45,973 bases of DNA from Geobacteraceae bacterium (lineage in GTDB: Bacteria; Desulfobacterota; Desulfuromonadia; Geobacterales; Geobacteraceae). Positions 1-45,973 of the stretch are shown piece by piece. Below the pieces are notes generated by a model. That model was given only the letters and a program-made list of their open reading frames with translations. It searched no databases and was not told the DNA's origin. Location: assembly GCA_024281055.1 (NCBI GenBank), contig JAMXLF010000043.1, positions 1 through 45,973 on the forward strand, given 5' to 3'. A program made the position numbers and the translations under genes. The first letter of the stretch is position 1. Every line of letters starts with the position of its first letter.

Positions 1-2
1 AG

Positions 3-1628
3 CTGGAGCGCTACATGAACGTCATGCCGTGCCCCACCTGCCAGGGGGCGCGGCTGAAGAAGGAGGCGCTCTTCGTCCGGGTGGGCGGGAAGAACATCCA
101 GGAGGTGACCGCCCTCTCCATCAAGGATGCCCTCGCCTTCTTCGATACCCTTTCCCTCAGCGAGAAGGAGGCGGAGATCGCCCGCCGCATCCTCAAGGAG
201 ATCCGCGAACGGCTCCACTTCCTGGTGAACGTGGGGCTCGACTACCTCACTCTCGACCGGTCCTCCGGGACCCTCTCCGGCGGCGAGGGACAGCGGATCC
301 GCTTGGCTACGCAAATCGGCTCCTCCCTCGTGGGAGTCCTCTACATCCTCGACGAGCCCTCCATCGGGCTGCATCAGCGGGACAACGCCCGGCTCCTGCA
401 GACCCTCAAGCACATGCGCGACCTGGGGAACACGGTCCTCGTGGTGGAGCACGACGAGGAGACGATCACCGAGGCGGACCACGTGATCGACATGGGGCCG
501 GGGGCAGGGGTGCACGGCGGCGAGGTGGTGGCCCAGGGAACCCCGGCGGAGATCATGCGAAATCCCGCCTCGCTCACCGGGAAGTACCTCTCGGGGGAGC
601 TCGCCATCGCGGTGCCGAAGAATCGACGGGCGCCGCGGAAGTTCCTCCGGATCGCCGGGGCGAGCGAGAACAACCTGAAGGACGTGGCCGTGGACATCCC
701 GCTCGGGCTCATGACCTGCGTCACCGGGGTCTCCGGCTCGGGGAAATCGACCCTCGTCATCGACACCCTCTACAGGGCCCTCTGCCAGCAACTCTACCGC
801 AGCCGCGAGAAGGCGGGGGCGGTCCGCTCGATCAAGGGGCTCGAGGCCCTCGACAAGGTGATCAACATCGACCAGTCCCCCATCGGCCGCACCCCGCGGT
901 CCAACCCCGCCACCTACACCGGGGTCTTCACCGACGTGCGCGACCTCTTCACCCAGCTCCCCGAGTCGCGGATGCGGGGGTACAAGCCGGGGCGCTACTC
1001 CTTCAACGTGAAGGGGGGGCGGTGCGAGGCGTGCGCGGGGGACGGCATCATCAAGATCGAGATGCACTTCCTCCCCGACGTCTTCGTCACCTGCGAGGTG
1101 TGCAAGGGAGCCCGCTACAACCGGGAGACCCTGGAGGTGCGGTACAAGGGGAAATCGATCGCCGAGGTCCTCGACATGACCGTCTCCGAGGCGCTCCGCT
1201 TCATGGAGAACATCCCGAAGATCAGGGTGAAGCTCGCGACCCTGGAGGAGGTGGGGCTTGGCTACATCAAGCTCGGCCAAGCGGCCACCACACTTTCCGG
1301 CGGCGAGGCGCAACGGGTGAAGCTCGCCCGGGAGCTCGCCCGCAGGGCCACCGGTCGCACCATCTACATCCTCGACGAGCCCACCACGGGGCTCCACTTC
1401 GCCGATATCCAGAAGCTCCTCGACGTCCTCCAGCGGCTCGTCGAGACGGGGAACACGGTGGTCGTGATCGAGCACAACCTGGACGTGATCAAGACCGCCG
1501 ACTACCTGATCGACCTCGGTCCCGAGGGTGGTGACCGGGGGGGCGAGGTGATCGCCACCGGCACCCCTGAGGAGGTGGCGCGGGTCTCCCGTTCTTACAC
1601 CGGGCAGTTCCTGCGGAAGATGCTCTAA
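3..1628 (+). CDS. uvrA: UvrABC system protein A, C-terminal ~540 residues (5' end outside window)
   Basis: This is the ATPase subunit that recognises DNA damage in nucleotide excision repair and loads UvrB. The frame is open from base 3, and the first in-frame ATG (15) is internal, so the gene starts upstream. The family is about 940 residues, so roughly the last 57% is here. Visible in order: the ABC signature LSGGEGQR with Walker B LYILDEPS of the first ATPase half, Walker [10 protein letters not shown] of the second, a C4 zinc finger (CEAC then CEVC, about 19 residues between the pairs), then [12 protein letters not shown] and [11 protein letters not shown]. All catalytic motifs are intact. 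It is followed by an intrinsic terminator and then by mfd, another excision repair gene. Confidence 0.97.
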
Positions 1629-1639
1629 ACATCACCGTG

Positions 1640-1666
1640 AAAATCTCCCGTGACCTGCGGGATTTT
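1640..1666 (+). terminator. Intrinsic terminator after uvrA
   Basis: An A-rich 5' arm and CCCG pair with CGGG and a T-run across a seven-base loop. There is a two-base bulge in the 5' arm. It begins about 11 bases after the uvrA stop. Confidence 0.65.
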
Positions 1667-1758
1667 TGAGGCAATCCTCCATCTTCCGACTGGTGGCTGG
1701 CTAATAATACCAATTTTTGCTATCCTTTCCTCATCCTATCCACTGGATTCCGGAACCC

Positions 1759-4700
1759 ATGACCACCGACCGCACCTCACAAATCCCGAAGATCGCCGCC
1801 GCCCTCGCCCCGCAAAACGCCCGCGTCACCCTGGCGGGGCTCAAGGGGTCGGCCCCCGCCTACCTCGTCGCCCAGCTGCTGGAAAAGGTCCGGACGCCGT
1901 TCCTGGTCATCGCCGCCGACACCGACGCGGCCGAGGAGCTGCACCGGGAGCTCCGGTTCTTTACGGGGGAGGGCGACACGGTCCTCTATTTCCCCCCCTG
2001 GGACACGAGCCCCTTCGACACCGCCTCCCCCCATGCCGACGTGACCGGCCAGCGGCTGAACACCCTCTTCCGCCTCATGGACGGCAAGGGGCGGGCAATC
2101 GTTACCACGCTTGCCGCATCGCTGCAGCGGGTCCTCCCGCGCGAGACCCTGGGAGCCGTCTCCCAGTACCTGGTGAGCGGCGAGGAGGTGGAGCGGGAGC
2201 CCCTCCTGGAGAAACTCGTACGGCTCGGCTACTCGTCGGTCCCCCTCGTGGAGGACCGGGGGACCTTCTCCGTCCGCGGCGGAATCCTCGACATCTTCCC
2301 CCCCGACCTTGAGGCCCCGGTCCGGATCGAGTTCTTCGGCGACTTCGTCGACACGATCCGTACCTTCGATCCGGTGAGCCAGCGCTCCCTGCGGCCGCTT
2401 TCCGAGCTGGTCCTCCTCCCCTCACGGGAAGTGGTCCTCTCCGCCGAGGTCCTCGCCGGATTCACTCCCCGCCTGAAGGAGCGCTGCGACGCTCTGGAGA
2501 TCACCGCCAACCGGCGACGCGAGCTCCTGGAGCAGCTGCAGAACGCCATCTACCCGGCCGGCATCGAGTACCTCCAACCACTCTTCCACCCCGGCCTTGA
2601 GACCCTCTACGACTATGCAGGCCCCGAAGTCGTACGGGTGGTGCTCGACCCGGCAGCCGTCGAAGCCGCTGACGAGCGCTTCGCCGCCGAGTTGGCGCAG
2701 GCTGAGGAGCGGGCACAGGAACGCGACCTCATCACCTGCGAAACCGGCGACCTGTTCCTCGCCCCGGCGCAGGGTGCCGAGCTCTGCACCCGGGGCCGGC
2801 AGCTCCTCATCCCCTTCCTGGAGATAACCGGCGCCGAGAAGGGTGAAACGTTCCCCTTCCGGGCCGAGGAAAACCGCGACCTGCGGATCGAGCTCTCCCC
2901 GGACAGCGAAGGGGTCCTGAAACCCCTCGCGGAACGCCTCTCTGTCTGGCTCGCGGAGCACAACCGGGTCCTGACCGTCTGCCACCAGAAGGGGCAGGCG
3001 CAGCGTCTCGAAGAGCTCTTCGCCCACTATCCAGTCCCCCTCGCCCTCTCCGAGCGCACCTTTCCGGCGGAGCTGCGAAGCCGTGCCGAGCGGGTCGACG
3101 TTCTGGTGGGGGGGCTCTCACGCGGCTTCCGCATCCCCGAAGAGCGTCTGGTGGTCGTCGCCGAGGAGGAGATCTTCGGCCCGCGCGTCAGGCGCCGGGG
3201 CATCTCCGAGATCCGGAAGAAACAACTCCTCTCCTCCCTGGCCGAGCTCAAGCCGGGGGACTACATGGTGCATCTCGACTTCGGGGTCGGCGTCTACCGG
3301 GGCCTCCAGCACCTGACCCTTGGCGCGATCGAGGGGGATTTCCTCCTCCTCGAATACGCCGGGGCCGACAAGCTCTACCTGCCGGTGGACCGGATCGGCC
3401 TCGTGCAACGCTACGTTGGGGCCGAGGGGGTCGAGCCCCACGTGGACAAGCTGGGGGGCGCCGCCTGGGACAAGGCCAAGGCCAAGGCACGGGAGGCGGT
3501 CAAGGAGATGGCCGGGGAACTCCTCAAGATCTACGCCGCGCGCCAGGTCGAGGAGAAGCCGGGCTTTTCCCCGCCGGACGAGCTCTACCGGGAGTTCGAG
3601 GCCTCCTTTGCCTTCGAGGAGACCCCGGACCAGCTGGCGGCCATCGACGACGTGCTGCGGGACATGGAGAGCTCGAAGCCCATGGACAGGCTCGTCTGCG
3701 GCGACGTGGGGTACGGCAAGACCGAGGTGGCGCTGCGTGGCGCCTTCAAGGCGGTCATGGACGGCAAGCAGGTGGCGGTCCTGGTACCGACGACTGTCCT
3801 CGCCCAGCAGCACCTGGAGACCTTCCGCGGGCGGTTCCGGGCCTACCCCGTGACGGTGGAGATGCTCTCCCGCTTCCGCTCGGCCAAGGAGCAGAAGGCG
3901 ATTCTCGCCGATGTGGCGAAGGGCGGAGTGGACGTCATCATCGGCACCCACCGCCTCCTGCAGAAGGACGTGACCTTCAAGGACCTGGGACTCCTCATCG
4001 TCGACGAGGAGCAGCGCTTCGGCGTGACCCACAAGGAGCGGCTCAAGAAATACCGGGCGGTGGTGGACATCATGACCCTTACCGCCACCCCCATCCCGCG
4101 GACCCTCTACATGTCCCTCATGGGTATCCGCGACCTCTCCATCATCGACACCCCGCCGGTGGACCGGCTCGCCATCAAGACCCACGTGGCACGCTTTTCC
4201 GACGAGATAATCCGCGAGGCCGTTCTGCGCGAGCTGCGCCGCGGGGGCCAGATCTTCTTCGTCCACAACCGGGTACAATCCATCGGAGCCATGGCAGAGC
4301 ACCTCGGCCGGATCGTCCCCGAGGCGCGCATCGCCGTAGCCCACGGCCAGATGGAGGAAAAGGAGCTGGAGCGGGTGATGCTCGGCTTCATGCACGGCGA
4401 GACGAACCTCCTCCTCTGCACCACCATCATCGAGTCGGGGCTCGACATCCCCAACGCCAACACCCTCATCGTCAACCGCGCCGACGCCTTCGGCCTCGCC
4501 CAGCTCTACCAGTTACGCGGCCGGGTTGGACGCGCCAAGCAGCGCGCCTACGCCTACTTTCTCATCCCCGGTGAGGGGGCGATCTCCGCCGATGCCCGCG
4601 AGCGTCTCCGCATTCTCCAGGAGCTGACCGAGCTCGGGGCGGGCTTCCGCATCGCCACCCACGACCTGGAGATCCGGGGCGCCGGCGACCTTCTGGGTGC

Positions 4701-5235
4701 CCGCCAGTCGGGGAACATCGCCGCCGTCGGCTTCGAGCTCTACAACGAGCTCCTCGAGGAGGCGATCCGCGAGCTCAAGGGGGAGGAGATGGCGGTCCGG
4801 GTGGAACCGGAGATCAAGCTCCGCATCCCGGCCTTCGTCCCCGAAGAGTACGTGCGCGACCCGAACCAGCGGCTCGTCATCTACAAGAAGCTCACCCAGG
4901 CTGTCAGCGCCGAAGACATCGCCGAGGTGGAGGAAGAGCTCGGCGACCGTTTCGGCAAACTCCCCCTCGCCGCCACCTACCTCCTCGAGGTGATGCGGCT
5001 GCGGCTCCGCTTCAAGGCCATGCTCGTCACCGAGGCCGAGTTCGACGGGAGGCGCCTCATCCTCTCCTTCCACCGGCAGACCCCCGTCTCACCCGACACC
5101 ATCATCGCCCTGCTGAAAGAAAACCCGCGCAAATACCAGTTCACCCCCGACTACCGCCTGATCGTCAGCCTGGCCGACACCTCCTTCGACGCCCTCCTGA
5201 CCGAGGCCAGAAATGTCTTGATAAGGCTCGGCTGA
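1759..5235 (+). CDS. mfd: Transcription-repair coupling factor Mfd
   Basis: Mfd is a DNA translocase that removes RNA polymerase stalled at lesions and recruits UvrA. The protein is about 1158 residues, normal for the family. Domain order: UvrB-like N-terminal module, CarD-like RNA-polymerase-interacting domain (LKPGDYMVHLDFGVGVY near residue 497), RecG-like translocase with Walker A GDVGYGKT (about 647), DEEQ box (about 747), TATPIPRTL, motif VI QLRGRVGRAKQRAYAYF, and the C-terminal TRCF domain. The open frame extends upstream to a TTG at 1717, but that has no ribosome binding site. I chose the ATG at 1759, whose own binding site is also weak. It follows uvrA, with which it acts in transcription-coupled repair. 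Confidence 0.96.
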   Translation: MTTDRTSQIPKIAAALAPQNARVTLAGLKGSAPAYLVAQLLEKVRTPFLVIAADTDAAEELHRELRFFTGEGDTVLYFPPWDTSPFDTASPHADVTGQRLNTLFRLMDGKGRAIVTTLAASLQRVLPRETLGAVSQYLVSGEEVEREPLLEKLVRLGYSSVPLVEDRGTFSVRGGILDIFPPDLEAPVRIEFFGDFVDTIRTFDPVSQRSLRPLSELVLLPSREVVLSAEVLAGFTPRLKERCDALEITANRRRELLEQLQNAIYPAGIEYLQPLFHPGLETLYDYAGPEVVRVVLDPAAVEAADERFAAELAQAEERAQERDLITCETGDLFLAPAQGAELCTRGRQLLIPFLEITGAEKGETFPFRAEENRDLRIELSPDSEGVLKPLAERLSVWLAEHNRVLTVCHQKGQAQRLEELFAHYPVPLALSERTFPAELRSRAERVDVLVGGLSRGFRIPEERLVVVAEEEIFGPRVRRRGISEIRKKQLLSSLAELKPGDYMVHLDFGVGVYRGLQHLTLGAIEGDFLLLEYAGADKLYLPVDRIGLVQRYVGAEGVEPHVDKLGGAAWDKAKAKAREAVKEMAGELLKIYAARQVEEKPGFSPPDELYREFEASFAFEETPDQLAAIDDVLRDMESSKPMDRLVCGDVGYGKTEVALRGAFKAVMDGKQVAVLVPTTVLAQQHLETFRGRFRAYPVTVEMLSRFRSAKEQKAILADVAKGGVDVIIGTHRLLQKDVTFKDLGLLIVDEEQRFGVTHKERLKKYRAVVDIMTLTATPIPRTLYMSLMGIRDLSIIDTPPVDRLAIKTHVARFSDEIIREAVLRELRRGGQIFFVHNRVQSIGAMAEHLGRIVPEARIAVAHGQMEEKELERVMLGFMHGETNLLLCTTIIESGLDIPNANTLIVNRADAFGLAQLYQLRGRVGRAKQRAYAYFLIPGEGAISADARERLRILQELTELGAGFRIATHDLEIRGAGDLLGARQSGNIAAVGFELYNELLEEAIRELKGEEMAVRVEPEIKLRIPAFVPEEYVRDPNQRLVIYKKLTQAVSAEDIAEVEEELGDRFGKLPLAATYLLEVMRLRLRFKAMLVTEAEFDGRRLILSFHRQTPVSPDTIIALLKENPRKYQFTPDYRLIVSLADTSFDALLTEARNVLIRLG

Positions 5236-5288
5236 ATATGCTACGGTGAATACTTTGGGAAAAAACCTTACAAAATAAAGGAGCTACC

Positions 5289-6233
5289 GTGTCATACCGC
5301 AAATTGATCACCGTCACCGTCGTCGTCATCTCCCTCGCCGGGCTCGCCGCCTGCAAGGGGAAAGACGCCGGCGAAGCCGGCAAGAGCGCTACGCCGGCCG
5401 GCCAGACTCTCGTCAACACCAACGGCATCGTCATCACCACCGCCGATTTCAAAAAAGAGCTGGATAACCTCCCCCCCTACCTCAAGCCGATGGCCGAGAG
5501 CGCCGAAGGGAAGAAGCAGTTGATCGACACCATGGTCGTCCGCGAACTCGTACTGAAGGAAGCGCAGAAGGAAGGGATCGACAAGAGCCAGGCCGTCATC
5601 GACAAGATGGAAGACCTGAAAAAGCAGCTGATCCTCCAGGCATACGTGAAGAAGAAGGTCGACGAGCAGGCGAACCTCAGTGATGCCGACCTGCAGAAAT
5701 TCTACGACCAGAACAAGGACAAGTTCAAGACCGGCGAACAGGTCCGGGCAAGCCACATCCTCGTCAAGACCGAGCCGGAAGCCCAGGCGATCCTCAAGCA
5801 GTTGAAAGAGGGCGCCAACTTCGAAGAACTGGCCAAAAAGAGCTCCGTTGACGCCTCGGCCAGTGCCAAGGGGGGCGACCTCGGCTGGTTCAGCAAGGGA
5901 ACCATGATCCCCGAATTCGAGAAGGTCGCCTTCTCCCTCAAGGAAGGAGAGCTTTCGGGCATCGTCAAGACCCAGTTCGGCTACCACATCATCAAGGTGA
6001 CAGGCAAGCGTCCCGCCGGCATCCGGCCGTTTGCCGAGGTGAAGGACCAGATTCGCGAGGCGCTTCTGCCGCAGAAACAGCAGGAGGTTCTCAAGAAGAT
6101 CACCGAGGACATGAAAAAGAACGTGAAATATACCATCAACGAGGATGCTCTGAAGTCCCTCGGGGGCACTCCCTCCGGCGCTGCTCCATCAGCACCGGCT
6201 GCTGCTCCGGCGCCGGCAGCCAAGCAGAAGTAA
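5289..6233 (+). CDS. Parvulin-type peptidyl-prolyl isomerase, lipoprotein
   Basis: This is an exported folding factor of the PpiC/PrsA/SurA superfamily. It has a lipoprotein signal with lipobox LAAC at Cys22, a SurA-like N-terminal helical region, and one parvulin domain (RASHILVKT ... GGDLGWFSKGTMIPEFE ... FGYHIIKV), then a short Ala/Pro-rich tail. The start is GTG at 5289, fixed by AAAGGAG at 5277-5283. It probably helps fold outer membrane or secreted proteins. It is followed 13 bases later by a second parvulin, so the two are very likely co-transcribed. The exact clients cannot be told from the sequence. Confidence 0.9.
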   Translation: MSYRKLITVTVVVISLAGLAACKGKDAGEAGKSATPAGQTLVNTNGIVITTADFKKELDNLPPYLKPMAESAEGKKQLIDTMVVRELVLKEAQKEGIDKSQAVIDKMEDLKKQLILQAYVKKKVDEQANLSDADLQKFYDQNKDKFKTGEQVRASHILVKTEPEAQAILKQLKEGANFEELAKKSSVDASASAKGGDLGWFSKGTMIPEFEKVAFSLKEGELSGIVKTQFGYHIIKVTGKRPAGIRPFAEVKDQIREALLPQKQQEVLKKITEDMKKNVKYTINEDALKSLGGTPSGAAPSAPAAAPAPAAKQK

Positions 6234-6246
6234 CCACCTCAGACCA

Positions 6247-7209
6247 ATGACCAGAATCCTTGCCATACTGCTGTTCCTCGTCGCGGTGGCCCTTCCGGGG
6301 GCCGCCGCGGCCGAGATGTTCGACCGCATCGCCGCCACGGTCAACGACGACGTCATCACTACGCATGACGTGAACAAAGAAGGGGACCAACTCGCGAAGG
6401 AGGCGGAAAAGAAGGCGCCGCTCTCCCCGGCTGACAGGGCACAGCTCCCCTCCCTCGCCCTCAACCGGCTCATCGACCGGATGCTCGTCACCCAGAAGAT
6501 CAAAGAGCTCAACATCAGGATTACCGACGATGAGGTGCGCCAAGCCATCGAGGATGTCAAGAAACAGAACAACCTCACCCAGGAGGCTTTGATCGCGGCC
6601 CTGAACACCCAGGGGCTCAGTTTCGATCAGTACAAACTGCAGCTTCGGGAGCAGTTGGAGCGCCTCAGGCTCATGAGCCAGGAAGTACGGGACAAGGTCG
6701 TGGTGGGAGAAAAGGAGATGCGGGCATACTACGACGCCAACCGGACCAGGTTCGGCGAAGAAGAGATGTTCCGGGCCCGCCATATCTTTTTCAGGATCGA
6801 CCCGAAAGCGTCGACCGAGGACATTGCAAAGATCACGGCCACTGCCCAGTCCGTTTTGCAGGAAGCCCGCAGCGGCAAGGACTTTGCCGAGCTGGCGAAG
6901 AAGTACTCCAGCGACCCCGAGGCCGCCAAGGACGGTGGCGCGCTCGGCGCCTTCAAGAAGGGGGAAATGCTCCCGGAAATCGAAAGCGCCGTGTTGCCCA
7001 TGAAGCCGGGTGAGATCAGCGACCTCATCAAGACCCCCGCCGGCATGCACATCATCAAGCTGGAAGAGCGGTTCACGAGCCAGCCGAAACCGTTCGCCGA
7101 GGTCAAAGGAGAGATCGAAAACCTCCTCTACCAGAAGAAGTCCGACGAGAGATTCAACCTGTGGCTGGCCGAGCTGCGCAAGGAAGCGGCCATCGACATA
7201 AAGCAGTGA
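6247..7209 (+). CDS. SurA-like periplasmic peptidyl-prolyl isomerase
   Basis: A second exported parvulin of 320 residues. It has a cleavable signal peptide (hydrophobic stretch ending near AAAAE, about residue 22) and no lipobox. A SurA-type N-terminal chaperone region follows (NDDVITTHDV is characteristic). A single parvulin domain lies around residues 175-275 (RARHIFFRI ... DGGALGAFKKGEMLPEIE ... AGMHIIKLEE). E. coli SurA has two parvulin domains, so this is a shorter form. It pairs with the upstream lipoprotein isomerase, suggesting one anchored and one soluble periplasmic folding factor. A foldback repeat lies directly downstream. Confidence 0.88.
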   Translation: MTRILAILLFLVAVALPGAAAAEMFDRIAATVNDDVITTHDVNKEGDQLAKEAEKKAPLSPADRAQLPSLALNRLIDRMLVTQKIKELNIRITDDEVRQAIEDVKKQNNLTQEALIAALNTQGLSFDQYKLQLREQLERLRLMSQEVRDKVVVGEKEMRAYYDANRTRFGEEEMFRARHIFFRIDPKASTEDIAKITATAQSVLQEARSGKDFAELAKKYSSDPEAAKDGGALGAFKKGEMLPEIESAVLPMKPGEISDLIKTPAGMHIIKLEERFTSQPKPFAEVKGEIENLLYQKKSDERFNLWLAELRKEAAIDIKQ

Positions 7210-7291
7210 TCCGGGATCCGGGACCCGGGACCGGTAAAGACTTAAAAGCTTTTTCCTGATCCCAGGTCCCTGTTTCCTGGTCCCCGATCAT
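7208..7291. repeat. Foldback of short degenerate repeats between convergent genes
   Basis: One arm (about 7208-7235) is made of repeated words like GGGATCC and GGGACCC. The other arm (about 7255-7291) is made of their complements (GGTCCC, GATCCC). The arms pair imperfectly and in several registers around an A/T-rich centre. It sits between the convergent parvulin and dnaJ genes and could serve as a two-way terminator. Similar elements of different sequence occur at 18381-18484 and 36746-36822. Confidence 0.6.
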
Positions 7292-8181
7292 AATCCCTTC
7301 TTCGCCAACTCTTCCAGCAGCCGGCGCTGTTCACCGGTGAGCTGCTCCGGAACCTGCACCCCGACCCGCACGTAACAGTCGCCGCGACCCGTTCCCCCAA
7401 GATGGGGAAAGCCGAACCCTTTGAGCCGGATCTTCGTCCCGGGCTGAATGCCGGCTGGTACCTTGATGCGGCGGTTTCCGTCCAGGGTCGGCACCTCCAG
7501 CGAGGTGCCGAGCGACGCCTCGGTGAAGCTGACCTGGCGCTCCACGATGAGGTCGTCCCCCTCCCGTGCGAAGAGCGGGTCGCTCCCGACCTTCACCTCC
7601 AGGTAGAGGTCGCCGGCCGGGCCACCTCCCGCCCCCGCTCCTCCCTTGCCCTGAATACGCAGCCTCGCGCCGGTCTCGACCCCGGCAGGAACCTTGACCG
7701 ACAGCTCCTCCCGCCGGTTTCCCCGCATGAAGGCGACGCGCCTCTCACACCCGGTGAACGCCTCGCGAAAGCTGACGTGCAGCTCCATGGAGAGATCTTC
7801 ACCCTTGCGCCTCCCTCCGCGGAACCCGCCGTATCCCCCCTGTCCCTGGAAGCCGCCGAAGATCCGGGAAAAGATGTCGCCCGCGTCGAACCCCGTGTCC
7901 TTGAAAAGGTCGTCAACGTTGAACCCGCGGAAAATATCCTCCTGGGAATAGCGCTGGTGGAAGCCGGTCGCGCCGAACTGGTCGTACTGGCCCCGTTTTT
8001 CCGGATCGGAGAGCACCGCATAGGCCTCGTTGATCTCCTTGAAGCGCTCCTCGGCCTCCTTGTTGCCCGGGTTCTTGTCCGGGTGATGTTTGATCGCAAG
8101 CTTCCGGTAGGCCTTCTTGATCTCGTCGGGAGTGGCCCCTTTCTTCAGGCCAAGTGTCTCGTAGTAATCCCTCTGTGCCAT
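7288..8181 (-). CDS. DnaJ-family co-chaperone, class II (CbpA-like, no zinc finger)
   Basis: A J-domain co-chaperone that stimulates DnaK ATPase and delivers substrates. The N-terminal J domain has the HPD triad at residues 33-35 ([10 protein letters not shown]), then a Gly/Phe-rich linker (about 95-130) and two DnaJ C-terminal beta domains ending in DCYVRVGV. The four CxxCxGxG zinc repeats of true DnaJ are absent and the length is 297 residues, so it is the CbpA/DnaJ2 type. An AAGGA-like ribosome binding site precedes the ATG. It is transcribed divergently from the marR-hemG pair. Confidence 0.92.
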
Positions 8182-8260
8182 CTATCCCATCCTTTCGTTC
8201 CCTGTTCCTTGAATGTAATCCCGGATTTTGTCCCTGTCAACGTACTCCGCATTTTCGCCC

Positions 8261-8290
8261 TTGACAAACTTATTTCGAAGGTCTAATAAT
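8261..8290 (+). promoter_or_regulatory. Sigma70-type promoter of marR-hemG
   Basis: A perfect -35 TTGACA lies at 8261-8266 and AATAAT at 8285-8290 (five of six matches to the -10 consensus), with an 18-base spacer. It lies upstream of the MarR-family gene and of a perfect palindrome. Confidence 0.7.
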
Positions 8291-8308
8291 TAGGTATCCG
8301 AATTGTTT

Positions 8309-8324
8309 AAGGAACCTGTTCCTT
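8309..8324. promoter_or_regulatory. Perfect palindrome, probable MarR operator
   Basis: AAGGAACCTGTTCCTT is a perfect inverted repeat of two 7-base arms around CT. It lies about 20 bases after the -10 and 14 bases before the marR start. MarR proteins are dimers that usually bind such palindromes near their own promoter, so autoregulation is likely. A similar half-site (GTTCCTTG) occurs in the dnaJ leader near 8207. Confidence 0.6.
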
Positions 8325-8337
8325 CGATCGAGGCCCC

Positions 8338-8766
8338 ATGGAGCAAATCGAACGTATCGCCCAACTCTACCCGGTCATCATGCGTGTCATGGGGAGGATC
8401 CGCAGCGTCGTCCACGAGGGGATGGACCTCACTTACAACCAGTACAAGATGCTGCTGACCATCTACGACAAGGGAAACTGCCCGCTGAATCTGCTCGCCC
8501 GGGAGCTGCAGATCGCCATGAGCTCGGCGAGCGAGATGGTCGACCGGCTCGTCAACCTGGGATTCGTCTACCGGATGGTGGACGAGGAGAACCGCCGCCA
8601 GGTGGTGATCTATACCACCGAACGCGGTGAGGAGCTGATCCGGGAGCTGCGTCGTGGCATCGTGGAAAACTATCGGCTGCTCCTGGCACGGCTCTCCGAG
8701 CACGACCGGGAGCGGCTCGTCCAGGCCTTCGAGACCCTGGCCGAGGTGCTCGGCAAGCTGGAATAA
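8338..8766 (+). CDS. MarR-family transcriptional regulator
   Basis: A winged-helix repressor-type regulator of 142 residues, normal for MarR. The fold is recognisable from LTYNQYKMLLTIYDKG, the recognition-helix region LNLLARELQIAMSSASEMVDRL and the wing VDEENRRQVVIYTTERG, flanked by N- and C-terminal dimerisation helices. GAGG four bases before the ATG supports the start. The hemG-type gene begins 50 bases downstream in the same direction, so they probably form an operon controlled through the palindrome at 8309-8324. The effector is unknown; a haem precursor or oxidant would suit the neighbour, but that is inference. Confidence 0.9.
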   Translation: MEQIERIAQLYPVIMRVMGRIRSVVHEGMDLTYNQYKMLLTIYDKGNCPLNLLARELQIAMSSASEMVDRLVNLGFVYRMVDEENRRQVVIYTTERGEELIRELRRGIVENYRLLLARLSEHDRERLVQAFETLAEVLGKLE

Positions 8767-8816
8767 ACCCGTAAGATTTTTCTGGATACATCACCATAAT
8801 CCATCAGGAGGATGGC

Positions 8817-10223
8817 ATGAAAAAGGCGATTGTTGTTGGCGGCGGCGTTTCCGGACTGGCCGCGGCCTATCTGCTCCGGGAGAAGGCCCGCGCCAAGGGT
8901 ATGGAACTCGAGGTGCAGCTCCTGGAAAAAGAAGAGCGACTCGGCGGCAAGATCTGGAGCATCAAGGCAGACGGTTATCTCTGCGAATGGGGGCCGAACG
9001 GCTTCCTCGACAACAAGCCGCAGACCCTTGAGCTCTGCAAGAGACTCGGCGCCGACCGGCAGCTGCTGCGGAGCAACGACAACGCCCGCAAGCGCTTCAT
9101 CTACTCGGGCGGCATGCTCCACCAACTGCCGGAGAACGGCCCGTCCTTCCTGAAAAGCAAGCTCATCTCCTGGCCGGGCAAGCTTCGCCTCGCCATGGAA
9201 CCGTTCGCGTCCAAGGCGCCGATGGAGGTGGACGAAACCCTCGCAGCCTTCGGCCGGCGCCGGCTCGGCGAGGAGGCGCTCCGCAAGCTGATCGCCCCCA
9301 TGGTCTCCGGCATCTTCGCCGGCGATCCGGAAACCATGTCCCTCAAGTCCTGCTTTCCCCGCATCGCCGAGTTGGAGGCGGAGTACGGGAGCCTCATCAT
9401 GGCCATGATCAAAATGGCCAAGCAAAAGAAGAAGGAAAAGGCGGCCGGCAAGGCGGTGGCGAGCGCCGCCGGCCCGGGAGGTGTTCTCACCTCGTTTCGC
9501 GACGGCATTCAGACCCTCACCGACATCCTCGCCACTGCCCTCGGCAGCGACGCCATATCGAGCGGCCAGGAGGTAGTCCGGGTCAGCAAGGCAACGAGTT
9601 CGCCCTATCGGGTCACCACCGCAAACGGTGACCTGGAGGCGGACGTCGTCATCCTCGCCACCCCCGCCCATGCCGGCTCCCGGATGGTCCAGGAACTCGA
9701 CCCGTACATCGCGCACGTGCTCGGGGACATCCCTTACTCCTCCATGACCGTCGTCTGCTTCGGCTACGAGCGGCGCCGGATCGCCCATGACCTGAACGGC
9801 TTCGGCTACCTGATCCCGAAGGAGGAGAAAATGAACACCCTCGGAACACTCTGGGATTCGAGCATCTTCGAGAGCCGGGCGCCCCAGGGAAGGGTTCTCC
9901 TCCGCAGCATGCTGGGTGGGGCCTGCTTCCCCGGCTACATCAAGCTCTCCGACATGGACATCACCGACCGGGTACGGGCGGACCTGAAGACCATCATGGG
10001 AATCAAGGACGAGCCGTCCTTCGTCAGGATCTTCCGCCACGAACAGGCGATCCCCCAGTACACCGTGGGACACGGTCACCGGGTCGAAATGCTGGAGGAG
10101 AAACTGCGGCAGTATCCCGGCCTCTTCCTCACCGGCAACTCCTACCGCGGCATCGGTCTCAACGACTGCGTCGCCGCGGCCAACCGCTCCGCCGATGCCG
10201 CGATCCGCCACCTTATGCGTTGA
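8817..10223 (+). CDS. hemG: Protoporphyrinogen oxidase (HemY-type flavoprotein)
   Basis: This enzyme oxidises protoporphyrinogen IX to protoporphyrin IX, the penultimate step of haem synthesis. The 468 residues have an FAD-binding Rossmann motif at the N-terminus (VVGGGVSGLAAAYLL), the PPOX/amine oxidase features ERLGGKIWS and GPNGFLDN, and a C-terminal FAD contact region LTGNSYRGIGLNDCV. A Lys-rich insert (KQKKKEKAAGK, about residue 202) is unusual in look but stays in frame. The start is supported by CAGGAGG upstream. This is the HemY/PPO family, often labelled hemG in databases, not the flavodoxin-like E. coli HemG. Geobacter-type bacteria need much haem for c-type cytochromes. Confidence 0.93.
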   Translation: MKKAIVVGGGVSGLAAAYLLREKARAKGMELEVQLLEKEERLGGKIWSIKADGYLCEWGPNGFLDNKPQTLELCKRLGADRQLLRSNDNARKRFIYSGGMLHQLPENGPSFLKSKLISWPGKLRLAMEPFASKAPMEVDETLAAFGRRRLGEEALRKLIAPMVSGIFAGDPETMSLKSCFPRIAELEAEYGSLIMAMIKMAKQKKKEKAAGKAVASAAGPGGVLTSFRDGIQTLTDILATALGSDAISSGQEVVRVSKATSSPYRVTTANGDLEADVVILATPAHAGSRMVQELDPYIAHVLGDIPYSSMTVVCFGYERRRIAHDLNGFGYLIPKEEKMNTLGTLWDSSIFESRAPQGRVLLRSMLGGACFPGYIKLSDMDITDRVRADLKTIMGIKDEPSFVRIFRHEQAIPQYTVGHGHRVEMLEEKLRQYPGLFLTGNSYRGIGLNDCVAAANRSADAAIRHLMR

Positions 10224-10250
10224 CGAACCGGGACAGGCGCAGCAGATGAA

Positions 10251-10284
10251 TAAAAAGGGCCGCCGGCATGATCGCCAGCGGCCC
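10251..10284 (-). terminator. Intrinsic terminator of the glycine-rich lipoprotein gene
   Basis: Read on the minus strand, GGGCCGC and GCGGCCC form a perfect 7-bp stem followed by a T-run (plus-strand A-run at 10252-10256). It lies just beyond the lipoprotein stop codon and may also end hemG transcripts. Confidence 0.8.
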
Positions 10285-10330
10285 GATGATGGAGGAGGGT
10301 GAGTGCAGACTCCCCCTTTCTCGTGCGTCG

Positions 10331-12556
10331 CTAGATAGCTATGTTGACCCCGTCGATCACGATGGTCCCTTTGCCACCGATAGTGGCGCCACCGCCACCG
10401 ACGGCGGAGAGCGTGCCCAGATTACTGGTCGCAATGGTCTGCGACAAGAGGTTTATCGAACCGCCGTCGCCGCCTTTCACGGTTCCGGCGCCACCGTTTG
10501 CGGAAACAGCGCTGCTGATCGTGCCGCTGACGACAAAAGCGCTGCCGTTCACCGTCTGGTGGCCAGCGGTCATCTGCACACTCCCCCCCTTGCCGCCGGT
10601 GCCGCTGCTGGCGTTACCGCCACTGATCGTGATGAACCCGCTGTTAGTGATATCGATAGCTGCGGAGAGCACGACCCCCTTGGCGCCGTTTCCTCCCTGC
10701 GATGTGCCATCCCCGCCAAGTCCGGTAATCGAGCCGCTGTTGGTTACCTTGCCGTAGCCGGACATGGTCACCGTCCCTGCAGTGCCGCCATTCCCACCTG
10801 CGCCGCCGGAGACATCGATCGCTCCCGAGTTGACCACCACTGTCAGGTTCGGGTCGACGGTGTTGTTAGCTATAGGACTCTGCATGGTAACGATGCCGCC
10901 GGCACCGCCTAGCAGAGAGGCGCCTTTTGCGCTGTCGCCTCCCCGGGCGGTGATCGTCACCTCGTTATAGACGCCGCCGGCCGGCAGGGTGACCCCGTCG
11001 GTAACGGCGGATGCCAGGGAAGCGGCGAACATCCCGCCATCGCCGCCAGTGCCGCCGGCAGTGGGATCAACGAGACTCCCTTTGCCGCCGTTGAGATTGA
11101 TGCCGAAGCCGTAGCCGAAGAACTCGACCGTGGCGCTGCCGGGCAGGGCATTGGGGGAAGCCTTGCTCTTTACAAAAATGGTTCCGCCATTACCGCCACT
11201 GGTGCCAGTGCCGCCGTTCAGGCTGATGGGGCCTGCCACCTTGATTCCCTGGGGTGATGCATTCAGGCCGGTTGCGGGATCGAAGGCCAGCAGGTTGAAA
11301 AGGTTAAGTCCGCCGCCATCGCCGCCGCGGGAACCCGCCCCGCCGCCGTTACCGCCGCTGGCGCCGATGATGGCGACATTCGCCAGCAGAGGCTGGGCGT
11401 GGCTGATCTGGGTGATCGTGCCGCCGTTGCCGCCATTGCCGGCGGCAGCATTGCCGCCGTTCGCCGTTACGGTGCCCTCGACCGCAACCTTGCCGATGGT
11501 ATCGTTCGCATCCGGCACCGTATCGGCCGCCGTGTCGCCGGCAACAAACTGGATGCTCCCGGCAGCGCCTCCGTTCCCGGCGCCCTGGGTGGCGTTTCCG
11601 CCGCTCACATCGACGATGCCGGAGGTACAAAAGCTGCCGGCATCGGCAAACAGGGAGATGACGCCCCCGGTCCCGCCGGCTCCGCCGGCATTATCCCCGC
11701 CACGGGCCGATATCGTGCCGCTCCCGCCCGCCAGGCCATTGGTGGCGTTGAACAGGAGAGTCCTGGCATGCACCACGATGTTACCGGCGCTCCCGCCGTT
11801 CGTGCCGCTGCAATCGATGGTCCCCTGGTTGACGACGACGCCGTTGGTGGTGACGAGCGTCAGGTTACCCCCGTTTGTGGCCGACAGGTCCTTGGCGGCG
11901 GCAGTGACCTTGCCGCCGGCGTTTATCTGCAGCGATCCCGCGGTCAGGGCAAGGTTCGGGGTCGTAGCGGTCGACGGTTGTACCGTACCGTTGATGACTA
12001 CCGCATTGATGAGCGTCACCTGGGTTCCGGTGCCGAAATTGGCGTCGAAGTTCATGGTCGTCCCGGCAGGCACCGTCAGGCCGGTGACCGGATTGTCGGT
12101 TCCGGTGCCGGTTCCCAGATAGAGGTTCGTATCGTTGGCGTGCATGTACAGCACTCCCTGCGCAGCGGTACCGGTAATGACTTTGACGTCAATGACACCG
12201 TTCGTGGCAACCGGATTGATGACCGGGTTGCCGCCGAAATTGTACGAATACGCCGGGACGGTAAAACTCGCGTCAACGGAGCCCCCGGCGTGGATCTTCA
12301 GGTCGCTGCGCGCCGAGCTGTAGGCTATGAATTTTCCTCCGGTACCGCCGATGGAGGCCGGCCCCCCCGAATTCTGGTCCACCTGGCCGCCGCTCAGGTT
12401 GATGGCAAAGGTGCCAACGAGCAGGGCGGTGTTGACCGTGCTGCTCCCTCCGCCACCGCCGCAGGCTGCCAGGGCGCAGGCGGCAGCGAGCACCAGCAGC
12501 ATCTTGATCCGGCGGGCAACGTGCGTGACGCCGCCCGGTTTCCATGTACCTCGCAT
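10331..12556 (-). CDS. Large glycine-rich repetitive lipoprotein (beta-strand repeat type)
   Basis: An exported lipoprotein of about 741 residues. Lipobox LAAC lies at Cys32, followed by a GGGGGSS linker. The rest is built of repeating GG-rich turns alternating with short beta-strand-like stretches (motifs such as GGNGG, GGDGG, GGAGG with TV/IT/VS strands). This resembles right-handed beta-helix or adhesin-like surface proteins and superficially mycobacterial PE_PGRS proteins. I chose ATG 12556, not the upstream frame start at 12610, because GAGGAGG lies nine bases before it. It has its own promoter and terminator, so it is monocistronic. No catalytic motif is seen; a surface or matrix role is inference. 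Codon positions rich in GGC/GGT make the opposite strand look open, but that is a shadow. Confidence 0.82.
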   Translation of the reverse strand: MRGTWKPGGVTHVARRIKMLLVLAAACALAACGGGGGSSTVNTALLVGTFAINLSGGQVDQNSGGPASIGGTGGKFIAYSSARSDLKIHAGGSVDASFTVPAYSYNFGGNPVINPVATNGVIDVKVITGTAAQGVLYMHANDTNLYLGTGTGTDNPVTGLTVPAGTTMNFDANFGTGTQVTLINAVVINGTVQPSTATTPNLALTAGSLQINAGGKVTAAAKDLSATNGGNLTLVTTNGVVVNQGTIDCSGTNGGSAGNIVVHARTLLFNATNGLAGGSGTISARGGDNAGGAGGTGGVISLFADAGSFCTSGIVDVSGGNATQGAGNGGAAGSIQFVAGDTAADTVPDANDTIGKVAVEGTVTANGGNAAAGNGGNGGTITQISHAQPLLANVAIIGASGGNGGGAGSRGGDGGGLNLFNLLAFDPATGLNASPQGIKVAGPISLNGGTGTSGGNGGTIFVKSKASPNALPGSATVEFFGYGFGINLNGGKGSLVDPTAGGTGGDGGMFAASLASAVTDGVTLPAGGVYNEVTITARGGDSAKGASLLGGAGGIVTMQSPIANNTVDPNLTVVVNSGAIDVSGGAGGNGGTAGTVTMSGYGKVTNSGSITGLGGDGTSQGGNGAKGVVLSAAIDITNSGFITISGGNASSGTGGKGGSVQMTAGHQTVNGSAFVVSGTISSAVSANGGAGTVKGGDGGSINLLSQTIATSNLGTLSAVGGGGATIGGKGTIVIDGVNIAI

Positions 12557-12642
12557 ACTGTGTATCCTCCTCGTCACAGGGATTGTATGATCAGCGGAAT
12601 AATCGATCATTCAGCCGAATCGGAGCTGGTAAAACCGAACAA

Positions 12643-12670
12643 ATTCTATCCTGCAAATCGTGCGTGTCAA
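12643..12670 (-). promoter_or_regulatory. Promoter of the glycine-rich lipoprotein gene
   Basis: On the minus strand a perfect TTGACA (12665-12670) and TAGAAT (12643-12648) are separated by 16 bases. It lies downstream of the def stop, giving the lipoprotein gene its own start with a leader of about 80 bases. Confidence 0.65.
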
Positions 12671-12708
12671 CAACGGTCTGTCACGCGGCAGAAGCCCCTG
12701 ACAAAGCG

Positions 12709-13215
12709 TCAACGGTAGTTCTTCCGCCGGAAAAGACCGGTCTTCAGCGAGACGATCCGGTCGAGAAAGAGAACACCATCGAGATGGTCCATCTCGTGCT
12801 GGATCGCCACCGCCTCGAACCCTTCGGCAGCAACCTCGCGGGCATTCCCCGACTCGTCCGTAAAGTGCACCGTGATGGCGGTGGCCCGCTCCACATCGCC
12901 GGTGTAATCGGGGATGCTCATGCACCCCTCGCGCATGACCGCCGCACCCTCACGGGCGACGACCTCCGGGTTCACCATGACGAGAAGGCCGTGGTTGTTC
13001 TCTTTTCCCAGCCTGCTCGCCGAGACGTCTACCACGCAGACCCGCAGCGAGACGCCGATCTGCGGGGCGGCCACGCCCACGGAGCCGGGCCCGGCGTGCA
13101 TGGTGTCGACGAGATCCCGGATCAGGCCGCCTATTTCCGGGTCGATATCGGCAACCGGCCGGCACAGCTTCTTCAGGATCGGGTGAGGGTAGAGAAGTAT
13201 CGTCTGAACGGGCAT
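12709..13215 (-). CDS. def: Peptide deformylase
   Basis: Removes the N-formyl group from nascent proteins; a metalloenzyme at the ribosome exit. All three family motifs are visible in 168 residues: VGVAAPQIG (motif 1, with Ser-Val-Gly where Gly-x-Gly is usual), EGCMS (motif 2, metal-binding Cys) and QHEMDHLDG (motif 3, HExxH metal and catalytic residues). It is last in the minus-strand series after the GcvR-like gene (41 bases apart). The binding site before the ATG is weak (AGGA about ten bases upstream), suggesting reliance on upstream transcription. Confidence 0.95.
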   Translation of the reverse strand: MPVQTILLYPHPILKKLCRPVADIDPEIGGLIRDLVDTMHAGPGSVGVAAPQIGVSLRVCVVDVSASRLGKENNHGLLVMVNPEVVAREGAAVMREGCMSIPDYTGDVERATAITVHFTDESGNAREVAAEGFEAVAIQHEMDHLDGVLFLDRIVSLKTGLFRRKNYR

Positions 13216-13256
13216 CGGTCAATTATCCTGAAACGGGTTCGAATCGCTGCGATGAA

Positions 13257-13823
13257 TCAGAGGGCAACCGGCGTAATGGCGCGGATGGATATCTCCACCT
13301 GCAGCGCCTTCTTGAGATCATCCAGGACCGCGGCGGCGTCCTCGACCGTCATACCGTCGGGGAGGACCGCCTCCAGCATCAGCACGTAGACCGGCTCTTC
13401 CTTCGTGCCGATCAGCCGCGTGTTGAGGTCGGTGATGTTGACCCGCCGGTCCGCCAGTGCCCGCGTCACCCGGTACACGATCCCCGGCCGGTCAGAGCCG
13501 TAGACCGACACCAGGCAGAGCTCCCCCTCTTCCTTGACCGGGCAGATCTCCTCCTCCGCCAGGGGCCGGATGTGGGTGGCAAGCCCGGTCCGGTCGTGAA
13601 GCGTCTTGAATTCGTCATTGAGCCGCGCCTTGCTGAAGGGCTTTTCGTGGGAGACGACGAGGATGATGGCGAAGTCCCCGCCGAGCATGGTGCAGCTGGA
13701 GTCCTCGATGTTGCAGCCGAGGCGGTAGAGGACCTCGGTGATGTCGGCAACGATGCCGGGGCGGTCCTTGCTGATCACGGTCACGGCGAAATGGGCCAGG
13801 TTCTCTTTGCGGCATTCGCTCAC
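13257..13823 (-). CDS. GcvR-like protein with two ACT domains
   Basis: A 188-residue protein with two tandem ACT domains: FAVTVISKDRPGIVADITEVL near the start and LVSVYGSDRPGIVYRVTRAL near residue 105. Both carry the DRPGIV ligand-binding loop. ACT pairs bind small ligands, usually amino acids. E. coli GcvR, of the same layout, restrains GcvA in glycine-cleavage control. There is no DNA-binding domain. The start is GTG, fixed by GAGGAGG. It begins 18 bases after ftsK. Whether it regulates glycine genes here cannot be told. Confidence 0.85.
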   Translation of the reverse strand: MSECRKENLAHFAVTVISKDRPGIVADITEVLYRLGCNIEDSSCTMLGGDFAIILVVSHEKPFSKARLNDEFKTLHDRTGLATHIRPLAEEEICPVKEEGELCLVSVYGSDRPGIVYRVTRALADRRVNITDLNTRLIGTKEEPVYVLMLEAVLPDGMTVEDAAAVLDDLKKALQVEISIRAITPVAL

Positions 13824-13841
13824 GGTACCTCCTCAAAATCC

Positions 13842-16130
13842 CTACAGCTTGTTGATGAACACTTCGCGCGGCTTGCTCGTCCCGTCCGACGGGCCGACGA
13901 TCCCCTCCTGCTCCATCTTCTCGATGATGCGAGCCGCCCGGTTGTAACCAATGCGCAGCCGCCGCTGGATCATGGAGATGGAGGCCTGGCGCGTATCGGC
14001 AACGAGGGCCACCGCGTCGTCGTACCGCTCGTCCACAAGTTCGTCGTCGCCGTCCTCCCCCTTGCCGCCGTCGTCCTTCATCTCCAGGATCGACTTGTCG
14101 TAGACCGGTTTCCCCTGCTTCTTGAGGAACTCCACCACCCGCTGCACCTCGGCGTCGGAGACGAAGGCGCCGTGGGCCCGCTGCAGCTTGGCCGTGCCGG
14201 GAGGAAGGAAGAGCATGTCGCCGGCCCCGAGGAGCGCCTCGGCGCCGTTACAGTCGAGGATGGTCCGGGAATCGGTCTTGGAGGAGACCTGGAAGGAGAT
14301 GCGGGCCGGGAAGTTCGCCTTGATGAGCCCGGTAATGACGTCCACCGACGGCCGCTGGGTGGCAAGGATCAGGTGGATGCCGGCGGCCCGGGCCATCTGG
14401 GCCAGCCGCGCAATCGACTCCTCGATCTCCCGACCCGCCACCATCATCAGGTCGGCGAGCTCGTCGACGATGACCACGATGTAGGGGAGGTGGCCATGTT
14501 CCAACTCCTCGTCCTTCTGGAGGAGAAGCTGAATGGCCGCTTCGTCGTCAGCCGACGGCTCCTCCACCTCGTCGACGATCACCGTTCCCTTGGCGTGCAG
14601 CTCGGCCGCCTCTTTTTCCTCTTTCTCCAGCGCCTTGTTGTAGGAGTCGATGTTGCGCACTCCCTTGTCGGCCATGAGACGGTAGCGCCGTCCCATCTCC
14701 TCCACCGCCCACTTGAGGGCGAGCGCGGCCTTCTTCGGGTTGGTCACCACGGGAAGGAGCAGATGCGGTATTCCCTCGTAGATGGAGAGCTCCAGCATCT
14801 TCGGATCCACCATGATGAGCCGGACATCGTTGGGGGTCGCCGTGTAGAGGAGCGAGAGGATCATCGTGTTGATGGAGACCGATTTGCCGGCCCCGGTGGC
14901 GCCCGCCACGAGGAGATGGGGCATGCGGGCCATGTCGGTCACGAGCGGCAGGCCGGCGATGTCCTTGCCGAGGGCGAGGGGCAGACGGAGCTTGCCGCGG
15001 TGGAAATCCTCGCAGGTGAATATTTCCTTGAGAGCCACCATCTCCCGCACACGGTTGGGGAGCTCGATTCCCACCACCCCCTTCCCGGGGATCGGGGCGA
15101 CGATGCGGATCGAAAGTGCCTGGAGAGCCATGGAGAGGTCGTCGGAGAGGCCGGCGATACGGCTCACCTTGATCCCGGGACCGGGGGCGTACTCGTACAT
15201 GGTGACCACCGGGCCGGGGCAGATCTCCACGACCTCGCCGTCCACCCCGAAGTCCTTGAGCTTCTTCTCCAGGAGCCGGGCGTTGACGGTGAGCCCCTCC
15301 TTGTCAACTTTCTTTTCCGCCACCGGCGGGTCGTCGAGCAGGGAGAGGGGGGGCGTGCGATAGCTCCCGTCGCTCTTGGCGAAATCGAAGGTCTCCTGCA
15401 CCGGCTTCGCCTTTTCCTTTTCCCGTTGCCGCTCCTTGGCCTGCACGGGGGGTGGCGCCGGTGCCGGGACCGGAACCGGCTTGATGACCGGTCCTCCCGC
15501 TTCGGCCGCCTTCGGCTCCTTGGCGAGCGCCTCCCGGTTGAGGGCGCGCCGCTCGCGATGGCGGGTCCACTTCTCTCCCATCGTGGCGAGCCACCAGTCG
15601 GCGAACAGGACGAAGGAGAAGCGGGAGAGGACCATGATGGACGCCGCCAGCATCGGAAGGAGGAGCAGCAGCGCGCCGGGCACGCCGAGCCATCCCTTGA
15701 GGAGCTCCGCGGTCTTGTATCCCATGGCGCCGCCGGTGGGAACCCGCTGGCCGAGGAACTCGGTGAACTCCAGGCTGAAGGCGAAGAGCGCGGAGAGCGA
15801 GACGAGGAGGCCGACGAGAGCGACCCCCTTGTAGTAGCGCCACTTGATCTCCTTGAAGCGCAGAAGCCGGTAGGAGAGGAAGAGGAGGGTGCCGGGGACG
15901 AGGTAGGCGGCGATACCGCACACCTGCAGGAGCAGGTCGGCGAACTGGGCGCCGAGTCTCCCCGCCAGGTTGTGGACCCCGGCCTCGGAGGAGAAGCTGT
16001 TGAAGGAGGCGTCGTCGGCATGGAACGACAGGAGCGCAATGAGGAAAAAGATCCCCCCCGCGCCGAGCGCCATCCCCTTGATCTCTTTGATCAGCTTTTC
16101 TTTTCTGACGACTTGTTCGTCCATGAGCAT
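13842..16130 (-). CDS. ftsK: DNA translocase FtsK
   Basis: A membrane-anchored, septum-located ATPase that pumps DNA and helps resolve chromosome dimers at division. Of 762 residues, about the first 180 hold four hydrophobic segments, then a short Pro/Lys-rich linker (about 190-260). The motor domain follows with Walker [17 protein letters not shown] (about 410), Walker [13 protein letters not shown] and a RecA-like [19 protein letters not shown]. The winged-helix gamma domain ([19 protein letters not shown]) is at the end. The linker is much shorter than in E. coli, as in SpoIIIE-like forms. A GTAGGGG-type hairpin lies directly upstream, and its end is next to the AGGG that serves as binding site. 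The first ATG (16130) or the one two codons later are both possible. Confidence 0.96.
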
Positions 16131-16135
16131 ACCCT

Positions 16136-16190
16136 GTAGGGGTGGCCTCGCGTGGCCGCCCTAAGGGCAACCACGCAGGGTTGCCCCTAC
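16136..16190. repeat. GTAGGGG...CCCCTAC palindromic element between rnj and ftsK
   Basis: A 55-bp foldback: two arms of about 27 bases matching at roughly 20 positions, starting GTAGGGG and ending CCCCTAC, with a tiny TA centre. It fills almost the whole rnj-ftsK gap, five bases beyond the rnj stop. The ends match the palindrome inside hsdM (26009-26079), so both may belong to one dispersed repeat class. It could stabilise or process the polycistronic RNA. Confidence 0.75.
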
Positions 16191-16194
16191 ATCG

Positions 16195-17874
16195 TTACAT
16201 TTCAAGTATCAGCGGCAGGATGACCGGCCGCCGCTCGATGGTCTTGTTGAAGAAGCGGCGCAGCACCCGCCGCACCTCCTGTTTCACCTCGCCCCAGTCG
16301 GCAAGGGCCTCGACGTTCCGAAGCGCCAGGGTGTCGAGGACCACCTTCTTTGCCTCGTCCAGATACTCCTGGCTCTCGTCCTCGAATACGAAGCCCCGCG
16401 ACACGATGTCGGGGCCGTAGATGATCTCGCCGCTCGTCTGGTCGATGCCGATGATCACCACCACCATGCCGTCCTGGGAGAGGTGGCGGCGGTCCTTGAG
16501 GACCACGTCCCCCACGTCCCCCACTCCCTTGCCGTCCACGAAGACCCGCCCCGTGTCGGCGGTGTCGACGATCGCCCCTTCACCGTCGCTGAAAAGGACC
16601 ACGTCGCCGTTCACGGCGAGGATGCACCGCTCGGCGGCAATCCCCACCTTCTGCGCCAGCTGGGCGTGTTTGACGAGGTGCCGGTACTCGCCATGCACCG
16701 GGATGAAAAAGCGCGGCCGGACGAGGTTGAGCATCAGCTTCAGCTCCTCCTGGGAGGCGTGCCCCGAGACGTGCACCTCCGACACCTTCTCGTGGAAGAC
16801 CTCTGCCCCCCGCCGGTAGAGGTGGTTGATCAGGTCGGAGATGGTCTTCTCGTTTCCCGGAATGAAGCGGGAGGAGAGGATGACCGTATCCCCCCGCTCC
16901 AGCTTGATCTGTTTGTGGTCGTCCATGGCGATCCGGGTGAGTGCACTCATCGGCTCCCCCTGGGAGCCGGTGGTGATCATGCAGACCTCCTCCTTGGGGA
17001 GCCGCGGCATCTCCTTCAGGTCGATGAGGAGCTCGTCCGGGATCCGCAGGTAGCCCAGCTCCCGGGCGATCTGGACGTTGGCGACCATGGAGCGGCCGTT
17101 CAGCAGGACCTTGCGGCCCACGGCCGCAGCGGCCTCCACCACCTGCTGCACCCGGTGGATGTTGCTGGAGAAGGCCGCCACGATAATGCGGCCGGTGCAG
17201 CCCCAGAAGATATCTTTAAAGGCGTCGCCGACGAGCTTTTCGGAGAGGGTGTACCCTTCCCGCTCCACGTTGGTGGAATCCGCCATGAGCGCCAGTACGC
17301 CCGCCTCGCCGTAACGGGCGAAGCTGACGAGATCGGTGAGTTCCCCGTCCACCGGGGTCTGGTCGAGCTTGAAGTCGCCGGTGTGGATCACCACCCCCTC
17401 CGGGGAACCGATGGCGAGCCCGCAACCGTCGACGATGGAGTGGGCGACTCGGAGGAACTCCACCTCGAACGCCCCCGCCGCCACCTTCTGCCGTGGTTGC
17501 ACCACCCGCAGGTCGGTGCTCCTGTCGAGCTCGTACTCCTTGAGCTTTTCCCGGACAAAGCCGAGGGTGAGGGCCGTGCCATAGACGGGAACGGAAGGGA
17601 GCTGGGGGAGGACGAAGGGGAGCGCGCCGATATGGTCCTCATGACCGTGGGTGAGCATGATCGCCCTGAGCCGGTCGGCCCGCTCCAGGAGGTAGGAGAT
17701 GTCCGGGATGACGAGGTCGATGCCGAGCATGTACGGCTCGGGAAACATGAGGCCGCAGTCGACGGCGATGATGTCGTCGCCGTACTCGAAAAGGGCCATG
17801 TTCAGCCCGATCTCCCCCAGTCCACCGAGGGGGATCACCTTCAGGCCGAAGCTGTCGTTGCGGGATTGTTCCAT
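16195..17874 (-). CDS. rnj: Ribonuclease J
   Basis: A metallo-beta-lactamase/beta-CASP nuclease with 5'-3' exonuclease and endonuclease activity in RNA decay and processing. It is 559 residues long, the usual length. Metal-binding motif LTHGHEDHIGALP is near residue 75, with further motifs HTGDFKLDQ and ADSTNVEREG; beta-CASP region AFSSNIHRVQQ; SGHAS and IPVHGEYRHL; then the C-terminal RNase J domain. The binding site before the ATG is weak. It lies 82 bases after a small TPR-like gene and immediately precedes the palindrome and ftsK. Confidence 0.96.
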   Translation of the reverse strand: MEQSRNDSFGLKVIPLGGLGEIGLNMALFEYGDDIIAVDCGLMFPEPYMLGIDLVIPDISYLLERADRLRAIMLTHGHEDHIGALPFVLPQLPSVPVYGTALTLGFVREKLKEYELDRSTDLRVVQPRQKVAAGAFEVEFLRVAHSIVDGCGLAIGSPEGVVIHTGDFKLDQTPVDGELTDLVSFARYGEAGVLALMADSTNVEREGYTLSEKLVGDAFKDIFWGCTGRIIVAAFSSNIHRVQQVVEAAAAVGRKVLLNGRSMVANVQIARELGYLRIPDELLIDLKEMPRLPKEEVCMITTGSQGEPMSALTRIAMDDHKQIKLERGDTVILSSRFIPGNEKTISDLINHLYRRGAEVFHEKVSEVHVSGHASQEELKLMLNLVRPRFFIPVHGEYRHLVKHAQLAQKVGIAAERCILAVNGDVVLFSDGEGAIVDTADTGRVFVDGKGVGDVGDVVLKDRRHLSQDGMVVVIIGIDQTSGEIIYGPDIVSRGFVFEDESQEYLDEAKKVVLDTLALRNVEALADWGEVKQEVRRVLRRFFNKTIERRPVILPLILEM

Positions 17875-17956
17875 CGGGTCCAGTATCTTTCGTCACACCG
17901 GCAGCTCATCGCGGAAAGCGGGGTCATCGCCTCCCGGTCACGGCACCGCCGGTGTC

Positions 17957-18370
17957 TTACTGTGTCTTCCGGTTTGTCTGCCCCTGGGCCTGGACCAGCT
18001 CGGCGATCTTGCGGTCACAACGGGCAATCCATTCCTCGCCCGGCTGGGTGAGCCAGCGCACCGCGTACCACGAGCTGCGCAGCGCCCGATAGGCGATGAG
18101 CGCCCGGTCGGCATCGCCGCTTTTTTCCATGGCTTCGCCCACGGCCCAGAGCTTTGCCGCGGCCTGCTCATTGAGGGGACTGCCGGGAGTGTACATGTGC
18201 AGGGCAGCCTCATAGCCGGCAATGGCGCCAATGGTGTCCCCTGCAGCCTGGGCAGCTTCCCCCCGGGCGAACTGGATCGTTTGCCGGTACCAGGTGGTGC
18301 CCCAGATGAGGAGGAGGGAGATGAGCGCGGTTACCGCAACGTTGAGTGCGATAGTCTTGGTTTTTTCCAT
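17957..18370 (-). CDS. Small membrane-anchored TPR-like protein
   Basis: A 137-residue protein. One N-terminal membrane helix (about residues 8-24, ALNVAVTALISLLLIWG) is followed by a helical region resembling two tetratricopeptide units (AAQAAGDTIGAIAGYEAALHMY and KSGDADRALIAYRALR). It probably faces the periplasm and mediates protein contacts; its partner is unknown. It lies between a 60-residue membrane protein and rnj in the plsC series. No clear ribosome binding site precedes the ATG; the tandem-word foldback at 18381-18484 lies there instead. Confidence 0.7.
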   Translation of the reverse strand: MEKTKTIALNVAVTALISLLLIWGTTWYRQTIQFARGEAAQAAGDTIGAIAGYEAALHMYTPGSPLNEQAAAKLWAVGEAMEKSGDADRALIAYRALRSSWYAVRWLTQPGEEWIARCDRKIAELVQAQGQTNRKTQ

Positions 18371-18380
18371 AATAAGAACT

Positions 18381-18484
18381 GGTTTAGGAGTTTAGAGAGT
18401 TTGGGAGTTCCGGAGTTAACACCCTGCAAACTCCGAACTCCTAAACTCCTGAACTCCCCAACTCCTGAACTCTCTAACTCGGAA
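18381..18484. repeat. Foldback of GGAGTT-type tandem words
   Basis: The left arm (18381-18417) consists of words like GGAGTTT and GGGAGTT. The right arm (18429-18484) consists of seven complementary words like AACTCCT. The arms meet at a near-perfect apex (GTTCCGGAGTT against AACTCCGAAC). It occupies the gap between the 60-residue membrane protein gene and the TPR-like gene and replaces a normal binding site region. It is the same architecture as the element at 7208-7291 but a different word. Confidence 0.7.
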
Positions 18485-18667
18485 CTATCCTTTAAAAAAC
18501 CCGGGAACCGCGGTGAGGAGCGCTCCGAGGAGAGCGGCCGCCGTCCCGGCCAGCACCAGGAGCGCGGCCAGGATATCGAAGGGGCGCTGCAGGCGGTGGG
18601 CCGCCGGCAATCCCCAGGCAATTGCGGCAACTCCCGCCACGATCATTGCCGCGTAGAGTATCTGCAT
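18485..18667 (-). CDS. Small hydrophobic membrane protein (60 residues)
   Basis: Two predicted membrane helices (about residues 4-22 and 32-55) with a short basic loop (HRLQRP). The ATG follows the plsC stop by one base and uses GGAG inside the plsC 3' end, which implies translational coupling. I do not recognise the family. An overlapping frame at 18331-18630 is rejected because it runs through the foldback repeat. Confidence 0.6.
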   Translation of the reverse strand: MQILYAAMIVAGVAAIAWGLPAAHRLQRPFDILAALLVLAGTAAALLGALLTAVPGFFKG

Positions 18668-18668
18668 C

Positions 18669-19376
18669 CTAATTTTTCTCCAAACCGGCAGCTATTGCGG
18701 ATCGCACCTGGGCCATCAGCTGTTCGTCCTTACCCCGGCCGCCGCCGGCCGTGACGATCGGCTCGCCGAAGCGGACCCTGATCGTCCCCGGATGAAGCTC
18801 GATGCGGGGCGGTGGGTTGATCTGCCGGCTGCCGTCGATGGACACCGGAACGATGGGGACCCCGGCCCGGGCAGCCACCAGGAACCCGCCCCGCTTGAAC
18901 GGGAGGAGTGCGCCATCGAGAGAGCGGGTACCCTCCGGGAAGATCACCACGCTGGCGCCGTTCCTGATTTTCGCGGCTGCTGCATCCATGCTCTTCAGGG
19001 CGCGGCGACCGTCGCTCCGGTCGAGGGGGATGTAGCCGGCCCGGGCCATGGAATGGCCGAACACCGGAATGCGGAAGAGTTCTTCCTTGGCGATCCAGGC
19101 GAATTTTCGCGGGGCGACGAGCAGGAGCGCCAGGATGTCGAAATTTCCCTGGTGGTTGCTCATGAAGATGACCGGCGCGTCGGCGGGAACCTTCTCCACC
19201 CCGGTCACCTCGACCCTGACCCCCGCCAGCCAGAGCCCCAGCCTGGCCCAGAGCCGGGCGTGCCGGTGGTACATGCCGCCGCCCGGATCGACGAAGGTGA
19301 ACATCATCGCGCTGAATGCGAGAACGAAGGTCAGGGGCATGAACAACAGCAGGAATAGATAGGCTCTCAGCATCAT
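18669..19376 (-). CDS. plsC: 1-acyl-sn-glycerol-3-phosphate acyltransferase (PlsC type)
   Basis: Transfers an acyl chain to lysophosphatidic acid to make phosphatidic acid, the second acylation of phospholipid synthesis, at the inner membrane. The 235-residue protein has an N-terminal membrane anchor (about 5-28). The catalytic NHQGNFD motif (H-x4-D, near residue 75), PLDRSDGRRA and FPEGTRS glycerophosphate-binding motif are followed by IVPVSIDGS. All are characteristic of the family. It is the first gene of the minus-strand series that includes rnj and ftsK and is divergent from ssb. Substrate choice (a second PlsC paralogue may exist elsewhere) cannot be decided. Confidence 0.92.
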   Translation of the reverse strand: MMLRAYLFLLLFMPLTFVLAFSAMMFTFVDPGGGMYHRHARLWARLGLWLAGVRVEVTGVEKVPADAPVIFMSNHQGNFDILALLLVAPRKFAWIAKEELFRIPVFGHSMARAGYIPLDRSDGRRALKSMDAAAAKIRNGASVVIFPEGTRSLDGALLPFKRGGFLVAARAGVPIVPVSIDGSRQINPPPRIELHPGTIRVRFGEPIVTAGGGRGKDEQLMAQVRSAIAAGLEKN

Positions 19377-19399
19377 CCGCTCCGGTAGCGTAACGGTTT

Positions 19400-19428
19400 A
19401 ACTTACTTTTTTTTCCCCGCCGAGTCAA
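19400..19428 (-). promoter_or_regulatory. Candidate promoter of plsC series
   Basis: On the minus strand, TTGACT (19423-19428) and TAAGTT (19400-19405) with a 17-base spacer containing an A-run. The -10 is weak (three of six). Confidence 0.4.
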
Positions 19429-19439
19429 ACAAATATCGC

Positions 19440-19467
19440 TTGCAAACCGGCCGCCATTTCATATAGA
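19440..19467 (+). promoter_or_regulatory. Candidate promoter of ssb
   Basis: TTGCAA (19440-19445) and TATAGA (19462-19467), 16-base spacer, about 45 bases before the ssb ATG. AAGGAG at 19500-19505 is the ribosome binding site. No obvious LexA-type operator was recognised. Confidence 0.45.
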
Positions 19468-19511
19468 CTGCCCCTTCGAGAGCAGCAAAATCAGACGATA
19501 AGGAGCGCCAG

Positions 19512-19952
19512 ATGGCCAGTTTGAACAAGGTAATGCTGATCGGAAACCTGGGCAAGGACCCGGAGGTCCGCTATACCCAGTCCGGCACGGCCGTGGCGAG
19601 CTTTTCACTGGCCACGAGCGAGCGGTTCAAGAACAAGAACGGCGAGTGGGAGGACAAGACCGAGTGGCACAACGTCACCCTCTGGGGAAGACTGGCGGAG
19701 ATCGCCGGCGAGTACCTGGCCAAGGGGAAGACCGTCTACATCGAAGGGCGCCTCCAGACCCGCAAGTGGCAGGACAAGGACGGCCGCGACCGCTACACCA
19801 CCGAGATCGTCGGCGACAGGATGCAGATGCTCTCGGGCAAGGGGGAAGGCGGAGGCGGGGCCGGCCGGCCCGCAGGCGGGCGCGGCGCCGAGAGCCAAGG
19901 GCCGGGGTATGAGGAGCCGGTGTTCAACCCGGACGACGATATTCCGTTCTAG
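19512..19952 (+). CDS. ssb: Single-stranded DNA-binding protein
   Basis: Coats single-stranded DNA in replication, repair and recombination. It is 146 residues: an OB fold at 1-108 ([19 protein letters not shown] ... [20 protein letters not shown] ... [17 protein letters not shown]), a Gly-rich disordered linker, and the acidic tip DDDIPF that recruits partner proteins. It has its own promoter and terminator, so it is monocistronic. It lies next to a restriction-modification operon; this looks like a boundary between core and acquired DNA. Confidence 0.97.
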
Positions 19953-19976
19953 GGATTACAGAGATCTCGTAGTTTT

Positions 19977-20013
19977 AAGCCGTGCCGTAATCACATTACT
20001 GCACGGCTTTTTT
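19977..20013 (+). terminator. Intrinsic terminator after ssb
   Basis: A perfect 9-bp stem (AAGCCGTGC with GCACGGCTT) and a 15-base loop, followed by a T-run to 20013. It may also act weakly on dinD transcripts from the other strand. Confidence 0.9.
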
Positions 20014-20037
20014 CATTTGCTGCTTCAGGTCTCTTAA

Positions 20038-20889
20038 TCACTTCAATTTCCGGGGCTTTGCTGCCTGCTTCACAATCTGTTTTTCTTCAGATTTGAAGCG
20101 GCGCTCCAGCTTCTTGATATCTTCGGCAGGTGGCAGCTCTTCCGGCCTGATCCCTCGGTCGGTGAGGACCTTGCGCACGTCCTGATTGTTTTTGACATGT
20201 TCGCGGCTGATGGCAGCCTCGCTCCTGAGACTGTCATCCTTCCTGACGTTGAAGTTGGTGATCTCGGTGGCGAAGTCCTTGGCCTTGATGGTGATGGTAG
20301 GAAGGAAGTCGGCCAGCGCCCGGTTGTCGGGCACTCCCAGCCGGTCCTTCATCTGGATGGTGTTCTTGCCGCCGAAGAGCGCCGCATCCCCTTTGCTGCG
20401 GATACGACCGAAACCGGAGGTGTCGCCAATATACTCGTAGAGCAGCCCGGAGAGCTCTTTTTCGGACAGGGTCAGTTTCTGCCTGGCTTGAATGCGCTCG
20501 ATCTCGCCGATTCGCTTTTCGATCAGTTCGATCCGTCGGGTCTGAACCGCGAAGTAGGTCTGGGCAAAGGCGATCTCTACCTTGCGCGGATCGCCGTTTT
20601 GGGCGATCAGGTAGCATGCGTAGCGGGTGAGCATGATGTCGTCGATCTTCCGCTCCGCACCGGAGCCGATGTCGACCATTTTGCTGACGTCAGCAAAATG
20701 GTCTGAAACCTCATGATCGGCCGTTTGACAGGCGATCTTAGCCTTGTCAATTACCTGCTCGAAATTGCGCCACTGGGTGTAGCCAAGAAGTGTTTGCAAT
20801 TCGCGGGCGAACCAATATTCCTCGCCGTCGATCTGGTGGGCAAACTCCTCGAAATTCTTGTGCAGCTGAATGATGATGTCGCTTTTCAT
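20038..20889 (-). CDS. dinD: DNA damage-inducible protein D family (DinD)
   Basis: Recognised from the DinD layout: an N-terminal Bro-N-like part ([26 protein letters not shown]) and the central region [21 protein letters not shown] ... [13 protein letters not shown]-terminal region NFNVRKDD ... [17 protein letters not shown] follows. It is 283 residues long, as in E. coli DinD (about 274). The E. coli protein is SOS-induced and inhibits RecA filaments in vitro. Here it is the last gene of the hsdM-hsdS-hsdR series, 85 bases after hsdR. DinD-like genes are often found beside restriction systems, so it may temper the damage response to self-cleavage; that is inference. No LexA box was recognised. 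Confidence 0.85.
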
Positions 20890-20974
20890 TTGTGATTGTT
20901 CCCCCAGAAGAAAGAATTTATGGCCTCCTTCCGTGCCACCCCATACAAATCATCCCCGGCTTTGCCTGTTCGCC

Positions 20975-23900
20975 TCAAGCCGCCCACTTCCTCCCGTTAC
21001 TCGCATACTCAAGCATCATCTCGAACACATTGTCGCACTTCTCCTTGAATAAGACCCGGTCGTAGCTGTCGGGAAGGTTCTTGTCCAAAACCTGCTCCAC
21101 CGCGGCGCGGACGACCTTCTGCGATTGCGTATCCTTGTACCAGTCTTGCACAAGAACCTTTGGCCGCTCTTCCAGCAGGCGGTGCAGCAACGATTTGGCG
21201 GCGAGCTTGACCTTCTGGGTTTCCGCTTTTGTCATCTTCTCCTTCTTGAGCAGGTCAAACAGCTCCAGCTCATCCTCAGTCAAGCCTTCCCGCACGTGCC
21301 GCTCGTCTTCCGCCTTCATGTCCTGCGTGAATTTCATCAGCTCATCAAAGTAGTTCTCCGTCGATGAACCGCCGGAGTTGTAAGTATCGATGATCTGTTG
21401 CAGGCGTTGGGCAAAGTCGGTCCTGGTCAGATTCTGCTGAAGCATCAGTTCCAGCTTGTGCTCGATAAACGCCCGCAAATCGGTTATCTCGATATTCTTG
21501 TATGCCGAATGTTTGAAATCCTCCCTCAGTTTATCGAAGTTGATCTTGCTGAGATCCCAGACTCTTCCCTTTTTTATAACCGTGTATTCGAACTTGTGCT
21601 CTTCTTTGATAAACGCTTCGACATTATCCACCACCACACTCTCATCGAGTAGCTCGCCAATCCTCAGGCTGACCGCATCGATGTCTGTTTGCTCGATAAT
21701 GCTGTCGATCACCCCGCGCAGGTACTGGAAGATGGCCACAAATTTTACGGTTTCCTGCCCCAGGATCTCGGGCTTGCAGGCTTCGTACAGTGCAGTGATG
21801 GTATTTTCGTGTACATTGAACGCCTTGCGCCACTCGTCATTGCTCAGCAGGATATCGGCGTACTCCTCGAACCGCCCGATGTTCTTGAACACCTCGTTCT
21901 TGTCATAGACTTCGGACAGGTCAATTCCCTTTTCCCGGCAAAACATCATGCCCTGGTTGATGGCATCATCCAGGAGCCGGAAGAGTTCCGTTTTATTTCT
22001 GACCGGCGGGTTTTCCAGTCCCTCCTGCCCCTGGGCATAATCCTTCAGCGCCCTTTTCATGTTGCGGAAGACGTTGTAGTAATCGACGATCTCGCCGTTT
22101 TTCTTGATCACGCCGTTGATCTGCCATGAGGTCACCCGGTTGGCGCGGGCGATGGTCTGCATCAGGGTGTGGTCCTTCATCGGCTTGTCGAGATAGAGGG
22201 TCGAAACCGTCGGCGCATCGAAGCCGGTCAGCCACATAGCGCAGACAAAGACCAGCTGCAACGGGTGCGCCGGGTCTTTGAAGTTGTATTCGATGTCGTG
22301 GCCGTGCTCGTCCAGCCTGTTCATCCGGTCGCGGTGGGGCTTGATGTCGAGCTTCTGCTTCTTGAATTTCTCCTCTTCGCCGGCCTCCTCGCTCACCACG
22401 ACCGCCATTTCCACCGTTCGCATGTAGTCGACGATCTTCTTCAGCTTCGCCTTTTCGATATCGTTCTTGGACTTATTTATCCGCCCGTGCAGGTGCTTCA
22501 GTTCCTCTTTCCAGAACCTTTGCGCCTTGTCGAACATCTTGACGGCGGTGAATTTGTCCACCGAGATGACCATCCCCTTGCCGAGATAGCCCCGGCGCGG
22601 GAAGTGGAAGACGATATCCCTGGCGATGGTTTCCAGGCGGTCGTCCCGTTTGATGACCTCGATCTCCTGGGCGAACTTCTTCTCAAGCTTTGTCTGCTGG
22701 GCCTCGTCGAGGGTTTCGTCTTCCAGGATTTCGTAGAACTCGTCGCTCAGGGCTTCGTTCTGGATCAGTACCTCCGGCACCCGCTTCTCATAGAACAGCG
22801 GCACCGTGGCGCCGTCATCCATGGACTGCTGGAAGTTGTACTCGCTGACGTAATCTCCGAACCAGGCGTTGGTCTTGCGCTCGCGCCCCAACAGCGGTGT
22901 CCCGGTGAAAGCCAGGTACTGGGCCTTGGGAAGCCCCTTGCGCATGTTCTCGGCAAAGGTCCGGTACTGGGTGCGGTGGGCCTCGTCGACGATCACCACG
23001 ATGTCGCCGCGGTCGGACAGCACCGGATAATCTTTCCCGGCCTCATACCTGAATTTCTGGATCAGGGTGAAGACAAGCCGCTTGTTCTGGCCGAGGAACT
23101 TGCGCATCTCCGCGCTGTTTTTCGGCTGGGCCGCCTCGTGCTTTTTGACCGTACCGGTGTTCAGGAAGTTACGATAGATCTGCCCGTCCAGGTCGTCACG
23201 GTCTGTAACGACGACGAAGGTGAAATTCCCGGTCTGCTTGCGGAAGATCTTCCGGACGTAGAAGATCATGGAGAAGCTCTTTCCCGAGCCCTGGGTGTGC
23301 CAGAATACCCCGAGCTTCCCGTGTTTTTCGTCCCGGCCCAGAAACGCCTGGTAGGCGTTGTTCACGCCGATGAACTGGTGGTTCTGGGCGATGATCTTGT
23401 CCGTTTCCTTGTGGTAGATGATGAAGTTTTCGAGATAGTCCAGAAGCTTTTCCGGTGCGCAGAGCCCCGCAATGGCCTGTTCCACGCTCGTCCCCTTGTG
23501 CTTGATCTGCTCGCGGTCGATCTTTTCCTTTTCGTCCGCCACCCGCAGCCAGGGGAAAAAGTGCTCCCAGCCGGCGGTGATGCTGCCGACCTTGGTTTCG
23601 ATGGCATTGGAAAGAATGCAGAGGGCGTTGGTGAGGAAGAGCTGGGGGATGTCGGCCTTGTAGTTGGTGAGGTTGTCTTCGTAGGCGGTTTTCAGTTTGA
23701 CGTTGGAGTTTTTCAGCTCGATGAAGACCAAGGGGAGGCCGTTCACGTAGAGAAGGATGTCGGGCCGCCGCGAGCGGCGCTCTCCCTTGATCCAGAGCTG
23801 GGAGACTGCCAGGTAGCGGTTTTCACCGGGATCGTTGAAATCGATCACCCGGACGCGCTCCTGCTCCATCTTCCCCTGGGCGTTTTCAACCTCGACCGGG

Positions 23901-24205
23901 ATGCCGTCGCGGAGCAGTCCGTCGATCTGCCGGTTGGCGGCGATGGGGGACATGGCGTGCCGTTTGTCCGCCAGGTTGGCAAGTGCTTCGTCGATGGCGG
24001 TTTCCGGGATACCCTTATTGAGACGAAGTGCTGCCTCTTTTAACCTTTCCCCGAAGATCACCTCGCGCTTGTCGCTGCGGCCCGAGCGATCGTTCAGGTC
24101 GTCTGCCTCAGCAGTGTAGCAGTTCAGCACCTCAAAGCCGAACTGTTGCTTCAACCGTTTCAGAATCGCCCGCTCGATGGCGTCTTCGGAGATGAAGTTG
24201 GGCAT
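20975..24205 (-). CDS. hsdR: Type I restriction endonuclease subunit R
   Basis: The motor and nuclease subunit that translocates DNA and cuts unmethylated targets. It is 1076 residues, normal length. The nuclease motif PDILLYVNGLPLVFIELK (D about 148, E-x-K about 160) is followed by SF2 helicase Walker A HTQGSGKSFSM (about 305), DEAH box IVDEAHRTQYR (about 403), FTGTPLLGRE and motif VI TIARANRVT. A long C-terminal helical region binds the HsdM/S core. All key residues are intact. It lies 12 bases after hsdS. GC content falls slightly compared with the flanking housekeeping genes. Confidence 0.96.
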   Translation of the reverse strand: MPNFISEDAIERAILKRLKQQFGFEVLNCYTAEADDLNDRSGRSDKREVIFGERLKEAALRLNKGIPETAIDEALANLADKRHAMSPIAANRQIDGLLRDGIPVEVENAQGKMEQERVRVIDFNDPGENRYLAVSQLWIKGERRSRRPDILLYVNGLPLVFIELKNSNVKLKTAYEDNLTNYKADIPQLFLTNALCILSNAIETKVGSITAGWEHFFPWLRVADEKEKIDREQIKHKGTSVEQAIAGLCAPEKLLDYLENFIIYHKETDKIIAQNHQFIGVNNAYQAFLGRDEKHGKLGVFWHTQGSGKSFSMIFYVRKIFRKQTGNFTFVVVTDRDDLDGQIYRNFLNTGTVKKHEAAQPKNSAEMRKFLGQNKRLVFTLIQKFRYEAGKDYPVLSDRGDIVVIVDEAHRTQYRTFAENMRKGLPKAQYLAFTGTPLLGRERKTNAWFGDYVSEYNFQQSMDDGATVPLFYEKRVPEVLIQNEALSDEFYEILEDETLDEAQQTKLEKKFAQEIEVIKRDDRLETIARDIVFHFPRRGYLGKGMVISVDKFTAVKMFDKAQRFWKEELKHLHGRINKSKNDIEKAKLKKIVDYMRTVEMAVVVSEEAGEEEKFKKQKLDIKPHRDRMNRLDEHGHDIEYNFKDPAHPLQLVFVCAMWLTGFDAPTVSTLYLDKPMKDHTLMQTIARANRVTSWQINGVIKKNGEIVDYYNVFRNMKRALKDYAQGQEGLENPPVRNKTELFRLLDDAINQGMMFCREKGIDLSEVYDKNEVFKNIGRFEEYADILLSNDEWRKAFNVHENTITALYEACKPEILGQETVKFVAIFQYLRGVIDSIIEQTDIDAVSLRIGELLDESVVVDNVEAFIKEEHKFEYTVIKKGRVWDLSKINFDKLREDFKHSAYKNIEITDLRAFIEHKLELMLQQNLTRTDFAQRLQQIIDTYNSGGSSTENYFDELMKFTQDMKAEDERHVREGLTEDELELFDLLKKEKMTKAETQKVKLAAKSLLHRLLEERPKVLVQDWYKDTQSQKVVRAAVEQVLDKNLPDSYDRVLFKEKCDNVFEMMLEYASNGRKWAA

Positions 24206-24217
24206 GGCTGGATTCCT

Positions 24218-25489
24218 TTAGCTCGTAGCTTCGTCCTGCATACTGGCTGGAAACTGGATGGCTAGATTTTCAACGGGTAATTTGCCGGAGATGAGGCGGG
24301 CAAGCAACATGTCACGGGACTTAGAAGTAAATCGTATTGCATCTTTCAAGAGTTCTATATTTTGATAATGGGGTTTCACGACATCTTGATATCGCTGCTG
24401 AAGAGGGGGTGGAGGCAAAAAGACATCTTTATTCGTAAGTTCTGTCCAATGGCGCTTATATTCTGTAGTTTCGATTGAGCCCTTTATCAGATGATACAAA
24501 AAATATGTCGGCATATCATTTTGGGGAACAAAAGGTATTACATTCTCAGCCAGAGAAAATGGCTTCGTCATTAGTAACATTTTGCACGAATGATCTCCAA
24601 AAAGGACTATCGGTTTTTCAGGAGTAGCCTTATGTTGTGGCTCACCATTATAGAATCCTAAAAAATCAGATTGTGACTGATCTATTACGATAATTTGCCC
24701 ACTTTCCAACAACTCGTTTTCTCTATAGATTCTTCCAAAAGGCAGCCTTGAAACAATCGGCTTTACTTTCGTAACATGCCACCCCTCTGGCACCCCCTTC
24801 ACAACCTTCACCTTCTCGTGCCCCGGAAACCGCATCCGTACGAACCATTCGCGGTAGATTTCCTCGGCCATCTTTTCCAGCAGGGCAATGCGGCGTTTGT
24901 TGTTTTCGATCAGGTCGTCGTAAGCGGAGAGAACGGCGGCAATTTTCTTTTGTTTGGTTATTGGCGGCAGGATGACGGGGAGTTTACATTGCTCTGTTAT
25001 GCCTAAATAGGCTCTCGTTGAGCCAGAACCAGCCCACGAACTCAACATGTTCTGGAAGAAAGTACTTTCAAAAAAATACCGTAAATATCGATTATGAAGC
25101 TTTTGATGGTCACGCACCCGATAGTACGTTACCTGAGGGGTAAGCATCACATAGGGTTGTTCGTTATATTTGACGATGGCAGTTCTTCCAATTGTTGCTT
25201 TATGAGTTAAGAGGACATCACCATTCTTGGCAAACCCCTTACGAAGGCTATCTGCCTGTTTTCTAGTTATGAACTTGCAGTTGACATAATCGACTGCACC
25301 ATCGTTTATGTCAGATGCCATGATAAATGGAACCCCGGACAGTACAAAATCCTCTCCCTTAGGGTGGAGTTCCCCATGATTTCCATCGAGTGGTTTATCA
25401 ATGATGCCTCGTTTTATCAGCTGTTCCACAGTCAAAAAATCAAAGGAAAAGTCTTTGATTCCGATCCTTGTGAGAGCCTCTTTATTCAT
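24218..25489 (-). CDS. hsdS: Type I restriction-modification specificity subunit S
   Basis: Determines the DNA target. It is 423 residues with two target recognition domains, each followed by conserved helical spacers: the first spacer around residues 175-215 (PITKQKKIAAVLSAYDDLIENNKRRIALLEKMAEE, broken here only by description) and the second near the C-terminus (QQRYQDVVKPHYQNIELLKDA). The first and second recognition domains differ, giving a bipartite target. The gene is clearly more AT-rich than its neighbours, as is common for exchanged hsdS genes. Its ATG overlaps the hsdM stop by four bases (ATGA), indicating coupled translation. Confidence 0.93.
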   Translation of the reverse strand: MNKEALTRIGIKDFSFDFLTVEQLIKRGIIDKPLDGNHGELHPKGEDFVLSGVPFIMASDINDGAVDYVNCKFITRKQADSLRKGFAKNGDVLLTHKATIGRTAIVKYNEQPYVMLTPQVTYYRVRDHQKLHNRYLRYFFESTFFQNMLSSWAGSGSTRAYLGITEQCKLPVILPPITKQKKIAAVLSAYDDLIENNKRRIALLEKMAEEIYREWFVRMRFPGHEKVKVVKGVPEGWHVTKVKPIVSRLPFGRIYRENELLESGQIIVIDQSQSDFLGFYNGEPQHKATPEKPIVLFGDHSCKMLLMTKPFSLAENVIPFVPQNDMPTYFLYHLIKGSIETTEYKRHWTELTNKDVFLPPPPLQQRYQDVVKPHYQNIELLKDAIRFTSKSRDMLLARLISGKLPVENLAIQFPASMQDEATS

Positions 25490-27609
25490 TGATCACCCGC
25501 AATCTGACTGACGTTGGCAAATATTACTGATTCCAAATTCAGTGCTTCTCTATTCAAAAGGGTAAGCTCCTCATTCATCGCCAGCAATTCGCTGACAAAC
25601 TCCTCCTCCGTCTTCCCATCCTCCTCAATCACCACCCCTACATACCGCCCCGGGTTGAGGGAATAGTCTTGCTCTTTCACCTCCAGCGGCGATGCCAGCT
25701 TGCACAGGCCGGTGACATCCTCGTACTCGGCCTTGGGGAAGCGCTCCTGGAGCCAGTGGATATGCCGGAAGAAACTCTCGGCGGTCTTCACCTCATCGTG
25801 CAGCGCTTCCAGCGCGTCTTTCAGCGCCTTTGTCTTGCGGTCAACGCTGCCGCGTTTTCCTTCGGCCTTTGCCTGCTCAGCCTGCTGTTTCTCATGCTGG
25901 CGGACGATCTTGTCCAGCTTTTTCAACCCTTCGTGCAGACCGACAAAGAACGGGTCGAACGACTCGCGCAACTGATGCTGGGCCTTGTTCTGCCGGGCAA
26001 TATCAACCGTAGGGGCGGGTTCCAAACCCGCCCGTTTTTGTATTGTCATGGATTGGGCGGGTTTAGAACCCGCCCCTACATACCGTTCATATTCCTTTTC
26101 CAGCGCCTTCAACCCGGCCCACTGCTTCACCAGTTCGGCCACGGCCTGCTTGCCGGCAGTGTCGTCCAGCACCTCCAGAAGCTGCCCGGAGACCGGCTCC
26201 ACCTTTGTCTTGTTCTCGGCCAGCTTTTCCATCCCCTGCTGGAAATAGCGGTCGATAAGTTCCACGAACCTGCACCGTTTCCCCTTGTGCAGGTGGCTGA
26301 TGATGGCGATGTTCTGGATCTGTTCCTCGGAAAACTCACGGTGCGCCCGGTCGATTTGAGTGAAGATGTTGCGGGCGTCGATGAAGAGAATGTCCTTGTC
26401 TTTCTTGGCCTTGTCGAAGAACCAGAGAGTAGCCGGCAGGGTGACCGTATAGAACATGTTGGACGGCAGGGTCAGCATGCCGTAGATCAGGTTTTTCTCG
26501 ATCAGGTTCTGGCGGATGTCCGCCTCGGAGTGGCGGGCGTCGGACGCAGAGTTGGCCATGACCAGGGCAGCGCGGCCTTCGGGTTTCAGAGAGGTTGCGA
26601 AGAGGTTGATCCAGAGGTAGTTTGCGTTGGGGACGGTTTCCTTCCCCTCGTCGCTCTTCTTCACCTTGGTCTTGTTGCGAGGGATGCCGTAGGTGTTGAA
26701 GCGCTTGTCCTTCTCCACACTCTTGAGGCTGACGTCATCCACGTTGAACGGCGGATTGGCCATGACGTAATCGAACTTGCCGAAGCTGCCATACGGGTCC
26801 TCGTAATAGGTGTTCGCCTGGCGGACCTCGCCGCGCAGGCCGTTGACCGCCAGGTTCATCTTGGCCAGCTTGACCGTCTCCAGGGTCTTTTCCTGGCCGT
26901 AGACAAAGATATCCCCCACATCGCCATTGGCCAGCTCGCTCCGGTGCTGTTCGATGAAGTGGGCCGACTGCACAAACATGCCGCCGGAACCGCAGGCGGG
27001 GTCGAAAACCTGGCCGCGATAGGGCTCGATGATCTCCACCATCAGGCGCACCACCGAGCGCGGGGTGAAAAACTCGCCGCCCCCTTGCCCTTCGGCCATG
27101 GCGAAGTTGCCGAGAAAATACTCGTAGATCTGGCCGAACATATCGCCGGTAGCATCTTCCGGAATGTCGGCGAAGTTCTTCAGCAACTGCTTCGGGATGG
27201 TCTTGTCGGTCCGCGTCAGGCGGAAGTACTCCTCCCGGGGCAAGACCCCCTTCAGCTCCGGTTTGTACTCCTCGATGGCCTCCATCGCCTGCTTGATCTT
27301 CTTGGCGATGTCCTCTTCTTCCTTCAGCTTGAGCAGGTAGTCGTAGCGGGCATGGTCCGGCAGATAGAAGCCGCACTTCTCGATGGCGATCTCCGACAGC
27401 GGCTTTTCCCGACGTGTCCCCTTGAGCTTGGCGTATTCCGCCATGATCGCCTTTTCATGTAGACGATATCTGTTATCGGCGAATTTGAGAAAGATCAGCC
27501 CCAGCACCGGGGTCGAGTATTCGGTCGATTTCAGATCCGAATTGGCGCGCAATGTGTCGGCACTGCGCCACAGATCTGCTTCCAGTTGTTTCAGGTCTTC
27601 TTTAGTCAT
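25486..27609 (-). CDS. hsdM: Type I restriction-modification DNA methyltransferase subunit M
   Basis: The N6-adenine methyltransferase subunit. Of 707 residues, the N-terminal HsdM helical domain is followed by the SAM-binding motif (DPACGSGGMFVQ) and catalytic NPPF (about residue 285, VMANPPFNVDD). Then come RAALVMANSA and a C-terminal extension with coiled-coil stretches. It is the first gene of the operon. Oddity: around residues 511-535 the frame contains a stretch (VGAGSKPA ... RAGLEPAPT) encoded by a 71-bp GC-rich palindrome. The frame is kept, so the protein is probably full length with an inserted loop between the catalytic core and the coiled coil. Confidence 0.94.
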   Translation of the reverse strand: MTKEDLKQLEADLWRSADTLRANSDLKSTEYSTPVLGLIFLKFADNRYRLHEKAIMAEYAKLKGTRREKPLSEIAIEKCGFYLPDHARYDYLLKLKEEEDIAKKIKQAMEAIEEYKPELKGVLPREEYFRLTRTDKTIPKQLLKNFADIPEDATGDMFGQIYEYFLGNFAMAEGQGGGEFFTPRSVVRLMVEIIEPYRGQVFDPACGSGGMFVQSAHFIEQHRSELANGDVGDIFVYGQEKTLETVKLAKMNLAVNGLRGEVRQANTYYEDPYGSFGKFDYVMANPPFNVDDVSLKSVEKDKRFNTYGIPRNKTKVKKSDEGKETVPNANYLWINLFATSLKPEGRAALVMANSASDARHSEADIRQNLIEKNLIYGMLTLPSNMFYTVTLPATLWFFDKAKKDKDILFIDARNIFTQIDRAHREFSEEQIQNIAIISHLHKGKRCRFVELIDRYFQQGMEKLAENKTKVEPVSGQLLEVLDDTAGKQAVAELVKQWAGLKALEKEYERYVGAGSKPAQSMTIQKRAGLEPAPTVDIARQNKAQHQLRESFDPFFVGLHEGLKKLDKIVRQHEKQQAEQAKAEGKRGSVDRKTKALKDALEALHDEVKTAESFFRHIHWLQERFPKAEYEDVTGLCKLASPLEVKEQDYSLNPGRYVGVVIEEDGKTEEEFVSELLAMNEELTLLNREALNLESVIFANVSQIAGDQ
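26009..26079. repeat. 71-bp palindromic element inserted in frame within hsdM
   Basis: Two 25-base arms (26009-26033 and 26055-26079) are inverted copies with a single mismatch. Each starts or ends with GTAGGGGC/GCCCCTAC, and each arm is itself a smaller palindrome (GGGCGGGTT, three bases, AACCCGCCC). The 21-base centre is AT-richer. On the coding strand it adds about 24 residues without a stop. The ends match the rnj-ftsK hairpin. Confidence 0.85.
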
Positions 27610-27739
27610 ATCACATCAATCCTTCAACGGCTAATTGGGCTTAAGGCAACCCTTTATGTACCACTTCCCTGCACTGTTTTCCATGAAAAAACCATTAAAT
27701 ATCGGCATCCCGCAGGCATGGTTCCGGAATTGAGCGCGC

Positions 27740-27767
27740 AAAAAAGGCGGGAAGTTGCCTCCCCGCC
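27740..27767 (-). terminator. Intrinsic terminator of the S1-domain protein gene
   Basis: On the minus strand, GGCGGG and CCCGCC form a stem around a ten-base loop, followed by a six-T run. It lies 36 bases beyond the S1 gene stop. The 27610-27739 stretch upstream of hsdM otherwise shows no gene and no convincing promoter. Confidence 0.85.
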
Positions 27768-27802
27768 CTTGTTTGCCGTTTTACATTCTTTCGCGACCGG
27801 GC

Positions 27803-29008
27803 CTATTTCTTTTTCTTCTCCTGCTGCGCCTTGAGGAGCTCCCCGAGGGTGCCCATCCCCTTCGGGGCTTCGCCGGCCTGCTTGCGGAAGGCGGCCAGGG
27901 TGGCCTCCTCCTCTTCGGCGGCCCGGGCCGCGCCGGCCAGGGAGAGGGAGATGCGCCGGTGCTCCCGGTCGACCCCCTCCACCTTCACCTCGACGGTTTC
28001 CCCTTCCTTCAGCACCTCGCGGGGATGGCTGATCCGCTTCCCAGCCCCGAGGCGGGAGATGTGGATGAGGCCGTCCATCCCCTCGCCGAGGGTGACGAAG
28101 GCGCCGAAGGGGGCAAGCCGCGCCACCTTCCCGGCATGGAACGACCCTTCCGGGAAGCGCTCGGCGACCCGCTCCCACGGATCGGCCAGGGTATCCCGGA
28201 TGCTGAGGGATATCCGCTCCTTCTCCCAGTCGAGCCCCTTGATCACCGCGGTCACCTGTTCCCCCACGCTGAGGGCGTCACTCACCTTTTCCACCCGACC
28301 CCAGCCGATCTCGGAGATCGGGACGAGCCCCTCGATGCCGCCGATGTCGACGAAGGCGCCGAACTCCCGCAGCGACACCACCGTCCCGGTGACCGTCTGC
28401 CCTTCCCGGAGGGACTCCTTCAGCTCCTCCCGGCGCCGGCGCTGCTCCTCCTCCAGTACCGCCCGGCGGGAAACGATGACGTTGCGCCCCTTCTCCCCGT
28501 ACTCGGTGATCCGGAAGGAGATGTGCTGTCCCACCAGTTCCCCCTCCGCGCCGCGCCGGACGCCCGACTGGGAATAGGGGCAGAAGGCGCGCACGCTCCC
28601 GGCGATCTTCACCTCGAAGCCCCCCTTCACCTCCTTCTCCACGAACCCCTCCACCGGGATGCCGCTTCGCCACGCCTCCTCCAGCTGGGCATGGCCGGCC
28701 GCGCCGCCGCCGATCTTGGTGGTGAAGCGCATCTCGTTGCGCCCCGAGGAGAGGAAGTAGGCGGTGATGACATCCCCCGCCTTGACGGTCAGGTTGCCGT
28801 CGGCGTCGAGGAACTCCTTCCGGTCCACGACCCCCTCACCCTTCTGGCCGGTGTCGAGGAAGACCCACTCCGGGGTGATCGTGAGGACCCGCGCCTCGAT
28901 CTTCTGGCCCGGCTCCAGGCGGGCGGTCTGCCGGTAGCTCCGTTCGAACAGTTCCGCAAAGCTCTCTTCCCCGGTCTCCTCTTTCAGCTCTTTATCGTCC
29001 TTATCCAT
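27803..29008 (-). CDS. Protein with four S1 RNA-binding domains (ribosomal protein S1-like)
   Basis: A 401-residue protein with four S1 folds at about residues 33-100, 115-185, 205-275 and 290-360. Typical strands are GQTVTGTVVSLREFGAFVDIGGIEGLVPISEIGW and GKVARLAPFGAFVTLGEGMDGLIHIS (described by position; each is one S1 core). It ends with a Lys-rich tail. Ribosomal protein S1 proper has six domains in this group, so this is a shorter paralogue that may bind mRNA or assist translation initiation. GGAG precedes the ATG. It is preceded by its own likely promoter and lies just downstream of a DUF815 ATPase gene. Confidence 0.85.
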   Translation of the reverse strand: MDKDDKELKEETGEESFAELFERSYRQTARLEPGQKIEARVLTITPEWVFLDTGQKGEGVVDRKEFLDADGNLTVKAGDVITAYFLSSGRNEMRFTTKIGGGAAGHAQLEEAWRSGIPVEGFVEKEVKGGFEVKIAGSVRAFCPYSQSGVRRGAEGELVGQHISFRITEYGEKGRNVIVSRRAVLEEEQRRRREELKESLREGQTVTGTVVSLREFGAFVDIGGIEGLVPISEIGWGRVEKVSDALSVGEQVTAVIKGLDWEKERISLSIRDTLADPWERVAERFPEGSFHAGKVARLAPFGAFVTLGEGMDGLIHISRLGAGKRISHPREVLKEGETVEVKVEGVDREHRRISLSLAGAARAAEEEEATLAAFRKQAGEAPKGMGTLGELLKAQQEKKKK

Positions 29009-29046
29009 GATTTACTCCACGCGAGGTTGATTTTTTTTCCAGCACC

Positions 29047-29055
29047 AGTATACCA
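29047..29055 (-). promoter_or_regulatory. Extended -10 element before the S1-domain gene
   Basis: On the minus strand, TGGTATACT: a near-consensus -10 (TATACT) with the TG extension. No good -35 is visible, which an extended -10 can tolerate. Confidence 0.4.
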
Positions 29056-29060
29056 GTCTT

Positions 29061-29975
29061 TCAGGAAACCACAGCCAGGGGTGACCTGCTCCCCTGTCCT
29101 CCGAGGAGGTACTGCCCCACCCAGTTGGTGGCGAACTGGAAGGCGATGCGGCCGCTCCGGTCTCCCTTCTTCTGCGACCAGTTGATCGCCTCGTCGCGCG
29201 CCTCCTGGGTCCAGGGGACCTCGGCGCCGTGTTTCGCGGCGAGCTTCGCCACCCACTGCCTGACCACCTCCAGGTACTGGTCCTGGCTGAAGGTGTGGAA
29301 CGGCACCCAGATCCCGAACCGGCCGGAGAGGGAGATCTTTTCCTCCACCCCCTCGCCGTGGTGGATCTCGCCGTTCACCATCATCGCCCCCCGGTTGTCG
29401 GTCTCGTACTCGGGGAGCAGGTGGCGCCGGTTGGAGGTGATGTAGATGAGGATGTTCTCCGGTGGCGCATAGACCGAACCGTCCAGGACGCTCTTGAGCA
29501 TCTTGTAGCTCGACTCCCCCTCCACGAAGGAGACGTCGTCGGAGAAAATGATGAACCGGAACGGTTCCCCCTTGATCTGGTCGACGATGTCGGGGAGGTG
29601 GACGAGGTCGCTCTTGTCCACCTGGATCACCCGCAACCCCTCGGGGGCGTAGCGGTTCAGGATCGCCCGGATGAGGGACGATTTACCGGTGCCGCGCGTT
29701 CCCCAGAGGAGGATGTTGTTGGCGGGGAACCCGGCCAGGAACTGGCGGGTGTTCTCTTCCACCGCCTGCTTCTGTCGCTCGATGCCGAGCAAGTCGTCAA
29801 GGCTGATTCCGTCGACGTTCGGGACCGGCTCCAGGAAGCCGGCCAGGGAATGGCGCCGCCAGTTGGCGGCATGGCTGCGAGTCCAGTCCACCTTCGCTAT
29901 CGACTTGGGAAGCATCTGCTCCAGGGAGGAGAGCACCCGCCGGAGCTGGGCAGTGAGTTCGGGGTCCAAGGTCAT
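29061..29975 (-). CDS. DUF815-family AAA-type ATPase
   Basis: A 304-residue P-loop ATPase of the DUF815 family. After about 90 residues, Walker A WGTRGTGKSSLIRAIL is followed by Walker B-like RFIIFSDDVSF, sensor region IYITSNRRHLLPE and a C-terminal helical lid with arginine (SLSGRFGIWVPFHTFSQDQYLEVV). The biochemical role of the family is not established. The ATG overlaps the stop of the upstream exported-protein gene by four bases (29972-29975), so the two are translationally coupled. Confidence 0.87.
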   Translation of the reverse strand: MTLDPELTAQLRRVLSSLEQMLPKSIAKVDWTRSHAANWRRHSLAGFLEPVPNVDGISLDDLLGIERQKQAVEENTRQFLAGFPANNILLWGTRGTGKSSLIRAILNRYAPEGLRVIQVDKSDLVHLPDIVDQIKGEPFRFIIFSDDVSFVEGESSYKMLKSVLDGSVYAPPENILIYITSNRRHLLPEYETDNRGAMMVNGEIHHGEGVEEKISLSGRFGIWVPFHTFSQDQYLEVVRQWVAKLAAKHGAEVPWTQEARDEAINWSQKKGDRSGRIAFQFATNWVGQYLLGGQGSRSPLAVVS

Positions 29976-30937
29976 GGTCGTTTCTCCAGGTTCGCCTGGG
30001 CGACCGGAGTCTCCAGTTCCCGGGAGAGCTCGTCGTAGGCGATGAGCGATTTGATGAGCGGCAGGTCTTTCCTGCCGGTGTCGTTGAACAGCCGGAGCTT
30101 GCCGTTGAACGCCTCCGTCCGGTTCTTCAGGCCGGTGATGCTCTCGGCGAGAAAGCTCTTCTCCTTCTTGGCGCTCTCGCTCCGGGTGAGCAACGCCTTC
30201 GTCTTCCCCCAGTACTCGTCGGTGCTCCCGACGTAGTGGTTAAGGGTTTCCAGGAAGGAGAGGGCGGAGGTGGAGAGATCGGCGGCGCCGGCGAGCTTCT
30301 GCTGGACGTCGGTCATGTCCCGGAGGAGTTCCGCGTCGGCAAAGCGGGAGAGTTCGGCGATCTCGCGGGGGTTCGGGTGGGCCGCGTCGAGGGCCTCGAC
30401 CCGGGAGACGAACTGCTGCGAGGTGCCGAGGTGTTTGGCGATGGCGACCGACGCCCCGTTCAGGGAGAGGAGCCCCTGGGAGACGAACTTGGTGAGGACC
30501 GACGCCTGCCCCGCGTAGGGGATGGGGAGCACCTTGGCCAGGCCGGCGGCCACCGACCCGGCCTGCACGTATTTCGCATAGCCGGAGAGGTTGGCCGTCA
30601 TCCAGGTCACGAACGACTCGAAGTCGGTCATGGCTTGGCGCTGGGCCTTGGTGTCCCGGGCGATCTCCTGGAGGCGCAGGGCAGATCTCCGCACCAGCGC
30701 GTCCCCCGTGAGGGACGGGGTCCCTTCCAGCTGCCGGAGCCGTTCCCGGAGCTGGGCGTTGTCCCTGGTCAGGGCCTGGAGCGCCTCGTCCTGTGCCTTG
30801 GGCAGCGGCTCGGTAGCTCCTCCCTCGGAAGCCCGGGCAGGGCCGCCGGTATAGGCCGCCATGAGCAGGCTCGTTGCCAGGATAAGGATCGGTTTTCGCA
30901 CCAGTCGCCTCCCCGTCTGAAATTCGGTGGTTCTCAT
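29972..30937 (-). CDS. Exported helical protein of unknown function
   Basis: About 321 residues with a signal peptide (basic start, hydrophobic stretch, cleavage near ARA-SE, about residue 38). The mature part is almost wholly helical: a coiled-coil-like segment (QALTRDNAQLRERLRQLE) then long helices with a possibly membrane-seeking stretch (VQAGSVAAGLAKVLPIPYAG). I do not recognise the family. A start one codon upstream (GTG 30940) is possible; I prefer the ATG. It shares a four-base overlap with the DUF815 ATPase, so the pair may act together across the membrane, though no connecting membrane protein is seen. Confidence 0.72.
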   Translation of the reverse strand: MRTTEFQTGRRLVRKPILILATSLLMAAYTGGPARASEGGATEPLPKAQDEALQALTRDNAQLRERLRQLEGTPSLTGDALVRRSALRLQEIARDTKAQRQAMTDFESFVTWMTANLSGYAKYVQAGSVAAGLAKVLPIPYAGQASVLTKFVSQGLLSLNGASVAIAKHLGTSQQFVSRVEALDAAHPNPREIAELSRFADAELLRDMTDVQQKLAGAADLSTSALSFLETLNHYVGSTDEYWGKTKALLTRSESAKKEKSFLAESITGLKNRTEAFNGKLRLFNDTGRKDLPLIKSLIAYDELSRELETPVAQANLEKRP

Positions 30938-30972
30938 CACGCCCTATCTGTGCTAGGTTGGTGCACGAGGCG

Positions 30973-31000
30973 GGAAACCCCGCGCCGCCGCGCGGTTTCC
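30973..31000. repeat. GC-rich hairpin in the intergenic region
   Basis: GGAAACCCCGCG and CGCGCGGTTTCC pair with one mismatch around a CCGC loop. It is not followed by a T-run on either strand. It lies between the exported-protein gene and the AhpD-like selenoprotein gene. A TAGAAT-like -10 for the selenoprotein gene may lie at about 31025. Confidence 0.55.
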
Positions 31001-31062
31001 AACAGAACACCATTTTGTAGGATAGAATATTCTCACGACAAATGCAAGAAAGGAGACGAGCC

Positions 31063-31314
31063 ATGCGGATCAAAAAGCGGATTCTCGACTTCGAGTACGA
31101 AGAGGTCCTCGACGCCCGGACCCGGGAACTGATCAGGGTCGGCTGCGCGGTGGCGGTCGGCTGCCCCACCTGACTGAAGAAGCACTTCGCGGGCGCGAAG
31201 GAAGCGGGCGCAACACCGGAAGAACTGAAGGAGGCCATGGCCTACGGCATCATCGCCCCGTCGGGACGGGCAAAGAATTTCGTCCTGGGGCTCCTCGACG
31301 ACCTTGAGCAATAA
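31063..31314 (+). CDS. AhpD-like selenoprotein (CPTU active site), UGA at codon 37 read as selenocysteine
   Basis: An 83-residue protein of the AhpD/carboxymuconolactone decarboxylase-like redox family if UGA 31171-31173 is read as Sec. The frame opens at ATG 31063 with AAAGGAG at 31049-31055. It reaches ...VGCPT, meets TGA, then continues LKKHFAGAKEAGATPEELKE to TAA at 31312. The Cys34-Pro-Thr-Sec37 pattern followed by L-x-x-H is exactly where AhpD-like proteins have CxxC-L-x-x-H. A hairpin at 31185-31200 fits a bacterial SECIS. The conserved reading after the TGA argues against a pseudogene. Probable role: thiol-based reduction of peroxides or related compounds. selA, selB and selC are not in this window, so decoding ability is inferred. 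Confidence 0.85.
31185..31200 (+). promoter_or_regulatory. Bacterial SECIS hairpin of the AhpD-like selenoprotein
   Basis: CTTCGC and GCGAAG form a perfect 6-bp stem with a GGGC loop. The loop begins 17 bases after the UGA, and its first bases are G. Known bacterial SECIS elements have the apical loop about 16-37 bases after UGA with a G in the first two loop positions. Confidence 0.7.
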
Positions 31315-31351
31315 CCCGACACCGGACCTCCGCCAGATGAGCCTCTAGCTG

Positions 31352-31379
31352 TTGACAGGCGCGAAAAGCGCGGTACCCT
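31352..31379 (+). promoter_or_regulatory. Candidate promoter of the SDR gene
   Basis: A perfect TTGACA (31352-31357), then TACCCT (31374-31379) at 16 bases. The spacer holds a GCGC-GAAAA-GCGC inverted repeat. The -10 is weak, so regulation or an activator is possible. Confidence 0.4.
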
Positions 31380-31422
31380 TGCCGTTATCGCGACGACGAA
31401 GCGAAATGAAGGGAGCCCACCG

Positions 31423-32181
31423 ATGAACAAACCTCTTGCAGGCAAAACTGCCATTGTTACCGGCGTCAGCTCCGGCATCGGTTGTGCCACGGCTCTTACG
31501 CTGGCGCAGGCGGGCGCCGCGGTCGTGCTCAGCGCCCGTCGCAGGGAACGGCTGGACAAGCTGGCCGCGGACATCACCGCCATGGGGGGAAAGGCCCTGG
31601 CCGTGGCGGGGGACGCGGGTGTGGAGAAGGACATCGACCAGCTGCTGGAGCAGACCATAAACTGGTGCGAGGGTGGGGGCGACTATGACATCGTCGTCGT
31701 CAACGCGGGACGCGGACTGGCGGGGGGAATCCTCGACAGCGACGAATCGAAATGGGAAGAGTTGTACCGGGTGAACGTCCTCGGGGCTGCCCGCCTGATG
31801 CGGCGGGCCGCACGCCATCTGGTCGGGCGGATGGGGGGAGACATCGTAGTCATCGGGTCGGCGGTGGGGCGAAACATCTCCCCTTTCAGCGGCTTCTACG
31901 GCTCCAGCAAGTTCGCCATCGGCGCCCTCGCAGAGGCCCTCCGTCGCGAGGTGTGTGCCCACGGGGTCCGCGTCTCCCTGGTCATGCCGGGGATCGTGGT
32001 GAGTGAATTTCAGGAGGTGGCCGGCTACGACGAGGCGAATTTCGGCAAATCGGTCGCCCAGTTCGGCAGGCTCCTGGAGCCTCAGGCCATCGCCGACGGC
32101 ATCCACTGGCTCCTCACCCTGCCGCCCCACGTCAACGTCAACGAGATCATGATACGCCCCACGGGACAGAGCTTCCCGTGA
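31423..32181 (+). CDS. Short-chain dehydrogenase/reductase (SDR)
   Basis: A classical SDR oxidoreductase of 252 residues. It has the cofactor motif TGVSSGIG (residues 14-21), the SARRRERL stretch after beta-2 suggesting NADP preference, VNAGRG, the catalytic Ser in VIGSAVG, and the YGSSK catalytic Tyr-x3-Lys motif. The C-terminal VMPGIVVSEF and EIMIRPTGQ are typical. The substrate cannot be predicted. AAGGGAG precedes the ATG. It stands alone with its own promoter, after the AhpD-like selenoprotein. Confidence 0.9.
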   Translation: MNKPLAGKTAIVTGVSSGIGCATALTLAQAGAAVVLSARRRERLDKLAADITAMGGKALAVAGDAGVEKDIDQLLEQTINWCEGGGDYDIVVVNAGRGLAGGILDSDESKWEELYRVNVLGAARLMRRAARHLVGRMGGDIVVIGSAVGRNISPFSGFYGSSKFAIGALAEALRREVCAHGVRVSLVMPGIVVSEFQEVAGYDEANFGKSVAQFGRLLEPQAIADGIHWLLTLPPHVNVNEIMIRPTGQSFP

Positions 32182-32457
32182 CCTGAGCTGCTTCTCTGGG
32201 CTTCTCACTGTACCCTGAACCAGTAAACCCGCAGGTCTTCGGAGACGCGGACGTGTCTCCTGCATACCATTTCCTCCCTTCTCTGCTGGGGATTTGCAGC
32301 AACACGCTTCAGTCAGTCTCACACCGACAGCAGGCTACCTTTCCTTTTCCCCCGAAAACTCCCGCTGAATCTCTTTCATGCGCCGGCGGTTCTTCCCCAG
32401 GTCCCAACGTAGACATCATCCTCACCGCGTCGGTTCGTGATGAATTTGCGATACCTA
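32182..32457. other. Intergenic stretch without a recognisable gene
   Basis: I see no gene, promoter or terminator here that I can support. Short minus-strand frames (for example one ending in KNRRRMKEIQREFSGEKE) may be decayed coding sequence, in keeping with the adjacent remnant, but no family is recognisable. Confidence 0.4.
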
Positions 32458-32797
32458 TCACCGACACGAGCCGCTCCGCACTGCACGGAGGTAGAGGTTG
32501 TTGCTGGTCTTATTGAGGTTGTACACCGTGCCGTATCCCATCACGCTCCACGCGTTATCGGAATTCCCTTCAGCGGTAGTGGCCGTCCAGTACTTGGCGT
32601 AGCCAAATTGCGTGGGCCCAAATATGGGATCGATGCACGTGCCTGTGTCTGTACCGCAACCCACCTGACCAAGATTAATAATCCCTTTGAATTCAGCGAT
32701 CGATGGCAAACGCCAGTCACAGTAATTCGCGAAGCAGCCGGTGATGGCCCCGCCGTCGCTCGCACAAGACAATAAGTGTCAGACTGTTTATTCTCAT
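32458..32797 (-). pseudogene. Remnant of an Lcl-domain (DUF1566) secreted protein
   Basis: The last about 104 codons encode a good Lcl C-terminal domain (CDWRLPSIAEFKGIINLG ... KYWTATTAEG ... LRAVRSGSC), intact to its natural end. It lacks a plausible start. An ATG at 32797 with AAAGGAGA begins MRINSLTLIV, looking like a signal start, but in another frame. Upstream, a 28-codon frame (32810-32896, MKRRLILPGLFVLFLVG) looks like a second signal peptide that ends at a stop. The pieces suggest a secreted protein that lost its middle by deletion and frameshift. Lcl domains are thought to act in surface or collagen-like protein contexts. Confidence 0.7.
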
Positions 32798-32951
32798 AAC
32801 TTTCTCCTTTCAAAAGCTTTGCTCTGTTGCCATGGTCGCTCCGATGCCGACCAGGAACAGCACGAAAAGGCCGGGTAGAATAAGTCGTCGTTTCATGGAT
32901 ATCCAAAGGACGACCTTCGATATGGCTGTTTCCGTGACCCACCTCCTTTCT

Positions 32952-34118
32952 TCACCATCTATCAAGACGTTCAGGGTTAACCCGCCTCCTCAGTCGATGT
33001 GCTTTCCGAAAGGACATCTCCACCAGGCCGGTTTCGTTGGTGTTGGCATCCACCAGCATGTAGCCGTTCAGGTAGGTGCCGGTGTTGTCCATGGAGATGG
33101 CGTCGATGAACTCGGTGATGGAGCCCGCAAATTGCTCGGCCAGGGCCGCCCGCCAGAGGGTCCAGATGCCGAGGGGCTTCACCTGGCTGTAGGACATCCG
33201 GAGCGTCGTCTCGTTGAACATGAGCCCCTTGTTGTTGTAGCCGAAATCGGTGGTCGAGGCGATCAGGCCAGGCGTTGCGGCGTTGAAGGTGATCATGTCG
33301 TCGTTGACGACGAGGGTCTGCGCCATGGTCTGGGAGAGAAATCCCGACCAGGAGTTGTGGGTCAGGATGACCTCGCTCCCCGCGCGCTTCAGGAAGGCGG
33401 AGCACCGGCTCGAAATGTCGGCGGACCTCACGCCGCCCGGCGCGAACTCGGAGAGGAAGGAAATGGTATCCATGAGGTCGCAGAAGGCGTTCACGAAATA
33501 GAGATCCATGAAGGTGAGACCGGCGGTCTCATAGCCGAGGAAGCGTTCCGAGGCCTGAAAGTAGTTGCCTCCGGGGAGCCAGGTCCCGGAAAAGTCGAGG
33601 TCGGCCGGCTGCTCGCGAACGACCCCGTGGTAGATGCCGAGCATGCGGAAGAGGAGCCTCTTCAGGCGGTACGCCGTGACCGGGTCGGTGGCCGGGTTTT
33701 CCAGGTGCGCGAGAAAGGCGGCATAGTTCGCGTTAAGCACCACGGCCGCCTTGTTCAGCTCGGTCTGGGACGGGCCGTGCTGCTTGGGGAAGGTGTGGTA
33801 CGGGTCGGTCAGGTAGGCGATGTCCCAGGCGTTGTCCCGGGCCGATACGATGATCTTTCCCTGCAGCTTCCCCTGGATGAAGCCGGCCCGGTACTCGGCC
33901 TTCAGGTTATTGGCGTCCCGCGATACCACCGTGAGATTGACGATGTTGTTGATCGTCTGCATCGCGCCCGAGGCGGTGGCGTCGAGCGTGTAGGTCGCAA
34001 GCTCCGGCGCTCTTCCCGGTGCCAGGTACGACTTGCCCGGGGTCAGTTCCTGGGCGATTGCCGCGGTGGGGAAGAAGGCGGCGGCCACTAACAGGATGAT
34101 ATAACGTTTGAGTTCCAT
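32952..34118 (-). CDS. Phospholipase B-like Ntn hydrolase, exported, probably 3'-truncated
   Basis: A 388-residue exported protein with a signal peptide (ELKRYIILLVAAAFFPTAAIAQ). It resembles the phospholipase B-like/laminar ancestor family of N-terminal nucleophile hydrolases. It has SSRCSAF at about residue 239 (candidate nucleophile Cys), then LTHNSWSGF, ASTTDFGYNNKGLMFNETT and the NTGTYLNGYMLVD stretch that matches the family's N-SGTY-NNQW-M-VD. I chose ATG 34118 because GGAGGG lies before it and the signal begins there; the upstream frame to 34412 is out-of-gene. The last 20 residues (KAHRLRRRVNPERLDRW) are unlike the family, which runs on for another domain, so the 3' end is probably lost or frameshifted. 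It follows the MBL-fold gene by 41 bases in one riboswitch-led operon. Confidence 0.75.
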   Translation of the reverse strand: MELKRYIILLVAAAFFPTAAIAQELTPGKSYLAPGRAPELATYTLDATASGAMQTINNIVNLTVVSRDANNLKAEYRAGFIQGKLQGKIIVSARDNAWDIAYLTDPYHTFPKQHGPSQTELNKAAVVLNANYAAFLAHLENPATDPVTAYRLKRLLFRMLGIYHGVVREQPADLDFSGTWLPGGNYFQASERFLGYETAGLTFMDLYFVNAFCDLMDTISFLSEFAPGGVRSADISSRCSAFLKRAGSEVILTHNSWSGFLSQTMAQTLVVNDDMITFNAATPGLIASTTDFGYNNKGLMFNETTLRMSYSQVKPLGIWTLWRAALAEQFAGSITEFIDAISMDNTGTYLNGYMLVDANTNETGLVEMSFRKAHRLRRRVNPERLDRW

Positions 34119-34159
34119 GGTTATTTTCCCTCCGTGTCGGCCGGCCAAGAACGACCTCG

Positions 34160-35467
34160 CTAGCCGCTGCGAGCCCTTCCGACGCCGATCTGCATCAGGT
34201 CTTCGCCGATGATCAGCTCCCCGGAAAAGTTCCGTTTCGCCTTCACCAGATGCCCGACCGGGGCATTGCCGGGGACGATGTGGTTGAGGACGAGCGTCCT
34301 CACCCCGCACTCCTCGGCTACGCCGCCCACCTCGCCGATTTTGGTGTGTGTCGCATTGAGGTGCTCGATGAGCGCGCCCGGCACGCCGGTTCCGGCCAGG
34401 ACCTCGATCCACGCCTCGTCGATCACCTCATGGACGAGGACGTCGGCGCCCTGCGCCAGCCTCTGCAAATTTCCGCAGGTATTGGCCCCGGTGTCGCCGG
34501 ATATCACGACCGAACCATCGGGGGTGTCGAACCGGTAGGCAAAGGATGGAAAGACCTGGTGATGGTCGACCAGCGTGGCCCGGACGCTGACGCCGTTGGC
34601 GGGGTTTCGGTACACCATGAACGGCGCCAGCGGCGGACACGGCGTCGTGTTCGGGTCGATGAAATACGGGGCGCATTGGCCGATCGGGTCCAGAGGGCCG
34701 CGCCGGGGCAACGGTATCGGGATGTCGCTCCCTTCCGTCCAGCCGATATCATGGAGTTCGACCAGGGTGGTGAAGTCGAGCCAGCCGTTATTCAGGGTAA
34801 AGTCGTTGATCGTCTGGGCGAAGGCTTGCCACAGAAGGTTTGTCATCTCCCTTGTTCCGGGCGTCGTCGAGCTGCCGGGTGTCTCGACGATCGTCCCCTG
34901 GTAGCCGCTCTTGTTTTCCTCCAATTGCCCGCGGTCGCCGGGGCCGAATACCTTGAGCGGCCGCGCCGGTTGGCCGGGCGCCTTCGGGCTGCCGAGGCCT
35001 GCGTTCTGGCCGACCAGCAGGAGTGCCGGATAGTCCGCGGTATGGTCCAGGTGGAGATGGGTAAAGAAGAGCGCGTCCGCATGCTGAAGGAACCGTGACT
35101 GGGTTTCCTCGACCTTACCCCCCGCCGTGTTCACGAAAATGCTGGCGTTGAATGCCTCCGCCATCCGGTGGGTCGCACCGTGACCGAGGTCGACGAGGTA
35201 GATGGTCTCTCCCACGACCAGCGCCGTCGAGGCGCTCACTCGGTTCGATCCCGGATACCATGCCGGCCCTCCCGCCGTACCCAGGAGGACCAGCCGGGTG
35301 TTGAAATTACCCGCACCGGGACGGGTGATGACGCTTGGCGATGTCGCAGCCCAACCGACCGTGCCAAAACCCGACAGCAGTTGGGCCGTGACCAACGACG
35401 AGCCGGCTCTCTTGAGAAATGTCCTCCGCGAGATACCGTACTTGAGCGCTTCCCTGATCAGACACAT
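34160..35467 (-). CDS. Tat-exported metallo-beta-lactamase-fold hydrolase
   Basis: A 435-residue MBL-fold enzyme with a twin-arginine signal (SRRTFLKRAG, residues about 13-22) followed by a hydrophobic stretch. It should therefore be exported folded with its metals. Metal motif FTHLHLDHTADYP is near residue 138; VISGDTGAN and the late LNHIVPGN (His ligand) complete the set. It resembles the tRNase Z/arylsulfatase-like branch of MBL proteins (VYLVDLGHGATHRM-like core). The substrate is unknown. It is the first gene after the GEMM-I riboswitch and is followed by the phospholipase B-like gene, suggesting a cyclic-dinucleotide-controlled pair of exported hydrolases. Confidence 0.88.
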   Translation of the reverse strand: MCLIREALKYGISRRTFLKRAGSSLVTAQLLSGFGTVGWAATSPSVITRPGAGNFNTRLVLLGTAGGPAWYPGSNRVSASTALVVGETIYLVDLGHGATHRMAEAFNASIFVNTAGGKVEETQSRFLQHADALFFTHLHLDHTADYPALLLVGQNAGLGSPKAPGQPARPLKVFGPGDRGQLEENKSGYQGTIVETPGSSTTPGTREMTNLLWQAFAQTINDFTLNNGWLDFTTLVELHDIGWTEGSDIPIPLPRRGPLDPIGQCAPYFIDPNTTPCPPLAPFMVYRNPANGVSVRATLVDHHQVFPSFAYRFDTPDGSVVISGDTGANTCGNLQRLAQGADVLVHEVIDEAWIEVLAGTGVPGALIEHLNATHTKIGEVGGVAEECGVRTLVLNHIVPGNAPVGHLVKAKRNFSGELIIGEDLMQIGVGRARSG

Positions 35468-35521
35468 GGGAACCTCTCGAACCAGTTCGAGTGATTGCCC
35501 CGCATTCCTGCGGCCAGAACG

Positions 35522-35566
35522 AAAAAAGGCCGAGCTGCCAGGAACATTATCCGTGGCAGCTCGGCC
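35522..35566 (-). terminator. Intrinsic terminator in the leader of the MBL-fold/PLB-like operon
   Basis: A perfect 13-bp stem (GGCCGAGCTGCCA with its complement) and a 13-base loop, followed by six T on the minus strand. It lies before, not after, the gene at 35467, so it is an attenuator. Its 5' arm is the 3' end of the GEMM-I aptamer, so aptamer and terminator cannot both form fully. Confidence 0.9.
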
Positions 35567-35640
35567 ATCTTCGAACGGAAGACCCGCCGCTTTCCGCCCC
35601 CTTCTCGCGGAGGGTTTGGCTTTTCAGGATGCTGAAAAAC
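35554..35640 (-). promoter_or_regulatory. GEMM-I class (cyclic di-GMP or cGAMP) riboswitch aptamer
   Basis: Read on the minus strand: a leading hairpin TTTTCAG-CATC-CTGAAAA, then GCCAAACC, a GC stem capped by a GCGA tetraloop with an AA bulge, then GGGCGGAAAGCGGCGGGTCT, a variable arm, and ATGGCCGAGCTGCC. These match the order and key words of GEMM-I (xCAAACC, GNRA-capped P2, GCxxAAGC, CGGGTCT, AxGGCCGxGxTGCC). P1 looks weak. The overlap with the terminator predicts that ligand binding prevents termination (an ON switch); this is inference. Whether it binds c-di-GMP or 3',3'-cGAMP cannot be decided by eye. Confidence 0.78.
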
Positions 35641-35651
35641 TTTCGATTAAC

Positions 35652-35679
35652 ATTCTATAATTTATGTTTCTCCTGTCAA
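35652..35679 (-). promoter_or_regulatory. Promoter of the riboswitch-led operon
   Basis: On the minus strand, perfect TTGACA (35674-35679) and TAGAAT (35652-35657), 16-base spacer. Transcription would start near 35645, exactly at the beginning of the riboswitch leader. Confidence 0.7.
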
Positions 35680-35707
35680 GTAAGTCGAAACTCATAGCAT
35701 CCCGGCC

Positions 35708-35735
35708 TTGCATATCCTGCCTGCCGCATTACACT
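35708..35735 (+). promoter_or_regulatory. Candidate promoter of the thioredoxin-like selenoprotein gene
   Basis: TTGCAT (35708-35713) and TACACT (35730-35735) at 16 bases; a modest match. It is divergent from the riboswitch operon promoter. Confidence 0.35.
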
Positions 35736-35775
35736 TTCGATAGCCAAATGCACAAAAAATGAAAGGAGGCACAAC

Positions 35776-36357
35776 ATGACAGAGATAACGTGGGAAAAAG
35801 ACCTGCAGGCCGCGCTGGCCCTTTCCGCGCAAAGCCATAAGCCGATCTTCCTCGACTTCTGGTTCAAGGGGTGACTGGGCTGCCAGGCCATGAATACGGG
35901 TCCGTATTCCGAAAAGGTAGTGCAGGACTTTGTGCAGGAGGAATTCACCCCGGTCAAGAGCGAGTGCTTCTTCGACAACCGGACCGAGGCGATGAAGCAG
36001 TTCGGCGTCTCCTGGACCCCGACCCTGATCGTCCTCGATGCGACCGGCCGGGAGCACCACCGGATGGTGGGGTTCGTGCCGACCGACGACTTCCTGGCGC
36101 ACCTGAAGCTGGGCAAGGGGAAGGTCCACTTCGACCGCTTCCGCTTCGTCGACGCCATCAAGGAGTTCACCGCCGTGATCGAGCAGCACCCGGCGGCGGG
36201 CGTGGTGCCCGAGGCGGTCTTCTTCCTGGGGGTGGCCGAGTACTGGCACACCCACGACCCGAAGGGGTTGCGCCGGTCCTACGACACCCTCGTCGCCCGT
36301 TTCCCCCAGAGCGAGTGGGCGCGCCGCGCCAAGCCGTACGAACAGATTCCCCTCTAA
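35776..36357 (+). CDS. Thioredoxin-like selenoprotein (UxxC active site), UGA at codon 33 read as selenocysteine
   Basis: A 193-residue protein if UGA 35872-35874 is read as Sec. ATG 35776 has AAAGGAGG at 35760-35767. The first 32 codons form the thioredoxin beta-strand (KPIFLDFWFKG), then TGA, then LGC: a Sec-x-x-Cys active site in place of CxxC. The frame continues through the cis-proline (VSWTPTLIVLDATG) and a C-terminal TPR-like helical part (FVDAIKEFTAVIEQHP ... YDTLVARFP) to TAA. A hairpin at 35892-35909 fits a SECIS. Calling the gene from the later ATG (35890) would lose the active site. Probable role: disulphide or peroxide reduction in the cytoplasm, as no signal peptide is present. 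Confidence 0.88.
35892..35909 (+). promoter_or_regulatory. Bacterial SECIS hairpin of the thioredoxin-like selenoprotein
   Basis: GAATACG and CGTATTC form a perfect 7-bp stem with the loop GGTC. The loop starts 25 bases after the UGA. The GGUC loop also occurs in the apical loop of the E. coli fdhF SECIS, and the spacing fits known bacterial elements. Confidence 0.75.
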
Positions 36358-36362
36358 GGAAC

Positions 36363-36391
36363 AAAAAAAGCCCGGAAAATCCGGGCTTTTT
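36363..36391. terminator. Bidirectional intrinsic terminator
   Basis: GCCCGGA and TCCGGGC pair perfectly around AAA, with A-run before and T-run after. It ends the thioredoxin-like selenoprotein gene and can also end the converging 72-residue gene. Confidence 0.92.
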
Positions 36392-36443
36392 CAATCGTCC
36401 ACGAAATTCAAACGAAACCTGGGAGCTGCGCGGCAGCAGGACG

Positions 36444-36662
36444 TTACACCGCCGAATTGGTTTCATTGAGCTCGAAGGGATCGTATTCGGAGACGTAGGT
36501 GCTGCGGGACATTTTCATCTCATCCCTTAAATGTTTGATTGCCTGGATTGCCGTCAGAATCAGAGAGCCCGCACGGGTATCGTGACTCACCTCATACGCC
36601 TCTTCCAGGGCTTGCAGCGCTGTGCTGGCATAGGATCGAGGATCGGGATACGAACCTGGCAT
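36444..36662 (-). CDS. Small hypothetical protein (72 residues)
   Basis: Not recognised. A soluble, helical small protein with a Tyr/Ser/Pro-rich start and an acidic end. GGAGGT lies a few bases before the ATG and a shared terminator lies downstream, so it is likely a real gene. Nothing in the sequence points to a function. Confidence 0.55.
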   Translation of the reverse strand: MPGSYPDPRSYASTALQALEEAYEVSHDTRAGSLILTAIQAIKHLRDEMKMSRSTYVSEYDPFELNETNSAV

Positions 36663-36745
36663 AGTCCACCTCCGGGAATGGTCAAACGTTTGTTTAAGAT
36701 TATACCGGCCTCACCTCCGTTTTGCAAGTCTTTCCCTCGTAAAGC

Positions 36746-36822
36746 AAGTATGAAGGCTGAAGGATGAATTATGAAATTTCGTCTTTCATTTTCATACTTC
36801 ATAATTCATCCTTCATCCTTCG
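36746..36822. repeat. Foldback of GAAGGATGA-type tandem words
   Basis: Left arm (36746-36779) words such as TGAAGG, ATGAATTATGAA; right arm (36784-36822) their complements (TTCATAATTCATCC, TTCATCCTTC). The arms pair in more than one register. It lies upstream of the Lhr-type helicase gene and spoils the open frame start there. Third member of the tandem-word foldbacks (see 7208-7291 and 18381-18484). Confidence 0.7.
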
Positions 36823-36884
36823 AAAGCGGTTCGCAGCGACGTGCTATACTTGAAGGAAAAGCTTTCACGAAGGACAGCCGCGCC

Positions 36885-39800
36885 ATGCCGAAGAAGATCC
36901 TCGACCGCTTCCACCCCCTCATCGTCCGGTGGTTCGCCGAGCGCCTCGGCCGACCCACGGACGTGCAGCTGCGCGCCTGGGCGGAGGTGATCGCGGGGCA
37001 CCACCTCCTGGTCACGGCCCCAACCGGGAGCGGGAAGACGCTGGCGGCGTTCCTCTGGGCCATCAACCAGCTGGTGAGCGGCGCCTGGCCCCGGGGTGAG
37101 ACCCGTGTCCTCTATGTCTCGCCCCTGAAGGCCCTCAATAACGACGTGCGGGAAAATCTCCTCACCCCCCTGCGGGAGCTGGCGGCCTGCTTCGCGGACG
37201 CGGGCGCGGCGTTCCCGCCGATCGGCGTGGAGACCCGAAGCGGCGACACCCCGGGGAGCGAGCGGCAGCGGATGCTGCGGCACCCCCCGGAGATCCTCAT
37301 CACCACCCCCGAAAGCCTCAACATCCTCCTCACCTCGAAGAGCGGCCGCCAGATCCTCACCGGCATAACCACCGTCATCCTGGACGAGATCCATGCCGTG
37401 GCAGGGACGAAGCGCGGGACCCACCTCATCACCGCCGTGGACCGGCTCGTGCCGCTCTCCGGCGAGTTCCAGCGCATCGCCCTCTCCGCCACGGTCCGCC
37501 CCCTGGAGACGGTGGCCGAGTTTGTCGGCGGCCTCATCCGGGAGGGGGGCCACTGCCGCAAGCGCCCGGTGGCCATCGTCCGGGCCGACCAGGCGAAAGA
37601 GTTCCGCATCGAGGTGCGGGCCCCGCAGGAGGCCCCCGGCGAGCCGGCGGCGGAGCTCTGGCCGCGCCTGGCGCGGGAGTTCAAGCGCATCATCGCCGAG
37701 CACCGCTCGACCCTCTTCTTCGCCAACAGCCGGCGGACCACCGAGCGGGTGACGCGGCTCATCAACGAGGACGAGCCGGAGGAGCTCGCCTACGCCCACC
37801 ACGGCTCGCTGTCGAAGGAGATCCGCCTGGCGGTGGAGGAAAAGCTGAAAAACGGGGAGCTGAAAGCGATCGTCGCCACCAACTCCCTGGAGCTGGGGAT
37901 CGACATCGGCCGCCTCGACAGCGTGGTGCTGATCGAGTCCCCCCGCTCCATCTCCTCGGCCATCCAGCGGATCGGTCGCTCGGGGCACGGGGTCGGCGAG
38001 GTGAGCCGGGGGCTCCTCTACCCTTCCCACGGCATGGACTTCGCGGCGGCGGCCGTGATCGCCCGCGCCATCATTGAGCACGACACCGAGGCGCTCCGCC
38101 CGGTGGAGGCCCCCCTTGACCTCCTGGCCCAGATCGTCCTCTCCATGACCCTCTCGGAGACGTGGGACCTGGACGAGCTCTACGGGTTCCTGACGACGAG
38201 TTACCCCTACCGGGAGCTGTCGCGCCGGCACTTCGATCTGGTGATCGCCATGCTGGAGGGGAAATACGCCGACTCCCGCGTGCCGGAGCTCCGCCCCCGA
38301 GCCACGGTGGACCGGCTCGACAACACCATCGCCGCCCGGGAGGGGACCGCCCACCTCGTCTATCTGGAGGGGGGGACGATCCCGGACCGGGGGTATTTCG
38401 ACCTGCGGCTCAAGGAGACCGGTGCCAAGATCGGCGAGCTGGACGAGGAGTTCGTCTGGGAACGCCGCCTCGGCGACACCTTCGCCTTGGGTGCCCAGGT
38501 CTGGCAGATCGTGGAAATTACCCACAACGCGGTGGAGGTGGTGCCGGCCCGCCGGGCCCAGCAGATCATCCCCTTCTGGCGGGCCGAGGAGCTCGACCGG
38601 GACGTCCACTTCTCGGAGCGGCTCGCCTCGTTCCTGGAGGAGTGCGCCGGGGAGCTGGAAAAGGACTCCTTCCCGGCGGAGCTGCGGGAGCGCTACGCCA
38701 TGGACGCTGAGGCAGCGGCGGCGCTCGTTTCGTTCCTGCGCCGCCAGAAAGAGGCGACCGGCGCGGAGCTCCCCCACCGGCACCACCTGCTGGTCGAGCA
38801 CTTCCACGACCCCCAGGGAGGCGCGGAGGCGGAGCAGGTCATCCTCCACACCCTCTGGGGAAACGCCGTGAACCGCCCCTTCACCTTCGCCCTTGCCGCG
38901 GCGTGGGAGGCCCGCTTCGGCTACCCCCTCCAGGCCTACTACAACAACGACGCCATCGCACTGCTGCTCCCCCACGACGCGGACGCCCGCAACCTCTTTG
39001 CCCTGGTCACCCCCGGGAACATCGAGGCGCTCCTCACCCAGACCCTGGAGCGGACCGGCTGGTTCGGGGCCCGCTTCCGGGAGAACGCCGGGCGGGCGCT
39101 CCTCCTGCCGAAGATGGGGTTCCGGAAGAGGATGCCCCTCTGGCTCACGCGCCTGCGGGCGAAAAAGCTCCTCGGCGCCGTCGCCCGCTACCGGGACTTC
39201 CCGATCCTCGTCGAGACCTGGCGCTCCTCCCTCCAGGACGACTTCGACCTTGAGACCCTGCGGCGCCTCCTGGCCGAGATCCAGGACGGAGAGATCCGCC
39301 TCGGCGAGGCCCGCACCACCGTCGCCTCCCCCTTTGCCCTCGGGCTCATCTGGCAGCAGACCAACACATACATGTACGCCGACGACACTCCCGAGGCTGG
39401 AAGGGCCTCGGCCCTGGGGCACGACCTGATCAAAGAGCTCGCGGTCTCGCCCAACCTGCGCCCCCGGCTTCCCGCCGAGCTGGTGCGCTTCTTCGAGGAG
39501 AAGCGCCAGCGCATCGCCTCGGGGTATGCGCCCGAAACGGCGCGGGAGCTGATCGACTGGGTGAAGGAGCGGCTCCTCATCCCGGAGGACGAGTGGTCCC
39601 GGCTCCTCGCCGCCGTGACCCGCGACCAGGGAACCGGCGCCACTGAGCTCACGGCGGAGGTGGCGGAAAGGGTCGTACGGATCGTCCTTCCCGGCGGTGT
39701 CCCCCTGGTCGGGGCCATCGAGCTGCTGCCGGAGATCGCCCGGGGGCTGGGCCGGGAACAGCGCGAGCTTGCCATCGAACCGCTCGTGGCGGAGGCCGGG

Positions 39801-41327
39801 CTGCGGCACACGGTCGATGGGCTGGTGGAGCGGATCTTCGCCGGGAAACCGCGCGCTATCGAAGCCGAGGAGGAAGACACTCGCGCCTCCTTCCTCGGTC
39901 AGTGGCTCTCCTTCTACGGGCCGATGGCGGTTGCCCGGGCGCAAGCCGTCCTGGCGCTCCCCGAGGGGGTTTTCGCCGACGCCATTCACACCCTGGAGGA
40001 GGCGGGCCAGGTCGTCGTCGACCGGCTCACCGAGGGGGCACAGGCTCCAGAGGTGTGCGACGCCGCGAACCTGGAGACGCTCCTCCGGATCCTGCGCCGC
40101 TCGCGCCAGCCCGTTTTTGAGCCCCTCGCCGCCCGCTACCTGCCCCTCTTCCTCGCCGCCTTCCAGGGGATGACCGGGCGGGGGGACACGCTGGACGACC
40201 TCAGGAAACGGCTGGAACAGCTCTTCGGCCTGCCGCTTCCTGCCGCCGCCTGGGAGGAAGAGGTGTTCCCCTCCCGAATGGAGACCTACAGCAACGCCTG
40301 GCTCGACAGCCTCATGCAGACGAGCGGCCTCGCCTGGTTCGGCTGCGGCGAGCGGCGGCTCGCTTTTGCCTTCCCGGAGGAGCTCGGTCTTTTCCGGGAG
40401 GATGATGTCGCCGGGGAGTCGGCCGCGGCCTGGGCGCGCCTCGTTCCCGACCCCAACGGCCGCTACGGCTTTCCCACCATCCGCTCCCTTTCGGGGCGCC
40501 CCGCGACGGAGGTCGCCGGCGAGCTCTGGCGGCTCGCCTGGCGGGGCGCGGTGAGTAACGACTCCTTCGTCGCCGTCCGGAAGGGAATCCTGAACCGCTT
40601 CCGCCCTCCCGTGGAGGAGCCGGCGAAGGTGCGGCGTCTGGCGAACCGCTGGCAGGCCGGGGCGCGCAGTTACGGCAACTGGTATCTCCTCCCGGCCGCA
40701 GAGGCTTCAGAGGACCTGCTGAAGCGGGAAGAGACCAACAAGGAGAGGGTGCGGGTGCTCCTTGAGCGCTACGGCATCATCTTTCGCGAGCTTCTGCTGC
40801 AGGAGCTCCCGCCCTTGCAGTGGCCGAGGCTTTTCCGCACCCTCCGGATCATGGAGCTTTCCGGGGAGCTCCTTTCCGGGAGTTTCTTCCACGGCATCCC
40901 CGGCCTGCAGTTCATCTCCCACGACGCCTTCCGGATGCTCACGGGGGGCCTTCCCGAGGATGCGGTCTACTGGCTGAACGCCGTCGACCCCGCCTCCCTC
41001 TGCGGTACCGGCCTGGACGCGCTGAAGGACGAGCTCCCCCCGCGCATCCCGGGGACCCACCTGGTCCACCACGGCACCCGGCTCGTGGTGGTGTCACGCC
41101 GGTTCGGCAGGGAGCTCCGGATCAACGTCCCCCCCGACGACCCGCGTCTTCCCGACTACCTCGGCTTCTTCCGGGTCCTCGTCTCCCGGGAGTCCAATCC
41201 CCGGAAACAGATCAACGTAGAGCGGATCAACGGCGTCCCCGCCGCCGGCTCCCCCTATCGGGAGGCGCTCGTCGCGTTCGGGTTCCAGCCCGCGTACCGG
41301 GGGCTCGAGCTCTGGCGAAGGTACTGA
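36885..41327 (+). CDS. lhr: Lhr-type ATP-dependent helicase (large, full-length form)
   Basis: A superfamily 2 helicase of about 1480 residues, close to E. coli Lhr (about 1540). The N-terminal core has Walker A TAPTGSGKTLAAF (about residues 44-56), DEIH box (about 166, VILDEIHAVAGTKRG), ALSATVRP, and motif VI QRIGRSGHGVGEVSRG (about 360). The winged-helix and DEAD-associated domains follow. A long C-terminal region characteristic of full-length Lhr then runs to the end. Lhr proteins unwind RNA:DNA hybrids and branched DNA and are linked to DNA repair. I chose ATG 36885 with AAGGA ten bases upstream; the upstream frame to 36771 is made of the foldback repeat. Confidence 0.92.
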   Translation: MPKKILDRFHPLIVRWFAERLGRPTDVQLRAWAEVIAGHHLLVTAPTGSGKTLAAFLWAINQLVSGAWPRGETRVLYVSPLKALNNDVRENLLTPLRELAACFADAGAAFPPIGVETRSGDTPGSERQRMLRHPPEILITTPESLNILLTSKSGRQILTGITTVILDEIHAVAGTKRGTHLITAVDRLVPLSGEFQRIALSATVRPLETVAEFVGGLIREGGHCRKRPVAIVRADQAKEFRIEVRAPQEAPGEPAAELWPRLAREFKRIIAEHRSTLFFANSRRTTERVTRLINEDEPEELAYAHHGSLSKEIRLAVEEKLKNGELKAIVATNSLELGIDIGRLDSVVLIESPRSISSAIQRIGRSGHGVGEVSRGLLYPSHGMDFAAAAVIARAIIEHDTEALRPVEAPLDLLAQIVLSMTLSETWDLDELYGFLTTSYPYRELSRRHFDLVIAMLEGKYADSRVPELRPRATVDRLDNTIAAREGTAHLVYLEGGTIPDRGYFDLRLKETGAKIGELDEEFVWERRLGDTFALGAQVWQIVEITHNAVEVVPARRAQQIIPFWRAEELDRDVHFSERLASFLEECAGELEKDSFPAELRERYAMDAEAAAALVSFLRRQKEATGAELPHRHHLLVEHFHDPQGGAEAEQVILHTLWGNAVNRPFTFALAAAWEARFGYPLQAYYNNDAIALLLPHDADARNLFALVTPGNIEALLTQTLERTGWFGARFRENAGRALLLPKMGFRKRMPLWLTRLRAKKLLGAVARYRDFPILVETWRSSLQDDFDLETLRRLLAEIQDGEIRLGEARTTVASPFALGLIWQQTNTYMYADDTPEAGRASALGHDLIKELAVSPNLRPRLPAELVRFFEEKRQRIASGYAPETARELIDWVKERLLIPEDEWSRLLAAVTRDQGTGATELTAEVAERVVRIVLPGGVPLVGAIELLPEIARGLGREQRELAIEPLVAEAGLRHTVDGLVERIFAGKPRAIEAEEEDTRASFLGQWLSFYGPMAVARAQAVLALPEGVFADAIHTLEEAGQVVVDRLTEGAQAPEVCDAANLETLLRILRRSRQPVFEPLAARYLPLFLAAFQGMTGRGDTLDDLRKRLEQLFGLPLPAAAWEEEVFPSRMETYSNAWLDSLMQTSGLAWFGCGERRLAFAFPEELGLFREDDVAGESAAAWARLVPDPNGRYGFPTIRSLSGRPATEVAGELWRLAWRGAVSNDSFVAVRKGILNRFRPPVEEPAKVRRLANRWQAGARSYGNWYLLPAAEASEDLLKREETNKERVRVLLERYGIIFRELLLQELPPLQWPRLFRTLRIMELSGELLSGSFFHGIPGLQFISHDAFRMLTGGLPEDAVYWLNAVDPASLCGTGLDALKDELPPRIPGTHLVHHGTRLVVVSRRFGRELRINVPPDDPRLPDYLGFFRVLVSRESNPRKQINVERINGVPAAGSPYREALVAFGFQPAYRGLELWRRY

Positions 41328-41352
41328 AGAAGGACGCCGGTTCGGCCCCCGG

Positions 41353-41390
41353 TTGACTTTCCGTAATTGTGCTGTATCAGATACCGTATC
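41353..41390 (+). promoter_or_regulatory. Candidate promoter and palindrome before the alpha/beta hydrolase
   Basis: TTGACT (41353-41358) and TATCAG (41375-41380) at 16 bases. GATAC-C-GTATC overlaps the start region (about 41380-41390) and could be an operator. Confidence 0.4.
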
Positions 41391-41456
41391 GTAATCATCT
41401 ACCGTCAAAAACAACCCTGGCAATAGCGAACCCAAGCCCAAGGAAAGGAGCGTCCT

Positions 41457-42317
41457 GTGAAACACCCGACTTATTATCGCACGACGCAGGTAGATGAGCT
41501 CTCAATCTTTTACAGAGAGGCCGGCCCGAAAGACGCACCCACACTTCTCCTGCTGCACGGATTCCCCTCCTCATCGCGGATGTTCGAGCCTCTCTTCGCC
41601 CGGCTTTCCGACCGCTACCACCTGGTAGCGCCCGATTACCCGGGCTTCGGACACAGCGACTGGCCCGACCCGAAACGATTCGCGTACACCTTCGACCACC
41701 TCGCCGAGATCATGAATCACTTCGCGGAAGCGCTCGGGCTCTCGCGCTACACGCTGTACATGCAGGATTACGGCGGTCCCGTCGGTTTCCGCATGGCCTT
41801 GGCCCATCCGGACCGGATTGAGGCTCTCATCATCCAGAATGCCGTGGCGCACAACGAAGGCCTGGGGGCCATCTGGGAGCCGCGCCGGGCCTTCTGGGCC
41901 GACCGCGAGGCCAACGAGAGCGCGCTTCGCACAAATTTCCTGTCCCTGCCGACGACGCGGACACGCCACGTGGGGCACGATCCCGACGTGGAACGCTATG
42001 ACCCGGACCTCTGGACCGATGAATTTGCCTTTCTCAGCCAGCCCGGCCAGGCCGACATCCAAAGCGACCTCTTCTACGACTACCGCACCAACGTCGACGC
42101 CTACCCCGGGTGGCAGGCGTGGATGCGCGAGCAGCAGCCGCGCCTCCTGGTGATCTGGGGCAGGTACGATCCATCCTTCGACTTCTCGGAGCCGGAAGCC
42201 TATCAACGGGATGTGCCGAGCGCTCAGGTTCATGTTCTCGACGCCGGTCATTTCGCCTTGGACACGGCTGCAGACGAGATCGCCGCACTGATCCGAGACT
42301 TTACGGGTTCTCGTTGA
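41457..42317 (+). CDS. Alpha/beta-fold hydrolase (haloalkane dehalogenase/epoxide hydrolase-like)
   Basis: A 286-residue alpha/beta hydrolase. HGFPSSSRMF supplies the oxyanion hole region, DYPGFGHSDWP follows, the nucleophile elbow is YMQDYGGPVGF (Asp near residue 104), and the general base His is in DAGHFALD (about 263). An Asp nucleophile instead of Ser places it with haloalkane dehalogenases and epoxide hydrolases rather than esterases; the substrate is open. The start is GTG, with AAAGGAG upstream. The amidohydrolase gene follows 84 bases later on the same strand, so they may share a transcript. Confidence 0.85.
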   Translation: MKHPTYYRTTQVDELSIFYREAGPKDAPTLLLLHGFPSSSRMFEPLFARLSDRYHLVAPDYPGFGHSDWPDPKRFAYTFDHLAEIMNHFAEALGLSRYTLYMQDYGGPVGFRMALAHPDRIEALIIQNAVAHNEGLGAIWEPRRAFWADREANESALRTNFLSLPTTRTRHVGHDPDVERYDPDLWTDEFAFLSQPGQADIQSDLFYDYRTNVDAYPGWQAWMREQQPRLLVIWGRYDPSFDFSEPEAYQRDVPSAQVHVLDAGHFALDTAADEIAALIRDFTGSR

Positions 42318-42401
42318 GGTTCCTGCCCAGCACGGTTACTGAGGCCGCCATGGGAGCGCCTGCCTGTCTTTGCTTGAGCCCTCTCGTAAAGGAGGTACGA
42401 C

Positions 42402-44210
42402 ATGAGCACACCCGAGCTGATTCTGTACAATGGCAAAATCACCACTCTCGACGCCAACCGGCCCCAGGTCTCCGCCGTGGTCATTACCGGCGGCCGGATA
42501 ACCGCGACGGGCGGGGACGAGCTCCTCGCCACCGCCGGCGACAAAACGCAGCGTATCGACCTGAAAGGGCGGCGGGCGGTCCCGGGGCTGAACGACTCCC
42601 ACCTCCACGCGATCAGAGGGGGGCTCAACTTCAACATGGAGCTTCGCTGGGACGGCGTTCCGTCCCTGGCCTTGGCCCTGGAGATGCTGCGGGAGCAGGC
42701 GCGGCGCACCCCGCCCCCCCAGTGGGTACGGGTGATCGGCGGCTGGACCGAGTTCCAGTTCGCCGAACGGCGGCTGCCGACCCTGGAGGAGGTGAACGCC
42801 GCCGCGCCCGACACCCCGGTCTTCATCCTCCACCTCTACGACCGCGCCATCGTGAACGGGGCGGCGCTCCGGGCCCTGGGCTACACGCGGGAGACCCCCG
42901 ACCCGCCGGCGGGAGAGATCCAGCGCGACAAGGCTGGCAACCCCACGGGGCTCCTCATCGCCCGGCCGAACGCCATGATCCTCTATGCGAGCCTCGCCAA
43001 GGGGCCGAAGCTCTCCTACGAGGACCAGGTGAACTCCACCCGCCACTTCATGCGCGAGTTGAACCGGCTGGGGCTCACGAGCGCCATTGACGCCGGCGGC
43101 GGCTTCCAGAACTACCCGGACGATTACAAGGTCATCGAGGAGCTGGCGGGCAGGGGAGAGCTCACCCTGCGGATCGCCTACAACCTCTTCACCCAGCACC
43201 CGAAGGGTGAGCTGGCCGACTTCGCCCAATGGGTGACGCAGACCTCGCCGGGGAAGGGCAACGACTTCCTGCGCGTGAACGGCGCCGGCGAGATGCTCGT
43301 CTTCTCCGCCGCCGACTTCGAGGACTTCCTCGAGCCCCGACCGGACCTCTTATCGGTGATGGAAGAGGAACTCACCCAGGTGATCCGGCTCCTCGCCGAG
43401 AAGCGCTGGCCGTTCCGGCTCCACGCCACCTATGACGAGTCGATCTCCCGCTTCCTCGACGTCTTCGAGAGGGTCAACCGCGACGTCCCGTTCCAGGGAC
43501 TGCGCTGGTTCTTCGACCACGCCGAAACCATCACGCAGCGGAACCTGGAGCGGGTGCGGGCCCTTGGCGGCGGCATCGCCATCCAGGACCGGATGGCCTT
43601 CCAGGGGGAATACTTCCGGGAGCGCTACGGGAAGGGGGCGACCGAGCACTCGCCACCCATCAGACGGATGCTGGAGATGGGGATCCCGGTCGGCGCCGGC
43701 ACCGACGCAACCCGGGTGGCGAGCTACAACCCGTGGGTCTCCCTCTCCTGGCTCGTGACCGGCCGGACCGTCGGCGGGATGCAGCTCTACCCGGAGGCGA
43801 ACCGCATGGGGCGCGAGGAGGCGCTTCGCCTCTACACGGTCGGGAGCAGCTGGTTTTCGGGGGAGGAAGAGAAAAAGGGGCGGCTTTCGCCGGGACAGCT
43901 CGCCGACCTGGCGGTCCTCTCGGCCGACTACCTCACCATGCCGGAAGAGGAGATCAGAAGGATCGAGTCGCTCCTCACCGTCGTCGGCGGTAAGGTGGTC
44001 TACGGTGCCGGGGAATTCGGCAGCCTCGCACCGCCGCCGCTTCCGGTCAGCCCGGACTGGTCGCCGGTGGCCAGCTACGGCGGCTACCATCATGCTTCAG
44101 CGGCAGCCGCGGCACACCGGGTGGGGTGTACCTGCCACGGCCACCGGCAGGTCTGGTCGCCGAAGGAGTCGCGGTTCTGGGGGATCGGCTGCGACTGCTT
44201 CGCCTTCTGA
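42402..44210 (+). CDS. Metal-dependent amidohydrolase, YtcJ-like, with Cys-rich tail
   Basis: A 602-residue amidohydrolase-3 family enzyme. An N-terminal beta domain (LILYNGKITTLD) is followed by the metal motif NDSHLHA (H-x-H near residues 66-68), the barrel residues RLHATYDES and FDHAETIT, and VGAGTDATRVASYNP with the catalytic Asp. The C-terminal part returns to the beta domain (GQLADLAVLSADY). It then carries an unusual tail of about 60 residues containing a Cys/His cluster (CTCHGHRQ ... GCDCFAF). No signal peptide is present. AAAGGAGG fixes the ATG. The family acts on N-substituted formamides or related compounds; the substrate is unknown. Confidence 0.86.
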   Translation: MSTPELILYNGKITTLDANRPQVSAVVITGGRITATGGDELLATAGDKTQRIDLKGRRAVPGLNDSHLHAIRGGLNFNMELRWDGVPSLALALEMLREQARRTPPPQWVRVIGGWTEFQFAERRLPTLEEVNAAAPDTPVFILHLYDRAIVNGAALRALGYTRETPDPPAGEIQRDKAGNPTGLLIARPNAMILYASLAKGPKLSYEDQVNSTRHFMRELNRLGLTSAIDAGGGFQNYPDDYKVIEELAGRGELTLRIAYNLFTQHPKGELADFAQWVTQTSPGKGNDFLRVNGAGEMLVFSAADFEDFLEPRPDLLSVMEEELTQVIRLLAEKRWPFRLHATYDESISRFLDVFERVNRDVPFQGLRWFFDHAETITQRNLERVRALGGGIAIQDRMAFQGEYFRERYGKGATEHSPPIRRMLEMGIPVGAGTDATRVASYNPWVSLSWLVTGRTVGGMQLYPEANRMGREEALRLYTVGSSWFSGEEEKKGRLSPGQLADLAVLSADYLTMPEEEIRRIESLLTVVGGKVVYGAGEFGSLAPPPLPVSPDWSPVASYGGYHHASAAAAAHRVGCTCHGHRQVWSPKESRFWGIGCDCFAF

Positions 44211-44239
44211 ATTTTCAGTGAACCTCGTGTGTCAACAAC

Positions 44240-44263
44240 AAAGGCGGCCGTTTGGCCGCTTTT
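44240..44263 (+). terminator. Intrinsic terminator after the amidohydrolase
   Basis: GCGGCC and GGCCGC around a GTTT loop with a T-run; an A-run precedes, so it may work both ways. A second hairpin (44296-44315, CCGGGCAT/ATGCCCGG) follows without a T-run. Confidence 0.75.
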
Positions 44264-44322
44264 GAATTGTCCGCAACGGGCATGGCTTTGACCTGCCGGG
44301 CATGCTAATGCCCGGGCTGGTC

Positions 44323-44643
44323 TTAAGCCTTGGGCACCTCAGGCACGAATTTTATTTCGAGGTGGCATCCTACTGCGTGAGCATATTTCTTGAGGGTGGT
44401 TAAGGAAGGGGCGTGTTTCCCGACTGCCTCCAGCCGCGATATCGCACTCTTTGTCGTGCCCATGATTTCAGCGACGGCTTCCTGCGAAAGACCGACACGC
44501 GCACGGGCGGCAAGCATTTCTTTCGCCAGTGCGTATTCTTCCTCCAACTCTTCATAGGCTTTTTTGAATCCTTTTCGCTTCCCAGCCTTCTGAAGAAACT
44601 CATCGTGGTCATGAGTTACCGGTTTATATTTCAAATTAGCCAT
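44323..44643 (-). CDS. HigA-like antitoxin with XRE helix-turn-helix
   Basis: A 106-residue protein with an N-terminal basic stretch, a helical linker (KKAYEELEEEYALAKEMLAAR) and an XRE helix-turn-helix (VGLSQEAVAEIMGTTKSAISRLE) followed by PSLTTLKKYAHAVGCHLEIKF. This matches HigA-type antitoxins of HigB/Gp49-like toxin pairs, where toxin precedes antitoxin. AAGGAGGT lies before the ATG. The start overlaps the end of the upstream toxin remnant (44636-44695). With its toxin gone it is an orphan antitoxin and could repress or neutralise related systems elsewhere. Confidence 0.85.
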   Translation of the reverse strand: MANLKYKPVTHDHDEFLQKAGKRKGFKKAYEELEEEYALAKEMLAARARVGLSQEAVAEIMGTTKSAISRLEAVGKHAPSLTTLKKYAHAVGCHLEIKFVPEVPKA

Positions 44644-44695
44644 TTTGGACCTCCTTCAATCGTTTCCGGGCAATTTTCAGTTCTTGCTCCGGGGT
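44636..44695 (-). pseudogene. C-terminal remnant of a HigB/RelE (Gp49-like) toxin
   Basis: The last about 19 codons (TPEQELKIARKRLKEVQNG then TAA) match the end of Gp49/HigB toxins, where a K-T-P-x-x-E-x-x-x-A helix is typical. The stop overlaps the antitoxin start, as in intact operons. Upstream of about 44695 the homology stops at the foldback element, so the toxin body is deleted. Confidence 0.65.
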
Positions 44696-44711
44696 GGCTT
44701 GGGGAGACGGA

Positions 44712-44784
44712 GGGAGACGTAGTTGAATTATTGACTTGCTCTCTTCGACCCTCTGGCTAACTCAACTAATCAACTACGTCCCCT
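44712..44784. repeat. Foldback (MITE-like or REP-like) element between two gene remnants
   Basis: The ends are GACGTAGTTGA and TCAACTACGTC-type inverted repeats; about 26 bases of each arm match imperfectly around a short loop. It separates the HigB remnant from the AbiEii remnant, with homology to each stopping at its edges. No transposase is present, so it could be a non-autonomous element or a REP-type repeat. Confidence 0.6.
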
Positions 44785-44785
44785 T

Positions 44786-45065
44786 GGTCCTCCCGACTTG
44801 TTCGCAGGCAAGATGCACGCGATCCTTTTCAACAGGTGGAAGAACCGGGGCAAGGAGGGAGACTGGTACGACCTTGTCTGGTACCCGCCAACCACCCGCT
44901 GTGCAGCGGATTCGATAGACCGGCCACTGGAGCGGTGGCCAGAGGCTGTAGGGAGTTGCTGCACGACGCAATCTACCGACTGGCTGCGGTCATGCCCGCC
45001 GTACGTAGCGCCGTTGAGGGATCAGCAGAGGCTTGCTCTCTGGTCACGTGACTTCTTTCGTGTTG
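44786..45065 (+). pseudogene. Remnant of an AbiEii/AbiGii-type nucleotidyltransferase toxin
   Basis: The first part (DLFAGKMHAILFNRWKNRG ... DWYDLVWYP) matches the C-terminal half of AbiEii nucleotidyltransferases. RELLHDAIYRL in another frame and VAPLRDQQRLALWSRDFF back in the first frame match the family's end. The N-terminal catalytic half is absent and at least one or two frameshifts are needed, so it is not functional. AbiEii toxins act in abortive infection with AbiEi antitoxins; no antitoxin is seen here. Confidence 0.72.
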
Positions 45066-45176
45066 TGACAGTGGAGGATCAATCCTGCCCCCAAGCCTTC
45101 CATTACTTCTCTAGGAATTTCAACCAGATAAATGGTAAAGTGGTGGAGGGAGAAAATACTGAGCAGGAAACACGAA

Positions 45177-45208
45177 GGGGGCGAGCTATTCGAAGATAGC
45201 TTGCCCCC
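45177..45208. repeat. Strong hairpin, possible terminator
   Basis: GGGGGCGAGCTAT pairs with ATAGCTTGCCCCC (one G-T wobble) around a six-base loop. Neither side has a real T-run, so termination is uncertain. It lies beyond the 66-residue gene on the minus strand. The stretch 45066-45232 shows nothing else. Confidence 0.55.
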
Positions 45209-45232
45209 CTCGTTTCTAGGGTATTAGATTTA

Positions 45233-45433
45233 TTACCATTTATATTTTTGCGATAAAGTTACGATTTTGCCTATCACTTCTTGTTCCTGCTTCTTCACAG
45301 CCGCCTTCACCAGCGCAGTCCTGGCCTCGCAAAGACTGACGACTCTTTTGGGAGTGGCTGTATCGGAAGTTGTTGTTGATGTCTGATCAACAAAAAACAG
45401 CGGCAATTGGGTCTCTTCGTCTGACTTTCGCAT
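45233..45433 (-). CDS. Small hypothetical protein (66 residues)
   Basis: Not recognised. Ser/Thr-rich start (TSTTTSDTATPKR), then a helical C-terminal part (LCEARTALVKAAVKKQEQEVIGKIVTLSQKY). A G-rich binding site lies directly before the ATG. It begins 29 bases after the deaminase remnant and in the same direction, so it was probably its operon partner; now it may have no promoter except through the insertion sequence. Confidence 0.45.
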   Translation of the reverse strand: MRKSDEETQLPLFFVDQTSTTTSDTATPKRVVSLCEARTALVKAAVKKQEQEVIGKIVTLSQKYKW

Positions 45434-45462
45434 TTCCCCCCCCTATAATTGCCCAAGTTTCC

Positions 45463-45850
45463 TTATAATCCATTTTCTACCAGGGTGTCAACGATTTTGA
45501 CCTCATAATCAACGAAGCAATCGAGCAACTGAGCATAAGCAGCTGTTTCTTCAGCAAGGTTGATTTTAACGAATTTCCCTGCTGCTTTCTTGGTGGTCAC
45601 ACATCGGAACCTGTTTTGGTATTGCGAAGGTGCCACCCCTTCAAACGGTAAAAACTGCACCCCTTTGCAATCAATATTACCGCATATTGAATCGTCGTGC
45701 AACGCAGTCGCTAAGCTCTTCTCGTAGGGCTCGATGTAGAAAACTTTTTTAATGCCTGAAGAGATAATGTGTTTTGCACAATTGTGGCATGGGTACGTGG
45801 TAACATACATTGTGCCGTTTCGCAGGGATATCCCTTTTCTAGCTGCGCTA
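45463..45850 (-). pseudogene. Anti-phage-type dCTP/dCMP deaminase, 5' end cut off by an insertion sequence
   Basis: The open part begins SAARKGISLRNG and continues TMYVTTYPCHNCAKHIISSG, the PCxxC zinc half of a cytidine/deoxycytidylate deaminase. It then shows FYIEPYEKSLA ... LHDDSI and FLPFEGVAPSQY, the pattern I recognise from AvcD-type anti-phage deaminases, which deplete dCTP during infection. The HAE zinc ligand and the N-terminal kinase-like half, expected just upstream, are missing: an IS630-type end abuts at 45851, and a stop lies in frame beyond it. The remaining ATG at 45810 could give only a fragment without the full active site. Confidence 0.75.
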
Positions 45851-45973
45851 GTGTCCCGTTTGGTTAGTTCTTTCTAGTAATATTTGCACTTTGTTTTGCT
45901 CTTTGAACTGATTCAATAATTGCTGATGCGCTCTTGGTCCACTTGAACGGCTTGGCGCTTGTTGCGTTATGAA
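45849..45973 (-). mobile_element. End of an IS630-family insertion sequence (continues past window)
   Basis: The element end reads TA then GTGTCCCGTTTGG at 45849 onward; IS630 elements insert at TA and duplicate it. Inside lies the 3' end of a transposase gene. The left partner end is outside the window, so target duplication cannot be checked. Confidence 0.7.
45864..45973 (-). CDS. IS630-family transposase, C-terminal 35 residues (partial)
   Basis: The minus-strand frame ends HNATSAKPFKWTKSASAI followed by IESVQRAKQSA and a stop at 45864-45866. KPFxWTKxA near the C-terminus is characteristic of IS630-type DDE transposases. The rest lies beyond the window. Confidence 0.72.
   Translation of the reverse strand, partial: HNATSAKPFKWTKSASAIIESVQRAKQSANITRKN

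Follow-up and report, generated by a model that had tools for sequence, protein, structure and literature searches.

The GEMM-I regulon described for Geobacter is a cGAMP regulon concerned with electron transfer (PMC6456294). Positions 20, 47 and 92 of these aptamers follow the numbering of Vc2 (PMC11218506), and whether nucleotide 20 is G or A decides between c-di-GMP and cGAMP, the change A20G alone being enough to convert a Geobacter cGAMP aptamer to c-di-GMP (PMC6456294). For pilM, in which a strand of the aptamer doubles as a strand of the terminator, ON behavior has been described (PMC9262584). Some G. metallireducens genes for which a cGAMP response had been predicted rose in a high-c-di-GMP, low-cGAMP strain (PMC12285248), and nucleotide 20 may therefore predict the response in the cell imperfectly.

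We analyzed a 45,973-nucleotide stretch of a Geobacteraceae genome (hereafter the window) and consider it quite likely that it contains a c-di-GMP-I (GEMM-I) riboswitch that acts as a transcriptional ON switch on the gene for an exported MBL-fold hydrolase and on the truncated phospholipase-B-like (PLB-like) gene behind. The features concerned are as follows.

35652..35679, minus strand: sigma-70-like promoter TTGACA-16-TAGAAT, 11 of 12 consensus matches
35619..35640, minus strand: 9-bp hairpin (arms 35640-35632 and 35627-35619), −8.5 kcal/mol, within the unconstrained MFE structure
35551..35629, minus strand: GEMM-I (c-di-GMP-I) aptamer, an Rfam match, with G at nucleotide 20 (35620), A47 and C92
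35549..35630, minus strand: aptamer stem P1 in a shifted register, AUCCUG (35630-35625) with CA-[C]-GGAU (35555-35549), 6 bp and one bulge
35528..35566, minus strand: intrinsic terminator with a perfect 13-bp stem (arms 35566-35554 and 35540-35528), hairpin −34.3 kcal/mol
35522..35527, minus strand: T6 tract of the terminator
35476..35491, minus strand: perfect hairpin CTCGAA-CTGG-TTCGAG, directly before the MBL start codon
34160..35467, minus strand: MBL-fold protein P0001, 435 aa, PF12706 at 41.3 bits (cut-off 27)
33006..34118, minus strand: remnant of a PLB-like (PF04916) gene, residues 1-370 of about 560, with the frame stopping at 32952

A GEMM-I identity had been proposed for this leader in a preliminary description, and the covariance search bears it out: the aptamer at 35629-35551 scored 51.1 bits with RF01051 (E 7.6e-9, gathering score 35). 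With the riboswitches of that family (Vc2, Bc1) it shares the aptamer fold, G20, A47 and C92 and a GNRA-type P2 loop, read from the sequence as GCGA at 35608-35605. It differs from them in having C21-G46 in place of the consensus pair G21-C46 and in building its terminator with the aptamer's own 3' strand. Nor is an 11-nt tetraloop receptor evident in it by eye. With the cGAMP riboswitches of Geobacter (GEMM-Ib; pgcA, pilM) it shares the kind of host bacterium, the C21-G46 pair (as carried by most A20 copies of its own genome) and, with pilM, the doubly used aptamer strand and an ON logic that is predicted for the window; nucleotide 20, however, is A in those riboswitches and G here, and the target genes differ. 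RF03167, the model of the c-di-GMP-I-GGC variant, gave the top Rfam score (59.6 bits, E 1.1e-11), which passes the gathering score of 59 by only 0.6 bit, and its consensus carries G where the window RNA has A47; we therefore do not file the window RNA as a GGC variant despite the higher score. On sequence grounds, the leader's place in a known riboswitch class is well supported, and its aptamer and terminator overlap in the manner of an ON-type platform, whose switching is predicted.

The elements between 35679 and 35467 on the minus strand are ordered promoter, 9-bp hairpin, aptamer, terminator with T6 tract and start codon (35467). The promoter already proposed was recovered, with its boxes at 35679-35674 (TTGACA) and 35657-35652 (TAGAAT) separated by a 16-nt spacer, and the scanned region held two promoter-like sites, one per strand, compared with 0.3 in shuffles. 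The short hairpin reported upstream of the aptamer also exists, but it overlaps the aptamer's 5' end and includes G20 and C21, and thus represents an alternative that competes with the aptamer fold, not an independent element ahead of it. The hairpin at 35476-35491 (minus strand) overlaps a ribosome-binding-like site, GAGAGG (35478-35473), and might form a second control layer for the MBL gene.

The 5' arm of the terminator (35566-35554) consists of the 3' strand of aptamer stem P3 plus C92 and C93, so that the earlier claim of a perfect 13-bp terminator begun by the aptamer's last segment was right on both counts. When the leader was shuffled 5000 times with a first-order Markov model, a perfect 13-bp repeat with a loop of at most 30 nt never appeared; a terminator scan restricted to loops of 3-8 nt omits this terminator. 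Because the shared arm comprises both the P3 3' strand and the ligand-contact nucleotide C92, aptamer and terminator should be mutually exclusive, and a hairpin of −34.3 kcal/mol should win when ligand is lacking. The shared strand and the analogy with pilM, for which ON behavior has been described in the same arrangement (PMC9262584), agree with the ON switch predicted before. RNA polymerase would make the aptamer first; binding of c-di-GMP would then hold the P3 3' strand in the aptamer, blocking the terminator and letting the genes be transcribed, and with ligand absent the 13-bp hairpin and the U-tract would stop transcription.

For comparison with related leaders, a core pattern was searched through the order of Geobacter, with matches in 53 of 141 genomes (104 among the matches listed) and none for a reversed control pattern. 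Mostly from these matches we picked by hand, and hence non-randomly, 32 leaders for folding and 31 for alignment; at least one match, L191, was omitted because its second aptamer half is unrecognizable, and the alignment does not include L211, which has a long insert. When the last 22 aptamer nucleotides were folded with 60 nt downstream and the remaining aptamer left off, between 11 and 21 of the 22 paired downstream in all 32 leaders, 19 of them in the window. Across the 31 aligned leaders (30 of them distinct), eight pairs of P2 and P3 have changed on both sides, compared with 4.6 in shuffles, of which 4 of 500 reached eight; the covariation score of P2 and P3 was reached by none of 500 shuffles, and sliding the partners by 1-3 columns gave clearly lower values. 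For P1, covariation is not clear (mean energy −4.22 kcal/mol with its own partner and −3.91 with partners swapped across leaders). The window's P1 has two mismatches in the Rfam consensus register, and a one-step shift gives six pairs and one bulge. At −5.5 kcal/mol, compared with a mean of −4.2 for the 32 leaders, it is not the weak stem it had been taken for.

Unconstrained folding favors other structures over the aptamer fold, and the gap between free and aptamer-constrained energies, 6.4 kcal/mol in the window, is the largest among the 40 own-genome aptamers measured (next largest 5.5), so that some decay is possible. The suspicion that the aptamer is divergent is thus upheld in part, by the fold gap but not by P1, which is no weaker than in related leaders. 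If the riboswitch had decayed to the point that its aptamer no longer folds, leaving the terminator constitutive or the genes silent, this gap, the mismatches in P2 (C-A) and P3 (G-A) and the truncation of the second gene would all be in keeping with it. We nevertheless consider such decay unlikely: both mismatch positions are commonly unpaired (P3 in 16 and P2 in 6 of 30 leaders), the leader keeps the 26 columns that are invariant across the alignment (as it must by definition), a 35-nt core is identical to that of the G026 leader, promoter and terminator are near perfect and the MBL frame is open from end to end.

To place the aptamer among those of its own 4.4-Mb genome (G000), 150 first-look candidates were scored with each model, which gave 40 matches with RF03167, 41 with RF01051 and 41 places combined; the 40 RF03167 matches are the highest number in the 48 family genomes searched (range 6-40). 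All 41 places carry A47. Nucleotide 20 is A in 29 and G in 11, the window included; the remaining place is degenerate and falls under the gathering score. Among the 29 A20 copies, 24 have the C21-G46 pair, and some of the 29 lead genes that we take, by eye, to be cytochrome-like, pilM-like and transpeptidase-like.

The window's nucleotides at positions 20, 47 and 92 are G, A and C, which favors c-di-GMP and disfavors cGAMP, and they point to c-di-GMP as the better guess for the ligand. Both c-di-GMP and 3',3'-cGAMP had been named before; the former agrees with G20, A47 and C92, and the latter was rejected as nucleotide 20 is G. That the leader might respond to cGAMP as a GEMM-Ib riboswitch, as the majority in this genome are predicted to, would accord with the 29 A20 copies, whose targets partly resemble genes of the published cGAMP regulon (PMC6456294), but appears quite improbable given that the window's own copy is one of the 11 with G20 and that, according to the same source, the single A20G change converts a Geobacter aptamer to c-di-GMP. 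That it is the Rfam GGC variant with altered ligand specificity is highly improbable even though RF03167 is the best-scoring model, because the "GGC" of the name, judged from the model consensus, would denote nucleotides 20/47/92, in which case an RNA with A at 47 is not a member, and A47 recurs in all 41 own-genome matches, where the search motif had left that base free.

For each of the other ten G20 copies of the genome, the first gene was defined as the longest open frame with a start no more than 900 nt downstream, and these genes were searched against Pfam. Three contain Fn3 (joined by FG-GAP in one of them and by InlB-type repeats in another), five match DUF3466, a response regulator, an MFS transporter, a phosphoribosyltransferase and a PAS-GGDEF-EAL response regulator, and two of the ten have no Pfam match. 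In the PAS-GGDEF-EAL case (L160 1475-4159; G000 C80:8974 onward) the G20 GEMM-I lies directly before the gene, a possible c-di-GMP feedback on its own metabolism. GGDEF matches in this genome number 26.

Downstream of the leader, the MBL-fold gene was as described before: its 435-aa frame is intact, and P0001 carries a Tat motif, SRRTFLK (residues 13-19), and HLHLDH (137-142), which fits HxHxDH. The structure model (pLDDT 76.7, pTM 0.81) has its nearest fold match in the arylsulfatase 8gyg of Pseudoalteromonas (21% identity), followed by PNGM-1 and RNase Z, and 8gyg is the best match in the sequence search as well. Fold and metal motif are common to all of these, but identity in the fold alignments is 21% or less, and P0001 is longer and has a Tat signal. 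Relatives of P0001 gave some match, mostly weak, in 19 of 117 genomes. Named relatives with at least 47% identity come from Methanospirillum, Methanolinea and other Methanomicrobiales, a Bryobacterales MAG, a Desulfonatronum MAG, a gammaproteobacterial MAG (74%), a Lentisphaerae MAG (partial match) and two Geobacteraceae MAGs, and this patchy distribution suggests that the gene has moved horizontally. In the gammaproteobacterial MAG (L098 5803-6010), a tRNA gene immediately precedes the start of the MBL gene and might have served as an integration site. Around other MBL loci, archaeal and otherwise, no GEMM-I was found within the flanks scanned at 17 loci (only 20 nt upstream at L111, and excluding the nine weakest loci, L115-L123); a conserved pairing of riboswitch and MBL gene in those loci was accordingly rejected.

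The second gene, previously taken for an intact PLB-like partner, is cut at about residue 370 of 560. It matches PF04916 with 51.6 bits (cut-off 27) and is 77% identical to a 560-residue relative in G004, aligning to residues 1-370, after which the frame runs on into unrelated sequence. There is no significant trace of the remaining C-terminal third within the window (best E 0.26), and we take the gene as 3'-truncated. Directly behind it lies an open frame at 32458-32772 (minus strand), presumably a fragment of a DUF1566/Lcl-type protein. On the other side of the leader, a divergent thioredoxin-like gene at 35776-36357 (plus strand) contains an in-frame TGA that would give a UxxC motif (FWFKG-U-LGCQAM). 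Among 32 homologs with E < 1e-25 in 58 genomes, the window's included, 24 have one TGA and eight have none, seven of these eight being from genus g13 and one from G005. As 24 of 32 homologs read through one TGA, the gene likely encodes a selenoprotein; the RNA fold 3' of the TGA is only modestly stable (z −1.3).

The setting of the riboswitch had been called unfamiliar. The target is indeed unusual, but the setting recurs. PF04916 gave 21 matches in 20 of the 147 genomes searched (own genome counted), and in the tree of these 21 proteins the window falls in a clade of six (support 100/100) with G004, G027, G034, G040 and the second copy of G029. A G20 GEMM-I lies 0.3 to 8 kb upstream, on the same strand, in five of the six, although wide flanks were taken for G027, G034 and G040 since the core-pattern search had already revealed riboswitches there, and within equal reach (0.8-3.2 kb) the count is two of six compared with none of the 15 others. 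The riboswitch lies about 0.3 kb directly before the PLB-like gene in G029, one gene upstream in the window and 6-8 kb upstream in G027, G034 and G040, with the intervening genes on the same strand. At the other 15 PLB loci, no GEMM-I was present in the flanks scanned (about 0.8-3.2 kb upstream) and no core-pattern match on their contigs, many of which are short; two GEMM-I matches on the G002 contig, roughly 20 kb (68.8 bits) and 14 kb (54.5 bits) upstream, were left uncounted. The riboswitch label clustered as tightly on the PLB tree in 2 of 500 shuffles, and the close relatedness of the three g13 genomes reduces the number of independent cases.

The leader before the PLB-like gene in G029 and that before an MBL homolog in G013 (52% identical over 57 residues, up to the contig end) are near-identical, which ties MBL and PLB-like genes to one riboswitch lineage. 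Between the riboswitch and the MBL gene of G013 (L074, about 310-360), a decayed second GEMM-I-like stretch can be seen by eye. In the closest relative, G004 (MBL 78% identical), the PLB-like and MBL genes are adjacent in the opposite order to the window. No GEMM-I was found around these two genes even at E 5, and a degenerate riboswitch there was rejected.

Riboswitch-led clusters of exported proteins (judged by signal-like starts), most of them from one unannotated paralog family, occur in three other genera, in G008, G029 and three g13 genomes. From strand and spacing, we infer that they are operons. Their gene orders are as follows.

G027: riboswitch, opA, opB, opC, opD, PLB, Asp/Glu racemase, opG
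G029: riboswitch, PLB, racemase, opG, opB, opC, opB, opD, two further proteins, opA
G008: riboswitch, 1165-aa protein, partial opB, opA, opG, opD, opG, one more protein

G034 and G040 keep the order of G027 with about 1.7 kb extra between opD and PLB, a stretch in which G040 has an additional open frame some 500 codons long. In G026, the riboswitch that shares the 35-nt core with the window leads one opB-like gene. The opA, opB, opC and opG proteins, about 470-550 aa long and with signal-like starts, form one paralog family, of which 12 members were aligned. The family has no credible Pfam or NCBIfam match (best Pfam E 0.0065, under its cut-off), and PDB searches gave no match for one of its members and nothing useful for opD. 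Of the 48 family genomes, 8 gave a match to an opG query, in two cases only a weak one, and the window's genome gave none. Compared with the riboswitch-led exported-protein set of these other genera of the family, the window probably holds a reduced version.

By title and abstract opening, no link between GEMM-I and PLB-like or MBL-fold targets was found in the literature, a set that does not take in the two 2015 PNAS papers on Geobacter GEMM-I riboswitches, and no description of G20 targets like these or of an exported-protein regulon was found in the literature covered. The riboswitch class is thus known, and its exported-protein targets may be new. Tentatively, and with somewhat more doubt than conviction, we suggest that in the order of Geobacter a c-di-GMP-I ON subtype with G20 and C21-G46 leads an undescribed, gene-shuffled exported system (the 470-550-aa paralogs, a PLB-like protein, an Asp/Glu racemase and, in some lineages, a Tat-type MBL protein), which would amount to c-di-GMP-controlled extracellular degradation or surface processing and of which the window holds a reduced copy. 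As for physiology, we infer that hydrolases might be exported at high c-di-GMP, in surface or biofilm life. If the cluster is real, one ligand would control a whole set of uncharacterized exported proteins, and the level of c-di-GMP would provide a handle for switching them on and probing their role.
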